DNA from: Glutamicibacter soli
GTDB taxonomy: Bacteria > Actinomycetota > Actinomycetes > Actinomycetales > Micrococcaceae
NCBI RefSeq assembly: GCF_003309065.1
Contig: NZ_POAF01000001.1
Coordinates: forward strand, 62,001 to 126,000
Direction of reading: 5' to 3'
Length of the DNA: 64,000 nucleotides
Below, piece after piece: positions 1 to 64,000 of the stretch. The first letter of the stretch is position 1, and each line of letters opens with the position of its first letter. A program made the translations under genes and the position numbers. The notes under the pieces were generated by a model. It did no database searches. It was not told the origin of the DNA and saw nothing but the letters and a program-made list of their open reading frames with translations.

Positions 1-1914
1 ACCGCGATGATCGGGGAATACCTCACCCCCGAGGGAAGCGACTCCGCCCGCGAAAAATCAGTGGAACGGCTGCGCGAAGAGATCCGCAACGACTTCGGCC
101 TGCGCCTGATCGCCGACGACGTCGACGGCGAGATGCGCTACAGCATCGACACCAGCGACTGGTTCCTTCCCGAGGTCAGCTTCACCCCGGCCGAATCGGC
201 GATGATCTCCCTGGCCGCGAGCCTGTGGAAGGACTCCAAGCTGCAGGCCCTGGGCCTGAAGGCCGCCGCGCGGATCACCGGTTCCAGCGCCCCCGCGCCG
301 GTCGCCCCGTTCGCAGGCTCGCTGCTGCCCCGGCTCTCGCTGGACGAGCCGAACTTCCGCGAATGCGCCCTGGCAGTGTTCAACCGCAAAACCGTCAAGT
401 TCAACTACGTCACCGCCGGCAACGTCGAATCGGTGCGCGAGGTGGACATGTGGGGGATCGGCCAGCGCTTCGGCAACTGGTACTTCACCGGCTTCGACCA
501 CACCCGCGACGCCCAGCGCGTCTTCCGTCTCTCGCGCGTGGTGGGCAACTTCAAGACCACCATTCGGCGCGGCGGCACCAGCAGCGCCGGCTACCGGCCG
601 CGTCCGGCGGACTTCAGCATGTCCCAGGTGCTGCTGGACTTCGACCTGCGCAATCCCGGGCACCTGGCCACCGTTGAAATCCGCGACGACGCCGCCACCC
701 CGCTGCGCGTGCGAGCCCTGAACGGCGCCTCCAGCCAGAACCCGCTGCACATCGCCTATGCCGACCCCGAGTCCTTCGCCTCCGAGCTGGCCGCCTACGG
801 CCCCGCGGTGAAGGTGCTCGAGCCCGCGCCGCTGGCCGAGCAGGTCGCCGCCACGCTGCGCGCCGCCCGCGACGCCCAGGTGCAGCTGGCCGGGGACCCG
901 CGCATGCACAATGCCTCCTTCAGGGCGCAGCGCGCCGCCGGGCGCGGAACCACCGCCACCCAGGTGCTGCGCAACATCGACATGATCCAGTACGTGGTCT
1001 CCCACGGGGTGGTCGAGATCAAGGAGCTCGCCGATCGCTACCAGATGCCGGTGGACAAGGTCCGCGAGGAACTGGCGATGATCATGATGTGCGGCGTACC
1101 GGGAGGCCAGCACGACGAGCTGATCAACGTCAACGACGGGGACCTGGAGGCTGACACCGTCACCATCTCCAACGCCGCGCTGCTGGCCGAGCCGCAGAAG
1201 CTCGCCCCGCTGGAAGCCGTCGCCGTGCTCGGCGGGCTGAACGCGCTGGCCAGCATCCCCAAGTTCGAGCACCGCGAGGTGCTGGCCTCGGCGCTGGAGA
1301 AGATCAACGCTGCGGTGGCCCGCTTCGACGGCTGGAACGGCTCGCTGGGCTTCGCCCTGTCCCAGGTGCGCGAGCACGACATCCCCGCCCAGCTGGTGGA
1401 TGCGGTGCTCGGCTCCCAGGTGCTCTCCATCGACTACTACTCCGCCCACTCGCAGGCGCACCAGCGCCGCGAGGTGGAGCCGGTGCGGCTGGTGGAGGAC
1501 GGCGCGACCCAGTACCTGCGCGCCTGGTGCCGCACCCGCGAAGATCTGCTGACCTTCCGCGTGGACCGCATCCTGGATGCCGAGGCCACCGGAGAGGTCT
1601 TCGAGCGCGGGCCGCGCCACCGTGACGACGAGGAACTGGACATGCGCTACCGCGGCTCGGCCGAGGACCTGCAGGCGGTGCTCTACGTGGACGACGAGGA
1701 GCTGCCGGCAGTGGAGTCCTTCCAACCTTCGGAATGGTCGAGCTCGAAAATCGGCAACGGCTACCTGGCCAAGGTGCGGATCTCCTACGATCTGGTGCCT
1801 GCGCCGCTGGTGGCCCGCCACGGCGGTAAGATTGCAGTGATCTCTCCCGACGCTACGCGCGAACGCGTGCGCGAGTGGTTGGACGAAGCTATCCGGATGT
1901 ATGAGGATAAATAA
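1..1914 (+). CDS. pafBC: PafBC, fused WYL-domain transcriptional activator (5' end outside window)
   Basis: The reading frame is open to the window edge, so the N-terminal helix-turn-helix of the first half is missing. At least 635 residues are visible. There are two repeats of the PafB/PafC plan: a WYL domain near residues 120-200, a second winged-HTH region near 325-375 and a second WYL domain near 470-560. In actinobacteria PafB and PafC sit by the Pup-proteasome genes and activate the LexA/RecA-independent DNA damage response. They are separate proteins in mycobacteria, but one fused protein in Arthrobacter relatives, as here. The next gene starts directly at the stop codon (TAAATG), so the two are translationally coupled. 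The ligand sensed by the WYL domains cannot be read from sequence. Confidence 0.9.
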   Translation, partial: TAMIGEYLTPEGSDSAREKSVERLREEIRNDFGLRLIADDVDGEMRYSIDTSDWFLPEVSFTPAESAMISLAASLWKDSKLQALGLKAAARITGSSAPAPVAPFAGSLLPRLSLDEPNFRECALAVFNRKTVKFNYVTAGNVESVREVDMWGIGQRFGNWYFTGFDHTRDAQRVFRLSRVVGNFKTTIRRGGTSSAGYRPRPADFSMSQVLLDFDLRNPGHLATVEIRDDAATPLRVRALNGASSQNPLHIAYADPESFASELAAYGPAVKVLEPAPLAEQVAATLRAARDAQVQLAGDPRMHNASFRAQRAAGRGTTATQVLRNIDMIQYVVSHGVVEIKELADRYQMPVDKVREELAMIMMCGVPGGQHDELINVNDGDLEADTVTISNAALLAEPQKLAPLEAVAVLGGLNALASIPKFEHREVLASALEKINAAVARFDGWNGSLGFALSQVREHDIPAQLVDAVLGSQVLSIDYYSAHSQAHQRREVEPVRLVEDGATQYLRAWCRTREDLLTFRVDRILDAEATGEVFERGPRHRDDEELDMRYRGSAEDLQAVLYVDDEELPAVESFQPSEWSSSKIGNGYLAKVRISYDLVPAPLVARHGGKIAVISPDATRERVREWLDEAIRMYEDK

Positions 1915-2274
1915 ATGCTCCCTTGGTGGTTCTGGACCTTGCTGTGGACGGTACTCGTCCTGGCGACCCTGCTCTGCGCGGTGCTGGCCGGCTTCCGGCT
2001 GTTCCGCCAGGGCGTGAAGGTGTTCGACACGCTGGGGGAGGCCTCCGAGCAGCTGGGCGCCGAATTCGCCAAGCCCGGCACCGTCGTGGAGTATGCCGCG
2101 GTGGGCCGCCGCTACCCGCACGGCACCGCGGCAACCCACGCTGACCCGAAGAAAATCAAAAAGCTTTTGCGCAAGGGCAAGGCAGAACGCATCCAGGCAC
2201 GACGGGTGCGCCGCGTGGCGCGTCGCGCCAAGCGAGGCCAGGCACAGAACATGCGGGACTTGGGCCTGTTCTAA
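1915..2274 (+). CDS. Small single-pass membrane protein between pafBC and tatA
   Basis: The 119-residue protein begins with a Trp/Leu-rich hydrophobic stretch (about residues 3-28) that looks like one membrane helix. It ends in a strongly basic tail rich in Lys and Arg (about 80-115). No enzymatic motif is visible. Its ATG abuts the pafBC stop codon and tatA follows after a 32-bp gap, so it is part of the pafBC-tat-helY operon. Small proteins of this kind at this position are usual in Micrococcaceae, but I know of no assigned function. The basic tail could contact nucleic acid or lipid head groups; that is speculation. Confidence 0.8.
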   Translation: MLPWWFWTLLWTVLVLATLLCAVLAGFRLFRQGVKVFDTLGEASEQLGAEFAKPGTVVEYAAVGRRYPHGTAATHADPKKIKKLLRKGKAERIQARRVRRVARRAKRGQAQNMRDLGLF

Positions 2275-2306
2275 CGTAGACTTGAACTTGAGAGAAGGGA
2301 ATCCAC

Positions 2307-2522
2307 ATGGGTGGCTTGCAGGGATGGCACTTGGTCATCATTATCGTTTTGGCGCTGCTGCTTTTCGGCGCGCCGAAGCTTCCAGGACTGGCGCGTTCAA
2401 TGGGCCAGTCGCTGCGCATTTTCAAGTCGGAAGTCCGCCAGATGAAGGACGACGACCCTAAATCGGAGACCATTGACGGAACCGTCAATGACTCGAATCC
2501 CAACGAAAAGAACAACTCGTAG
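2307..2522 (+). CDS. tatA: Sec-independent translocase subunit TatA
   Basis: At 71 residues this has the TatA plan: a short N-terminus, one membrane helix (about residues 7-20), the hinge Phe-Gly ([11 protein letters not shown]), an amphipathic helix to about residue 45 and a charged tail. TatA forms the size-variable pore of the twin-arginine pathway, which exports folded proteins such as the Rieske subunit QcrA encoded in this window. An AGAAGGGAA Shine-Dalgarno lies before the ATG. tatC follows 9 bp after the stop, so both subunits come from one message. No tatB is seen in the window. Confidence 0.95.
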
Positions 2523-2531
2523 ACCTTTTCA

Positions 2532-3398
2532 GTGGGAACTAACGCTAAGAAACCCCCGCGGACGAAGAAGAAGCGGGTCAAAAACGACGAAGGGCGGATG
2601 TCTCTCAAAGAGCATCTCGTCGAGGCACGCAACCGGCTGTTCAAGTCGCTGATCGCTCTGGCGCTTGGCACCATCGCCGGCTTCTTCCTCTATGACCAGC
2701 TGCTGGCGTTGATCATCGCCCCGGTGAACGCCGCGGGTGGCGCGGTCAACTTCACGGCAGTCATGTCACCGTTCGACATCATGATCAAGGTCGCGCTGTT
2801 CGTCGGCCTGGTGATCTCCTCGCCGGTCTGGATCTACCAGATCTGGGCGTTCATCGTCCCGGGGCTGAAGAAGAAAGAACGCCGCATGTCGATGGCCTTC
2901 GCGGCCGTCGCGGTTCCGCTGTTCCTCTTCGGCGTGTCCATGGCGTACTTCATCCTGCCGTTCGCGCTGCACTTCTTCATCGGCCTGACCCCGGTAAACT
3001 CCGAGATCCTGGTCACCGTCGACAGCTACCTGCCATTCGTCTTCCGGCTGCTGCTGGCCTTCGGCCTGGCCATGCTGGTGCCGGTGCTCATGGTGGGCCT
3101 GAACATGGTCGGCGTGCTGTCTTCCAAGGTGATCCTGAAGAACTGGCGCATCACGGTATTCCTGATAGCCCTGGTCGCCGCGATGGCGGCCCCGGGCGGC
3201 GACGCGATCACGATGTTCGCGCTGGCCGGGCCATTGTTCGTCACCTTCGCCGCAGCCACCTTGTTCTGCTACATCAATGACAAGAAGCGCGCCAAGAAGC
3301 AGAAGATCCAGGACGCGGAGAACGAACGCCTCGCCTCCGGCGCGGTATCGGACATCGACGCACCAAGCACCATCGAGGAACCGAACTCCAAGCTGTAG
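2532..3398 (+). CDS. tatC: Sec-independent translocase subunit TatC
   Basis: The 288-residue protein has six predicted membrane segments. The conserved TatC N-terminal region is present, with 'SLKEHLVEARNRL' before the first helix and the Glu and Arg residues that bind the twin-arginine signal. Family members are usually about 250-300 residues. The start is GTG at 2532 with no good Shine-Dalgarno, 9 bp after tatA, so translation probably depends on coupling to tatA. The N-terminus before the first helix and the C-terminus are both Lys/Arg-rich, as in other actinobacteria. It acts in the cytoplasmic membrane with TatA. Confidence 0.95.
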   Translation: MGTNAKKPPRTKKKRVKNDEGRMSLKEHLVEARNRLFKSLIALALGTIAGFFLYDQLLALIIAPVNAAGGAVNFTAVMSPFDIMIKVALFVGLVISSPVWIYQIWAFIVPGLKKKERRMSMAFAAVAVPLFLFGVSMAYFILPFALHFFIGLTPVNSEILVTVDSYLPFVFRLLLAFGLAMLVPVLMVGLNMVGVLSSKVILKNWRITVFLIALVAAMAAPGGDAITMFALAGPLFVTFAAATLFCYINDKKRAKKQKIQDAENERLASGAVSDIDAPSTIEEPNSKL

Positions 3399-3474
3399 CC
3401 TCCGCTGCGGCGCACACCACCACCTCGTGTTTTCGGAAGCGGGTGACACCGTTTCCAGAAAGTGAACGGCCCCT

Positions 3475-6261
3475 GTGACTTCCCCCGCGGAACGCTACGC
3501 GAATTCCAAGGCGCGCCAGGTCGAATTCGGCACCAGCCTGCCGGACTTCCGGGCAACCCTTTCCTTCGACCTGGATCCGTTCCAGGCCGAGGCCTGCCGC
3601 AAGGTCGCCGAGGGACACGGCGTCCTGGTGGCAGCTCCGACCGGAGCCGGCAAAACGGTGGTGGGGGAGTTCGCGATCTTCCAGGCCATGGCCGAGAACC
3701 GCAAGGCCTTCTACACCACGCCCATCAAGGCGCTGAGCAACCAGAAGTTCACCGAGCTGGTCAAGGTCTACGGCCCGGAGAAGGTGGGCCTGCTCACCGG
3801 CGACACCTCCATCAACTCCGAGGCGCAGATCGTGGTGATGACCACCGAGGTGCTGCGCAACATGCTCTACGCGGACTCGCAGACCCTGGACGGGCTGGGC
3901 TACGTCATCATGGACGAGGTCCACTACCTGGCGGACAAGTTCCGCGGCGCGGTCTGGGAAGAAGTGATCATCCACCTTCCCTCCAACGTGCAGATCATCT
4001 CGCTGTCCGCCACCGTCTCCAATGCCGAGGAATTCGGCGGCTGGCTGGACACCGTGCGCGGGGACACTGACATCATCGTCTCCGAGGTGCGTCCGGTGCC
4101 GCTGTTCCAGCACGTCATGGTCGGCCCGAACCTGGTGGACCTGTTCGCCGAGGACGTCGCGTTCGACAAGGTCGCCGAGGGCGACATCAAGGCCAGCGTC
4201 AACCCCGAACTGCGCAAGCTCGTGCGCAGCCACAGCCCCGGCGGGCGTGTGCAGCGCGGACGCGGCCGGGGACCGGCCCGCGGGCCGCAGCGCGCGCCTG
4301 GGCTCAGCCAGCGCGTCTCGCGCTCCTCGGTCATCGCCAGGCTTGACCGCGCCGGGCTGCTGCCGGCCATCTTCTTCATCTTCTCCCGCAAGGGCTGCGA
4401 CATGGCGGTGCAGCAGTGCGCCATGGCGGATCTGCGCCTGACCACCAACGAGGAAGCCGCCGAAATCGCGCAGGCGCTTGACGAGGTGGCCTACCGGATC
4501 CCCAACGAGGACCTGGACGTGCTCGAATTCTGGAGCTGGCGCGACGGGCTGGTGCGCGGCTTCGCCTCCCACCACGCCGGCCTGCTGCCGATCTTCAAGG
4601 AAATTGTCGAGGACCTGTTCGCCCGCAACCTGGTCAAGGTAGTGTTCGCCACCGAAACCCTGGCCCTGGGCGTGAACATGCCGGCCCGCTCGGTGGTGTT
4701 GGAAAAGCTGGTCAAGTTCAACGGCGAATCCCACGTGCAGATTTCCTCGGGGGAGTACACCCAGCTCACCGGGCGCGCCGGACGGCGCGGCATCGACGTG
4801 GAGGGCCATTCCATCGTGCTGTGGAACCCCGACATGGAACCCGAGGCGCTGGCCGGACTGGCCTCGCGGCGCACCTACCCGCTGAACTCCTCGTTCCGCC
4901 CGACCTACAACATGTCCACGAACCTGTTGGCGCAGTTCGGCCGCGAGCAGACCCGCCAGATCCTGGAAAGCTCCTTCGCCCAGTACCAGGCGGACCGCTC
5001 GGTGGTGGGCATGGCCCGGCAGGTGCGCTCCAAGGAAGAGTCCCTGGCCGGCTATGCCAAGTCCATGGAATGCCACCTGGGTGACTTCACCGAATACCTG
5101 AAGCTGCAGCGCGAGCTGGCGGCGCTGGAGAAGACCGCCGCGAAGTCGCGGCGGCACGAGCGGCGCTCGGCCGCCGAGCGCTCCTTGCAGGCCGTGATCC
5201 GCGGCGACGTGGTGGACCTGCCCGGTGGGCGCCGCTTCGGCCGCGCGGTGATCGTCGCGCTGGATGAGGCGATGTACAACCCGAGACACACCGTGCTGAC
5301 CGAGGAAGGCCAGCTGCGCCGGCTCTCCTCCGAAGACCTGAACGGGCCGCTGCAGATCGTCTCGCGCATCCGCATCCCCAAGGGATTCACCGGCAAGAGC
5401 CCCAAGGAGCGCCGCGACCTGGCCTCCTCGCTGCGCAACGCGATCTACGATCACCGCCCGCCGCGCCAGGACGCGCAGAGCTTCGACTTCGACGGCTCGG
5501 ATTCCTTCGAGCGCGAGATCGAGAAGCTGCGCCTGGAACTGCGCGACCACCCGTGCCACGCCTGCTCCGAGCGCGAGGACCACATGCGCTGGGCCGACCG
5601 CTACTGGAAGCTGAAGAAGGACACCGACAAGGCCCGGCGCAACATCCGCGGCCGCACCAATACGATTGCCACCCAGTTCGACAAGGTCTGCAAGGTCCTG
5701 GAACAGTTCGGCTACCTGGTCCCGAGCTCCGGCGGGGAGGACTTCAGCATCACCGACGCCGGCCGGCGCCTGCGCCGCATCTACGGCGAACGCGACCTGC
5801 TCACCAGCCAGGTGCTGGAAACCGGCAAGCTGACCGGGCTGAAAGCCGAGGAGCTGTGCGCCGTGGTCGCCTTCCTGGTCTACCAGGGCCGGCGCGACTA
5901 CGACAGGCCGGACCCGAAGATGCCCACCGAGAAGATCGCCGACATCTTCACCCAGACCATCAACATCTGGGGCCCGCTCTCGGACGCCGAGGAGGCACTG
6001 GGCCTGGAGCCCACCGCCCCGCCGGAGTCCGGGCTGATCTGGCCGATGTACAAGTGGGCTCGCGGCTCCAGCCTGAACAGCGCGCTGCGCGGCACCGACC
6101 TGGCCCCGGGCGACTTCGTGCGCTGGGCCAAGCAGGTCATCGACACCCTTGACCAGTTCGCCAAGAACACCGACCTGCCTCCTCAGCTGGTGCGCGGCGC
6201 CTACCAGGCAGCGGACAGCATCAAGCGCGGCGTCGTCGCCTATTCGAACGTGCTGGACTAG
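3475..6261 (+). CDS. helY: Ski2-like DEAD/DEAH-box RNA helicase (HelY family)
   Basis: The 928-residue protein carries the superfamily-2 motifs in order: Walker A 'PTGAGKT' near residue 57, motif Ia 'TTPIKALSNQKF', motif II 'DEVHY' near 145, motif III 'LSAT' near 180, and late motifs 'LALGVNMPARSVV' and 'QLTGRAGRRG' near 400-440. The C-terminal half is the DSHCT type found in Ski2/Mtr4 relatives. Length matches mycobacterial HelY (about 900 residues). It starts with GTG at 3475. The position after tatAC is conserved in actinobacteria. The physiological RNA substrate is not established. Confidence 0.92.
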   Translation: MTSPAERYANSKARQVEFGTSLPDFRATLSFDLDPFQAEACRKVAEGHGVLVAAPTGAGKTVVGEFAIFQAMAENRKAFYTTPIKALSNQKFTELVKVYGPEKVGLLTGDTSINSEAQIVVMTTEVLRNMLYADSQTLDGLGYVIMDEVHYLADKFRGAVWEEVIIHLPSNVQIISLSATVSNAEEFGGWLDTVRGDTDIIVSEVRPVPLFQHVMVGPNLVDLFAEDVAFDKVAEGDIKASVNPELRKLVRSHSPGGRVQRGRGRGPARGPQRAPGLSQRVSRSSVIARLDRAGLLPAIFFIFSRKGCDMAVQQCAMADLRLTTNEEAAEIAQALDEVAYRIPNEDLDVLEFWSWRDGLVRGFASHHAGLLPIFKEIVEDLFARNLVKVVFATETLALGVNMPARSVVLEKLVKFNGESHVQISSGEYTQLTGRAGRRGIDVEGHSIVLWNPDMEPEALAGLASRRTYPLNSSFRPTYNMSTNLLAQFGREQTRQILESSFAQYQADRSVVGMARQVRSKEESLAGYAKSMECHLGDFTEYLKLQRELAALEKTAAKSRRHERRSAAERSLQAVIRGDVVDLPGGRRFGRAVIVALDEAMYNPRHTVLTEEGQLRRLSSEDLNGPLQIVSRIRIPKGFTGKSPKERRDLASSLRNAIYDHRPPRQDAQSFDFDGSDSFEREIEKLRLELRDHPCHACSEREDHMRWADRYWKLKKDTDKARRNIRGRTNTIATQFDKVCKVLEQFGYLVPSSGGEDFSITDAGRRLRRIYGERDLLTSQVLETGKLTGLKAEELCAVVAFLVYQGRRDYDRPDPKMPTEKIADIFTQTINIWGPLSDAEEALGLEPTAPPESGLIWPMYKWARGSSLNSALRGTDLAPGDFVRWAKQVIDTLDQFAKNTDLPPQLVRGAYQAADSIKRGVVAYSNVLD

Positions 6262-6330
6262 CGCGCCGCACCCGCAGATTTTTCGCGCCGGGCCCGCCCC
6301 GGCGGCTTGCAATGAAAAGGAAGTTAGCTC

Positions 6331-7938
6331 ATGGCAAAAACCCTGTACCGCAATGGTTCGGTGTACTCGGCCGCTGACCCGTTCGCGACCTCGATGGTCG
6401 TGGACGGCGACACCGTGGCCTGGATCGGCGGTGAAGAGGCCGCGGACCGCCACGCGGAGACCGTGGACGAGGTCATCGACCTGTACGGCGCGCTGATCAC
6501 CCCCGCCTTCGTGGAGTCGCACACCCACCTTGCCGCGCTGGGCCGCACCCTGGCCGGAGCCGACCTTGGCACCGCCGACAGCGCCGCCGCGCTGCTGGCG
6601 CTGGTTTCCGAACGCGCCCGCGCCTCGGCCTCGCTGGTGCTGGCCCAGGGCTGGGACAACTCCTCGTGGGCCCAGCCGGAGCTGCCGGGCGAGGCGGAGC
6701 TGACTGCCGCCGCCGACGGGCGCGGCTATTACCTGGTGCGCCGCGACGTGCACAGCGCCCTGGTCAACCGGAAGCTGCTCGACGAGCTGGACCTGGGCGA
6801 CATCGCCTCGGGTGTGGTGCGCGGCGCCGAGCACGACGCGGTGCGCGAGGCCCTGGTCGGCACCGCCGCCGACGCCGACTACCAGCGCCTGGCCCTGGAG
6901 CACTACGCCTCGCGCGGCTTCGGCACCGTGGTGGAAATGGCGGCCCCGCACCTGGAAGGCCGCGCCGCGCTGGATGAGCTGCTGGCGCTGGACAACGGCG
7001 AACTTCCTGCGGTCTACGCGTTCTGGGGCGAACTGGTCTCCGACGCCGAGCGCGCCGACGAGCTGATGCGCAGCTTCCCGGCCGGCCGCGTGCTGGGCCT
7101 GGGCGGCGACCTGCGGGTCGACGGCTCGCTGGGCAGCCACACCGCCTACCTGCGCGAAGACTACTCCGATGCGCCGGGCACCCGCGGCACCCTCTACCTG
7201 GAGCGCGAGCAGATTGCCGCCCACCTGGTCGCCTGCAGCCAGCGCGGCATCCAGGCCGCATTCCACGTGATCGGCGACGGCGCGCTGGACACCCTGCTGG
7301 ACGCCTTCGACCTGGCCGCCGAGCAGATCGGCACCGCCAAGCTGCAGATGTGCCGCCACCGCATCGAGCACGCCGAGATGGTGGACGATGCCGCCCGCCA
7401 GCGCCTGCTGCAGTACTCGATCATGGTCTCCATGCAGCCTGCCTTCGACGCCGCATGGGCCGGCGAGGGCGGCATGTACCAGGCTCGTCTGGGTCAGCGC
7501 GCGCAGGGCATGAACAACCTCTCCGCGATGTTCTCTTCCGGCGTGCCGCTGGTGCTGGGCTCTGACGCCCCGGTCACCGAGGTGGACGGCTGGAAGATCG
7601 TGCGCGCCGCGATGAACATGGCGGACGCCGAGTCCCGCATCTCCGCCCGCGCCGCCTTCCTGGCCCAGACCCGCTCCACCTACCGCGCCATGGGGGAGAA
7701 CAACCCGCTGGCCGGCCAGCTGGTCATCGGCGCCCCGGCGACCTTCGCCGTGTGGAGCGCCTCGGAGCTGGCAGTGCAGACCCCGGACGTGCGCATCAGC
7801 TCCTGGAGCACCGACGCCCGCGCCGGCACCCCGATGCTCCCGGTCGTCGATGAGCAGATCCCCGCCTGCCTGCGCACCGTGCGCGCCGGGCGGATCCTGT
7901 TCGACCAGCTGGAAGCCGCGGCGGGAGCCTCGCTGTAG
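6331..7938 (+). CDS. YtcJ-like amidohydrolase
   Basis: The 535-residue protein belongs to the amidohydrolase superfamily, YtcJ/LAF3-like branch. Metal-ligand motifs are visible: 'ESHTHL' near residue 62, 'FHVIGDGALD' near 312, 'HRIEHAEM' near 345, and 'LGSDAPVTEVDGWK' near 410. Members hydrolyse amide bonds, often N-acyl groups, using a zinc or other divalent ion. The substrate is not predictable here. An AAAAGGAAG Shine-Dalgarno precedes the ATG and the gap to helY is 69 bp. An amidohydrolase next to the ppm1-rbpA pair is a recurring actinobacterial arrangement. Confidence 0.88.
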   Translation: MAKTLYRNGSVYSAADPFATSMVVDGDTVAWIGGEEAADRHAETVDEVIDLYGALITPAFVESHTHLAALGRTLAGADLGTADSAAALLALVSERARASASLVLAQGWDNSSWAQPELPGEAELTAAADGRGYYLVRRDVHSALVNRKLLDELDLGDIASGVVRGAEHDAVREALVGTAADADYQRLALEHYASRGFGTVVEMAAPHLEGRAALDELLALDNGELPAVYAFWGELVSDAERADELMRSFPAGRVLGLGGDLRVDGSLGSHTAYLREDYSDAPGTRGTLYLEREQIAAHLVACSQRGIQAAFHVIGDGALDTLLDAFDLAAEQIGTAKLQMCRHRIEHAEMVDDAARQRLLQYSIMVSMQPAFDAAWAGEGGMYQARLGQRAQGMNNLSAMFSSGVPLVLGSDAPVTEVDGWKIVRAAMNMADAESRISARAAFLAQTRSTYRAMGENNPLAGQLVIGAPATFAVWSASELAVQTPDVRISSWSTDARAGTPMLPVVDEQIPACLRTVRAGRILFDQLEAAAGASL

Positions 7939-8334
7939 CCGTTGCGGCGGGTCTGCGGAAAATTCGCAATATTTTGTCTGACTTGAAGATATTAGACGAA
8001 GATTCTGGTCACCAGTCGGTTGACAGTCTGGGTGGGTCACCCATTAGGCTGTACTAAGCGCCTCTTCGTGATGCACCCAGCATTGTGTTCGAAATGACGC
8101 AATTTGAATAGCGATCCCCGGTGACCTTAGATAACATTTCCCAAGTTTTCCAACCTGTGAAATAGGGCCGAAGTCACTGGGGATCGTTGCGTTTTCCTGT
8201 GTCTGGGGCGATGCCCGCCGTGCCGGGTGAGTATACTTTGAATTTGGATCAGCCCTCATACCGCAGTATTCCGGGCATGCCCCCGTGCCCCGTGAGGGCT
8301 CATTGCAGCCGTTTACCAAGAAAGGTGCCGCCGA
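7939..8334 (+). promoter_or_regulatory. 396-bp upstream region of ppm1 with promoter-like boxes and inverted repeats
   Basis: No credible gene is present. A TTGACA box (8020-8025) and a TAGGCT box (8045-8050) are 19 bp apart and face ppm1. A second -10-like TATACT lies at 8232-8237. An inverted repeat of 14 bp with one mismatch pairs 8112-8125 with 8173-8186. Nearer the gene, AGCCCTCA (8251-8258) pairs with TGAGGGCT (8293-8300) and encloses GGGCA (8273-8277) pairing with TGCCC (8286-8290). This looks like a structured leader or a small RNA. No known riboswitch class was recognised. Confidence 0.45.
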
Positions 8335-9063
8335 GTGCGCGTCATTACGATCATTCCGACCTACAACGAACTGGAATCCCTCCCGCTGACGGTCGGAAGG
8401 CTCCGGAGTGCTGTTCCTGACTCGGACGTACTGATCGTCGACGACAACTCGCCCGACGGCACCGGCGAACTGGCCGACAAGATGGCCGCCGAGGACAGCA
8501 ACATCCATGTGCTGCACCGCACCGGCAAGGACGGCCTGGGCGCCGCCTACATCGCAGGCTTCGAGTGGGCTCTGGCCCGCGACTACGACGTGCTGGTTGA
8601 GATGGACGCCGACGGCTCGCACATGCCCGAGCAGCTTCCGCGCCTGCTGGAAGCCAGCGCCGCCGGAGCGGACCTGGTCATCGGATCGCGCTGGGTCAAG
8701 GGCGGCGAGGTCGTGAACTGGCCGCTGCTGCGCAAGATCATTTCCCGCGGCGGCTCCTTCTACTCGCGCACCATGCTCGGCCTGCCGCTGCGCGACATCA
8801 CCGCCGGCTACCGTGCCTTCAAGCGCCAGACCCTGGAGGAAATCGACTTCGACGCGGTCGAGTCGCGTGGCTACGGATTCCAGGTGGACATGACCTTCCG
8901 CGTGGCCATGATGCGCAAGCGCATCGTCGAGGTCCCGGTGACCTTCGTGGAGCGCGAACTGGGCGCGTCGAAGATGAGCGGCAACATCGTTTTCGAAGCG
9001 ATGTGGAACGTGACCCGCTGGGGTCTTGGCGCCCGCTGGAAGAAGCTGACTTCCCGCAAGTAG
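8335..9063 (+). CDS. ppm1: Polyprenol monophosphomannose synthase (GT2 family)
   Basis: The 242-residue protein is a family-2 glycosyltransferase of the dolichol-phosphate-mannose synthase type. It shows the nucleotide-binding 'IPTYNE', the 'IVDDNSPDGTG' acidic motif near residue 35, 'EMDADGSH' near 95 and the 'GYRAFKR' motif near 160. It transfers mannose from GDP-mannose to polyprenyl phosphate, the donor for lipoglycan synthesis and protein O-mannosylation. There is no fused Lnt domain, unlike M. tuberculosis Ppm1, where synthase and acyltransferase are joined. The start is GTG after an AAGAAAGGTG site. It converges with rbpA, a conserved actinobacterial pairing. Confidence 0.93.
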   Translation: MRVITIIPTYNELESLPLTVGRLRSAVPDSDVLIVDDNSPDGTGELADKMAAEDSNIHVLHRTGKDGLGAAYIAGFEWALARDYDVLVEMDADGSHMPEQLPRLLEASAAGADLVIGSRWVKGGEVVNWPLLRKIISRGGSFYSRTMLGLPLRDITAGYRAFKRQTLEEIDFDAVESRGYGFQVDMTFRVAMMRKRIVEVPVTFVERELGASKMSGNIVFEAMWNVTRWGLGARWKKLTSRK

Positions 9064-9083
9064 CATCCCCTCCCAAACCACTC

Positions 9084-9119
9084 GCGGCGGCCGCGAAGCC
9101 CAGGCTTCGCGGCCGCCGC
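9084..9119. terminator. 17-bp perfect hairpin after ppm1
   Basis: Arms at 9084-9100 and 9103-9119 are perfect reverse complements, with only 2 nt between them. The GC-rich hairpin directly follows the ppm1 stop. No strong T-run follows, so it may act with the next hairpin. Confidence 0.7.
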
Positions 9120-9153
9120 ATTGTTGCGCCCGGCCATGCCGGGCATTAAAAGA

Positions 9154-9200
9154 CTGCGGGCCGGTTCCCCTTCCGAATCGGAAGGGGAACCGGCCCGCAG
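9154..9200. terminator. 22-bp perfect hairpin between convergent ppm1 and rbpA
   Basis: Arms at 9154-9175 and 9179-9200 are perfect reverse complements with a 3-nt loop. The hairpin lies between the two convergent stop codons and probably stops transcription from both sides. Confidence 0.8.
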
Positions 9201-9212
9201 TGCCGCTGCTGC

Positions 9213-9560
9213 CTAGACGGCTTCGCCGCGCGAGGTGCGCAGCTGGGTCAGGCGGTCGGCCAGAATCTTCTCAAGTTCTTCTTCGCTGCGGCGTTCCAGC
9301 AGCATGTCCCAGTGCGTACGCACAGGCTTCTCGTTGCTGGCTTCCTCGGCCTTGGCCTCGCCGTGCACCAGCTTGGCTTCCTTGCCGGTCTTGGTGGTCC
9401 AAGTTGCCGGGATCTCTGCCTCGGCGGCAAAGACGATGAAGACGGTTTCACCCTCTTCGGTACGGTATTCGACGCGCTGACGGGCAGCCGGCTCCACACC
9501 TGCCTCAGATTCCATGCTCTGTGCACCCAGGCGCATGCCTCGTAGGCTGCGATCGCTCAT
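9213..9560 (-). CDS. rbpA: RNA polymerase-binding protein RbpA
   Basis: At 115 residues this is the actinobacterial transcription factor that binds sigma-A/sigma-B holoenzyme and stabilises the open promoter complex. The N-terminal 'RGMRLGAQSMESE' tail, the central core (residues 28-70) and the C-terminal 'RTHWDMLLERRSEEEL' sigma-interaction helix are all visible. The start ATG has a GGAGGGAAAAC Shine-Dalgarno. Upstream are a sigma-R/SigH-like promoter and a TATAAT box, so expression is likely raised by thiol stress, as known for Streptomyces rbpA. Confidence 0.96.
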   Translation of the reverse strand: MSDRSLRGMRLGAQSMESEAGVEPAARQRVEYRTEEGETVFIVFAAEAEIPATWTTKTGKEAKLVHGEAKAEEASNEKPVRTHWDMLLERRSEEELEKILADRLTQLRTSRGEAV

Positions 9561-9601
9561 GTTTTCCCTCCGCGATGTCTAAAAAATTCGCTACACGTAC
9601 C

Positions 9602-9627
9602 AACGTTTGGCGCGCTGAAATAATTCC
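9602..9627 (-). promoter_or_regulatory. Sigma-R/SigH-type promoter of rbpA
   Basis: On the minus strand GGAAT (9627-9623) and GTT (9604-9602) are separated by exactly 18 bp, the consensus of the thiol-oxidative-stress ECF sigma factors SigR (Streptomyces) and SigH (mycobacteria). A start about 8 nt downstream would give a leader of about 35 nt. Confidence 0.7.
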
Positions 9628-9668
9628 ATCCCAAGTGGGGGAAGATAAATTTTCGCACCAAAACATCC

Positions 9669-9674
9669 ATTATA
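9669..9674 (-). promoter_or_regulatory. Consensus TATAAT -10 box of a second rbpA promoter
   Basis: The minus strand reads TATAAT here, about 110 bp before rbpA. A possible -35, TTGCAC, lies 15 bp upstream within the preceding hairpin. It is probably a housekeeping promoter. Confidence 0.5.
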
Positions 9675-9679
9675 CGCGT

Positions 9680-9714
9680 CTGCGGCGAGGTGCAAGCTTC
9701 GCACCTCGCCGCAG
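9680..9714 (-). terminator. Hairpin after the band-7 protein gene
   Basis: Fourteen-bp arms (9680-9693 and 9701-9714) with a 7-nt loop lie 35 bp past the band-7 stop codon. No clear T-run follows on the minus strand, and the hairpin overlaps the upstream part of the rbpA promoter. Confidence 0.6.
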
Positions 9715-9748
9715 CGTGGTTATTGATCTGTTCGGATCACCCGGGGAA

Positions 9749-10675
9749 TCAGATTCCCTCGGTGGTACCCGGAGCGGTCGGGCTCTTGTCAGCGCCCGTT
9801 CCGCCCAGTGCTCCGCCGATGCCCTTGAGCGCTTCGGTCAGCTCGCTAGGGATCACCCACAGGGTGTTCGAGGTGCCTTCGGCCAGCTTCGGCAGGGTCT
9901 GCAGGTACTGGTAGGCCAGCAGTTCCTGGTCCGGGCGGCCGGCGTGGATTGCGTCGAACACCTTCTGGATGGCCTGGGCCTCGCCGTCGGCGCGCAGGAT
10001 CGAGGCCTGCGCGTCGCCCTCGGCCTTGAGGATGGCCGCCTGGCGCTCACCCTCGGCCGTCAGGATGTCGGACTGCTTGGTGCCTTCTGCCGTCAGGATC
10101 GCGGCGCGGCGGTCACGCTCGGCGCGCATCTGCTTCTCCATGGAGTCCTGGATCGACAGGGGCGGATCGATTGCCTTCAGCTCGACGCGCGAGACGCGGA
10201 TGCCCCACTTGCCGGTGGCCTCGTCCAGCACGCCGCGCAGCTGGCCGTTGATCTGGTCGCGGCTGGTCAGGGCCTCTTCCAGGTTCAGGCCGCCGACGAC
10301 GTTACGCAGCGTCGTGGTGGTCAGCTGCTCAACTGCCTGGATGTAGTTGGCGATTTCGTAGGTGGCCGCACGCGGCTCGGTGATCTGGAAGTACACCACG
10401 GTGTCGATGGAGACGACGAGGTTGTCTTCGGTGATCACCGGCTGGGGCGGGAAGGACACAACCTGCTCGCGCAGATCCAGCAGCGGGAGCAGCCGGTCCA
10501 CGAAGGGAATCAGGAGGGTCAGACCCGGATTGAGGGTGCGGTTGTACTTGCCGAGGCGTTCCACAATGCCCGCTCGTGCCTGAGGCACGATACGCACACT
10601 GCGTAGTAGCACGACGATCACGAAGATCGCCAGAACGACAAGGACGATGGTCAAGCCAAAGCCATTACCGGACAT
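9749..10675 (-). CDS. SPFH/band-7 membrane protein (stomatin/QmcA-like)
   Basis: The 308-residue protein has one N-terminal membrane helix (about residues 5-25). An SPFH domain follows from 'RIVPQARAGIVERLGKYNRTL' to about 190. Then comes an Ala/Glu-rich coiled coil with repeated 'ILTAEGERQAAILKAEGDAQ'-like units (about 190-250). Such proteins oligomerise at the inner membrane and organise membrane microdomains or control proteases. The gene lies 64 bp downstream of an NfeD-family gene on the same strand; band-7 and NfeD pairing is typical and supports a two-protein complex. Confidence 0.92.
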   Translation of the reverse strand: MSGNGFGLTIVLVVLAIFVIVVLLRSVRIVPQARAGIVERLGKYNRTLNPGLTLLIPFVDRLLPLLDLREQVVSFPPQPVITEDNLVVSIDTVVYFQITEPRAATYEIANYIQAVEQLTTTTLRNVVGGLNLEEALTSRDQINGQLRGVLDEATGKWGIRVSRVELKAIDPPLSIQDSMEKQMRAERDRRAAILTAEGTKQSDILTAEGERQAAILKAEGDAQASILRADGEAQAIQKVFDAIHAGRPDQELLAYQYLQTLPKLAEGTSNTLWVIPSELTEALKGIGGALGGTGADKSPTAPGTTEGI

Positions 10676-10739
10676 GGTTTGTACTCTCTTTCCTTGTGCT
10701 TGAGTGATAAATCATGGGGCGGAAAGCCACTATGGCGGG

Positions 10740-11213
10740 TCAGCTTTCCGGGGCCTGGGGCGCGGGCTCCAGATAAGCGGTGGCGCCCTGGACGCGGCGG
10801 ACCACCGCGTAGGTGCCGGGCATCATGGTGGGCGAGTTCGACTCGGAGCGGGCCGTCCAGATTTCTCCGTGGATCTTTGCCGAGCCCGACAGGCGCGAGG
10901 TCGGTTCCAGGATCAAGGCGTCCTCGCCGATCAGGCGTTCGATATTGGTCCGGAAACCGTCCGGGGACTTTTTCAGGTGTCTCACGGCAATGGGTCGGAC
11001 CAGCAGGATCATCAGCAGGGAGATACCGCAGAAGACGACGACCTGAAGCCACATGGGGCCGCCCAAGAGCGCGACCGCGACACCGCCAAGGGCCCCGACG
11101 CCGAGCATGATGAAGTACAAGTCGAGCGAAAGCATCTCGATGATCGCCAGCAGCAGGAACACCGCGAGCCAGATGACCCATGCGTTGCTGACGATCCATT
11201 CCGCCGTTGTCAT
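10740..11213 (-). CDS. NfeD-family membrane protein
   Basis: The protein has three hydrophobic segments in the first 90 residues, then a soluble beta-barrel (OB-fold) C-terminal domain, the plan of short NfeD1b proteins. I use the ATG at 11213 (157 residues), because AAAGGTGG sits 6 nt before it; a GTG at 11222 would add three residues. No ClpP-like protease domain is present, so it is a partner rather than the long NfeD protease form. Its partner is the band-7 protein just downstream. Confidence 0.85.
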   Translation of the reverse strand: MTTAEWIVSNAWVIWLAVFLLLAIIEMLSLDLYFIMLGVGALGGVAVALLGGPMWLQVVVFCGISLLMILLVRPIAVRHLKKSPDGFRTNIERLIGEDALILEPTSRLSGSAKIHGEIWTARSESNSPTMMPGTYAVVRRVQGATAYLEPAPQAPES

Positions 11214-11317
11214 GGCTTCCACCTTTGCTCAAATAGATCAAGGGCCAATTGCGAGTGGCCTTTTCTCCATTCTGCCGTAATCGGCAGGGGAAAGGTGTAG
11301 TCATTTTGGGGTATTTT

Positions 11318-12166
11318 CTAGCCCTGCGGGACGAATAAATGTACGTCGAAGGATGCTGTGACGGTGCGACTTCCGAGGGATGCGGCCTTGGCGCGCAGCA
11401 CCTCGGGGGACAGGTGGTGCCCGGCTGGTCCCATGAAGGCCAGATTGAACAGGTCCTCCGGATCAAGTTCCATGGCGTAGCTCAGGTTTCGGGATCCCAG
11501 ATGGGCCAGCTGCTCCGTGCCGAACTTCTCGACCAGTGCCTCCTGCTTGCCGCCAGCAATCGACAGCATGTCCAGCGGCTCACGGACTTCTTCCAGATGG
11601 TCAGCGGCTCCGGTGACGACAAGGCACAGCCCTTGCGGGCGCAGGACGCGGCGGAACTGCGCCGGGTTGTGCGGCGCGAAGCAATTGAGCACGACGTCGC
11701 GGGACTCATCCCGGCTGGGGATCTCGCGCCAGACATCCCAGACGACGGCCAGCGTGTCCGGCAGCTTGGCGGCCCGGCGCATGGCGAAGCGGGAGATGTC
11801 CATGGCCAGCGCGTCCTTGCGCGTGGCCGGATGGCGGTCCAGGATTTCTCCCAGGTAGTAGCCGGTGCCGGCGCCGGCGTCGATGATATCCAGCTGGTCG
11901 GCGGGATGGTGCGCTGCGACCAGGGCTGCGAGTTCGGCGGCCAGCGGCGCGTAGTGCCCCCGGTGCTGGAAGGCCTCGCGAGCCAGCACCATCGGTGAGG
12001 TGTCTTCGAGGAAGTTCGTGCCCTTGCCGGTCAGGAAGTTGAAGTAGCCCTGCTTGGCCGCGTCATAGCGGTGGCCGGCGGGGCAGGCCAGTGTGCGGCG
12101 GGGTGCGATGGACAGCTCCAGCGCGCCGCGGCAAAGGGGGCAGAGCAGCGTGGTGGCGTCCTGCAT
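11318..12166 (-). CDS. RlmA-like 23S rRNA (guanine-N1) methyltransferase
   Basis: From the ATG at 12166 the protein is 282 residues. It begins with a zinc-binding ribbon (CPLC...CPAGH with a following HRYD) and the 'KQGYFNF' motif, both typical of RlmA(I)/RlmA(II) and TlrB. A SAM-binding Rossmann domain follows, with the 'IIDAGAGTGYYLG' glycine-rich loop near residue 90. Family enzymes methylate G745 or G748 of 23S rRNA; the latter type can lower susceptibility to tylosin. Which base is modified cannot be told from sequence. The start overlaps the def stop by one base (TGATG), so the two are translationally coupled. Confidence 0.85.
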   Translation of the reverse strand: MQDATTLLCPLCRGALELSIAPRRTLACPAGHRYDAAKQGYFNFLTGKGTNFLEDTSPMVLAREAFQHRGHYAPLAAELAALVAAHHPADQLDIIDAGAGTGYYLGEILDRHPATRKDALAMDISRFAMRRAAKLPDTLAVVWDVWREIPSRDESRDVVLNCFAPHNPAQFRRVLRPQGLCLVVTGAADHLEEVREPLDMLSIAGGKQEALVEKFGTEQLAHLGSRNLSYAMELDPEDLFNLAFMGPAGHHLSPEVLRAKAASLGSRTVTASFDVHLFVPQG

Positions 12167-12804
12167 CAGAATCCCAGGGTTTCCCTGGCGGAGGCCACCG
12201 AGAGCCCTTGGTGGCGCCACAGTTCGGTTTCATTGATGAGCGAACGGGTGGCCGCCTTGTCGATGTAGACGGTCCCGTACAGGTGGTCGGTTTCGTGCTG
12301 CACGATCCGCGCCTGCCAGCCGGAGAAGTCGCGGACTACCTGTTTCCCGTCGCGGTCCTCGTAGTTGGCCCGGATGTCGGCTGGCCGGGTCACGACTGCC
12401 TGGAATCCATCGAAGGACAGGCAGCCTTCGTAGAACTCGGCCGTGCGTGCGCCGCGTGCCTCGTAGCTCGGATTGAAGATCTCGAAGTATTCCAGCGGCT
12501 CTCGCTCGCGTTCGGCGGCCATGTCTTCTGGCAGGTTGTAGAGGTCTTCGAGCACGGCAATCTTCAGGGGGATGCCGATCTGCGGGGCGGCCAGGCCAAC
12601 GCCGGGGGCGTCGTACATGGTGTGGCGCATGACGGCCAGCAGCTCGTCGAGCAGTTCCTTGGGCAGCTGCCCGGTGTAGCTGGCGGCCGGCTGGCGGAGG
12701 ACGGGGTGTCCCAGCTGGACGATCGGCACCACATTGTCTTCGGCCTGGCTGAGCACCTCGACGACCAGGTTTTCGAGTTCTTCGGGGGAGTAGGTGATGC
12801 TCAT
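12166..12804 (-). CDS. def: Peptide deformylase
   Basis: The 212-residue protein has all three deformylase motifs: 'GVGLAAPQIG' (about residue 69), 'EGCLS' (about 122) and 'HETDHLYG' (about 165). The Cys and two His residues bind the catalytic iron or other metal. It removes the formyl group from nascent N-terminal methionines. The N-terminal extension of about 45 residues before motif 1 is common in actinobacterial copies. It lies between a ZapE-like ATPase gene (2-bp gap upstream) and an rRNA methyltransferase gene. Confidence 0.95.
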   Translation of the reverse strand: MSITYSPEELENLVVEVLSQAEDNVVPIVQLGHPVLRQPAASYTGQLPKELLDELLAVMRHTMYDAPGVGLAAPQIGIPLKIAVLEDLYNLPEDMAAEREREPLEYFEIFNPSYEARGARTAEFYEGCLSFDGFQAVVTRPADIRANYEDRDGKQVVRDFSGWQARIVQHETDHLYGTVYIDKAATRSLINETELWRHQGLSVASARETLGF

Positions 12805-12806
12805 GG

Positions 12807-13853
12807 TTACAGGCCCATCCGTTCAAGTTCAATAAGTTTCAGCTGCGCCAGGCGTGAGGCCAGCCGGTCGCGTTCGGTGTCGTGGAGCATCGAGCCCAGG
12901 TGTTCGAGCCTGTCAGCGGTGTACAGGTGCAGCTCGATGTCGCGGTCGTAGAAGATGTCCAGGACGTTCGCCAGCCGGCGCTCCTCGTCCATGGGCAGGC
13001 CCAGGCTGGCCGGGATTCCCGTGATGTGCCAGCGGGTGAATCGCTGGATCAGCTCGAGGTAGTCCGCCGTGTTGCGCCGGGTGCCGCACAACTGGGCGAA
13101 GCTGATCCAAATGGTTTCACCCACCACGCAGGCAGGGCCGATCTCGTCGTAGCCGATCCGGATCAACTCGCGCAGCTCGGAGCCCGGTTCGGCATTGATT
13201 CCCACCGACAGGGTTCCCGCACGGTATCCGTGCTTAAATTCCTGATCATCAGAATCCAGCGTGCGGTAGTCGACGGCTCCATTGAGTTCGAAGACCGCAA
13301 AGTTCTCGCGGATCGCTGCGATGGTGGGCTGCACCAGGTGGTGGAAGGCGTCGTCGTCGAGCAGCTTTTCCGGTTCGTAGTTCGACGTGGCAACCAGGAA
13401 GATCGAATGTTCCGCGCAGTATTTGACCAACCGCACCATCAGCATCGCGTCGCCGGGTTCGGTGCAGTGGAACTCGTCGAAGACCAGGATCTGCAGCCCC
13501 TTGAGCTCACGCTCCAAGCCTTGGCTGAAGATCGCGCCCAGGCGCTGGCCTGGAACACGGTTTTTGGGGGAGTTCAGGTTCTGGAAGAACTCGTGGAAGT
13601 GGAACCTCGCTGTAGTTTGCGGCGGCAACGAGGCAACCAGCGCATTGATGATCAGCGTCTTTCCACGCCCCGGCGGGCCGAAGATATAGGCGCCGTGTAG
13701 GTCGCCCGAGAATCCGCTGGCCGCGGTAGAGCTGAGAGTGCCGATCAACCGCAGCTGCTGTGCGTCCGGGGACAGCTGATGGCCTTCGATATTTTGTAGA
13801 ATCCGGGCCTCGAGCTCTCTGGCCGGTGCTGTTTTCGGGGGCATGGAGGGCAT
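12807..13853 (-). CDS. zapE: AFG1/ZapE-family ATPase
   Basis: The 348-residue AAA-like ATPase has a Walker A 'GPPGRGKT' near residue 62 and a Walker B 'LVFDEFH' near 130. The AFG1/ZapE-type motifs 'FHEFFQNL' and 'TSNYEPEKLL' lie around them. In E. coli ZapE associates with FtsZ during division; mitochondrial Afg1 helps remove unassembled respiratory subunits. Which role applies here is not known. The ATG at 13853 is used; another lies at 13844. A TATATA box ends only a few bases upstream, so the message may be leaderless. It heads the zapE-def-rlmA operon. Confidence 0.85.
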   Translation of the reverse strand: MPSMPPKTAPARELEARILQNIEGHQLSPDAQQLRLIGTLSSTAASGFSGDLHGAYIFGPPGRGKTLIINALVASLPPQTTARFHFHEFFQNLNSPKNRVPGQRLGAIFSQGLERELKGLQILVFDEFHCTEPGDAMLMVRLVKYCAEHSIFLVATSNYEPEKLLDDDAFHHLVQPTIAAIRENFAVFELNGAVDYRTLDSDDQEFKHGYRAGTLSVGINAEPGSELRELIRIGYDEIGPACVVGETIWISFAQLCGTRRNTADYLELIQRFTRWHITGIPASLGLPMDEERRLANVLDIFYDRDIELHLYTADRLEHLGSMLHDTERDRLASRLAQLKLIELERMGL

Positions 13854-14171
13854 ATATAAATCTTCCCATCTGGCGCGAGGTTGGCCAATTTACGTGCTCC
13901 GTGCCACGCCGATCGAAACCTAGAACACCCAAAGAACGTCAAGAGCGCAGAAACGCAGTCGTCAGAGTCGTATTACGTTAATTCGAACAAGAAGATTTAT
14001 TTAGGGGAGTAGGTGCGGGAGAGCTGAATACAGTGACGGTTCCTAAGATCTCTGCCTTGAACCTATCGCTTTATCCGCTTACGTGACCATAATGGACTCA
14101 CTTGCGAACGGGAAGCATGTATCGGCTCCGGGAAGGTCTCGGTGCCATTTGGATGATTGGGAGCGCGCGTC
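13854..14171. other. Divergent intergenic region, zapE / ArsR-type regulator
   Basis: These 318 bp have no convincing gene. The zapE side has an AT-rich TATATA element. The other side has CATAAT at 14089-14094, a possible -10 box for the regulator gene. A possible 17-codon ORF (14033-14086) has no supporting evidence. Confidence 0.4.
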
Positions 14172-14528
14172 ATGACCAGTGAATCTGTGGCTGAACCGAT
14201 GCGCGACCAAATTATCGACAGCGACCTGCTGGATATGTCCGTGCTGGTGCTCAAGACGCTTTCCGATCCGGCGCGGCTGCAGATCCTGTGGGCGCTATGC
14301 CACGAGGACCGTACGTTGTCCGAATTGGCCCAGCAGGTTGGCGTGACGCCGTCGACCGTCAGCCAGCTGCTGACACGTCTGCGGACGGCTGGAGTCTTGC
14401 AAGCCCGCAAGTCCGGGCGTCACATGATCTATTCGATGCGTGACGAGCGTGCACGAGAGTTCATCCGCCAGACTTTGGAATTTGCGCGGTACCGCATGGA
14501 GCAGCAGGCAGAAGGTGAAGCTTCGTAG
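14172..14528 (+). CDS. ArsR/SmtB-family winged-helix regulator
   Basis: From the ATG at 14172 (GGGAG Shine-Dalgarno upstream) the protein is 118 residues. The wHTH is clear: 'TLSDPARLQILWAL' is followed by 'LSELAQQVGVTPSTVSQLLTRLRTAGVL'. Family members repress metal or thiol stress genes and release DNA when ligand binds. The arsenic-type ELCVCDL site is absent (only one Cys, in 'ALCHED'), and the C-terminal helix lacks the His pairs of the CzrA/NmtR alpha-5 site. The inducer is therefore unknown. An ACR3-like carrier lies 1.7 kb away, but with two other genes between. Confidence 0.85.
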   Translation: MTSESVAEPMRDQIIDSDLLDMSVLVLKTLSDPARLQILWALCHEDRTLSELAQQVGVTPSTVSQLLTRLRTAGVLQARKSGRHMIYSMRDERAREFIRQTLEFARYRMEQQAEGEAS

Positions 14529-14833
14529 CGCGTATTCATTCACGTTGCTGAAGCGCGACAAAATCAGGGAATGTAGTGGCTTCTACGGACATTGTCGATA
14601 AGCCGATAATCTACATTATGTAAAGTAGTGGAAATCTGACTCTCCCCAACCGACCAGGTACTGCCGGTTCAACCGCGCATGCGAGCATCGATTGGCGACG
14701 GCCTCAGGTCAGTAGATTCCTGCGTCTAGTGATTGATCAGCGGCGACGATCCAGCGCTGTCGCCAGATAACCGTGCCGCTGTGATCCTGGGCCGCGCAGT
14801 TCACCATCCCGGAACGAGAACTGCGTCCTGCGT
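14529..14833. other. 305-bp gene-free, AT-richer stretch
   Basis: No gene is supported. It holds a short perfect palindrome TACATTATGTA at 14612-14622 and a GCAGTTC/GAACTGC inverted repeat near 14797-14825. The latter may be a weak terminator for the minus-strand RibD-like gene. Confidence 0.35.
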
Positions 14834-15424
14834 TCAGGGATTCACAGATCGCTGGTAGGTCAGGATGGCGACGCCAGCTGGTGAAATCAGCGAGCCTGAT
14901 AAGATAAAGTCCGTGCGGTGGCCGTCAACGCCGAAAAGTCGTTTGCCGGATCCGAGGACGATCGGGTGCTGAAGCAACGTGTATTCATCGATCAGATCGT
15001 TTTTCGCCAGGGCCTGCACCAGTTGGCCCGAACCGAAGACGACCAACCTACCTTCGGTTGATTCCCGGACCTCGCGGACTCCAGAGGCCAGGTCTCCCCC
15101 GAGCCGCCGGCTGTTGGCCCATGCAAGCCGGTCGGTGTTCCGGGTGACGACATACTTGGGCATTCGATTCATTGACGCTATGGAAGGGTCGGCGGCATCC
15201 GCCTGAGACCAAGCCTCGGTGAAGATGTCATAGGTCCTTCGGCCCAACAGCATGCCAGCTGCGGAGGTCGTCAGCTTGCGCATGACGGCGTCCACGGTGT
15301 CGTCACCTGCGGCTGCGGCCCAGCCTCCAGCAGTGAACCCACCGTCACGGTCTTCCTCTGCCGACAATGGCGCTTGCATGACCCCGTCGATACTGACGAA
15401 ATTCACGGCTACTATGCGACCCAT
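14834..15424 (-). CDS. RibD C-terminal/dihydrofolate reductase-like protein (copy 1)
   Basis: The 196-residue protein is of the RibD-C/DHFR-like fold. It starts with 'VNFVSIDGVMQAP', has 'LLGRRTYDIF' near residue 60 and ends with the NADPH-site type 'YTLLQHPIVLGSGKRLF'. Proteins of this family are reductases of unknown substrate ('YyaP/YwjB-like'), distinct from housekeeping FolA. AAGGAGC precedes the ATG. A paralogue lies immediately upstream on the same strand. Confidence 0.85.
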   Translation of the reverse strand: MGRIVAVNFVSIDGVMQAPLSAEEDRDGGFTAGGWAAAAGDDTVDAVMRKLTTSAAGMLLGRRTYDIFTEAWSQADAADPSIASMNRMPKYVVTRNTDRLAWANSRRLGGDLASGVREVRESTEGRLVVFGSGQLVQALAKNDLIDEYTLLQHPIVLGSGKRLFGVDGHRTDFILSGSLISPAGVAILTYQRSVNP

Positions 15425-15605
15425 GCGAAGCTCCTTGTACGGTGAGTTGGATTACAGGCTCCCAGATGACTTGAAGCCCCGCCAGAAGACGCCCAGTAAC
15501 TCGCGTCCACGTACCGACCGGGGCCAGAAAGCAACCATGAACGTGTGGCAGTTGCGAATTGCCGGGTGCAGGTTTCCAAGATGCCGCGACAACCGGCCCA
15601 TGCGC

Positions 15606-16169
15606 TCAACCCGCAAACCGGTACCTACCCATCGTCACTCCCCCGTCGAAGACTCGGGTTTCCACGAATTCGAGGTGTATATAACGGTCGATCAAGGCGA
15701 AGAACGGGGTGCCGCCTCCGACAAGCACCGGATGCCTGACCAGGGTGTATTCATCGATCAGGCCCGCGCGCATGGCAGCGGAGGCAAGCGATGCACCGCC
15801 GATGCGGATGGAGCCGATGAACTGTTTCTTGAGCCTTCGGATTTCCGCTACTGCTTCACCGGTAAACAGCCGCGTATTCCAATCAAGCGGAAGGCAGTCG
15901 GAAGCGAACACCATTTTGGGAGTGTCCCGCCAGTTGCGGGCATATTCAACCTGGTCTGGCCGGGCATCGGGGGCCTGGTCCCCCGTGGGCCAATACGAGC
16001 TCATGGTTTCCCACAGTTTGCGCCCGTACAGCATGAGGCTCATCGACTGTTCTTCCTCAAGCCACCATCTGAATAGCTCCTCGGTGGAAACGCCCCATGA
16101 AATATCCCCGTCGGCATCGGCGATGTAGCCGTCCAGACTCACATTCATGCCGTAGATCAGGCGGCCCAT
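15606..16169 (-). CDS. RibD C-terminal/dihydrofolate reductase-like protein (copy 2)
   Basis: This 187-residue protein has the same fold as copy 1: 'YGMNVSLDGYI' at the start, 'MLYGRKLWE' near residue 47 and 'YTLVRHPVLVGGGTPFF' near 150. The two copies share the order of motifs but are clearly divergent, so this is an old duplication or two acquisitions. A GAGGGGAG Shine-Dalgarno precedes the ATG. The 180-bp gap to copy 1 has no recognisable gene. Its substrate is unknown. Confidence 0.85.
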   Translation of the reverse strand: MGRLIYGMNVSLDGYIADADGDISWGVSTEELFRWWLEEEQSMSLMLYGRKLWETMSSYWPTGDQAPDARPDQVEYARNWRDTPKMVFASDCLPLDWNTRLFTGEAVAEIRRLKKQFIGSIRIGGASLASAAMRAGLIDEYTLVRHPVLVGGGTPFFALIDRYIHLEFVETRVFDGGVTMGRYRFAG

Positions 16170-16255
16170 GGCTGGTACTCCCCTCTGATTGGTCTGCCTA
16201 GTGTAGACCCGTCGGACGGGTATTCAGCCAGGGCGGCTGGATCCGCCGAGGGCGG

Positions 16256-17248
16256 TCAGGAATTCGATGAACTGCCCAGACCGAGCTTCTCTGGAATCAG
16301 TCGAGGCACCACCTTGACATAGATCAGCATTCCGAGAAGCTCGATGATCGTCTGTGCCACTACAACGGCAGGCACCAGGGCAAATGGCGCAGGCATGGCC
16401 AGGGCCAAGGGCAGGACGACCAGCGAATTCCGCGTGGCACCGGAGAAGACTAGTGCACGCCGAGCTGGCACTGCGAGCTTGAAGATGCGTGAGATTCCCT
16501 TTCCCAAGGGCAGCATGATGACCAGGAAAAGCACGTAGAGAGGCACGACCGCCAACAGACGGGAGAAATCGGCCTTGACCGAACTGACCTGTGAGGCCAC
16601 CACCAGGAACAGTACGAAGATCATCAGCGGCACCATGAGCAAACCCATCAGATCCTCGAGAACCTCGGCCGATCTGAACCTGCGGGCCAAAAGCTGCACC
16701 AGCATGGCTGAAACCAGCGGAACTGCTATCAGCCACGTGAATGCATGGACGAACGGTTCGGGGGTGACGACCTCACCCAATGCTCCGCCGGCAAACCAGG
16801 ACAGATAGACGGGCAGTAAGACCACCTGGAGCAGCATCAATACAGGCGTGGCCGCCAGCAGCTGGTGGCCCGCTCCCCCGGCGATCCGGGTGAACACAAT
16901 GACGTAGTCGACACACGGTGCGAGCAACACCAGCAGCAAGCCGATCAGCAATTCGGCATCTGCGGCAACCACGCGGCTCAGCAGCCAGCCAACCAGCGGA
17001 ACCGCAAGAAAGTTCAGGAACACCACGGCCAGGAGGAACCGGATGTTGCGCAGAGCTCCGACGAGCCGAGTCAGCGGAATGGCGAGAAAGGTCGCGAAGA
17101 GCAACAGGCCTAGAACCGGATTGATTCCTGCATCCAGCTCGGCGGCCGCCTGAGGTCGCATCAGGCCGAACGCCGCGGCGGCCGCCACCGCAAGCAGGTA
17201 CAAGGGCACCTGCCACTTTTGAAAAGTACGATTGGTGCGCTCCAACAC
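16256..17248 (-). CDS. ACR3-like arsenite / bile-acid-sodium-symporter superfamily carrier
   Basis: The 330-residue protein has about ten predicted membrane helices. The conserved 'LAPCVDYVIVFTRIAGG' region holds the cysteine of the ACR3 fourth helix, which is essential for arsenite efflux in studied members. Another conserved region, 'FSGATRNSLVVLPLAL', follows near residue 270. The likely job is arsenite or other oxyanion extrusion. No arsC or arsenic-type ArsR is adjacent, which weakens the substrate assignment. The start is GTG at 17248. Confidence 0.8.
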   Translation of the reverse strand: MLERTNRTFQKWQVPLYLLAVAAAAAFGLMRPQAAAELDAGINPVLGLLLFATFLAIPLTRLVGALRNIRFLLAVVFLNFLAVPLVGWLLSRVVAADAELLIGLLLVLLAPCVDYVIVFTRIAGGAGHQLLAATPVLMLLQVVLLPVYLSWFAGGALGEVVTPEPFVHAFTWLIAVPLVSAMLVQLLARRFRSAEVLEDLMGLLMVPLMIFVLFLVVASQVSSVKADFSRLLAVVPLYVLFLVIMLPLGKGISRIFKLAVPARRALVFSGATRNSLVVLPLALAMPAPFALVPAVVVAQTIIELLGMLIYVKVVPRLIPEKLGLGSSSNS

Positions 17249-17364
17249 TCGGGGATCCGCCTCTCTTGCCTGTGCTGTGATTCCGGCATCTGCCGCCGCA
17301 CCGCAACACCGTCCGGGCCATCAATTGATTCGTTGTTGCTGGAAGAAGAACCTAGGATAATTTC

Positions 17365-17748
17365 ATGGCTCAAAAAATCCGTCAGTGGCCCGCTTGGGTC
17401 ACCATTGATCTTGTACTGATCGTTATCTTCGCCCTGCTCGGCCGCCGCGAACATGAGCACGGGCTCTCGCTTGGCGGGATCTTATGGACGGCACTTCCAT
17501 TCTTAATCGGCTACGCGATCGTGACCCTGGCCTCGCGCCCGTGGAAAACCATTAACAACCTATGGCCCAGCGGAATCCTCATATGGATTGGAACCGTGGC
17601 TTTGGGCATCGCGTTGCGACTTGCGTTCAACGACACGGCTGCCGTGGCCTTCATTATCGTTGCCACGCTGGTACTCGGACTGTTCCTGCTGGGCAGGCGC
17701 CTAGTCACAGGGCTGATCGCCAAGCGCTCAGCTAAGCAACAGGCCTAA
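17365..17748 (+). CDS. DUF3054 membrane protein
   Basis: The 127-residue protein has four predicted membrane helices and a Lys/Arg-rich C-terminus. The short loop after helix 1 ('RREHEHG') and helix 3 end fit the DUF3054 family. Function is unknown. A TAGGAT -10 box ends 6 nt before the ATG, so the message is probably leaderless. Its 3' end overlaps the convergent gene at 17728 by 21 bp. Confidence 0.8.
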   Translation: MAQKIRQWPAWVTIDLVLIVIFALLGRREHEHGLSLGGILWTALPFLIGYAIVTLASRPWKTINNLWPSGILIWIGTVALGIALRLAFNDTAAVAFIIVATLVLGLFLLGRRLVTGLIAKRSAKQQA

Positions 17749-18270
17749 TCCGTAAGCGCCGGCCGCTACAAGCCCGCTGGCGAAAGTCCCGAGGATGAAC
17801 TGTTCGGCAGCTTGGTGGTTTTTCAGTTCAGCGAATCGGCCAAGCCCCTTGACGGCCAGGACGACCGCAGTCCCCTCGGGCCAGCCGGCCCAGAGCGTCC
17901 CCACGATCGCCGCACGTTCAAGAAGTCCGATCCACAACCCGCCACGCAGCGGCGACGGATCGGACTTTTCTTGTGCCGAGGGATCGGGATTTCGAGAGGC
18001 CAAGGTGAAAACCAATTCGGTGAACGGACCGCCGAAGGCCAAGGCAAAGAGCACACTCAGCGAAATCGCCAGGGTGGCCGGTACTGGCTGGTTGCCGTCG
18101 ACCGCGTGACCCATGAGCCCGAAGACCAGCGCAGCCAGCACGAGTATTGCGGCGGCGATGGTAAGCCAAGTTCGGATCGAAGCGCGGCGTCCTTTTGCGT
18201 AACTGAGAAAACTCGCCGCAACAGACAGGCCGGTGGCAGCGATCAAAATGACCCAGGCAGTCCAGAACAC
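17728..18270 (-). CDS. Membrane protein paired with a SatD-like regulator
   Basis: The 180-residue protein has about five hydrophobic segments with a polar loop at residues 92-107. It starts 5 bp after the stop of the SatD-like gene, so the two form an operon. The pairing of a SatD-type DNA-binding protein with a small membrane protein recalls satD-satE of streptococci. I do not recognise the family with certainty, and no catalytic motif is visible. Confidence 0.7.
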   Translation of the reverse strand: MFWTAWVILIAATGLSVAASFLSYAKGRRASIRTWLTIAAAILVLAALVFGLMGHAVDGNQPVPATLAISLSVLFALAFGGPFTELVFTLASRNPDPSAQEKSDPSPLRGGLWIGLLERAAIVGTLWAGWPEGTAVVLAVKGLGRFAELKNHQAAEQFILGTFASGLVAAGAYGLGLLLS

Positions 18271-18275
18271 GTGCG

Positions 18276-18869
18276 CTACTCCCCTATCCGCTTTAATTGG
18301 CGGCCAAGCGACTTGGCCGCCTCATCCATCATGCGGTTCGCCTCGAACCACAGGGCTGCTGACAGCCTAGACGAAACGGCCTGCTGCGTGATGCCAAGAC
18401 GTGCGGCGATCTGTTGCTGGGTCATGCCTTCATCAGCCAGCGTTCCAGCCTCCCACGCCGTGGCGCGACGCTTGGATACGACCGCAGCTGTCAATTGCAA
18501 CTCCGCTTCCAACCGAGTCGCTTCATTGGTCGGCCCATGCACTGCTAGATGCGCATTGGTGTTCTTGGCCCGCTCAACTGCCACCCTGGCGAATTCGAAA
18601 GCGGGACCGCGACCTGCGCGCGTTTCGGCAGGCAAGGGCGTTTCAACCTGACCGAAGCCGATGCCAACGCTCCAGTCCCCCGAAGCCGCCATCATCACCG
18701 CAAGACGAATCGCTTCCGAAGCATCATCCATCACGGCTTGGATTTCGTCGCCGGCGGTTCGCTGGAACGGGCGGACCACCGATACGGTAGCATTGGCCTG
18801 TTTGACCAGTGCTTCAACCTTGTCGTCAGAGGAACGCGAACGCCTCTGATCAATAGTCAAGACAATCAT
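18276..18869 (-). CDS. SatD-like protein with C-terminal HTH
   Basis: The 197-residue protein has an N-terminal alpha/beta domain ('FQRTAGDEIQAV' near residue 37, 'VGIGFGQVE' near 70) like SatD-family proteins. A C-terminal helix-turn-helix follows, 'MTQQQIAARLGITQQAVSSRL' (about residues 150-170). It probably regulates itself and the downstream membrane protein gene, because two related palindromes lie just upstream. The ligand or signal is unknown. The SatD assignment is moderate; the HTH is clear. Confidence 0.7.
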   Translation of the reverse strand: MIVLTIDQRRSRSSDDKVEALVKQANATVSVVRPFQRTAGDEIQAVMDDASEAIRLAVMMAASGDWSVGIGFGQVETPLPAETRAGRGPAFEFARVAVERAKNTNAHLAVHGPTNEATRLEAELQLTAAVVSKRRATAWEAGTLADEGMTQQQIAARLGITQQAVSSRLSAALWFEANRMMDEAAKSLGRQLKRIGE

Positions 18870-18872
18870 GGA

Positions 18873-18890
18873 ACAATGTTAAAACATTGT
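18873..18890. promoter_or_regulatory. Palindromic operator candidate 1 of the SatD-like gene
   Basis: ACAATGTT (18873-18880) and AACATTGT (18883-18890) are perfect inverted arms separated by 2 bp. The site starts 3 bp upstream of the ATG, where a repressor would block transcription or initiation. Confidence 0.55.
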
Positions 18891-18900
18891 CTTCTATTTC

Positions 18901-18918
18901 ACAAATCTTAAAACTTGT
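18901..18918. promoter_or_regulatory. Palindromic operator candidate 2 of the SatD-like gene
   Basis: A second, imperfect 18-bp palindrome (ACAAATCTTAAAACTTGT) resembles site 1 and starts 28 bp from it, close to an integral number of helical turns. Both sites share ACAA/TTGT ends and a central TTAAAA. Confidence 0.45.
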
Positions 18919-19031
18919 ACCTCGGTAATTCTGGTCGTACTCGAAAAGCTGGAGTCTGACCCAACGTCGACTAAGGTTGAGTCAAGAGGATGGCCCAAAA
19001 GTAGGCGGGTCACGAGCATTGAGAGGTATCA

Positions 19032-19313
19032 ATGGTTACCGCATTCGTAATGATTCAGACGGCTACCGACAGCATTCCTGAGTCCGCCCAGCAGATTTCG
19101 GAAATCGAAGGCATTCGCGAGGTCTACTCCGTTGCCGGCGATTGGGACCTGATCGCGATCGCACACGTGCACAAGCATGAAGACCTGGCTGAGGTTATCG
19201 CGAACAAGCTTTCCAAGATCCCTGGGATCAAAGCGACCCAGACGCATATTGCGTTCCGCGCGTACTCCACGCACGACCTGGATGCTGCGTTCTCCCTGGA
19301 CTTGGGCGACTAA
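19032..19313 (+). CDS. Stand-alone Lrp/AsnC effector (RAM) domain protein
   Basis: The 93-residue protein consists only of the RAM/AsnC ligand-binding fold (beta-alpha-beta-beta-alpha-beta). It has 'VAGDWDLIAIAHV' near residue 36 and ends in a short acidic tail. There is no DNA-binding domain. Such proteins form rings and bind small molecules such as amino acids. It lies next to trpD, convergent and sharing a terminator, so an amino-acid link is possible but not shown. A GAGAGGT Shine-Dalgarno precedes the ATG. Confidence 0.85.
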   Translation: MVTAFVMIQTATDSIPESAQQISEIEGIREVYSVAGDWDLIAIAHVHKHEDLAEVIANKLSKIPGIKATQTHIAFRAYSTHDLDAAFSLDLGD

Positions 19314-19328
19314 GCGCACCATCCAAAA

Positions 19329-19371
19329 GAGGCCTTGGTTCAACGCTTGTAATGCGTTGAACCAAGGCCTC
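19329..19371. terminator. Bidirectional terminator, RAM protein / trpD
   Basis: Perfect 18-bp arms (19329-19346 and 19354-19371) with a 7-nt loop are flanked by AAAAG on one side and TTTGTTTT on the other, between convergent stops. Confidence 0.9.
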
Positions 19372-19394
19372 GATTTGTTTTCCGCGGTATGTGG

Positions 19395-20462
19395 CTACCT
19401 ACCGACTATCGCAGTGGTGGTTTGGGACCAAGTGGTTAGCACCTTGGCCGCGGCACCAGAGTCGATTGACCGCTTGGCCATGACCAGGGCGGCTGCCATT
19501 CGGTCTTCGAAGCTACCCTCGGCCTGTTCATTGAACGCTACGATGCCAGCGGCCGCGTTCACAAGAACCGCGTCGCGCACCGGACCCGTGGAACCGTTGA
19601 CGATGTCGCGTACAACCTGAGCATTATGTTGAGCGTCGCCACCGCGAAGATCCTCGAGCGTCGCTGGAGCGATGCCAATATCCTGAACATCGAAAGTGAA
19701 CTCGTTGACCTGCCCATCGCGGACTTCCCAAACGCGATTCAGCGCGGTGGTGGTCATTTCGTCTAGCCCGTCCTCGCCCCGGAATACCAGGCCTCGAACA
19801 CCGCGACTGGCCAAGACGCCTGCCATGATCGGTGCCATTAGAAGGTCTGAACAACCAATCGCTGAAGCACTGGGGAGCGCTGGGTTGGTGAGCGGCCCCA
19901 TGAAGTTGAAGGCTGTCGGGATCCGGAGCTGACTCCGCGCGTTCGCCACATGCCGCATCGAAGGATGGAAGATATTGGCAAAGCAGAACGCAATCCCAAC
20001 TTTGTCGTAAACCTCCACAAGCCGCTCGATTGGTACATCAAGTCGCACGTCGAGGGCTTCGAGCACGTCAGCGGAACCGGAGGATGACGACGAGGCGCGG
20101 TTGCCATGCTTAACGATATTGACCCCGGCGCCAGCGCAGACGAGCGTCGCCATGGTTGAAATGTTGACCGTATTCTGTCGATCACCACCAGTTCCAACAA
20201 TGTCCAGAGTTGGTGCTTTGATGCTCAATGGGCGTGCATTTGCCACCATGGAGTCGACCAAACCAGTCAATTCGCCCACTGTTTCGCCCTTGGCGCGCAG
20301 CGCGACTAAAAAGCCAGCGATTTGTACGTCGCTTGCTTCGCCGTTCATGATTTCGTTCATTGCCCAGCCGGCTTCATCACGGCTGAGATCGCCGCCTGAA
20401 ATCAGTGTGGACAGCAGATTTGGCCACGTTGGGAACTTTTCGTTTACAAGGCTCGTTGACAC
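19395..20462 (-). CDS. trpD: Anthranilate phosphoribosyltransferase
   Basis: TrpD joins anthranilate to PRPP in tryptophan synthesis. The protein is about 355 residues from the GTG at 20462. It shows '[15 protein letters not shown]' (PRPP loop) near residue 85, '[20 protein letters not shown]' and '[11 protein letters not shown]' motifs, all typical. I prefer this GTG because a TAGGCT -10 box ends 7 nt upstream, as for a leaderless message. An upstream ATG at 20486 would add 8 residues. No other trp genes are adjacent, as is common for this locus in actinobacteria. Confidence 0.93.
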
Positions 20463-20562
20463 GTATGTAAGCCTAACGAGAAGCACGGAAATCGTTCTAC
20501 TTCATGTCTTAAGAAGTTGTGTCTCCGGCCTCTGAAAACGGCACTTTGCAGGGAAGAATTAC

Positions 20563-20578
20563 GCAACACAGGTGTTGC
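20563..20578. promoter_or_regulatory. Perfect inverted repeat upstream of ctaE
   Basis: GCAACAC (20563-20569) and GTGTTGC (20572-20578) are separated by AG. The site lies in the 287 bp between trpD and ctaE, about 170 bp before ctaE, and could be an operator for either gene. Confidence 0.4.
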
Positions 20579-20737
20579 ATAAGTAAATGTTTCGCGTGAC
20601 TCGCCGAATCAAGCTCTACGAATTGTAGAAAGAGTTTGATTCGAACTTCCGCGTGTTTCCGCGGTTGTTGCGCTGATGTGGTGGAAGAAACCACTGTCAG
20701 ACCCTTTTTGTATTGGTATCTGAGGGCCGTTTAGAGA

Positions 20738-20743
20738 CATAAT
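20738..20743 (+). promoter_or_regulatory. CATAAT -10 box of a leaderless ctaE-qcrCAB message
   Basis: CATAAT ends 6 nt before the GTG start of ctaE, the spacing of a transcript that begins at the start codon. No Shine-Dalgarno is seen. Confidence 0.5.
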
Positions 20744-20749
20744 GTCAGT

Positions 20750-21388
20750 GTGACAACTGCGACTCATGCCCCAAATACGACGGCGCCACATGCGCCGAAC
20801 CGCCCAAACATGGTGTCGGTGGGAACGATGGTGTGGCTCTCCAGCGAGCTCATGTTCTTCGCCGCCCTCTTCGCCATGTACTTCAGCCTCCGTGCTGCCG
20901 CGCCCGATCTCTGGGCGACTGAAACTGCCAAGCTGAACGTACCGTTCGCGCTGGTAAACACCTTGATTCTGGTGTCCAGCTCGTTCACGTGCCAGATTGG
21001 TGTTTTCAAGGCCGAGGCATTTAAGCCTCGCCGCACCGGCGGAGTGTTCAACCTCAAGGAATGGGGAATGATCGAATGGTTCATTCTCACCTTCATCCTT
21101 GGGGCTATCTTCGTTTCGGTCCAGGCCTACGAATACGCCGTCCTCGTTCATGAGGGCGTTGCTCTGAACTCGAACGGCTATGCTTCGGCGTTCTACATGA
21201 CTACCGGCTTCCACGGCATTCACGTTGCCGGTGGCCTGATTGCATTCCTGCTGATCATTGGTCGTGCGATGCTCGCGAAGAAGTTTGGCCACTTCGAAGC
21301 AACCGGCGCCATCGTCGTGTCCTACTACTGGCACTTCGTTGACGTTGTCTGGATTGCTCTGTTCGCGATCATCTACTTCTTGAAGTAG
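20750..21388 (+). CDS. ctaE: Cytochrome aa3 oxidase subunit III
   Basis: The 212-residue protein has five predicted membrane helices. Subunit III signatures include '[13 protein letters not shown]' and the C-terminal '[11 protein letters not shown]' and '[12 protein letters not shown]', with the conserved His and Glu. It is the third core subunit of the heme-copper oxidase. As in other actinobacteria it sits in front of the qcrCAB genes rather than with ctaC/ctaD, reflecting the bc1-aa3 supercomplex. It starts with GTG. Confidence 0.95.
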
Positions 21389-21464
21389 GCAACTAACAAT
21401 TCATCAGTTGCCTCCACAGAAGTACGGCAACACCACACCAAGAAATTAAGTGAGGAATCAGCAA

Positions 21465-22259
21465 GTGAAGGCTCTTTCGAAAAAGCGCCGCCACCCGCTC
21501 GCCGCTGTGGCCCTGCTGTTATTCGGATTGCTGATTACCGGCAGTCTCTACACTGCAGCGGGAAGCATCAGCGAAGCGAAGGCTGCGGACACCACCACTG
21601 CCTCGCAGTCGGATGTAGATGAAGGCGGAAAGCTTTTCGTCGCCAACTGCGCGACCTGCCACGGTATGAACGCTGAAGGAACCAACTCGGGTCCGTCGCT
21701 GATCGGCGTCGGCGCCGCATCGGTCGACTTCCAGGTTGGTACCGGCCGCATGCCGATGCAGATGCAGGGCCCGCAGGCCCAGGCGAAGCCAGTGCAGTTC
21801 ACCGATGAGCAGATCTCGCAGCTGGCAGCATTCGTTGCCAGCCTCGGCGCAGGACCGGCAATCCCGGATGAGGAAAGCTTGGATACCACCAAGGGCGACG
21901 CCGCTCACGGTGGAACCGTGTTCCGCGTCAACTGCGCAATGTGCCACAACGCCGCTGCTGCCGGTGGCGCCCTGACCCGCGGTAAGTTTGCTCCGACCCT
22001 GGCTGGTGTCAGCGAGAAGCACATTTACGAAGCAATGGTTACCGGCCCACAGAACATGCCTGTGTTCAACGATTCGAACATCACCCCGGACGAGAAGCGT
22101 GACGTAGTCACCTTCCTGAAGACCATTGAAGCTAATGGTTCGGCCGGCGGCGTTGCTCTCGGTTCGCTTGGCCCAGTGGCTGAAGGCCTGTTCGTCTGGA
22201 CCGCTGGTCTGGGTATCATCATCGCCTTCACCATTTGGTTGACCTCGCGTCCTTCCTAA
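21465..22259 (+). CDS. qcrC: Diheme cytochrome c subunit of the bc1 complex
   Basis: QcrC carries electrons from the Rieske protein to the oxidase without a soluble cytochrome c. The protein is 264 residues from the GTG at 21465, chosen because GAGGA lies 8 nt upstream; an in-frame GTG at 21450 would add five residues. It has an N-terminal membrane anchor (about 13-35), two heme-binding motifs, CATCH near residue 62 and CAMCH near 162, and a C-terminal membrane helix. It is encoded between ctaE and qcrA in the respiratory operon. Confidence 0.95.
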   Translation: MKALSKKRRHPLAAVALLLFGLLITGSLYTAAGSISEAKAADTTTASQSDVDEGGKLFVANCATCHGMNAEGTNSGPSLIGVGAASVDFQVGTGRMPMQMQGPQAQAKPVQFTDEQISQLAAFVASLGAGPAIPDEESLDTTKGDAAHGGTVFRVNCAMCHNAAAAGGALTRGKFAPTLAGVSEKHIYEAMVTGPQNMPVFNDSNITPDEKRDVVTFLKTIEANGSAGGVALGSLGPVAEGLFVWTAGLGIIIAFTIWLTSRPS

Positions 22260-22329
22260 GGCACTCGCGGCGTAGCGCCGCAAACATCACTACGTACAAA
22301 AATTCCTAACAGAAGGATGAGAGAGAAAC

Positions 22330-23382
22330 ATGGGCGACCATAGTCACGGCAGTCCCGAAAACTCGGGCACCGTTGCTAAGGCTGACGATGTGGCTCAGGA
22401 CCGGTTCCCGGATCCAGGACTACCTCCGCACCGTCCGCGTCTCGCAGACCGCGATCCGCGCGCAGCCAAGCGACACGAGCGCCAAGTAGCGCTCCTATTT
22501 ACCATCTCCATCATCGGCACGCTGTTCTTCTTCGTGTCCTACTTCGTCCTGGGCCACCTGGGCGACATGACTTTCGCTGAACTTCGTGTTCAGAACGCAG
22601 CTCTGGGCCTCGGCACCGCATTCGCGATGCTGGGTATCGGTGTCGGCATCGTTCACTGGGCCAAGACCCTGATGCCGGACCACGAACTGGTCGAGAGCCG
22701 CCACGAGATTCGCACCGAAGCAGATCGCCAGGATGCAGTCGAAATCGTTGACACCATCATCGAAGAGTCTGGCATCAAGCGCCGTCCGCTGATCCGCAAC
22801 AGCCTGATTGGCGCCATTGCACTGGCTCCGATCCCTGCGATCTTCATGTTCCGCGACCTTGAGCGTTCCGGAAAGACCGCTGGCGAAATGGTCGAACAGC
22901 TGCGTCACACCATGTGGGACACCGGCGTTCGTTTGACCCGCGACCCATCGGGTACCCCGATCAAGGCTTCGGACGTACAGATCGGCTCGGCTTTCCACGT
23001 CATTCCCGAGGGTCTGAACGAGGCCGAGGACGTACTGAACGAAAAGGCCAAGGCCGTTGTTCTGCTGATGCGTATGGATCCACAGGAGATGAACATCTCC
23101 GAAGGCCGCGAAGACTGGAATGTCGACGGCATCGTCGCCTACTCCAAGATTTGCACCCACGTGGGTTGCCCCATTGCTCTGTACGAGCAGCACACCCACC
23201 ACCTGCTGTGCCCTTGCCACCAGTCCACCTTTGACCTCGCCAACGAGTGCAAGGTTGTCTTCGGTCCGGCAGGTCACGCACTTCCGCAGTTGCCAATCAT
23301 GGTTGACGCCGAAGGCTACCTGGTAGCCCGCAGCGACTTCCACGAACCGGTTGGCCCGGCTTACTGGGAGCGTGGTCAGTAA
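22330..23382 (+). CDS. qcrA: Rieske iron-sulfur subunit of the bc1 complex
   Basis: The 350-residue protein has the actinobacterial form of QcrA, with three membrane helices before the Rieske domain rather than one. The cluster ligands are in 'CTHVGCP' near residue 276 and 'CPCHQSTF' near 297, giving two Cys and two His. It takes electrons from menaquinol and passes them to QcrC. In actinobacteria export of the folded Rieske domain depends on Tat, encoded at the start of this window. The stop is 2 bp before qcrB. Confidence 0.95.
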   Translation: MGDHSHGSPENSGTVAKADDVAQDRFPDPGLPPHRPRLADRDPRAAKRHERQVALLFTISIIGTLFFFVSYFVLGHLGDMTFAELRVQNAALGLGTAFAMLGIGVGIVHWAKTLMPDHELVESRHEIRTEADRQDAVEIVDTIIEESGIKRRPLIRNSLIGAIALAPIPAIFMFRDLERSGKTAGEMVEQLRHTMWDTGVRLTRDPSGTPIKASDVQIGSAFHVIPEGLNEAEDVLNEKAKAVVLLMRMDPQEMNISEGREDWNVDGIVAYSKICTHVGCPIALYEQHTHHLLCPCHQSTFDLANECKVVFGPAGHALPQLPIMVDAEGYLVARSDFHEPVGPAYWERGQ

Positions 23383-23384
23383 TC

Positions 23385-25055
23385 ATGGCGACTACTAACG
23401 AATACACTCCGTCGACCGCGACCGGCCGCTTGGCCAACTTCGTCGACACCCGCGTCGGAGCTTCGACCATCGTCAAGGAATTCGGTCGCAAGATCTTCCC
23501 TGACCACTGGTCCTTCATGTTCGGTGAAGTTGCGCTGTACACCTTCGTACTGCTGCTGCTTTCCGGCACCTTCCTGACCTTCTTCTTCGATCCTTCGATG
23601 GCCCACGTGGTCTACGAAGGCTCGTACGTACCGCTGAAGGGTATCGGCATGTCGACCGCAATGGCGTCGACGCTCGATATCTCCTTCGACGTGCGTGGCG
23701 GTCTGTTCATGCGCCAGGTACACCACTGGTCCGCGCTGCTGTTCGTTGCTTCCCTCTCCGTGCACATGCTGCGCGTGTTCTTCACCGGTGCGTTCCGTCG
23801 CCCGCGTGAGCTGAACTGGGTCGTCGGCGGCGTGCTGCTGATCATGGGCCTGGCTGCTGGCTTCACCGGCTACTCCCTGCCAGATGATCTGCTGTCCGGT
23901 AACGGTCTGCGCATCATCGACGGCGTGATGAAGGCCCTGCCTGTTGTGGGCACCTACCTGTCGATGTTCTTCTTCGGCGGAGAGTTCCCTGGCGAGCACG
24001 TGATCCCGCGTCTGTACTCGCTGCACATCATGATCGTGCCTGCGGTCATTATCCTGCTGCTGGTTATCCACCTGTTCATGGTTGTGACCCACAAGCACAC
24101 CCAGTACCCTGGTCCGGGTCGCACCAATGACAACGTTGTTGGCTTCCCAGTGGGTCCTGTGTACGCGGCCAAGGCTGGCGGCTTCTTCTTCATCGTCTTC
24201 GGCATCGTTGCTTTCATTTCGGGTATCTTCCAGATCAACCCGGTCTGGAACTATGGTCCGTACGACCCGTCGCCGGTGTCCGCTGGTACCCAGCCTGACT
24301 GGTACATCGGATTCGTTGACGGCGCGCTGCGCCTGATGCCGGGTGTCCTGGGCGACTTCAGCTTCGTGTGGAACATTCCGTTCCCATGGGGCGACAACTC
24401 CCTGGTCCTCTCGGTGCTGCTGCCAGCCCTGGTTCCTGCAGGTGCCCTGTTCACGGTCATGTTCGCATGGCCATGGATCGAACGCTGGGTTACCAAGGAC
24501 AACCGCGAGCACCACTTGCTCGACCGTCCGCGCAACGCACCGTTCCGCACCGCAATGGGCGCCGCTGGTGTTGTCTTCTACTGCGTGATGTGGGCAGCTG
24601 CCTCGTCCGACTTGATTGCAACCCACTTCCACGTCGCACTGAACGATGTCACTTACTGGCTGCGCGCGCTGTTCTTCGTCGGCCCACTGGTGGCCTTCTG
24701 GCTGACTCGCCGCATCTGCCTGTCGCTGCAGCGCAAGGATCGCGAGATCGTGCTGCACGGCCGCGAAGCCGGCATCATCCAGATGTCGCCGGAAGGTGGC
24801 TTCTCGGAGAAGCACGAGGAAGTAGATGTCTACAAGCGTTACCTCCTGACCAACTTCAACGACAACCAGTACATCCCGGCCCAGCCGGATGCTGCCGGGC
24901 ACATCTCCCGCAAGGAGAAGCGTCGTGCGAAGATCTCGAAGTTCTTCTTCGAAGATCGCGTCGCCCCAGTAACCCCGTCGGAGCTCGCAGCTGCCAAGGC
25001 AGCCCACGGCCACCACGAGGTTGAAGGCGAGAAGCAGGACTCGATCGAGAAGTAA
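23385..25055 (+). CDS. qcrB: Cytochrome b subunit of the bc1 complex
   Basis: The 556-residue protein has eight or more membrane helices with the bis-heme b histidines ('VHHWSALLFVASLSVHMLR' and 'RLYSLHIMIVPAVIILLLVIHLF'). A charged cytoplasmic tail of about 120 residues follows, the actinobacterial long form. It oxidises menaquinol. QcrB is the target of inhibitors such as telacebec in mycobacteria. It is the last gene of ctaE-qcrCAB; a hairpin with a GAAA loop follows directly. Confidence 0.96.
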   Translation: MATTNEYTPSTATGRLANFVDTRVGASTIVKEFGRKIFPDHWSFMFGEVALYTFVLLLLSGTFLTFFFDPSMAHVVYEGSYVPLKGIGMSTAMASTLDISFDVRGGLFMRQVHHWSALLFVASLSVHMLRVFFTGAFRRPRELNWVVGGVLLIMGLAAGFTGYSLPDDLLSGNGLRIIDGVMKALPVVGTYLSMFFFGGEFPGEHVIPRLYSLHIMIVPAVIILLLVIHLFMVVTHKHTQYPGPGRTNDNVVGFPVGPVYAAKAGGFFFIVFGIVAFISGIFQINPVWNYGPYDPSPVSAGTQPDWYIGFVDGALRLMPGVLGDFSFVWNIPFPWGDNSLVLSVLLPALVPAGALFTVMFAWPWIERWVTKDNREHHLLDRPRNAPFRTAMGAAGVVFYCVMWAAASSDLIATHFHVALNDVTYWLRALFFVGPLVAFWLTRRICLSLQRKDREIVLHGREAGIIQMSPEGGFSEKHEEVDVYKRYLLTNFNDNQYIPAQPDAAGHISRKEKRRAKISKFFFEDRVAPVTPSELAAAKAAHGHHEVEGEKQDSIEK

Positions 25056-25078
25056 TCTCGACTCGCGTTAGTCACAAA

Positions 25079-25110
25079 ACGAGGGACATACCGAAAGGTA
25101 TGTCCCTCGT
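25079..25110 (+). terminator. Terminator of the ctaE-qcrCAB operon
   Basis: A 14-bp perfect stem (25079-25092 and 25097-25110) with a GAAA tetraloop, followed by TTTCGTT, lies 24 bp after the qcrB stop. Confidence 0.88.
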
Positions 25111-25573
25111 TTCGTTAACCCGCAACCCTGCAGGCCGCAGAATGACCGCTGAGGGCCTCAACAGTAGCCAAGTGGGTTCCTTGTCGGCCGGCGGAGTTCT
25201 GACCCTGCTACACGGGCACCAGGAGCTGTTGGCCATGGCAAGCATTGACCGGATTGCCGACATCATCGAGTCCGAGCTGAGGGCTCAGCGCGGGACTCCC
25301 CCGCCGTGAAGTGCAAAACGGGGACTTCGGCTCTCGTCGGCAGGATGCCCACCGCTGATCTGCTACTGGCCAGGAATCGCCACGCCCCGGATGTCTCGAC
25401 AGGACTGATCTGGTCCCGCGCTGCTGGGGTTCCCGCACCTCGCGCTAATCGGAGGTTTGTAGATGCTCCGGGAGAACTTTCCAAGCGGAGGCTCCTGAGC
25501 AAGGGACGGTACAGCGCCCAGAGTCGGATGGAGCACTCTCCCCGCCCGTGCGCCTGTCCATCAGGGTCCGCGG
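25111..25573. other. 463-bp stretch without a recognised gene
   Basis: Nothing in this stretch matches a family I know. Base composition is similar to neighbouring coding DNA, and some frames stay open for over 100 codons, so it may hold remnants of decayed genes. A possible 55-codon ORF (25142-25309) is listed separately. Confidence 0.35.
25142..25309 (+). CDS. Possible small ORF or gene remnant, unrecognised
   Basis: A 55-residue reading frame ends in an amphipathic helix-like segment ('SIDRIADIIESELRAQRG'). No clear Shine-Dalgarno is seen. The third-position GC is fairly high, but the protein matches nothing I recognise. It could be the tail of a lost gene. Confidence 0.2.
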   Translation: MTAEGLNSSQVGSLSAGGVLTLLHGHQELLAMASIDRIADIIESELRAQRGTPPP

Positions 25574-26356
25574 CTACACCGTGTCGGTATAACGCGGTGT
25601 GCCGGTTCCGAGGCGCTGCAGCGGCACGAATAGCTTGTAGCGGTCCGAACGGTACAAGGAGATCGAGTAGTCGGCCAGGCGTTCGCCGATGTAGGCGTAG
25701 CGGGTGATCTGCAGCAGGGGGAAACCGGGTTCCACGCCCAGCAGCTGCGCCTGTCGCTTGCTGGCGGCGGTGCTTTCGACCTGGTCCTCGCCCCACTCCA
25801 GAAGGATGCCATAGCGTTCGTGCAGGGCTTGGTAGAGCTTCGAGGGAGGCTCGCCGTCGACGAATCCGGGCACCAGATCGGCTGGCATGTAGTTTTCGTC
25901 TAAGCTCATGGGGGTGCCGTCGGCCAGCAGGAGGCGCTTGAACTGCACGACACCGGTTCCCTCCTCGACCATGAGCTGGGATGCGAGGTTGGGGTTGGCC
26001 TTGATTTCGGAGAATTCCAGTACGTGGGCGTCTGGCACCATGCCTCGGCGCATCATGTCTTCGGAATAGGAGTGCAGACGTACGCGCAGGTCGAGCTTCT
26101 CAGGCACAACGAATGTTCCGATACCCACCACACGCTTGAGCACCTGTTCATCGACCAGCGCGTCGATTGCCTGCCGGATGGTCTTGCGGGCCACTCCGAA
26201 GTGTTCTGCGAGCACACGTTCTGGCGGGAGGCGGTAGCCGGGCTTGCAATCCTCGCGGGCATGGTTCTTGAGGATTTCTCTGATCTGTCGGTATTTGCTG
26301 ACCTTGCTGTCCGGATCAAGAACTGCCTGCACGATCGGCTGCGGAGCATGGCGCAC
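25574..26356 (-). CDS. GntR/HutC-family transcriptional regulator with UTRA domain
   Basis: The protein is 260 residues from the GTG at 26356, which has a GGGGGAG site 6 nt upstream. It has an N-terminal winged HTH ('YRLPPERVLAEHFGVARKTIRQAI' near residue 45) and a C-terminal UTRA ligand domain (about 95-255). The nearest known relatives are DasR-like regulators that sense phosphorylated sugars. No sugar transport or amino-sugar genes are adjacent and no typical dre operator was seen, so the regulon is unclear. It follows ctaF but is separated from it by a terminator. Confidence 0.88.
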   Translation of the reverse strand: MRHAPQPIVQAVLDPDSKVSKYRQIREILKNHAREDCKPGYRLPPERVLAEHFGVARKTIRQAIDALVDEQVLKRVVGIGTFVVPEKLDLRVRLHSYSEDMMRRGMVPDAHVLEFSEIKANPNLASQLMVEEGTGVVQFKRLLLADGTPMSLDENYMPADLVPGFVDGEPPSKLYQALHERYGILLEWGEDQVESTAASKRQAQLLGVEPGFPLLQITRYAYIGERLADYSISLYRSDRYKLFVPLQRLGTGTPRYTDTV

Positions 26357-26420
26357 CGGGAACTCCCCCTCATCAACGCGCCTGGATATCAAGCGGGTAG
26401 GAATACTGCTGTTAAAAGAC

Positions 26421-26458
26421 TAACGGGGTGGCAAGCAATATTGCTTGTCACCCCGTTA
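26421..26458 (-). terminator. Terminator of ctaC-ctaD-ctaF
   Basis: Arms of 18 bp with one G-T position (26421-26438 and 26441-26458) are followed on the minus strand by GTCTTTTAAC, 10 bp after the ctaF stop. Confidence 0.85.
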
Positions 26459-26468
26459 GGGTTAGTGC

Positions 26469-26870
26469 CTAGTGTGCGTGGTCACCGCGGCTGTATTCGT
26501 AAACCCAACCAACCAGTGCGATCACTGCCAGGCCTGCGCCTACGAAGAACACCCACCATCCAACGGCAATGCCGAGGAAGCCGATGGCTGCAGCGCCGGC
26601 GAGTACCAGTGGCCACCAGCTCCATGGGGAGAAGTGTCCAATGTCGCCTGCGTTCTCGTGGATCTCACCGTCGACGCGGTCCTCTGGACGAGGGCCGACA
26701 CGGCGGGCGGTGAAGTACAGGTACCAGCCGACCATGCCGCACAGGCCGCCGGTCAGCAGCAGTGCAGGGAACCCGACGAGTTCCTGCCAGTTGGTCATGT
26801 AACCGTAAACGAAAGCCACTGGGATGAAGAAGAAAATTCCTCCCAGGAACATCCATGCTTCAACTTTCAT
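26469..26870 (-). CDS. ctaF: Cytochrome c oxidase subunit IV (actinobacterial type)
   Basis: The 133-residue protein has four predicted membrane helices and matches the small actinobacterial CtaF subunit ('WMFLGGIFFFIPVAFVYGY' at the start, 'FSPWSWWPLVLAGAAAIGFL' in the middle). It is an accessory subunit of the aa3 oxidase in the bc1-aa3 supercomplex. The start lies 2 bp after the ctaD stop. Confidence 0.93.
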   Translation of the reverse strand: MKVEAWMFLGGIFFFIPVAFVYGYMTNWQELVGFPALLLTGGLCGMVGWYLYFTARRVGPRPEDRVDGEIHENAGDIGHFSPWSWWPLVLAGAAAIGFLGIAVGWWVFFVGAGLAVIALVGWVYEYSRGDHAH

Positions 26871-26872
26871 CT

Positions 26873-28591
<1,719 letters not shown>

Positions 28592-28596
28592 AGCGA

Positions 28597-29484
28597 TTAC
28601 TCTCCTTCCCCTTCGTGCTTAACGATCACGCTGTTCACGGTGTCCGGACTGCGATCGTATTCTTCACCAATGTGTCCATCTTCCAGCTTGGCCATCTGAG
28701 CCTTGAACTCTGCCTCGCTGACAACCTTCAAGTTGAAGAGCATCTCGGAGTGGTACTCGCCGCAAAGCTCGGCGCACTTACCGTCGAAGGTACCTTCAAC
28801 CTGTGGGGTCAGGTAGATGTGATTGGTCTTACCTGGGATCATATCCAGCTTCTGAAGGAAGGCCGGAACCCAGAACGAGTGGATGACATCGCGGCTGTTG
28901 AGCTGGAACTCTACCGACTTGCCAACTGGCAGGTACAGGGTTGGCAGAGTTTCCTGAATGCCCTCGGAGCCATCTTCGTTCAGGTGAGCCTGAATGCCGG
29001 CGTAGTGCTTCTCCTGGCCACCATCGAAGGTGTAGTTGAAGTCCCAAGCCCACTGCTTGGCGCGAACGTCGACGACGATCTCCGAGTCAACAGGCTTGTT
29101 GATGCTGTTAACCAGGTTGTTGTTGAAGCTAAAGAAGACCAGAACAAGGACCAATGGAATGGCCGTGTAGAAGATCTCCAATGGCAGGTTGTAGCTCAGC
29201 TGACGTGGGTAGCCAGTATCGTTCTTGCGGCGACGGTAGGCGATGATGCACCACAGCATCAAGCCCCAGGTCAAAACACCGATGACAACCACTGCAATCC
29301 ACGAGTTAACCCAGAAGTCCTGGATTGCTGCAGTGTGGTTGGTGGTGTCGCGGTCCACGTTCGGAAGCCAACCGCGTTGAACTTCCGCTGAACATCCCGT
29401 CAACAGCAATGCGCTGGTGCCGACCAAGGCCAATACTTTGGCCTTGGCTTTACCGCGACTGCCGGTTCGGTCTTGCGAACTCAC
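28597..29484 (-). CDS. ctaC: Cytochrome c oxidase subunit II (lipoprotein)
   Basis: CtaC receives electrons from QcrC through the CuA centre. The protein is 295 residues from the GTG at 29484 (GAGGAAGG upstream). It has a lipoprotein signal ending in 'LLLTGC', two membrane helices (about residues 56-78 and 95-118 in this numbering) and the CuA motif '[12 protein letters not shown]' near residue 245. An in-frame ATG at 29526 also has a fair Shine-Dalgarno (GAGGTGACTT) and would add 14 residues before the signal. It heads ctaC-ctaD-ctaF. Confidence 0.95.
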
Positions 29485-29633
29485 AGACGGCCCTTCCTCT
29501 TTGTTGGTGCAGAATGTGGTCTCCATAAGTCACCTCGCGAATTACTGCTTGCACGGTGAGGCGGCTTATGAAGCGAAACATAGTTTTACTACTTAACGTA
29601 GAGCTTACCCTCTCAGGGCCCAGAATACCGAAA

Positions 29634-29683
29634 AACGCCGCTGTTCAAACGAGAAATTTCTTCAACGTTTGAACAGCGGCGTT
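29634..29683 (-). terminator. Terminator after erpA
   Basis: Perfect 18-bp arms (29634-29651 and 29666-29683) with a 14-nt loop are followed on the minus strand by TTTCGG; the stem itself ends in TT. The hairpin lies 13 bp past the erpA stop and isolates it from ctaC. Confidence 0.88.
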
Positions 29684-29696
29684 AGTTCCCTAGGGC

Positions 29697-30071
29697 CTAG
29701 TGGAAGGAATCTCCACAGGCGCAGGAGCCGGAGGCTGCGGGGTTGTCGATGGTGAAGCCCTGCTTGGAGATGGTGTCTTCGAAATCGATGGAGGCTCCGG
29801 CCAGGTATGGAACGCTCATCTTGTCGACGATAACTTCCACGCCGTCAAAGTCGCGGACCGCATCGCCATCGAGCATGCGCTCATCGAAGTAGAGCTGGTA
29901 GATGAGGCCCGAGCAGCCGCCTGGCTGAACGGCGATGCGCAGGCGCAGGTCATCGCGGCCTTCCTGCTCCAGGAGCGAGCGAACCTTGGCTGCTGCGACA
30001 TCTGAAATATTGACGTCGTGAGTTGGGACCTCGGTTGGATCACCCTTGGTCTGGTCTACGGCTGCAGTCAT
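29697..30071 (-). CDS. erpA: A-type iron-sulfur cluster carrier (ErpA/HesB family)
   Basis: From the ATG at 30071 (GGGAGGAAATG just upstream) the protein is 124 residues. It has the A-type carrier fold and the three conserved cysteines, 'GGCSGL' near residue 50 and 'CAC' near the C-terminus. It receives clusters from the SUF machinery and passes them to target enzymes. The neighbourhood with the cytochrome oxidase genes is conserved in actinobacteria and fits a need for clusters in respiration (the Rieske protein, for instance). Confidence 0.93.
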   Translation of the reverse strand: MTAAVDQTKGDPTEVPTHDVNISDVAAAKVRSLLEQEGRDDLRLRIAVQPGGCSGLIYQLYFDERMLDGDAVRDFDGVEVIVDKMSVPYLAGASIDFEDTISKQGFTIDNPAASGSCACGDSFH

Positions 30072-30205
30072 CATTTCCTCCCAAACTGCTTGGCTAGGCA
30101 CCAGGTTTTATCATTGTGACGGGCACCTGGGGCCTTTGTTCTTAGTTCTATCCTACGTCGGGGACCCAAATAAAGCTCCCCCTTGAACTGCGTCTATGAC
30201 GCGGC

Positions 30206-31615
30206 TCATAGACCTTCGGAGTCAATCCGTGCCAGAAGCAGCGCCTCTGCCTCAATTGCATGCTGGAAATCTCCCAAATGCAACGACTCGTTTGCCGAGT
30301 GGGCTCGCGAGTCCGGATCTTCCACACCGGTCACCAGAATCTGAGCTTCCGGGAAAACGTCCGAAAGGTCGGCGATGAACGGAATGGAGCCGCCCAGTCC
30401 CATGTGAACCGGTACAACTCCCCAGGCTTGTTCCAGGGCCCACGAAGCGGCGCCATTGGCTGAGGCAGCCAGATCCGCCAGATAGGCATTGCCGGCTTCA
30501 ACCGCCTTGAACTCCACTTCGGCTCCCCTGAGGTCCACATTCATGACGTGTTCCTCGAAGGCTTCCAGGGCCTTGGCTGGATCCTGCCCGGGTGCCAACC
30601 GCATTGAAACCTTGAAGCGCGCCTGCGGAATCAGGGTGTTCGAGGAGTGGTCGACACTTGGCATATCCATACCAATGACACTGAGCGCTGGTTTATTCCA
30701 CAGGCGATCGGTGATCTTTCCCGTTCCAGCCAGCGAATAGGAATCGAGCGCACCGGAATCCCGGCGGAATTCAGCTTCATCGAAGTCGACATCCGCCGCG
30801 TCGTTGGACACGAGGCCCGCGATGGCCACGGCACCGTCCTCGTTGTGGAAGGTGGAGATGAGTTTCGCCGCCAGGATCGGGGCGTCGAGTATCGGACCGC
30901 CGAACATGCCAGAATGCACCGCATGGCGAAGCGAGCGCACGGTGATCTCCGCAGCACACATACCACGAAGGGAGCTTGTAAGCGCCGGGGTTCCTACGGC
31001 CCAGTTGCTGGAATCGGCGACGATGATGACGTCTGCCGCCAGTTTGTCCTGGTGGGCTTCGAGGAAGTTTCGGAAGGACGGCGAACCGGCTTCTTCCTCG
31101 CCTTCGAAGAAGTACGTAACACCGACGCCGAAGTCCGCCACTAAGTCCAGGACGGCGCGCAGGGCGGCGATATGGACCATGATGCCGGCCTTGTCGTCTG
31201 CGGCTCCCCGGCCGAAGAGCCGGTCTCCCACTCGGGTGGCCTCGAACACCGGCGTGTTCCAGTCCGCTTCATCGCCTGGAGGCTGTACATCGTGGTGGGC
31301 GTACAGCAGAACGGTTGGTTTGCCGGGGGCCGCCGGGCGACGGGCGACAACTGCAGGAGCTCCCATGGCGCCCGAATCGGTGGGCTCGCGCAGGATCTCA
31401 ACGCTTGGCATGCCGGCGCCCTTGGCCAGAGCCGCGACCGCTTCGGCAGATTTTTCGAGGTTCGCTGGGTCGAAGGATTCCCACGCGATGCTGGGGATGG
31501 CAACCAACGAGGTCAACTCTTCGAGGATCTGCTCGAAGTTCGACTGGATGTGGTTCTTGAGGCTAGCTACGTCCACACCATGTGCGGAGGCCTCAGGCAT
31601 TGAATTTGATGACAT
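30206..31615 (-). CDS. M20-family dipeptidase
   Basis: The 469-residue protein has the dizinc peptidase motifs: 'YAHHDVQPPGD' near residue 103, 'GRGAADDKAG' near 135 and 'FEGEEEAGSP' near 168, followed by a lid/dimerisation domain and the C-terminal His region. It resembles the dipeptidase group of M20 enzymes (peptidase V/CNDP-like) and probably hydrolyses cytosolic dipeptides. A TAGGCT box ends 6 nt before the ATG, so the message is probably leaderless. It is divergent from the DUF3043 gene with a 69-bp gap. Confidence 0.92.
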   Translation of the reverse strand: MSSNSMPEASAHGVDVASLKNHIQSNFEQILEELTSLVAIPSIAWESFDPANLEKSAEAVAALAKGAGMPSVEILREPTDSGAMGAPAVVARRPAAPGKPTVLLYAHHDVQPPGDEADWNTPVFEATRVGDRLFGRGAADDKAGIMVHIAALRAVLDLVADFGVGVTYFFEGEEEAGSPSFRNFLEAHQDKLAADVIIVADSSNWAVGTPALTSSLRGMCAAEITVRSLRHAVHSGMFGGPILDAPILAAKLISTFHNEDGAVAIAGLVSNDAADVDFDEAEFRRDSGALDSYSLAGTGKITDRLWNKPALSVIGMDMPSVDHSSNTLIPQARFKVSMRLAPGQDPAKALEAFEEHVMNVDLRGAEVEFKAVEAGNAYLADLAASANGAASWALEQAWGVVPVHMGLGGSIPFIADLSDVFPEAQILVTGVEDPDSRAHSANESLHLGDFQHAIEAEALLLARIDSEGL

Positions 31616-31621
31616 GCTTTC

Positions 31622-31627
31622 AGCCTA
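31622..31627 (-). promoter_or_regulatory. -10 box of the leaderless dipeptidase message
   Basis: On the minus strand TAGGCT is followed by 6 nt and the ATG at 31615. No Shine-Dalgarno is present. Confidence 0.5.
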
Positions 31628-31672
31628 GCAATTCTTGTGGTTGCGAATGTCACCTGATGATTCAATCCCCGC

Positions 31673-31678
31673 TAGGAT
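31673..31678 (+). promoter_or_regulatory. -10 box of the leaderless DUF3043 message
   Basis: TAGGAT ends 6 nt before the GTG start at 31685. It faces away from the dipeptidase -10 box about 50 bp away. Confidence 0.5.
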
Positions 31679-31684
31679 AGAGGG

Positions 31685-32278
31685 GTGTTTGGACGTAAGA
31701 AGGATGAATCTCAATCCCAAGTAAATGTGGAGCCTGTTGAGCAGGCTTCTGAATCGACCGACGGTCGTAAGGCTGGCCCGACGCCCAAGCGCAACGCGCA
31801 GCAGGCGAATCGCCAGCGTCCGTTGGTCCCGACTGACCGCAAGGCCGCGAAGGAAGCTGAGCGCCAACAGCGCATCGAGGCCCAGAATCGCCTGCGTGTT
31901 GCCAACGAAACCGGTGATGAACGCTACCTCATGGCTCGCGACAAGGGCCCGCAGAAGCGCTATGCACGCAACTTCATCGACTCGCGGTGGATGGTAGGCG
32001 AGTTCATGATGTTCTTCATCCTCGCCTTCCTCGTTGTTTCGCTGACTTTCAGCGGTAATCTGGCCGTACAGATGTACGTCCAGGGCGCCCTCTGGGTCCT
32101 GATTGCCGTGATCATCATCGAGGCAATCGTCACGACTTCGATCTTGAAGCGTCGTCTCGTCGCCCAGTTTGGTTCGCTGGATCGCGGTGTTCGCATGTAT
32201 GCCACGATGCGCGGAATGCAGTTCCGCAAGTTGCGCCTGCCTAAACCGCAGGTCAAGCGCGGAGCATCGATCGACTAA
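31685..32278 (+). CDS. DUF3043 membrane protein
   Basis: The 197-residue protein has a highly charged N-terminal half (about residues 1-85, many Lys, Arg and Gln) that includes 'KGPQKRYARNFIDSRW' and then two membrane helices (about 100-145). The C-terminus is basic. This is the DUF3043 plan, restricted to actinobacteria and without assigned function. The conserved 'RYARNF(I/V)DSR' element precedes the first helix. The gene is monocistronic, followed by a strong terminator. Confidence 0.88.
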   Translation: MFGRKKDESQSQVNVEPVEQASESTDGRKAGPTPKRNAQQANRQRPLVPTDRKAAKEAERQQRIEAQNRLRVANETGDERYLMARDKGPQKRYARNFIDSRWMVGEFMMFFILAFLVVSLTFSGNLAVQMYVQGALWVLIAVIIIEAIVTTSILKRRLVAQFGSLDRGVRMYATMRGMQFRKLRLPKPQVKRGASID

Positions 32279-32295
32279 TCGATCCCGACAACTTC

Positions 32296-32327
32296 AAAGG
32301 GCGGATTCCACTCGGAATCCGCCCTTT
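32296..32327 (+). terminator. Terminator after the DUF3043 gene
   Basis: A perfect 14-bp stem (32296-32309 and 32314-32327) with a 4-nt loop; TTTTCT overlaps the end of the stem. Confidence 0.9.
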
Positions 32328-32762
32328 TCTCTTGACCGAAATCGACATATTCCGCACGCGGCGCAACCTTTGGTGAGCCTCCCTGAGGATGGTTTCACCA
32401 GCTTTAAAGTTTGTCCTGTCACCCTTTCGCAGGCAGGCAGGCGACCATTTACAAGGTCAGGGCTTTGATGGAGGCTGGAAATTCGTGAGCGCTATCAACG
32501 TCAGGCGCGCTTGGCCCGAGCTGACGGAGTCTGACGTCGCGAAGTGCGCGAAAATTGCTGGTTCGGCGAAATTTTCTTGTACCCGTGGTTACAAGTTCTC
32601 ATGCGCACGTTTGAACAGAAATCTGCAAACAAGCTTTCAATCTTGTTTATTGGAAGACAAGACCCTTCGCGTGTCGATACTCCCCCGCATCCATGCAGCG
32701 TGGCCACATCGCCCAGGAGTGAACCAGCGGCGTTCAGTCTCCACGCTCTATAAAACGACGTA
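32328..32762. other. 435-bp AT-richer stretch between two terminators
   Basis: No recognised gene. It is more AT-rich than the flanks and contains repeated ACAAG/CTTGT words, including the inverted pair CTTGTA (32576-32581) and TACAAG (32590-32595), and a second pair in 32628-32646. It may hold a small RNA, an ORF (next entry) or decayed foreign DNA. Confidence 0.35.
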
Positions 32763-32763
32763 G
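32485..32763 (+). CDS. Possible small ORF, unrecognised
   Basis: A 92-residue frame starts at GTG with GGAGG about 10 nt upstream and ends at TAG 32761-32763. The translation is rich in Ser, Lys, Arg and Cys and resembles nothing I know. Codon use lacks the strong third-position GC of the neighbours. It may be noncoding or recently acquired. Confidence 0.2.
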   Translation: MSAINVRRAWPELTESDVAKCAKIAGSAKFSCTRGYKFSCARLNRNLQTSFQSCLLEDKTLRVSILPRIHAAWPHRPGVNQRRSVSTLYKTT

Positions 32764-32787
32764 CTTCGAACCAATTCGGTTCGAAGC
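32763..32787 (-). terminator. Terminator after pyrD
   Basis: GCTTCGAACC (32763-32772) and GGTTCGAAGC (32778-32787) form a 10-bp stem. On the minus strand TACGTCGTTTTAT follows. The pyrD stop is 29 bp upstream. Confidence 0.75.
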
Positions 32788-32815
32788 AACGTTGTAGTGT
32801 TTGACTGTGCCTTGG

Positions 32816-33880
<1,065 letters not shown>

Positions 33881-33940
33881 GGTTCCAATCTTCCCGTGAA
33901 ATGGGGTCTGTAGACAACTTGAGGTCGGTAAGCTGATTTC

Positions 33941-34972
33941 ATGACGGTCGCAGAACTTCTTCCCGCAGCGAGATGGCCTGAATTCCTGCCGTCCACACCG
34001 CCGGGTGTCTGGGTGCCCGATCCGCTGGGACCGGGCTACGAGTACCAGACTTTGGACTTCGGGTCCGACGCCGAGGGGCCGCTAGTCGCGACACTGGTGC
34101 GGTATGCGCCCTCCGGCTGGTTCCGGAAACTGGGCCGCCGGGCCAAGGGCGTGGTGTTGTCGGTTCACGGCTGGAGCGATTATTTCTACAACCGCGAACT
34201 TGCCGAGTTCTGGCACCACCGGGGCTACCACTTCTACGCCCTGGATCTGCGCCATCACGGTCGCAGCCTTCGCAAGGAGCACGAGCTTCCCGGATACATT
34301 TCGGCCCTGGAAGACCTCGACCTCGAGCTGGACGCGAGCCTTGGCATCTTGCAGCGAGAACATCCCGAACTGCCGGTGGTGGCGCAGGGGCATTCCATGG
34401 GCGGTCTCATCCTGAGCTTGTGGATCTCGCGCACTTCGCCGAACATCAAGGGCCTGGTGCTCAACGCGCCGTGGCTGGAGTTCCAGGGCACGGCGTTCCT
34501 GCGCGTGCCGATCAACGGGCTGATGGAAGCGATGTCGCGCAGCAATCCGCGGCGCAAGGTGTTGGCCAACCAGTTCGACCACTACTGGCAGTCGCTCAGC
34601 GACCAGGCCAGCGGCCAGTGGGATATCCATCCCATCTGGCGCCCCACCTTGGCCTTTCCCACCACTGCTGGCTGGCTGCACACGATCCTCAAAGGCCACG
34701 CCCAAGTGGCTCGGGGACTGAACCTGAGCCTTCCGATCCTGATACTGACCTCGAAGACCTCGCATTTCAGCACCTCGTATTCCGAGCAGATGCAGCATAC
34801 CGATTCGGTCATCGACGTCACCCAGACGCGCCTGCGCGCGCTGAAACTCGGCAGCTTCGTGACGCTCTCGGAACTCGACGGTGCCATGCACGACGTCTTC
34901 ACCTCGGCGGAGCCTGCCCGCGCCACCGCGTTCAGGGACCTGAACCTGTGGCTGAAGATGCTTGACTGCTAG
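33941..34972 (+). CDS. Alpha/beta hydrolase of the monoacylglycerol-lipase type
   Basis: The 343-residue protein has the alpha/beta hydrolase core: '[11 protein letters not shown]' (oxyanion region) near residue 74, the nucleophile elbow 'GHSMGG' near 149, and late acid and histidine ('[10 protein letters not shown]' near residue 310). The lid and 'LDLRHHGRS' motif fit the lysophospholipase/monoacylglycerol lipase group. The substrate is unknown. Its stop codon and that of the convergent uppS share bases (CTAG). Confidence 0.88.
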
Positions 34973-35775
34973 GCGCCGGGCTTGTCGATCGCGCCGCCGT
35001 AGCGGCGGTCGCGCTTGGCGTACTCTTCCACCGCGGTGAACAGGGTGCGGCGGTCGACGTCGGGCCACAACTGGTCAAGGAACACCATCTCTGCATAGGC
35101 GGACTGCCACAGCAGGAAGTTGCTGGTGCGCTGTTCGCCGCTGGTGCGCAGGAACAAATCGACGTCAGGCAGCTCCGGGGCGTGAAGGTACTTGCCGATG
35201 GTCTTCTCCCCGACCGAGGAGGCGCGCAGCTTGCCCGCGGCGACGTCCTTGGCGATGGCCGCCATGGCATCGCCGAGCTCGGCCCGGCCCCCGTAGTTCA
35301 CGCACATGGTCAGCTGGCAGCCGGTGTTCTCGCGGGTCAGCTCCTCGGCTTCGCGCAGCTCGTTGATCACCGACTTCCACAGCTTCGGCTCGCGGCCGGA
35401 CCAGCGGATGCGCACGCCCCAGGAATTCAGGGTGTCGCGCTGGCGGCGCAGCACGTCGCGGGAAAAGCCCATGAGGAAGCGGACTTCCTCCGGGCTGCGC
35501 TTCCAGTTCTCGGTGGAGAACGCGTACACGGAGACGTATTTGATGCCCATTTCCACGGCGCCCGCCATGACGTCCAGCAGCGCGGCTTCCCCGGCACGGT
35601 GCCCCTCGGTGCGCGGCAGGCCGCGCTGGTTGGCCCAGCGGCCGTTGCCGTCCATCACGATGGCGACGTGCTCCGGGATCAACTCCGTCGGGATCTGCGG
35701 CATGACCGGGTTCTGGGGGTGCGCGAAAGGTGCGACCGGACCGCGGCGGCCGGTGATCTTGGGCAGCTTCTTCAT
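34969..35775 (-). CDS. uppS: Isoprenyl (undecaprenyl/decaprenyl) diphosphate synthase
   Basis: From the ATG at 35775 the protein is 268 residues. It has the cis-prenyltransferase signature '[13 protein letters not shown]' near residue 35, 'GHRAG' and '[10 protein letters not shown]', plus the C-terminal '[19 protein letters not shown]' IPP-binding segment. It makes the long-chain prenyl diphosphate that becomes the lipid carrier for peptidoglycan, and the polyprenyl phosphate used by Ppm1. The start overlaps the recO stop (ATGA). An upstream ATG at 35823 lies inside recO and is unlikely. Confidence 0.94.
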
Positions 35776-36521
35776 GATCTCTCCACATGGCGTAGGGACT
35801 TGACGGCACGCTCCAGGTGCCATTGCAGATAATTGGCGGTGATCTCCGCCGCTTGCTTGCGGGCGCGCGGCCCGGCCAGGGCGACGGTGTCCCAGTCCCC
35901 CTCCAGCAGCGCCTGCAGGTACTGGATGGTCACCGGGTGCGGCGAGAGCGACCCCGGCGGGCGGCAGTCGGAGCAGACCACGCCGCCAAGCTGCACATGC
36001 AGCGCCTCGTGCGGGCCGGGCTTCCCGCAGCGCACGCAGTTGGTGAAGGACGGGGCCCAGCCGGCGATGGACAGGGCGCGCAGGATATAGGAGTCCAGCA
36101 CGGCGCCGGGCTCCACCAGGTGCTTGGACAGCAGCGCGATCGCCCCGTGCAGCAGCCGGTACTGGCGCAAGTTCGAGTCGCTGTCGGCTTCCAGCAGCTT
36201 TTCGGCGATCTCCACCATGGCGGTGGCCACGGTGTAGCTCGGGTAGTCGGCGACCAGCAGCTGGCCATAGGCGTGGCGCAGCTGCGCCTGGGAGACGATG
36301 TCCAGGTTGCGCCCCATCACCAGCTGGGCTTCGACCTCCATGAACGGTTCGAGGGTGGCCCCGAGCCGCGAGGAGGTGCGCCGCACGCCCTTGGCCACCG
36401 CGCGCACGATCCCGTTGGGGGTCAGCAGCGTGATGATGCGGTCGGCCTCCCCCAGCTTGTGGGTGCGCAGAACGATGCCGCGGGTGCGGTAGCTCTTGGA
36501 GGCGAAACCTGATCTTGACAC
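35772..36521 (-). CDS. recO: DNA repair protein RecO
   Basis: The 249-residue protein has the N-terminal OB fold ('[21 protein letters not shown]') and a C-terminal zinc site, 'CVRCG' near residue 162 and 'CSDC' near 181. RecO loads RecA onto SSB-coated single-stranded DNA in the RecF pathway. It overlaps uppS by 4 bp; the recO-uppS order is conserved in actinobacteria. The start codon lies in '[15 protein letters not shown]'. Confidence 0.94.
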
Positions 36522-36559
36522 GTGCTCAATTCTCCCACCTGGCCACCGACAGAATGCCC

Positions 36560-36597
36560 AACGCCACGGCCAGCGAGGATGTGCCGGCCGTGGCGTT
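36560..36597 (-). terminator. Hairpin after leuA
   Basis: AACGCCACGGCC (36560-36571) pairs with GGCCGTGGCGTT (36586-36597). It lies 28 bp past the leuA stop. No T-run follows, so efficiency is uncertain. Confidence 0.55.
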
Positions 36598-36624
36598 GAT
36601 GACGTGCGCTTGCGGTAGCGGCGG

Positions 36625-38387
<1,763 letters not shown>

Positions 38388-38458
38388 AAAGTTGGTGCGT
38401 AGTTTGTGTGGGGCCAGACAAGAGCTTACTCCGCAACGAGGGGTCGGCCGAGGGACCA

Positions 38459-38515
38459 CTAGCGGTCCGTTGGATCCTCGCAGCGGCTGATTAGTAGTAG
38501 AAGCTCGAAATGCAC
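38459..38515 (-). CDS. leuL: leuA leader peptide with four consecutive Leu codons
   Basis: The 18-codon ORF reads MHFELLLLISRCEDPTDR, with Leu codons CTT CTA CTA CTA. CTA is rare in this GC-rich genome, which makes the run a sensor of charged leucine tRNA. A TATGCT -10 box (38522-38527) ends 6 nt before the GTG, so the leader ORF is probably the first thing on a leaderless message. It ends about 90 nt before leuA. Leader peptides with Leu runs upstream of leuA are known in actinobacteria. Confidence 0.85.
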   Translation of the reverse strand: MHFELLLLISRCEDPTDR

Positions 38516-38627
38516 GTGTTGAGCATAACACCGGCCCGCTGCGCGCACTGAAACTGTTGCGCGGTTGTGTCACATTGTGGACACGGGGCCGGAGACGCAC
38601 GCCTGTTGCCGGGCGGGCGCAGCTGGC

Positions 38628-38920
38628 ATGCTGGTGGGTGTGAAGACCCGGCAGGCCGATCCGCGGCGCACCGCGCTGGGCGTGAGAACCGTCCCGGCCG
38701 CCGCGCTGCTGGACCGCGAGCTGGCCCGGCATCTGGGGCTGGCAGCGCTCGGGCTGGTTGCGGTCGGCGCGTTCCTCTGGGAGATCGGCTGCCAGGCCCG
38801 GGGCCCGGCGCTGGCCTTCCCCTTCGCCCTGCTGCAGGCTGCACCTTCAAGCTCACCGATTCGCTGACCTACGTGGTGAGCGTGCACCTGATCTTCGACG
38901 CGGTGCTGTTCCTCGATTAA
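38628..38920 (+). pseudogene. Small membrane protein gene broken by a frameshift
   Basis: Codons from ATG 38628 to about 38840 have strong GC3 and encode one membrane helix ending '...ALAFPFALLQA'. This frame then runs into a stop at 38865. A second frame continues with equally coding-like codons and encodes 'TFKLTDSLTYVVSVHLIF' to a TAA at 38918-38920. The two together look like one protein of about 95 residues split near 38838-38843. It may be a true pseudogene or a sequencing error. I do not recognise the family. Confidence 0.5.
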
Positions 38921-38926
38921 ACGGCT

Positions 38927-38965
38927 GATCCGCCCGGCCCGACGCAGGGTCGGAGCGGGCGGATC
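38927..38965. terminator. Hairpin between the broken small gene and era
   Basis: GATCCGCCC (38927-38935) pairs with GGGCGGATC (38957-38965), with further inner pairing (CGAC/GTCG). It lies between convergent genes. Confidence 0.65.
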
Positions 38966-38990
38966 GGAACGTGGCGCGGGGCTCGGCGGG

Positions 38991-39942
38991 CTAGAAGCCC
39001 AGGCGCCCAAGCTGCTTCGGGTCGCGCTGCCAGTCCTTGGCGACCTTCACGTGCAGGTCCAGGTATACCTTGGTGCCCAGCAGCTTCTCGATGCCCTTGC
39101 GGGCGTTGGTGCCGACCTCGCGCAGCCGGGAGCCGCCGCGGCCGATCACGATGGCCTTCTGGCTGGAGCGCTCCACGTACAGCGAGACGTGGATGTCCAC
39201 CAGCGGGTTGTTCTCGCTGCGGCCCTCGCGCGGAACCATCTCCTCCACGACCACTGCCAGCGAGTGCGGCAGCTCGTCGCGCACGCCTTCCAGCGCCGCC
39301 TCGCGGACCAGCTCGGCGATCATCTTCGCCTCGGGCTCGTCGGTCAGCTCGCCGTCCGGGTACAGCGGCGGGCCGGCCGGCATCTGCTGCACGAGCACGT
39401 CGGCAACCTCCTGCACCTGGAACTCCTTGACCGCGGAGACCGGGACGATCGCGGCGAAGCCGTTCGGGCCGAAGTTCTGGTTGCCCAGCTCGGTCACGGC
39501 GATCAGCTGCGCGGCCAGCGCCTCGCGGTCCACCAGGTCGGCCTTGGTCACGATCGCGACGATCGGCTTGCGCTGCAGCTGCGCCAGCTGGGTGGCGATG
39601 AAGCGGTCGCCGGGGCCGATCTTCTCGTTGGCCGGCAGGCAGAAGCCGATCGCGTCCACCTCGGAGAGGGTCTCGGCGACCAGGTCGTTCAGGCGCTGGC
39701 CCAGCAGCGTGCGCGGGCGGTGCAGCCCCGGGGTGTCGACAAGCACTAGCTGCGCATCCTCGCGGTGCACGATGCCGCGGATGGTGTGGCGGGTGGTCTG
39801 CGGCTTCGCGGAGGTGATCGCCACCTTCTGGCCCACCAGGGCGTTGGTCAGGGTGGACTTGCCGGCGTTCGGGCGGCCCACGAAGGAGGTGAAGCCGGAG
39901 CGGAAGCCCTCGGGCCATTCGCCCAGGGCGCGCGGGGTGTGG

Positions 39943-39953
<11 letters not shown>
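38991..39953 (-). CDS. era: GTPase Era
   Basis: The 320-residue protein has the G1 'GRPNAGKST', G3 'DTPG' near residue 74 and G4 'TKAD' near 136. A C-terminal KH RNA-binding domain follows from about residue 215, with 'VIGRGGSRLREVG'. Era assists 30S assembly by binding the 3' end of 16S rRNA. The start overlaps the CorC-like gene by 11 bp. The phoH-ybeY-corC-era order is conserved and links ribosome maturation genes. Confidence 0.96.
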
Positions 39954-41232
<1,279 letters not shown>

Positions 41233-41237
41233 GGCGG

Positions 41238-41726
41238 TTATTCCACCGTTTCCTTCGGCGCCGGGCGCCCGGTGTAGGACTCCAGCAGGCGGCGCTGCAG
41301 GGAGAACATCTCTTCCTTCTCCTCGGGCTCCATGTGGTCGAAGCCCATTAGGTGCAGCAGGCCGTGCGTGGCCAGCAGCAGGATCTCGTCATGGGTGCTG
41401 TGCCCGCCGGCTTCGGCCTGCGCCTGCGCGACGCTCGGGCAGATCACGATGTCGCCCAAAATCCCCGCCTCCGAGGGGGCGTGCTCGCGCCCGGGGCGCA
41501 GCTCGTCCATCGGGAAGCTCATCACGTCGGTGGGGCCCTCCAGGTCCATCCACTCCACATGCAGCGCGCTCATCGCGTCCTCATCCAGGAAGACGATGGA
41601 CACCTCGGTCTCCGGGTGCAGGTACATGGCGCTCATCACCGACTGCGCCAGCTTGTTCACGTCGGCCAAATCGACGTCGAACTCGGTTTCGTTGTTGACT
41701 TCAATGCTCATTGCTTCGCTGCTCAC
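41238..41726 (-). CDS. ybeY: Endoribonuclease YbeY
   Basis: The 162-residue protein has the zinc motif 'HGLLHLMGFDH' near residue 118, the YbeY signature. It acts in 16S rRNA 3' end maturation and ribosome quality control. The GTG start at 41726 overlaps the phoH stop (GTGA). An ATG at 41711 is an alternative and would remove five residues. Its partners in the operon are PhoH and Era, both tied to rRNA processing. Confidence 0.95.
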   Translation of the reverse strand: MSSEAMSIEVNNETEFDVDLADVNKLAQSVMSAMYLHPETEVSIVFLDEDAMSALHVEWMDLEGPTDVMSFPMDELRPGREHAPSEAGILGDIVICPSVAQAQAEAGGHSTHDEILLLATHGLLHLMGFDHMEPEEKEEMFSLQRRLLESYTGRPAPKETVE

Positions 41727-42751
41727 TTCGTATGTCGCGGCCGTTGGCGGCCGTTGCGGCGGTCGTCGTCCCAGCGGTCGTAGGCGGAGACGATGTCAGC
41801 GATCAGCCGGTGGCGCACCACGTCGCTGGCGTCCAGCCGGCAGATCGAGATGTCCTCGATGCCCTCCAGCACCTCGCTGGCCATGCGCAGCCCGGAGACC
41901 GCGTTGCCCGGTAGGTCGACCTGGGTGACGTCCCCGGTGACCACCATCTTGGAGCCGAAGCCCAGGCGGGTCAGGAACATCTTCATCTGCTCGCTGGTGG
42001 TGTTCTGCGCCTCGTCGAGGATGACGAAGGCGTCGTTCAGGGTGCGCCCGCGCATGTAGGCCAGCGGGGCGACCTCGATGGTGCCCGCCTCCAGCAGCCG
42101 CGGGATCGAATCCGGATCCACCATGTCGTGCAGCGCATCGTAGAGCGGACGCAGGTAGGGGTCGATCTTCTCGCTCAGGGTGCCGGGCAGGAAACCCAGC
42201 TTCTCCCCCGCCTCGACCGCCGGACGGGTCAGAATGATGCGGTTGACCTGCTTGTCCTGCAGCGCCGCGACGGCCATGGCCATGGCCAGGAAGGTCTTGC
42301 CGGTGCCTGCCGGGCCGATGCCGAAGGTCACCGTGGAGTCCTCGATGGCATCCACGTAGGATTTCTGGTTCACCGTCTTGGGCCGGATGGAGCGCCCGCG
42401 GCCGGAGAGGATCTTCAGCCCCAGCACGTCGGTGGGGGCGTCCCGGTTCCCGGCGCTGAGCATCTTGATGATCTGCTCGATGGTTTCCGCGCTCATCCGC
42501 GAGCCGCGCTGCGCCAGCGACCTGGCTTCCTCGGTCACCCGCTGCGCCTTGCGCACCTGGACCGGATCGCCCAGGAGGCTCAGGGTCGACCCGTTGGGGC
42601 GGAACTGCACGTCCGGGTAGGCGCCGGTGAGGATGCGCAGCAACTCGTCGTTCGGGCCCAGGGTTGCGATCATCAGCTCGGGAGTCTCGAACGTGATGGC
42701 CAGCGTCGCCGGCCCGGTCTCGGATTGCCTCTGGTTCTGTTCAACCTGCAT
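41723..42751 (-). CDS. phoH: PhoH-like ATPase
   Basis: The 342-residue protein has a P-loop 'GPAGTGKTF' near residue 148 and a Walker B 'FVILDEAQN' near 245, the PhoH (phosphate-starvation-inducible) type with helicase-like core. An N-terminal region of about 100 residues precedes it. PhoH is often fused or adjacent to YbeY and may act in RNA remodelling. The stop overlaps ybeY by 4 bp. Confidence 0.94.
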
Positions 42752-42982
42752 GCAGTGCTTCGTGCCCCTTTTGAGCTCGGAAAATAAAAAAACTTGCGCA
42801 AGTCCAGTCTAGCTAGTCCCCGGCTCCCAACGCGATACGTAGCGCTCCGCCGAGCGCTGAAAATTCTGAAACTAGTATGAAATGAATCTAATCCGAGCAG
42901 GTCGCAAAGGTATAGATTTGGTTACGGATTGGTAGGTTTGGCGAATTTCGGCCTCATCGCACACCTTGATGTGGCACGCTAG
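42752..42982. other. Divergent region between phoH and the GerMN lipoprotein
   Basis: These 231 bp must contain the divergent promoters. They include an AT-rich tract at 42777-42795. No clear operator was seen. Confidence 0.3.
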
Positions 42983-43981
42983 ATGAGCGCGCGGAACCAC
43001 GTTCTCGTTCCGGGCGCCCAAGAATCCCCGCAGAACAGATGGACTGGTCCCAACGTGCAGCAGTGGTACAAGCGCCGAATCCCGCGACGTTTCGCGGCGA
43101 CCGGCGTCATCGCAGCGGTGGCCCTGGTGGTCGGCTGCGGACTTGCCGCGCGCGACGACAGCTTCGAGATGCCTGCTAACTCCGCCGCCGCGGCGCAGGG
43201 TGTCCCGCAGGCCACCGACTCGATGGAACAGGCTTTCCCCGGGCAAAAGATGCCGGTCTACTGGCTGGAGAACACCGACTCGGGGGTCTACCTCTACCGC
43301 GAATACGCCACCGACACCCGCCACCAGGAGCCGATAGGCGACGCGATCGCCTACCTGCTCGCCGGGAAGCCGGCCGACCCGGCCTGGTACACGCACCTGA
43401 AGTCCACCGACGACGTCGGGGTCTCCATCGACAACCAGAACCTGATCACGCTGGACCTTCCGGCCAAGGTCTTCAGCGCCACGCTCGACGAGGGCCTGTC
43501 CGAGCGCGCCATCCAGCAGCTGGTGTTCACCGCGACCGCCGCGGCCTCCAACGCGGGCATCCTGGTCGGCGACACCCCTGCCAGCGTGCGCATCCTGGTC
43601 GACGGGAAGCAGAACGCCACCGTCTTCGGCGGATACCGCCTGCAGGACGTCTACCAGCGCGACGCGAAGTACATGGCCCCGATCTGGATCATCGACCCGC
43701 AGTTCGGCACCACCACCGCGGCGGGCGCCGTGAAGTTCCACGGCCGCACCTCCAGCTTCGACGGCGGCACCTTCTACTCCCTGCAGACCAAGGCCGCCGA
43801 CGGCCAGTCCAAGGTCATTACCGCCGCCAACCGGATCAACGACGAGAGCGTGGAGCCCGACGGATCCTTCACGCTGACCACCCGGCTGCCCGCCGGCAGC
43901 TACGCGCTGAGCGTCTGGGGCGAGGAAGCCGGCAGCAAGGCCAAGGTCGGCGAGATCAGCTCCGAGTTCACCGTGCGCTGA
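42983..43981 (+). CDS. GerMN-Gmad2 lipoprotein
   Basis: The 332-residue protein has a positively charged N-terminus, a hydrophobic segment and a lipobox-like 'VVGC' near residue 52. A GerMN domain follows (about 85-215, 'YWLENTDSGVYLYRE' start), then a beta-rich Gmad2 domain (about 230-332, with 'GTFYSLQT' and 'GSYALSVWGEE'). Both domains occur in spore-germination proteins of Firmicutes, but also in envelope lipoproteins of non-sporulating actinobacteria. It is probably exported and membrane-anchored. Function is unknown. The start is not certain because the N-terminus before the signal is long. Confidence 0.75.
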   Translation: MSARNHVLVPGAQESPQNRWTGPNVQQWYKRRIPRRFAATGVIAAVALVVGCGLAARDDSFEMPANSAAAAQGVPQATDSMEQAFPGQKMPVYWLENTDSGVYLYREYATDTRHQEPIGDAIAYLLAGKPADPAWYTHLKSTDDVGVSIDNQNLITLDLPAKVFSATLDEGLSERAIQQLVFTATAAASNAGILVGDTPASVRILVDGKQNATVFGGYRLQDVYQRDAKYMAPIWIIDPQFGTTTAAGAVKFHGRTSSFDGGTFYSLQTKAADGQSKVITAANRINDESVEPDGSFTLTTRLPAGSYALSVWGEEAGSKAKVGEISSEFTVR

Positions 43982-44010
43982 GCGCCGGCGCCCGCCCACC
44001 ACCGAATAAA

Positions 44011-44052
44011 CAGCGAATGCCGCAAACCCCTCGGGGTTCGCGGCATTCGCTG
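44011..44052. terminator. Bidirectional terminator, lipoprotein gene / rsmE
   Basis: A long stem with one mismatch (44011-44030 with 44033-44052) and a TC loop lies between the convergent stops. AATAAA precedes it, so the minus strand continues TTTATT. Confidence 0.85.
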
Positions 44053-44062
44053 ATTAATCCGG

Positions 44063-44836
44063 CTAGAGCTCGCCGAGCAGGTGGCGCACCAGGACCAGCG
44101 CGGCAGGGCCGGCGGTGGAGGCGCGCAGCACATGGCGTCCGAGCAGCGCCGGATGCGCTCCGGCGGCCACGAACGCGTCGAGCTCTGCATCGCTGATGCC
44201 GCCCTCGGGGCCGACGACCAGCACCACGCCGGTACCCGGCGCCGCCTCGGGCAGCCAGCCGGACACGGCTTGGGCCACCGAATCCCGCGCCTGCTCGTGC
44301 AGCACCAGCACCAGGTCGCCGGCGGCCGCGTGCGCGGAAATCGCCGCGGCCAGCGACTTGCTGGAGACCAGCTCCTTCACCTCGGGTTCGAAGCTGCGCC
44401 GGGACTGCTTCTGCGCCGAGCGCACCTGGGCGCGCCACTTGGCAAGCGCCTTGTCCGCCTTCGCCGCGTTCCAGCGCACGATCGAGCGCTCGGCCTGCCA
44501 CGGGCGGACGGTGAAGACGCCCAGCTCCACGGCGGATTCCACGGCCTGCAGGTCGCGGTCCCCCTTGGACAGCGCCTGGATGAGCGTGGCTGGATGCTCC
44601 GGGGGCTGCTCCTGCAGCCGTTCAAGCACGGTCACCGTGAGCAGCTCCTTGGAGGCGGCTGCCACCTCGACCACCAGGCGCAGCCCGGTGCCGTCGAGCA
44701 GGTCCAGCTGCTCGCCGGCCTGGGTGCGTTTGACCGCCACCGCGTGGTGCGCCTCCGGCCCGGTCAGCGCCAGGGTGTCGCCCACGCGGGCCTCGGCCCC
44801 CTGCTGCGGGTCGATCACGAAACTGTGGTTGCTCAT
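44063..44836 (-). CDS. rsmE: 16S rRNA (uracil1498-N3)-methyltransferase
   Basis: The 257-residue protein has an N-terminal PUA-like domain and a C-terminal SPOUT methyltransferase domain with the knot motifs 'VVGPEGGISDAELD' near residue 205 and 'LLGRHVLRASTAGPAAL' near 230. It methylates U1498 in the 30S decoding region. It is encoded 3 bp after dnaJ, matching the mycobacterial order hrcA-dnaJ2-rsmE. Confidence 0.94.
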   Translation of the reverse strand: MSNHSFVIDPQQGAEARVGDTLALTGPEAHHAVAVKRTQAGEQLDLLDGTGLRLVVEVAAASKELLTVTVLERLQEQPPEHPATLIQALSKGDRDLQAVESAVELGVFTVRPWQAERSIVRWNAAKADKALAKWRAQVRSAQKQSRRSFEPEVKELVSSKSLAAAISAHAAAGDLVLVLHEQARDSVAQAVSGWLPEAAPGTGVVLVVGPEGGISDAELDAFVAAGAHPALLGRHVLRASTAGPAALVLVRHLLGEL

Positions 44837-44839
44837 GGC

Positions 44840-45961
44840 CTAGCGCTGGTTCAGCTTGTCCCGCAGGCGCGAGAACATGCCGCCTGAATGCTCGACGCGT
44901 CCGGCGCTCAGCTCTTCGCCGCGCAGCGTGGCCAGCTGCTCGAGCAGCTCGCGCTGGGCGGCGTCCAGCTTGGTCGGGGTCTCCACCTGCAGGTGCACGA
45001 TGATGTCCCCGCGCTTGCCGCCGCGCAGGCGCGGCACACCCAGGGCCGGCAGGGTCAGGGTGTCCCCGTCCTGGGCCCCCGGCTCCACGTTCAGGGTCTG
45101 CTCGCCGTCGAAGGTCTCCAGCTTCAGCTCGCAGCCCAGGGCCGCGGCGGTCATCGGGATGGTCATCTTGGCGTGCAGGTCGTTGCCGGAGCGCTCGAAC
45201 ACCTTGTGGCGGCGCACGTCGACCTCGACGAACAGGTTGCCGTTCGGACCGCCGCCCGGGCCTGCCTCGCCCTGGCCGCGCAGCTGGATGCGGGTGCCCG
45301 AATCCACGCCGGCCGGCACGTTCAGCGATTTGGAGACGTGTTCGCGCACGCGGCCCTCGCCGTTGCACTCGATGCAGGGATCCGGGATGGTGGTGCCGAA
45401 GCCGTGGCAGGCGGCGCAGGTTTCCACCGTCATCATCTGGCCCAGGAAGGAGCGCACCGGGCGCTGGACCTGGCCAGCGCCGTGGCAGATGGTGCAGGTG
45501 ACCGGGCTGGTGCCCTCGCGGGTACCGTCGCCGTGGCAGGTCTTGCAGGTGACGGCGGTTTCCATCTCCAGCGGGTAGACGGTGCCCTTGACGGCGTCTT
45601 CCAGGTCGATGGTGATGGTGATCAGCGCGTCGCGGCCCGGCTGGGTGCGGGACATCGGCCCCTGCGCCTGGCCGCCGCCGAAGAACTGCTCGAAGATGTC
45701 GCCGAAGCCGCCGAATCCGGCGCCCCCGCCGAAGCCCGGCTGGCCGTTGCCGTTCTCGTCGCCCGTGGCGTCGTAGTTGGCGCGCTTCTTCTCGTCGGAA
45801 AGAACCTCGTAGGCGCGGGTGACCAGCTTGAACTGCTCGGCCGCGTCCTCGCTGGGATTCACGTCCGGGTGGAGTTTGCGCGCCAGCTTGCGGTAGGCGC
45901 TTTTGATTTCCTGCGGGGTCGCGTCCTTGGCGACACCCAGGGTCTCGTAATGCGAGCTCAC
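44840..45961 (-). CDS. dnaJ: Chaperone DnaJ (type I)
   Basis: The 373-residue co-chaperone has the J domain with 'HPD' near residue 33, a Gly/Phe-rich linker (about 70-95) and four CxxCxGxG-like zinc repeats ('CKTCHGDG', 'CTICHGAG', 'CAACHGFG', 'CIECNGEG' near 135-200). Two beta-barrel substrate-binding domains follow. It stimulates DnaK. This is the HrcA-linked copy (DnaJ2 of actinobacteria), distinct from the dnaK operon copy, which is not in the window. It follows hrcA and so falls under its CIRCE control. Confidence 0.96.
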
Positions 45962-46027
45962 GATCTTCGCCGTGTCCTTTCCTATAAAATTTCACTTCTC
46001 AAGTTGTGCTGCGAACCGGCCGCGCGG

Positions 46028-47041
46028 CTAGTTCGCCAAAATCTTCGACAGGTAGCGGGCCACCGCGCGCACCGAGGCCATGGAGGAGGAATAGTTCATC
46101 CTGGTCGGGCCGAGCACGCCGAGCTTGCTGCGCTGGTCGGTGCTGTAGGTGGTGGCGATGACCGCCGCGTCGGTCAGCTGCCCGTAGTGGTTCTCGGTGC
46201 CGATGGCCACGGCCAGGCCGCGCGAATCCGCCTCCAGTTCGGAGAACAGCTTCAGCAGCACCACCTGCTCCTCCAGCGCCTCGAGCACCGGGGTGATGCT
46301 CAGCGGGAAGTCCCCCTCGACGCGGGCCAGGTTCGCGGTGCCGGCCATGACGATGCGCTGCACGTTCGCCGCCTGCGCCATTTCCTCCAGCGACCGCAGC
46401 ACGCTGCCCACCAGCGGCGTCTCGTGCTGCGCCGGAACCACTGCCTCGTTGCTCAGCGGGCCGACGAGGTCCGCCAGCCGGTGGCCGCCGAAGGAAGTCA
46501 GCAGCCACTGCTTGAGGTTGTCCAGCTCCTCGTCCGAGTACGGCCGGGTCACCGCGATCATGCGCTGGTCCACGGTGCCGTTGGAGGCGATCATCACCAT
46601 TAGCACCTGGCCCGAGCCCAAGCCCACCAGGTCGAGGTTGCGCAGCTCCGCGGTGTCGTAGTGCGGCACCTGGATCATGGCAACCTGGTTGGTCAGCCGG
46701 GCCAGCAGGCGCACGGTGCTGTGCAGCATCTCGTCGAGGTCCTGCGAGCTGTCCAGGATCTTGTTGATCGCCTCGCGCTCGGCGCGCGACAGCGGCTTGA
46801 GCTCGCCGATCTCGTCCACGAAGCGGCGGTAGCCCTTCTCCGTGGGGATGCGCCCCGAGGAGGTGTGCGGGGCGGCGATCAAGCCCTCCTCTTCGAGCAG
46901 GGCCATGTCATTGCGGATGGTGGCGGCGCTGACCCCGAGGTTGTGCCGTTCGCGCAGCGCCTTGGAACCTACGGGCTCGCGGGACTGGACATAGTCCTCC
47001 ACGATGGCGCGCAACACGTCAAGACGTCGTACTTCGCTCAC
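46028..47041 (-). CDS. hrcA: Heat-inducible transcription repressor HrcA
   Basis: From the GTG at 47041 (GGGAGGTG upstream) the protein is 337 residues. It has an N-terminal winged helix ('EPVGSKALRERHNLGVSAATIRNDMA') and the HrcA core. HrcA binds CIRCE and represses chaperone genes. A CIRCE-like repeat lies 34 bp upstream, so it is autoregulated together with dnaJ. In-frame ATG at 47101 would put the start inside the operator and is unlikely. Confidence 0.95.
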   Translation of the reverse strand: MSEVRRLDVLRAIVEDYVQSREPVGSKALRERHNLGVSAATIRNDMALLEEEGLIAAPHTSSGRIPTEKGYRRFVDEIGELKPLSRAEREAINKILDSSQDLDEMLHSTVRLLARLTNQVAMIQVPHYDTAELRNLDLVGLGSGQVLMVMIASNGTVDQRMIAVTRPYSDEELDNLKQWLLTSFGGHRLADLVGPLSNEAVVPAQHETPLVGSVLRSLEEMAQAANVQRIVMAGTANLARVEGDFPLSITPVLEALEEQVVLLKLFSELEADSRGLAVAIGTENHYGQLTDAAVIATTYSTDQRSKLGVLGPTRMNYSSSMASVRAVARYLSKILAN

Positions 47042-47074
47042 GAAAACACCTCCCGGGAAACCACGCCCGCACAA

Positions 47075-47101
47075 TTGGCACTCTAACCTGTCAAGTGCCA
47101 A
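47075..47101. promoter_or_regulatory. CIRCE operator of hrcA-dnaJ
   Basis: TTGGCACT (47075-47082) and AGTGCCAA (47094-47101) are perfect inverted arms with an 11-bp spacer. The CIRCE consensus TTAGCACTC-N9-GAGTGCTAA differs in one arm base pair and the last C/G. Confidence 0.9.
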
Positions 47102-47168
47102 GTCTAATACCTTCGGCAGTTGCTAGCATTGGATTTCGAGCGTATTCGATCACAGCGAAAGGCAGTCC

Positions 47169-48038
47169 GTGTCCAATTTCTCCTGGGGACCGCAAGACCT
47201 GAGTGCTCCGGCACCCAAAAAACTCCGCCAGGTGCCCGTTGAACGCGGCATGATCCTGGAAGATGCGGTCTCCGGCTGGGTCGGCGAGGTCGTCAAGACC
47301 GAGAAGTCCGGCGGCATGCGCGTGATCGTGCTGGAGGACCGCCACCGCAAGACCCGTTCCTTCCAGGCCGGCTTCGGCTTCCTGCTGGAGGGCGAACCGG
47401 TGGAGATCGTTGAACCTGTCAAGAAGGCCAAGGCACCGAGCACCATGATCTCCGCCTCCGGCTCGCGCGCGGTGGCAGACCTCAAGGCCCGTACCGCCCG
47501 CGCCAGCCGCATCTGGGTCGAAGGCAAGCACGACGCGGAACTGGTCGAGAAGGTCTGGGGCCACGACCTGCGCGTGGAGGGCATCGTCGTCGAACCGCTG
47601 CATGGCGTCGACGACCTGGCCGGGGCCATCCGCCAATTCAACCCCTCGCCGACCCGCCGCCTGGGCATCCTGGTCGACCACCTGATCTCCGGAACCAAGG
47701 AAGAGCGCATCGTCGCCGAGGCCATGAAGGTCCCCGGGGCTGCGGGCAACGTGCTGATCCTCGGCCACCCGTACGTGGATGTCTGGCAGGCGATCAAGCC
47801 GGACACGCTGGGCATCAAGGCCTGGCCGGTCATCCCCCGCGGGACCGACTGGAAAACCGGCGTGCTGCGCGCCTTCGGCTGGCCGCATGCAACCGCCGAG
47901 GATATCGGCATCGGCTGGCAGCGGATCCTGTCCACGGTCAAGCACTACGGACAGCTGGAACCGGCGCTATTGGGTAAAGTTGAGGAACTAATCGATTTCC
48001 TTACCACGGAAGATTACGGTTTCCTAACAATTGACTAA
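47169..48038 (+). CDS. DUF3097 protein
   Basis: The 289-residue protein belongs to an actinobacteria-restricted family of unknown function. It has a small beta-rich N-terminal domain ('ILEDAVSGWVGEVVKTEKS') and a Toprim-like core, 'RIWVEGKHDAELVEKVWGHDLRVEG' near residue 115 and 'LGILVDHL' near 165. The EGKHD and VDH acidic motifs suggest metal binding, as in Toprim nucleases and primases. The start is GTG at 47169, divergent from hrcA. Confidence 0.85.
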   Translation: MSNFSWGPQDLSAPAPKKLRQVPVERGMILEDAVSGWVGEVVKTEKSGGMRVIVLEDRHRKTRSFQAGFGFLLEGEPVEIVEPVKKAKAPSTMISASGSRAVADLKARTARASRIWVEGKHDAELVEKVWGHDLRVEGIVVEPLHGVDDLAGAIRQFNPSPTRRLGILVDHLISGTKEERIVAEAMKVPGAAGNVLILGHPYVDVWQAIKPDTLGIKAWPVIPRGTDWKTGVLRAFGWPHATAEDIGIGWQRILSTVKHYGQLEPALLGKVEELIDFLTTEDYGFLTID

Positions 48039-48129
48039 GATTTGGACTTTCAGGGTGCCATTGGGCGGGGCGTCAGCGGAAGCTCGATATCATGGTGGAG
48101 AAGCCGCACCGTAAGACAAGGACATTTCC

Positions 48130-48531
48130 GTGACATCTCGCCAGGTACCATCATCTGAGAATTCGCGTTTCGAGGGATCAAACGTGTCCGCGCTGCCGCT
48201 CTCCCCGTCGGAAGACCGCCAGTGGGCCATGATGGCGCATTTCGGCGCGATCCTCGGCTGCATTCCCTCGGCCATCATCTTCGCCGTCTACCGCGACCGC
48301 GGCCCCTTCACCGCCCAGGAATCCAAGGAAGCGTTCAACTTCACCTTCCCGCTGACCATTCTGGCGATCGTGCTGAACATCCTGAACCTGCTGCCGGGCA
48401 TCGGCTGGCTCTTCGCGGTCATCGCCGTGTGCCTGTGGGTCTTCATGACCCTGATGGGCGCGTATGCCGCGATCCAGGCAAACAAGGGACGCCCCTACCG
48501 CTACCCGATCAACCTGCGGTTGATGAAGTAG
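48130..48531 (+). CDS. DUF4870 membrane protein
   Basis: The 133-residue protein starts with a polar stretch, then 'DRQWAMMAHFGAILGCIPSAI' and three membrane helices, ending in 'AIQANKGRPYRYPINLRLMK'. This is the DUF4870/Tic20-like plan. Function is unknown. The GTG at 48130 is used; a GTG at 48184 would remove 18 residues and is an equally possible start. Confidence 0.85.
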   Translation: MTSRQVPSSENSRFEGSNVSALPLSPSEDRQWAMMAHFGAILGCIPSAIIFAVYRDRGPFTAQESKEAFNFTFPLTILAIVLNILNLLPGIGWLFAVIAVCLWVFMTLMGAYAAIQANKGRPYRYPINLRLMK

Positions 48532-48560
48532 CGGCAGGGACGCCAGCGCTTGCGAACGTC

Positions 48561-49790
48561 CTAGAAATCCAGCAGTTCACGCACCACGAGGTCGGCCAGG
48601 AGCCGGCCTCTTTGCGTTAGCACGATGCGTCCGGCGAACGCTGCCTTGGCATCGATCAGCTCGTCGGCGATCAACCCGGCGACCTTGGTGCGGCCGGCGG
48701 ATTCCAGTTCGCTGATCTGCATGCCGGAGCTCAGCCGGGTGAGCAGCATGGTGCGTTCGAGCTGAACTGCCTGCGCGTCGGGGAACTCGCGGCCGTGTCC
48801 GGGCGAGATGCCGCCGTCGATGCGCTGCTGGTAGGCGGCCGGGTGCTTGACGTTCCACCAGCGCAGCCCGCCGACATGCGAGTGCGCGCCGGGGCCTGCG
48901 CCCCACCAGTCCCCGCCCTGCCAGTAGGCGATGTTGTGGCGGCAGGCATGCCCTTCGCCGCGCGCCCAGTTGCTCACCTCGTACCACTGCAGGCCGGCGG
49001 CCTCGAACAGCTGATCGGCCAGCTGGTACTTCTCCGCGTGGTCGTCGTCGTCAATGTCCGGAACCTCGCCGCGGCGGATCTGCGCGGCCAGCTTGGTGCC
49101 GTCCTCGATGATCAGCGCATAAGCGGAGATATGGTCCGGCTCGTAGCTCAGCGCGGCCTCGATGCTGGTACGCCAATCCGCCAGCGACTCCCCCGGGGTG
49201 CCGTAGATCAGATCGACGCTGACATCCAGCCCTGCTTCGCGGGCCCAGGCCACGGCCTGCGGCACGCGCGCCGGGTCATGGGTGCGCTCGAGCACCTTCA
49301 GCACATGCGGCACGGCTGACTGCATGCCGAAGGACACGCGCGTGAACCCGCCGTCGGCCAGCTGACGCAGGCTTTCGCGGCTCACCGAGTCCGGGTTGGC
49401 TTCGGTGGTGATTTCAGCGCCGGGCTTGATGCCGAACTCGTCGCGGATCCGGCCGAGCACCGAAACCAGGTCCGAGGCGGGCAGCAGGGTCGGGGTGCCG
49501 CCGCCGAAGAAGACCGTGTCGATTTCGCGGTGCGGTACCCCGGAACGGTCAAGCACGCCGCGGGCGAAGCCGATCTCCTGGCCCACCGTGGCAGCGTAGG
49601 TGGCCTGGCTGGAGCCATTGCCCAGCTCGGTTGCGGTATACGTGTTGAAATCGCAGTAGCCGCAGCGCACCGTGCAGAACGGAATGTGGACATAAAAGGA
49701 CATGGTCCGCTCCGCCGCACCGTGCGCGCACGCTGCGGGGAGCAGACCATCGGCCGGAGCCGGATCGCCGTCAGGCAATACTGAGGGCAT
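48561..49790 (-). CDS. hemW: HemW-type radical SAM heme chaperone
   Basis: The 409-residue protein has the radical SAM cluster motif 'CTVRCGYC' near residue 38, the 'FFGGGTPTLL' element and a C-terminal HemN-like domain. It has the extra Cys-less pattern of HemW rather than HemN, so it is likely a heme-delivery protein and not a coproporphyrinogen dehydrogenase. The first 29 residues before 'MSFYVHIPF' look variable, and the real start may be the ATG at 49703. It follows lepA by 4 bp, as in other actinobacteria. Confidence 0.9.
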   Translation of the reverse strand: MPSVLPDGDPAPADGLLPAACAHGAAERTMSFYVHIPFCTVRCGYCDFNTYTATELGNGSSQATYAATVGQEIGFARGVLDRSGVPHREIDTVFFGGGTPTLLPASDLVSVLGRIRDEFGIKPGAEITTEANPDSVSRESLRQLADGGFTRVSFGMQSAVPHVLKVLERTHDPARVPQAVAWAREAGLDVSVDLIYGTPGESLADWRTSIEAALSYEPDHISAYALIIEDGTKLAAQIRRGEVPDIDDDDHAEKYQLADQLFEAAGLQWYEVSNWARGEGHACRHNIAYWQGGDWWGAGPGAHSHVGGLRWWNVKHPAAYQQRIDGGISPGHGREFPDAQAVQLERTMLLTRLSSGMQISELESAGRTKVAGLIADELIDAKAAFAGRIVLTQRGRLLADLVVRELLDF

Positions 49791-49794
49791 CTAG

Positions 49795-51639
49795 CTACTT
49801 CTTCTTCGGCTCATCGGTGGACAGCGCGGCGATGAACGCCTCCTGCGGGACCTCCACGCGGCCAACCATCTTCATGCGCTTCTTGCCTTCTTTCTGCTTT
49901 TCCAGCAGCTTGCGCTTGCGGCTGATGTCGCCGCCGTAGCACTTGGCAAGCACGTCCTTGCGGATCGCGCGGATGTTCTCGCGGGCGATGATGCGCGAAC
50001 CGATCGCGGCCTGGATCGGCACCTCGAACTGCTGGCGCGGGATCAGCTCGCGCAGCTTCGAGGTCATCATGGTGCCGTAGCTGTAGGCCTTGTCGCGGTG
50101 GGTGATCGCGGAGAACGCGTCGACCGTATCGCCCTGCAGCAGGATGTCGACCTTGACCAGGTCCGCGACCTGCTCGCCGTCGGCCTTCCAGTCCAGCGAG
50201 GCGTAGCCGCGGGTGCGGGACTTGAGCTGGTCGAAGAAGTCGAACACGATCTCGGCCAGCGGCAGGTGGTAGCGCATTTCCACGCGGTCCTCGGAGAGGT
50301 AGTCCATGCCGCGCATGGTGCCGCGGCGGGACTGGCACAACTCCATGACGACGCCGATGAACTCGCTCGGGGCCAGGATGGTCGCGGCGACCATCGGCTC
50401 GTGCACCTCGAGGATCTTCCCGTCCGGGAATTCCGAGGGGTTGGTCACCGTGATCAGCTGCTTGTCCTCGCCCATGACCTCGTACACCACGTTCGGGGCG
50501 GTGGAAATCAGGTCGAGGTTGAATTCGCTTTCAAGGCGCTGGCGGGTGATTTCCAGGTGCAGCAGGCCCAGGAAGCCCACACGGAAGCCGAAGCCCAGGG
50601 CCACGGAGGTTTCCGGTTCGTAGATCAGCGCGGCGTCGTTCAGCTGCAGCTTGTCCAACGCGTCGCGCAGCGCCGGGTAGTCGGTGCCGTCCAGCGGGTA
50701 CAGGCCGGAGAACACCATCGGCTTGGGCTCTTCGTAGCCGCCCAGGGAATCGGTGGCGGGCTTCAGCGAGTTGGTGACGGTATCGCCGACCTTCGACTGG
50801 CGCACGTCCTTCACGCCGGTGATCAGGTAGCCCACCTCGCCCACTCCCAGGCCCTTGGACGGGATCGGATTCGGGGAGGAGACACCGATTTCCAGCAGTT
50901 CGTGGGTGGTGCCGGTGGACATCATCTGGATGCGCTCGCGCGGTTCCAGCTTGCCGTCGACCACGCGAACGTAGGTGACCACGCCGCGGTAGGTGTCGTA
51001 GACCGAGTCGAAGATCATCGCGCGGGCCGGGGCGTCGGCCTCGCCGACCGGGGCAGGCAGCTGCTTGATGACTTCGTCCAGCAGCGCCTCGACGCCTTCG
51101 CCGGTCTTGCCGGAGACCTTCAGCACTTCCTCAGGCTCGCAGCCGATCAGGTTCGCCAGTTCGGCCGCGTACTTCTCAGGCTGCGCGTTGGGCAGATCGA
51201 TCTTGTTCAGCACCGGGATGATCGTCAGGTCGCCCTCGATCGCCAGATACAGGTTCGCCAGCGTCTGGGCTTCGATGCCCTGGGCGGCGTCCACCAGCAG
51301 GATCGCGCCTTCGCAGGCGGCCAGCGAGCGGGACACCTCGTAGGTGAAGTCCACGTGGCCCGGGGTGTCGATCATGTTCAGGGCGTAGGCCGTGCCGTCG
51401 GCCTCCCATGGCATGCGAACCGCCTGGGACTTGATGGTGATGCCGCGCTCGCGCTCGATATCCATGCGGTCCAGGTACTGCGCTTTCATTTCGCGCGCAG
51501 AAACCACGCCGGTCAGCTGCAGCATGCGGTCGGCCAGGGTGGACTTGCCATGGTCGATATGCGCGATGATGCAGAAGTTACGGATAAGCGACGGATCGGT
51601 CGCGGCAGGCACCGGAGCGGTGCGGGCCAATGGAGACAC
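49795..51639 (-). CDS. lepA: Elongation factor 4 (LepA)
   Basis: The 614-residue translational GTPase has G1 'AHIDHGKS' near residue 26, G3 'DTPGH' and G4 'NKID'. It carries the LepA C-terminal domain ('[24 protein letters not shown]' region near 555). It back-translocates or otherwise rescues ribosomes, especially in stress. The start is GTG at 51639; the gene is divergent from a PemK-like gene. Length is typical (about 600). Confidence 0.96.
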
Positions 51640-51749
51640 CTAAACAGACCTCACTAGCAATGAGCAGACATGATTGAATTACGCCTATTCTGTCATGATT
51701 TGCGGGTGAGGACATATTCCCCGCGGCGCGCACTGATAGTTTGTGGTGC

Positions 51750-52340
51750 ATGGCTTTGAATGCACAGAAGATATTCGACTTCATCCTCCGCGCGGTCAAG
51801 GAACTGAGTTCCTCCAGCACCAAGAGCACCAAATCGGGCGGTGCCAAGCCGCAGCGAAGCGGCGCCTCGACCTCCCATCGTCCCGCCGCGCAAAGCGCTC
51901 GACCCGCCCACCACGGCCATCGACCCGCCCCGGCGGCGGGCACCAGCACGGACTACCCCGGGGACTTCACCGGAACCGTCCGCTACGAGTACAACCCCAG
52001 CATGGACGGGGATGCAGACCCGGGAGAGATCGTCTGGGGCTGGGTTCCCTACGAGGAGGACCACTCCCAGGGCAAGGACCGGCCGGTGCTGGTCATCGGG
52101 CGCGAGGGCGGATGGCTGCTGGGCCTGATGCTCACCAGCAAGGACAAGAACAACTCGCAGCACCACAACCCGAACTACCTGGACATCGGCACCGGCTCCT
52201 GGGATCGCGAACGGCGCCCCAGCGAGGTGAAGCTCGACCGCATCATCCGGCTGTCCCAGGACGCGGTGCGGCGAGAAGGCGCAATCCTCGACGAAGACCG
52301 CTTCCGCAATGTGGTGAAGGTCCTAAACAACCGCCGCTGA
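51750..52340 (+). CDS. PemK/MazF-family protein with a disordered N-terminal half
   Basis: The 196-residue protein has a Ser/Lys/Ala/Pro-rich N-terminus (about residues 1-75) followed by a PemK/MazF-like SH3-barrel ('PGEIVWGWVPYEED', 'KDRPVLVIGRE', 'LTSKDK'). Typical toxins of this family cleave RNA. No antitoxin gene is adjacent on this strand. This stand-alone form between lepA and rpsT is a conserved actinobacterial arrangement and may not be a toxin at all. GATAGT upstream suggests a possible leaderless start. Confidence 0.75.
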   Translation: MALNAQKIFDFILRAVKELSSSSTKSTKSGGAKPQRSGASTSHRPAAQSARPAHHGHRPAPAAGTSTDYPGDFTGTVRYEYNPSMDGDADPGEIVWGWVPYEEDHSQGKDRPVLVIGREGGWLLGLMLTSKDKNNSQHHNPNYLDIGTGSWDRERRPSEVKLDRIIRLSQDAVRREGAILDEDRFRNVVKVLNNRR

Positions 52341-52367
52341 CCGGTCGCCGTTGGGGGCCCGTTCTGC

Positions 52368-52373
52368 TAGAGT
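52368..52373 (+). promoter_or_regulatory. Probable -10 box of rpsT
   Basis: TAGAGT lies about 137 bp before rpsT and predicts a leader of about 130 nt. No clear -35 was seen. Confidence 0.45.
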
Positions 52374-52379
52374 TAACAC

Positions 52380-52509
52380 TTGTGTGTCGCGCAGGTTGGG
52401 CGACACGCCCCCTTCGGGTCGCCATAGGTGCCCCACACCGCTCAGTCGATGGCCTGAAGGATGAACCCTCTACCGACCGTATAAGACGATAAACGAGAGA
52501 GTTTATTAA
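52380..52509 (+). promoter_or_regulatory. Structured leader of rpsT
   Basis: GTGTCGC (52384-52390) can pair with GCGACAC (52400-52406). GGCGAC (52399-52404) can instead pair with GTCGCC (52418-52423), so the two hairpins exclude each other. A third hairpin is GGTG/CACC near 52427-52439. Just before the start, ATAAAC (52489-52494) and GTTTAT (52501-52506) enclose GAGAGA, which is the ribosome site. This could be an S20 autoregulatory leader. Confidence 0.45.
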
Positions 52510-52770
52510 GTGGCAAACATCAAGTCCCAGAAGAAGCGCATCCTCACCAACGAGAAGGCACGCCTGCGTAACGTAGCTGTCCGCTCCGAGGTCAAGACCG
52601 TTATCCGCAGCGTGAACGAAGCTGTGGTTGCCGGTGACAAGGACAAGGCAACCGACGCACTGCGTCTGGCCGGCAAGAAGCTGGACAAGGCTGTTAGCAA
52701 GGGTGTTCTGCACAAGAACAACGCCGCTAACCGCAAGTCGGCCCTGGCCAAGAAGGTTAACGCCCTCTAA
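52510..52770 (+). CDS. rpsT: 30S ribosomal protein S20
   Basis: The 86-residue Lys/Arg-rich protein matches S20 ('[17 protein letters not shown]' start, '[20 protein letters not shown]' end). It binds 16S rRNA early in 30S assembly. Codon use is strongly biased, as for ribosomal genes. It starts with GTG with GAGAGA upstream inside a small hairpin. It is monocistronic with its own terminator. Confidence 0.97.
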
Positions 52771-52791
52771 GCGCAGCTAGACTTTGCAACT

Positions 52792-52815
52792 CCCCCGGAA
52801 CTTCGGTTCCGGGGG
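52792..52815 (+). terminator. rpsT terminator with UUCG tetraloop
   Basis: A 10-bp stem (52792-52801 and 52806-52815) with a stable C(TTCG)G loop is followed by TTTTGTTTTG. Confidence 0.93.
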
Positions 52816-52888
52816 TTTTGTTTTGCCCTCTGTGTGCTGCACTCCGGGCAACCTGCAGCCGCTGCAGCTGTTCAGCCGGACTACGACG

Positions 52889-52917
52889 AAGGCGCCGCCA
52901 GTTTCTGGCAGCGCCTT
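52889..52917 (-). terminator. Hairpin after holA
   Basis: AAGGCGCCGCCAG (52889-52901) pairs with CTGGCAGCGCCTT (52905-52917) with one G-T or mismatch. It lies 12 bp past the holA stop. No T-run follows. Confidence 0.6.
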
Positions 52918-52929
52918 GGTGGGTTCAGG

Positions 52930-53922
52930 CTAGTGGCGCGGGGCCTTGCCCGCGATGAACAGGATCGCGCGTTCCAGTGCGTAGCCCGGCGACCGTCCCC
53001 CGCCCTTGACCATGCGGTCGGTCTGCGCGATCGTCTCCACGCAGGCCGCCAGATCCGAGCGCTTCCAGCCGCGGGCCTGCTGCTGCGCCTGCTGCACCTG
53101 CCACGGGGCCATGCCCAGCTGGGAAGCCAGCACTGCGGCGGGTTCATTCACGCCCAGCACCTTGGCCAGCTGGCGCACCTTCATGGCCAGCGTGGCGACG
53201 ATCGGGATCGGGTCGGTTCCGGTGCTCAGCGCGTGGCGCAGCGTGCGCAGCGCAACCTGGGCGTTGCCGGCGATCGCGGCGTCGGCGACCTTGAAGGCAG
53301 TGACTTCCACGCGGCCGCCGTAGTACTTGTCGACCACGTCCTGGTCGATGGTGCCGGTGGTGTCCTGGATCAGCTGCGAGCAGCTGGAGCCGAGCTCGGC
53401 CAGCGAATTGCCGACCGCGGCGACCAGGGCCTTGACCGCGTCGTTGGTGATGCGGCGCTTGGCGGCCTTGATCTCGGCGGTGACGAACTCGATCTTCTCC
53501 GCGTCCTTCTTCACCGGCTGGCAATTCACGATCACCGCGCCGGCGGCCTTGATGGCGTCCAGCAGCTTCTTGCCGCGGGTGCCGCCCGAGTGGTGCATGA
53601 TCAGCACGTTCTCCGGCGCCGGGCTCTTCAGGTACGCCAGCGCGTCCTTCAGGAAGTACTCGTTCATGCTCGCCAGGTCGTGGATCTCGACCAGGTTCGC
53701 GGTGGAGAACAGCGAGGCGCTGGTGGCCAGCAGCAGCTCACCGGGCTCGTAGCTCTGCGCGTTCAGCCGGGTGTGCGCGATGTCCTCGCGGGAGGCGGCT
53801 TGGGCGCGCAGCAGTTCGAAGGCCCGGGAGGCGAGGTACTGCTCCGAGCCGGAGAGCAGGATCAGCGGCTGCGGGGTGAGGTCTCGCCAAGAGATCCCGG
53901 GATTGGCCTGGGCGCGTGCCAT
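52930..53922 (-). CDS. holA: DNA polymerase III subunit delta
   Basis: The 330-residue clamp-loader subunit has the degenerate AAA fold of HolA ('PLILLSGSEQYLASRAFELLRAQ' start) and the C-terminal collar domain ('QVQQAQQQARGWKRSDLAACV'). It opens the beta clamp during loading. It has no Walker A, as expected. It is downstream of comEC with a 33-bp gap. Confidence 0.92.
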   Translation of the reverse strand: MARAQANPGISWRDLTPQPLILLSGSEQYLASRAFELLRAQAASREDIAHTRLNAQSYEPGELLLATSASLFSTANLVEIHDLASMNEYFLKDALAYLKSPAPENVLIMHHSGGTRGKKLLDAIKAAGAVIVNCQPVKKDAEKIEFVTAEIKAAKRRITNDAVKALVAAVGNSLAELGSSCSQLIQDTTGTIDQDVVDKYYGGRVEVTAFKVADAAIAGNAQVALRTLRHALSTGTDPIPIVATLAMKVRQLAKVLGVNEPAAVLASQLGMAPWQVQQAQQQARGWKRSDLAACVETIAQTDRMVKGGGRSPGYALERAILFIAGKAPRH

Positions 53923-53955
53923 CGAACTCCTTAGTGCTGGGGCAATACTTCGATC

Positions 53956-56226
53956 CTACCGAACCGGCGCCCCCAGCGAGGCCGCGTGCACGCCGTCGGC
54001 ATCCAATGTGAGCAGAACGGTGCCCAGCTGGTCGGTGCGCAGCACCTGGGCGCCCAGGCGCTGCGCGGTGTCGATGATGCCCTGGTTGGGGTGCCCGTAG
54101 GTGTTCTCCGCGCCGACCGAGACCAGGAACACCCGGGGCCGGGCGGCCTCGATCAGCTCCTGCCCGCCGTTGCGGGCGCCGTGGTGCGAGGCCTTGAGGA
54201 TCGTGGCGTTCCCCTGCGGGCTGGCGGCGAGCAGCCGGTGCATGGCCTGCTCCTCCATGTCCCCGGCGGTGAGGAAGTCGATCTGCCGGTCCCCGCGGGT
54301 GAAGCTCAAGCGCAGCACCAGCGAGATGTCGTTCGGCTCGGCCCCCGGCACCATGGCGGGATCCGGTCCGATGACCCGGTAGGACACGCCCTGCCCCTGC
54401 CCGGTGTCCCCCGGAACCAGCACCCGGTGCGGCTGCCAGAGCGCCTCGGGGAAGCCGGCGGAGACCAGGCGCTCCCCCAGCGTGACGCCCGAGGACTCCA
54501 GCTCCGGCACGCCGCCGAAGTGGTCGGCGTCCTGGTGGGTCATGAACACCTTGCTCAGCGTGGTGATGCCCAGCTGACGCAGGCAGCCGGAGACCCCGCC
54601 GCCCGGCGGCCCGGCGTCGATGAGCCAGCCGGAGGATTCGCCGTCGCGGACCACCAGCGCGTCGCCCTGCCCGACGTCGCACATGGCGATGGTCCACGGA
54701 TCGTGCAGCGGGGGCTTCCAGAACAGCGTCGCCGGCAGCACCAGCGCGGCCAGGAACACCGCCAGCACCCCGAGCAGCGCCAGGCAGGTGCAGCGCACGC
54801 GCAGCCGCTCGGTCTGGCTGCCGGAGATGAGCAGCACGCAGAAGACCACCGCGATGCCCGCAGCGATGACGATGCCCGGCAGCCCCTCGGGCCACGGGCG
54901 GCTGGCCCCGGGAAGCCGCACTGCCAGGTGGGCGAGCTGCCCGATCGCCTCGGCCGGCCAGCCGATCAGCCAGGCCAGGACGTGCGCTGCGCCGGGAATC
55001 ACGGTGCACAGCAGCAGCGCGGCCACCCCGAGCGCCGTGATCACCGGCAGCAGCGGGGCCGCGAGCAGGTTCGCCGGCAGCGAGTAGAGGCTGAAGTCGG
55101 CGTTCAGCGCGATCACCACCGGCAGGCAGGTGAACTGGGCTGCGACGCAGATGGCCGTGGGTTCGGCCAGCAGCGCGGGCAGGATGCGTGCTGCCAGTTC
55201 GGCCAGCGGCGGGGCAAGCATGATGATGCCGGCGGTGGCAAGCACCGACAACGCGAACGCCGGCTCGGCGGCCAGCGATCGGTCCACGAGCAGCAGCACG
55301 GCGGCGCTGAGCCCCAGGATGCCCAGCGAGCCCTGGCCGCGCCCGGAGAGCAGCGAGAACACCGCGATCGCGCCCATCAGGCCGGCGCGCAGCACGCTGG
55401 GATCGGGCCCCACGAAGGCGACGAACAGCCCCAGCCCGGCAGCCATCAGCACCCCGGCCAGCACCCGGGGCACGGCGAACAGCCGCAGCAGCACCATCAG
55501 CATCGAGCCGACCAGGGCGATGTTCGACCCGCTGACCGCTGTCAGGTGGCTCAGCCCGCTGCCCTTCATCGCCTCGCCCAGGGCCTGGTCCTGCCCGGAG
55601 CGGTCCCCGTAGAGCATGCCAGGCAGCAGCGCCCTGGCGTTCGGCGGCAGCCCGACCAGCTGCGCGGCGAAGCGCTCCTTGAGATTCGAGGCGGGGGTGG
55701 GCAGCTGCCAGCTGGTGACCTTCGGCTCGCTGTCGGCCCGGGCCCACCAGGTGAAGCTGCCGGAGTCCTGCGCCGGCTGCAGCGAGGCGATCACGGTGAA
55801 CTCCCGCGCGTGGCCCGGCAGCGGGGCGGCCAGGGCCAGGTAGATCGGGATCGGGCACCGCTGCCAGTGCCCGCGGTGCTGGTAGCCGGTCAGCAGGGCG
55901 GCGCCGGCGACCCCGCCGCCGTCGGCGGGCCGCGGCGGGTCCTCGAAGTGCGCGGTGATGCGGCGCTGCTGGTCCCCTGGTTCGGGCAGGGTGCATTCGG
56001 CGGCGCCGAGGTTCGTGCCGAGCACCGCCAGCGCGCCGAGCAGCAGCACCAGCGGGCCGGTGAACCACGGGGCCGCATGCGGCGCGTCGTGCCGGGCGCG
56101 CAGCAGCAGCGCGAACAGCCCGGCGAAGGCGCCCAGCAGGGCCAGCACCGCCCACCCCGGGGGCTGCAGCAGCGCGGCGAGCCAGGCCCCGGCAAGCAGC
56201 CACAGCCCGCGGAAGTCGGTGCGCAC
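53956..56226 (-). CDS. comEC: ComEC/Rec2 DNA-uptake channel
   Basis: The product is about 757 residues from the GTG at 56226, which has GAGG 8 nt upstream. It has an N-terminal DUF4131-like soluble domain between membrane helices, a ten-helix competence core (about 210-490) with 'SGSNIALVGSMLMV', and a C-terminal metallo-beta-lactamase-like domain with 'THQDADHFGG' near residue 565 and 'ASHHGARNGG'. It translocates single-stranded DNA. The nuclease-like domain may degrade the second strand. It follows comEA, as in many bacteria. Confidence 0.92.
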   Translation of the reverse strand: MRTDFRGLWLLAGAWLAALLQPPGWAVLALLGAFAGLFALLLRARHDAPHAAPWFTGPLVLLLGALAVLGTNLGAAECTLPEPGDQQRRITAHFEDPPRPADGGGVAGAALLTGYQHRGHWQRCPIPIYLALAAPLPGHAREFTVIASLQPAQDSGSFTWWARADSEPKVTSWQLPTPASNLKERFAAQLVGLPPNARALLPGMLYGDRSGQDQALGEAMKGSGLSHLTAVSGSNIALVGSMLMVLLRLFAVPRVLAGVLMAAGLGLFVAFVGPDPSVLRAGLMGAIAVFSLLSGRGQGSLGILGLSAAVLLLVDRSLAAEPAFALSVLATAGIIMLAPPLAELAARILPALLAEPTAICVAAQFTCLPVVIALNADFSLYSLPANLLAAPLLPVITALGVAALLLCTVIPGAAHVLAWLIGWPAEAIGQLAHLAVRLPGASRPWPEGLPGIVIAAGIAVVFCVLLISGSQTERLRVRCTCLALLGVLAVFLAALVLPATLFWKPPLHDPWTIAMCDVGQGDALVVRDGESSGWLIDAGPPGGGVSGCLRQLGITTLSKVFMTHQDADHFGGVPELESSGVTLGERLVSAGFPEALWQPHRVLVPGDTGQGQGVSYRVIGPDPAMVPGAEPNDISLVLRLSFTRGDRQIDFLTAGDMEEQAMHRLLAASPQGNATILKASHHGARNGGQELIEAARPRVFLVSVGAENTYGHPNQGIIDTAQRLGAQVLRTDQLGTVLLTLDADGVHAASLGAPVR

Positions 56227-56236
56227 TACAAGCACC

Positions 56237-56956
56237 TCATGGCTGCACCAGCTCGCGCAGGTTGCCCAGCACCGCCGGGCCGATGCCGGAGACCGCGTCC
56301 AGCTCCTCCACGGAGGCGAACGGCCCATGGGCTTCGCGGAAGTCGATGATGCGTTGGGCCAGCGCGGGCCCGATCCCCGGCAATTCCTGCAGCTGCTGCG
56401 CGTCGGCGCTGTTCAGCGAGATTTTCCCGCCGGCTGCGCCGCCGTCCGTGCCATCCACCGGAGCGCTGGAGCCGGCGGCGGAGGGCGGGGCGGCCTGGGC
56501 GTCCGCGCTGCCGGGCAGCACGATCTGCTGGCCGTCGGCCAGCCGGGCGGCGAGATTCAGCAGTTCGGGGCGGGCGGTGCGCCGCATGCCGCCGGCCGCC
56601 TCCAGCGCGTCGACGATGCGCGCCCCGGCGGGCAGGGTGTACACCCCGGGCTTCTTCACCGCACCCACCACGTGCACGGTCACCGCGCCCTCGGAGTTCC
56701 CCGGCGCGGCGGTGCCCGAAGGCAGGGCGCCAGGAGCCGCCGTGCTCGGCGTTGCGGCGCCGGGCGGCGGCGAGGGGTCGGAGACCAGCGGCACGGTCTC
56801 AAGCTGCGTGGTGGTCGGCGGCGGGGCCAGCAGGATGGATAGCCCGATCCAGGCCAGCACCACCAGCACCAGCACGAGCACCGCCACGCGGCTCACGGCA
56901 AAACGCAGCCGCGAGGCACGTGGCGCGTACCTGCTGAAGAAGTCATGGCGCCCCAT
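56237..56956 (-). CDS. comEA: ComEA-like DNA-binding helix-hairpin-helix protein
   Basis: The 239-residue protein has an N-terminal membrane anchor (about residues 22-42), a Pro/Ala/Ser-rich linker, a SLBB-like domain ('TVHVVGAVKKPGVYTLPAGARI' near 92) and two C-terminal HhH motifs ('LQELPGIGPALAQRIIDFRE' and 'VSGIGPAVLGNL'). It binds double-stranded DNA outside the membrane and passes it to ComEC. No comG/pilus genes are in this window. It overlaps none of its neighbours and is 10 bp from comEC. Confidence 0.92.
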   Translation of the reverse strand: MGRHDFFSRYAPRASRLRFAVSRVAVLVLVLVVLAWIGLSILLAPPPTTTQLETVPLVSDPSPPPGAATPSTAAPGALPSGTAAPGNSEGAVTVHVVGAVKKPGVYTLPAGARIVDALEAAGGMRRTARPELLNLAARLADGQQIVLPGSADAQAAPPSAAGSSAPVDGTDGGAAGGKISLNSADAQQLQELPGIGPALAQRIIDFREAHGPFASVEELDAVSGIGPAVLGNLRELVQP

Positions 56957-56971
56957 GGACCCCAGTCTGGG

Positions 56972-57910
56972 CTAGCCGGAGGCCGCAGGCCCCTGGTGCG
57001 GCGCGGGCTGTGGATACAGCGGGGCCACTGCCACGCCGAGCACCCCCATGCCGGTGTGCGCGGCCAGCACCGCCGGCAGCGACTCGATGAGCACCTCGCC
57101 CTCGCAGTAGGGGTTCAGCTCGGTGGCGATCTCGGTGGCAAGTTCCGCGGCGCCGAAGTGCATCACGCCCAGCCGCACCGGGCCCGTCGCCGCGGCGGCG
57201 TCGCGCTGGGCCAGGGCCACCAGTCGCGCCTGGGCGCGCGCGAAGGAGCGCGGCTTCTCCAGCGGGGCGATCACCCCGCCGGCGATGCCCAGGATCGGCT
57301 TGACGTTCAGCAGGTTGCCGAACACCGAGGACACCGCGCTGATCCGCCCGCCGCGGCGCAGCTGTTCCAGGGAGGGCACCGCGAAGTACACGCGGTTCAC
57401 CGCCGCGCCGGAGGCGATCTGCTCCAGCAGGCCCAGCCCGGCGCCGGCGTCGCGCGCGGCGAGCACGTCGGCCACCGCGAAGCCCTGGGCCATGGCCACG
57501 GTGCGCGAATCGATCACGCTCACCGGCACCGGCGCCTCGGAGGCGGCCAGCCGGGCGGCGTCGACGGTGCCGGACAGCCCCGCCGAGAGGTGGATGGAGA
57601 TGACCGCCTGGCAGCCGGCCTCGGCCAGCTGGCGGTAGGCGCGGGCGAACTCGCCGGGGGCCGGGCGCGAGGTCTTCACCGCCTGCCCCATGGCAAGGCC
57701 CATCATCAGGGCGGTCGTGTCCTCGCCGTGCACATGGTCGTCCACGATGATCGGGATGCCCAGCTGGATGAAGTCCGGGGCCTGCAGCAGGGCCGGCGGC
57801 AGGCAGGAGGCCGAATCGGTCACCACCCCGATCCGGGTGCCAGAAAGCCCACGCGGGGCCAGCAGCTTGTGCAGCCAGCCCGTGCGTGGGCTCTTGGATC
57901 GCTCAGTCAT
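56972..57910 (-). CDS. DegV-family fatty-acid-binding protein
   Basis: The 312-residue protein has the DegV fold: 'IGVVTDSASCLPP' at the start, 'SIHLSAGLSGT' near residue 155 and a C-terminal 'HTGMGVLGVA'. It binds a fatty acid and in Firmicutes (FakB) presents it to the kinase FakA. A fakA gene is not seen here. The DegV gene next to comEA is conserved in actinobacteria, and it follows leuS by 32 bp. Confidence 0.9.
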   Translation of the reverse strand: MTERSKSPRTGWLHKLLAPRGLSGTRIGVVTDSASCLPPALLQAPDFIQLGIPIIVDDHVHGEDTTALMMGLAMGQAVKTSRPAPGEFARAYRQLAEAGCQAVISIHLSAGLSGTVDAARLAASEAPVPVSVIDSRTVAMAQGFAVADVLAARDAGAGLGLLEQIASGAAVNRVYFAVPSLEQLRRGGRISAVSSVFGNLLNVKPILGIAGGVIAPLEKPRSFARAQARLVALAQRDAAAATGPVRLGVMHFGAAELATEIATELNPYCEGEVLIESLPAVLAAHTGMGVLGVAVAPLYPQPAPHQGPAASG

Positions 57911-57942
57911 GTCTTGAGCTTACGGTACGCGTCGGGCCGGAC

Positions 57943-60432
<2,490 letters not shown>

Positions 60433-60505
60433 TGAGCTCTTCTCACAGATTCGCGGAAAAATTTCCTGACGGAAAACTGGTTTCTGCTTCCAGACACAAC
60501 AAAAG

Positions 60506-60527
60506 CCCCCAAATTTCCACTCGGGGG
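60506..60527 (-). terminator. Intrinsic terminator inside the leuS leader
   Basis: On the minus strand CCCCC and GGGGG pair across a 12-nt loop and C + TTTTGTTGTG follows. No gene ends upstream on this strand, so its role must be premature termination. Confidence 0.75.
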
Positions 60528-60546
60528 TACGGCCGTCAGGCCGCTC

Positions 60547-60573
60547 TTAGACTAGGTCGCGCTGGGAATACAT
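60547..60573 (-). CDS. leuS leader peptide with one rare Leu codon
   Basis: The ORF reads MYSQRDLV and stops at TAA. Codon 7 is CTA, the rare Leu codon also used in the leuA leader. TAGAAT (60585-60580) ends 6 nt upstream of the ATG, so the ORF is probably leaderless and is the first element of the leuS message. One sensing codon is weaker than the run in leuL, so the call is tentative. Confidence 0.6.
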   Translation of the reverse strand: MYSQRDLV

Positions 60574-60579
60574 AGGGTG

Positions 60580-60585
60580 ATTCTA
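60580..60585 (-). promoter_or_regulatory. -10 box of the leuS leader message
   Basis: The minus strand reads TAGAAT, placing transcription start at or next to the leader ATG at 60573. No good -35 is seen. Confidence 0.55.
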
Positions 60586-60706
60586 TCGCACCCCGGGCGG
60601 TGCATGCCGCATCGATGAAGCGCAAGCTTGCCCACAGTCCGCGCCGCGGCACCTTCGCGCCTGAAACATCGATGCGGTCGATCGCGCCATCGGCCACAAT
60701 GGGCTC

Positions 60707-61210
60707 ATGATCCCATGCTTCCCGCGCCGTGCGCGCCGCGTCCTCGCCCCGGGCCTGCTGCTGCCCGTCGGCGCGCTCCTGCTCTCGGGCTGCGCCATGC
60801 TCGGCACCTACGAAGGGCACACCTGCGACGGCAGGAAACCTGTCGCCTCCCTGGAGCAAGCCGGCCGCCAGCTGGTCCAGGCCGCGTACGACCAGGACGT
60901 GGAAGCCGCCTGCCGGGTGGCAACCCCCTACGCCGGCGTCGAGCTGGAGCCGAGCATGCTCGGCAGGACCCGGGAGCTGCTGGCAGGCGCCGGGGTCACC
61001 CCGCAGAATGTGCAGGTGCTGGTCGGCGAGCAGATGGGCAGCTCCTATTCCGTGCTGCTGGGCAGCACGGAGGGAGAGGGCCGGGTCGCCGTCACCGGCC
61101 ACGCGGTGTGGGACGCCGGCTTCACCATCTCGCTGCCCGACGACGCCTATCCGGAGCTGCCGCAGGCGCCTGGGGACCCTGCCTCGCCACCCTCCTCCGC
61201 GGCGCCCTAG
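60707..61210 (+). CDS. Small lipoprotein, unrecognised family
   Basis: The 167-residue protein has an Arg-rich N-terminus, a hydrophobic segment and a lipobox 'LLSGC' at residue 29. The mature part is about 139 residues with a conserved-looking 'YDQDVEAACRVATPYAGVELE' start (Cys, Asp-rich) and ends in a Pro/Ser tail. It has no recognised domain. It is divergent from leuS. The ATG at 60707 gives a complete signal peptide. Confidence 0.7.
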   Translation: MIPCFPRRARRVLAPGLLLPVGALLLSGCAMLGTYEGHTCDGRKPVASLEQAGRQLVQAAYDQDVEAACRVATPYAGVELEPSMLGRTRELLAGAGVTPQNVQVLVGEQMGSSYSVLLGSTEGEGRVAVTGHAVWDAGFTISLPDDAYPELPQAPGDPASPPSSAAP

Positions 61211-61298
61211 GCCGCAGCCGGAAAATCGGCTGGCCGGGTTATCCACACTGCGCAGGCGCCTGCCCCCGCGCCGCCGGCTTCGGCCCGAGGCTGGATTC

Positions 61299-63113
61299 AT
61301 GACCACCGAAGCCCTGCTCACCGCGCTGCACACCTTGTGCACCTCCCCGAAGCATCTGGGGACCCAGCTCACCGCTGGCATGCTGGTGCGCCTGGGCGCG
61401 CTGTGCCTGGCACTGTTCACCGCGCTCGGCCGGCTGGTCCACGAGGCGCGCGATCCCCGCCTGGTCCTCGCCCATGCGCAGCTAGTGGAGCAGTTCGCCC
61501 AGCAGGTGCACCGCGAGCAGCTGGCCGGCGCGCTGGAGGCCGAGGTCACCGGCGCGGCCGGGCTCAGCCTGGCCACCTACGATGCGTTGCGCGCCGGAAC
61601 CTGCGATCTGGAGGCCGAGCCCGAGTTCGCCTCCGGGCGGGCTGGCTACAAGACCGCCGGCGATCTGCTCGCCGCATGGCTGGGCATCACCTATTTCGAG
61701 GCGCAACGCCGGATCGACGACGCGCACCTGCTCATCGGCCGGCGCACCGCCCAGGGCACCATCTGCGCGCCGCGCTTCGAGCACCTGGCCAGCATCTACG
61801 CCCAGGGCCAGGCCGACCGCCGCGCCATCGCCGGCACCGCCCGCAGCCTGGAGAAGCTCGAAAAACCGGACACCACCTTCGACGGGGTGCCCTGTTCGCT
61901 CACCGCCCGCGCGGCCGACGGCAGGCTGCTGGAGGAGCATGCAGCCGACGCGCTGCGCGAGCTCGGCCCGATCGAGGCGCGCAAGCAGATCGGCACGCAG
62001 ATCAAGACCTACAAGGAGCTGCACGAGGAAAAGCTCCCGCCGGACCTGGGCCTGTTCATCGGGCCAGTCGTCCGGGGTGTGCACACCTTCACCCTGCGCA
62101 CCCTGGCCGCCCACGCGGAGTACCTGCGCTCGGTAGCGGCCCAGTCCGGCAGCAAACGCACCAAGGCCGGCAAGCACGCGCGCAAGCCCGACGCGGATCA
62201 GGCCGTTTCGCCCGAGCCCCCGGACGCCCCCGCACAACAGGAATCCCCCGCAGCGGAGAATGAGGGCACCGCGTCCGGCGATCAGCGGCCGACGCCTGAC
62301 TGGCTCCAGCCCGAGGGGCCGATGCCCGACTGGGCCGCGGAAGACCCGGAGCCCTCCAGCAGCGCGGACCAGCAGCCCGATCAGGAGTCCCCAGCGGGCG
62401 CCGCAGCGGATGATGACGGTCCGAAGCCCGATCCCGACGCCGAACCACATGAAAACGACGCCGAGGAGCCGGCCGCCGAGGAGCCGAACGCCCCGCTGCG
62501 CCGGCTGAACGCGCTGATGGCCATCCTCACCACGTCGTTCACGGGGAGCGCCGCGAAGCCGATCGTGCCGAAGATCCTGGTCTACCTGCGGCTCAAGGAC
62601 CTGCAGAACCTGGCCGAGGCCCATGGCATCAGCGCCCACGGGGTGGACATCCCGCCGGGCGAGCTGAGAAAACTACTGGTCACAGCCCGGGTGATCCCGC
62701 TGGTGCTGGGCGGCAACAGCCAACCGCTGGACGTCGGACGCTCCAGGCGCTTCCACCAGGGATACATCAAGATGGCGGTGATGGCCCGTGATCGCGGGTG
62801 CATTGTGCCCGAATGCACGACGCCCCCGGACCTGGTGGAGATCGACCACTACAAGAAGCCATGGGCGGAAGGCGGCACGACCAGCGTCGACTCCGGGGCG
62901 GCGATGTGCTCCAACGAGCACCACGGCCGCCACTCCGGCCAGCTGAAAGTGGTCGACGTCAACGGGCTGCCGCAAGTGCTGCTGCCGCCGCACCTTGATC
63001 CCGAGCAGAAGCCCCGGCGCAATACCTACTGGGGCGCCCTGCAGCTCGACGACGACCCGCCCGGCGGCGCTGGGCCCCCGGCCACGGATCCTCCCGCGGA
63101 CCGGCGCGGGTGA
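61299..63113 (+). CDS. DUF222-HNH endonuclease domain protein
   Basis: The 604-residue protein has an N-terminal DUF222 region (about 60-290), a low-complexity acidic/Pro-rich linker (about 285-400) and a C-terminal HNH motif: 'CIVPECTTPPDLVEIDHYKKP' with 'HHGRHSG' near residues 500-550. Such proteins are very common, often multicopy, in Micrococcaceae and other actinobacteria, and lack clear function. A DNA-damage or mobile origin has been suggested for the family, but this is not shown. The start chosen is ATG 61299; an open frame continues upstream and overlaps the lipoprotein gene, but has no start signal. Confidence 0.8.
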   Translation: MTTEALLTALHTLCTSPKHLGTQLTAGMLVRLGALCLALFTALGRLVHEARDPRLVLAHAQLVEQFAQQVHREQLAGALEAEVTGAAGLSLATYDALRAGTCDLEAEPEFASGRAGYKTAGDLLAAWLGITYFEAQRRIDDAHLLIGRRTAQGTICAPRFEHLASIYAQGQADRRAIAGTARSLEKLEKPDTTFDGVPCSLTARAADGRLLEEHAADALRELGPIEARKQIGTQIKTYKELHEEKLPPDLGLFIGPVVRGVHTFTLRTLAAHAEYLRSVAAQSGSKRTKAGKHARKPDADQAVSPEPPDAPAQQESPAAENEGTASGDQRPTPDWLQPEGPMPDWAAEDPEPSSSADQQPDQESPAGAAADDDGPKPDPDAEPHENDAEEPAAEEPNAPLRRLNALMAILTTSFTGSAAKPIVPKILVYLRLKDLQNLAEAHGISAHGVDIPPGELRKLLVTARVIPLVLGGNSQPLDVGRSRRFHQGYIKMAVMARDRGCIVPECTTPPDLVEIDHYKKPWAEGGTTSVDSGAAMCSNEHHGRHSGQLKVVDVNGLPQVLLPPHLDPEQKPRRNTYWGALQLDDDPPGGAGPPATDPPADRRG

Positions 63114-63122
63114 ACGAAAAAG

Positions 63123-63154
63123 GATCCCGGCCAACCTGGTGGTTGACCGGGATC
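63123..63154. terminator. Hairpin between the HNH gene and glpK
   Basis: GATCCCGGCCAACC (63123-63136) pairs with GGTTGACCGGGATC (63141-63154) with one mismatch. It is preceded by GAAAAAG, so on the minus strand TTTTTC follows and it can terminate glpK. Confidence 0.85.
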
Positions 63155-63189
63155 AGTGGTCGGCCGACTGCTGGGCCGTCGGGAAAACG

Positions 63190-64000
63190 CTAGGCCTTGG
63201 TGTCTTCGTCGACCCAGTCGAAGGTGCGGGTGACGGCCTTCTTCCACAGCCGCAGGCTGCGTTCGCGCTCTTCGGCACCCATCACAGGCTCCCAGCGCTT
63301 GTCCTCTGACCAGTTCGCCTCCAGCTCGCCCAGGTCCTTCCAGAACCCGACGGCCAGGCCGGCCGCGTAGGCGGCGCCCAGCGCGGTGGTCTCGGTGACC
63401 TTCGGGCGGACCACGGGCACGCCGAGGATATCGGCTTGGAACTGCATCAGGTGCTCGTTGGCGACCATGCCGCCATCCACCTTCAGCTCGGTCAGCGGCA
63501 CCTCGGCGTCGGCGTTGACCGCGTCCAGCACCTCGCGGGTCTGGAACGCGGTGGACTCCAGGGCCGCGCGGGCGATGTGGTGCTTGTCCGCGAAGCGGGT
63601 CAGCCCGACGATCGCGCCGCGCGCGTCCGAACGCCAGTACGGGGCGAACAGGCCGGAGAACGCCGGCACGATGTACACCCCACCGTTGTCCTCGACGTGG
63701 CTGGCCAGTTCCTCGATCTCCGGGGCGCTGGCGATCATGCCGATGTTGTCGCGCAGCCACTGCACCAGCGACCCGGCGACCGCGATCGAGCCCTCCAGCG
63801 CGTACACCGGGGCGGCGTCGCCCAGCTTGTAGGCCAGCGTAGTGATCAGCCCGTTGCTTGAGGAGACGATCTCCTGCCCGGTGTTGAAGATCAGGAAGCA
63901 GCCGGTGCCGTAGGTGTTCTTCGCGGTGCCCGCGCCGAAGGCGGCCTGCCCAAAGGTTGCCGCCTGCTGGTCGCCCAGGATGCCGGCGACCGGCACCTCG
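63190..64000 (-). CDS. glpK: Glycerol kinase, C-terminal part (5' end outside window)
   Basis: About 270 C-terminal residues of a family of about 500 are visible. FGGY-type motifs include '[11 protein letters not shown]', '[16 protein letters not shown]' and '[17 protein letters not shown]', and the phosphate-binding '[13 protein letters not shown]'. It phosphorylates glycerol to glycerol-3-phosphate using ATP. The frame is open to the window edge, so the true start is outside. A terminator follows the stop codon. Confidence 0.95.

Follow-up and report, generated by a model that had tools for sequence, protein, structure and literature searches.

Organization of the leuS leader

The window, by which we mean the whole 64,000-nt stretch of Glutamicibacter soli DNA that was analyzed, contains on its minus strand an ORF of 829 aa (57943..60432, with a GTG start at 60432) which, from the annotation of its relatives, we take to be leuS, encoding leucyl-tRNA synthetase. 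With this gene, 80 named leuS-type loci were retrieved (the best 80 being kept), the closest of them carrying the names Glutamicibacter and Arthrobacter sp. A Shine-Dalgarno-like sequence, GAGAAGAG, precedes it (60437..60444), and the region above, read on the same strand, carries a short leader. A -10 box, TAGAAT (60580..60585), stands 6 nt 5' of the ATG (60573-60571) of an eight-codon ORF, MYSQRDLV* (60547..60573), whose seventh codon, CTA (60553..60555), is its sole Leu codon and the candidate control codon; the leader is thus without a run of Leu codons. Downstream follow a stem-loop that we call hairpin A (GCGGCC-TGAC-GGCCGT; 60529..60544), an intrinsic terminator stem-loop, CCCCCGAGTGGAAATTTGGGGG (60506..60527), and a U-rich tail, CTTTTGTTGTGTC (60493..60505). 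Hairpin A was predicted by folding, and the terminator both by folding and by a terminator scan of the sequence (one found vs. 0.8 expected from shuffles). The box 6 nt ahead of the ATG, the eight-codon ORF with its one CTA, the hairpin, and the terminator had all been named in the original prediction, and each was found where it had been placed.

The 6-nt spacing between the box and the ATG, together with the leaderless leuL2 of Streptomyces lividans (discussed later), suggests that the mini-ORF probably has a leaderless start. When both strands of the window were searched for a -10-like box (four were tried) 6-7 nt before an ATG or GTG, with a stop codon within 20 codons, only one site was found. 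As had been predicted, the leader is devoid of T-box features: no Rfam family matched the window at gathering score, and none matched positions 60380-60680 at up to E 5, and a T-box or other Rfam family was accordingly rejected. Above the -10 box lies CTTGCGCTTCATCGATGC (60609-60626, minus strand), which may be a promoter element or a binding site; L007, L008, L009, and L013 show, by eye, similar letters at roughly that position. Farther up, a divergent ORF of 167 aa (60707-61210, plus strand) faces away from leuS, and its start, LLLSGCAML, looks lipoprotein-like by eye.

Conservation within Glutamicibacter

DNA matching the leader was found in 16 of 18 genomes of the genus, its own genome included, and all 16 loci carry an ORF of the same length, eight codons, with CTA at codon 7. 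In an alignment of the 15 distinct leaders (A1), mean identity is 1.00 at the -10 box, at the ATG, and at the CTA codon, which is invariant in all 15; it is 0.81 over codons 2-6 and 0.76 at codon 8. The encoded peptides vary accordingly (MNPKRNLA, MHSKHNLV, MHPASSLV, and others), and it is the Leu codon that is conserved, and not the peptide as such. The stems of hairpin A are 0.94-1.00 identical and its loop 0.37; the terminator stems are invariant, and the tail that follows them is 0.99 identical. Between the tail and leuS identity is 0.84, and at the start of leuS 0.94. Upstream, the 50 nt above the -10 box are 0.74 identical, versus 0.31 for the stretch 51-100 nt above it.

The original prediction had staked itself on an alignment of leuS leaders from related genomes, and both the CTA codon and the terminator are conserved in the genus, as is the ORF. 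As judged from aligned sequences, then, comparison shows the box, the ORF, the control codon, the hairpin, and the terminator to be kept by selection. At one Glutamicibacter locus, L011 (Glutamicibacter sp. PS), the ORF reads MKPQ* and holds no Leu codon, with the box, hairpin, and terminator kept; this is a single genome that may contain errors. At another, L012 (MYSQFHLL*), there is no hairpin between the stop codon and the terminator.

Distribution of the leader among actinomycetes

The pattern of -10 box, mini-ORF, and terminator was present at 79 of the 80 best leuS loci from public genomes, 78 of them with a Leu codon. The peptide usually takes the form MxxxLLLx*, as in MRAILLLS (Arthrobacter), MNVALLLT (Paeniglutamicibacter), and METTLLLR (Zafaria). 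Sixty further leuS upstream regions, 54 from the order and six from the class or phylum, yielded 29 leaders by the pattern and four more by a covariance model, with 27 found by neither; a looser rule applied to 18 of the 31 pattern-negative regions gave nothing convincing. The pattern-found leaders number 123, including the 16 genus loci (113 are distinct), and do not count L011, which has no Leu codon, or L085, in which the start and the last Leu codons are lost. As the pattern required, the start codon of all 123 is preceded by TANNNT at a spacing of 6-7 nt.

The covariance model was built from 36 leaders without Glutamicibacter (a hand-picked set, A3). It recovered four leaders (L123, L129, L132, and L133) among the 31 pattern-negative regions, indicating that the pattern had missed some. 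At E 0.01 or better, it matched 32 of the 61 genomes sampled in the family and 65 of the 118 sampled in the class, some of which (e.g., G022's family, G018, and G055) had also supplied sequences to the model and are not independent of it. At all 59 of the model loci retrieved, which were the best matches, a relative of leuS lies downstream on the same strand, encoding either a close type of LeuS or a more distant, longer type. TANNNT, sought at 5-8 nt, was found 6-7 nt before an in-frame start in 58 of these 59 leaders.

The Glutamicibacter leader itself is too divergent to have been detected in the genome-wide model search; scored alone, the window leader matched over its full length and in register from the ATG (14.6 bits, E 6e-4 in 301 bases). 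L205, the only genome-wide match in the genome of the window (E 0.046), was rejected, as it has no leuS in 3.1 kb and was judged by eye to be an unrelated terminator. Some class genomes with a strong match, e.g., G352, G301, G311, and G359, gave second, weaker matches, which may be other attenuators or ordinary terminators. Ten loci, nine of them with model- or pattern-found leaders of other genera, were compared with Rfam 15, and no family matched.

Leaders of this kind have been described in Streptomyces. Attenuators of leuS were predicted in S. avermitilis and S. coelicolor (Seliverstov et al. 2005; PMC1262725), and a report on S. lividans TK24 describes leuL2, MRAVRLLLSEPR, as leaderless, with three Leu codons and a hairpin and U-stretch before leuS (PMC8079986). 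The published LeuL2 peptide is identical to the ORF in L157, a distant relative, and to that at seven other retrieved class loci. Because this peptide recurs exactly in a distant relative, the window leader would be of a known kind, ribosome-mediated attenuation, and its sequence identifies it as apparently a leuL2-type attenuator in much reduced form. It resembles the Streptomyces leuS attenuator, as far as that is described, in its short, probably leaderless ORF with Leu codon, its hairpin, and its terminator before leuS; it differs in having one Leu codon as opposed to three, in a stop two codons later, and in the distance to the hairpin (11 vs. 8 nt). A search by title and abstract opening, with subscription journals mostly outside it, gave no description of this leuS leader in Micrococcaceae. 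A leuS control element that had been reported in a few Streptomyces is now extended to much of the class.

Identity and number of control codons

The last Leu codon of the cluster is CTT in 92 of the 123 pattern-found leaders and CTA in 29, with CTG and CTC once each, so that 121 of 123 have CTT or CTA; the counts come from related species and are not independent, and the last Leu was set by hand for ORFs ending RLPR and for L012. Both codons are rare: of 5455 Leu codons in the leuS genes of the named loci, CTT makes up 4.2% and CTA 0.5% (4.7% together). Similarly, codon 7 in the 59 model-found leaders is CTT in 48, CTA in five, CTC in five, and TTT in one, the last being the leader without a start. 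In the same model-found ORFs, CTT or CTA accounts for only 12 of the 51 Leu codons one position earlier and for 19 of the 50 two positions earlier. The neighboring codons serve as an internal control and argue for selection on the codon at position 7 rather than on leucine generally. The four model-only leaders (MLTRRLPGRR, MSSRRLAGRR, MSSRRLPSRC, and MSSRRLPGRC) stand outside the count of 121 in 123; two have CTT as the control codon and two CTC, and this use of CTC, in two of these four and in five of the 59 model-found leaders, is contrary to the rare-codon rule.

Three of the four model-only leaders (L123, L129, and L133) have a single Leu, as does L246 (MASQQQRLIGPR), which indicates that leaders with one Leu codon also occur outside Glutamicibacter. 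As the codon-7 position is kept, we treat the single Leu as variation within the leuL2-type family. The genome to which the window belongs has ten long (class II) tRNA genes, five of them for tRNA-Leu, with anticodons UAG, CAA, UAA, CAG, and GAG. By the rules of decoding, CUA should be read by the tRNA-Leu with the UAG anticodon.

We considered whether the leader might be constitutive or otherwise regulated, the mini-ORF and terminator setting a basal level of leuS without leucine sensing. L011, which retains the box, the hairpin, and the terminator with no Leu codon at all, speaks for this reading; however, rare Leu codons at one specific position in 121 of 123 leaders, with the neighboring codon as internal control, argue against it, and we think it unlikely. 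From the distribution of these codons, sensing of leucine tRNA is the most likely function of the leader. In Sinomonas gamaensis (L085, ~1299-1382), inspection by eye shows ATT in place of the start codon and CGG GGT at codons 6 and 7, yet hairpin and terminator together reach 54.8 bits on the model. The start and the last two Leu codons would have disappeared jointly, leaving the hairpin and terminator in place, which makes this locus a natural test of the control codon, in a single genome that could hold errors.

Position of the control codon

A doubt attached to the original prediction was that the CTA codon is only two codons from the stop, leaving the geometry of a stall unclear. The relatives answer it. 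Every one of the 36 A3 rows has its last Leu codon starting 8 nt ahead of the base at which hairpin A begins to pair, and the alignment is ungapped in between. The relatives form two groups: one stops two codons past this Leu (LLLx*), and the other reads on for a further three or four codons (LLLxGPR* and LLLxEPRR*), with the 5' strand of the hairpin inside the ORF. The stop codon shifts between lineages, and the distance from Leu to hairpin stays. In Glutamicibacter this distance is 11 nt, in all 15 leaders of the genus.

If we assume a leading edge of the ribosome 14 nt away from where the A-site codon starts, then in the relatives a halt at codon 5 would miss the hairpin, a halt at codon 6 would cover three of its bases, and a halt at codon 7 would cover six; in the genus, with 11 nt, only three hairpin bases would be covered. 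The comparison thereby isolates what would be the functional core of the element, a hairpin preceded at a set spacing by one rare Leu codon. What is new here, as far as aligned leaders can tell, is (i) the spread of the element, (ii) the fixed position of the control codon, and (iii) the paring down to a single Leu codon, in Glutamicibacter and on at least two occasions outside it.

RNA structure and antitermination

Hairpin A and the terminator covary in the 36 relatives, with 95.6% of cells paired and nine of 16 pairs changed on both sides; none of 500 shuffles scored as high on any of five measures, and related rows can inflate these counts. The stems show too little variation within the genus for covariation to be informative there. 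No further helix with notable covariation was found in the 36 relatives. A helix AGCC/GGCU (A3 columns 29-32 / 104-107) was frequent, but was set aside as it has only 4 bp and little covariation.

The original prediction had assigned the part of antiterminator to a perfect 8-bp complementarity, 60540-60533 with 60472-60465, which would exclude hairpin A under the same leucine sensing, and had proposed a search for compensatory changes in it. The complementarity is indeed exact in the window. It is complete there only: between 2 and 7 of the 8 pairs remain in each of the 14 other leaders of the genus (a rough figure, given alignment gaps in that region). Nor is it more frequent than chance would have it: of 1000 dinucleotide-shuffled versions of the 153-nt leader, 76 contained a perfect 8-bp pair, as did 80 of the 418 tiles of 153 nt taken from the window. 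Finally, its 3' strand lies beyond the terminator and would be synthesized too late to prevent termination. We therefore rejected this helix as the antiterminator, and consider a mechanism built on it extremely improbable.

We then compared, by calculation, the pairing of the terminator's 5' strand with upstream sequence when a ribosome is stalled and when it is released. In the positive control, the E. coli trp leader, 71% of this strand was paired upstream with the ribosome on the Trp codons, versus 15% with the ribosome at the stop. The same calculation gave 14% stalled versus 3% released for the window, 37% versus 6% for the genus, and 26% versus 14% for the 36 relatives. The mean number of pairs involving the terminator loop rose from 0.22 released to 2.91 stalled in the relatives and less, from 0.21 to 1.30, in the genus. 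Such a rise in arm and loop pairing when hairpin A is blocked would be expected if leucine sensing worked through a weak classical antiterminator, the 3' strand of hairpin A pairing transiently with the 5' strand or loop of the terminator before the terminator is complete; antiterminator hairpins have also been drawn for Streptomyces leuS (Seliverstov et al.; PMC1262725). However, the value for the window falls far below that for E. coli trp, and the loops do not fit their own upstream strands: the native loop surpassed the median swapped loop in only 15 of the 36 relatives and the median shuffled one in 11, on which ground a selected loop-based antiterminator was rejected. With the lack of any further covarying helix also counting against it, we regard a weak classical antiterminator as a serious possibility, though a somewhat doubtful one.

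Thus, no strong or co-evolving antiterminator was found among these leaders, and the window's alternative pairing is weak. The models suggest that opening hairpin A does something, and that a convincing antiterminator is missing. The terminator persists in folds with a stalled ribosome; as the E. coli trp terminator does the same (P about 0.95), this persistence was not used as evidence. The minimum free energy fold of the window leader pairs the leader codons with the tail, a pairing that was inspected by eye in A1, without counting. Some leaders had been clipped by the pattern before the terminator (e.g., L058 and L157), and their folds were not counted.

Proposed mechanism and known systems

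We conclude that the leader is probably a ribosome-mediated transcription attenuator for leuS. Of the earlier reading of this locus as a tRNA-Leu-sensing attenuator, the leader ORF, the Leu codon, the hairpin, and the terminator are upheld by conservation; the 8-bp antiterminator is not. That the ribosome stalls on uncharged tRNA, and in which direction leuS is then regulated, we infer from this arrangement. The transcript would start at the ATG of the eight-codon ORF, and ribosomes would load on the leaderless start. With ample charged tRNA-Leu, the ribosome would pass the CUA codon and be released at the stop, hairpin A would form, and the terminator would stop transcription before leuS. With the CUA-reading tRNA-Leu uncharged, the ribosome would wait with its A site on CUA and its leading edge over the start of the 5' strand of hairpin A; with hairpin A so blocked, RNA polymerase would read through into leuS. 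More speculatively, actinomycete leuS attenuators may do without a conventional antiterminator altogether, a ribosome halted on the one rare Leu codon of fixed position, in a message without a leader, relieving termination just by holding the hairpin open, with several lineages, Glutamicibacter among them, reduced to that codon.

A synthetase gene controlled by a one-codon leader ORF on a leaderless message had been called unusual, which overstates the case: besides leuL2 with its three Leu codons, S. lividans has trpL2, MMTRTCTQLWRAA, before trpS, leaderless and with one Trp codon, for which two hairpins and no U-rich stretch are reported (PMC8079986). The window leader shares with trpL2 the ORF with a probable leaderless start, the single control codon, and an aminoacyl-tRNA synthetase gene downstream, and differs from it in the amino acid, Leu in place of Trp. 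The attenuator of C. glutamicum ilvBNC is likewise actinobacterial and has CUU among its control codons; in contrast, its terminator and antiterminator, as described there, overlap and compete for a GCC triplet, and no such arrangement was identified in the window leader (PMC11857589).

Leaders with one Leu codon offer minimal attenuators made by nature, suited to the question of how transcription on a leaderless mRNA can be controlled by one starved codon. The leader ORF of the Salmonella and E. coli leu operon, unlike the probably leaderless one of the window, is leadered. That leader also uses rare CUA control codons, but has several of them and serves a biosynthetic operon. In favor of the proposed mechanism, the Salmonella leu leader became less sensitive when CUA was exchanged for CUG (Carter et al., as told in PMC1183508); against it, theory holds that many control codons give sensitivity and that a single one should be poorly sensitive (PMC1183508).

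Conservation of the tail extends past the U-tract, with UUUUGUGUGUC or UUUUGCAUGUC in many relatives and families (A3 columns 107-117); no pairing partner was found for it. We considered whether the terminated leader RNA, or the peptide, might also act in trans, with the conserved tail serving that role. The near invariance of the tail in the genus and its similarity across families would suit such a function, and a leader peptide with a role in trans has been reported in Sinorhizobium (PMC7298713); however, the peptide varies freely outside Leu, and we judge a function in trans very unlikely.
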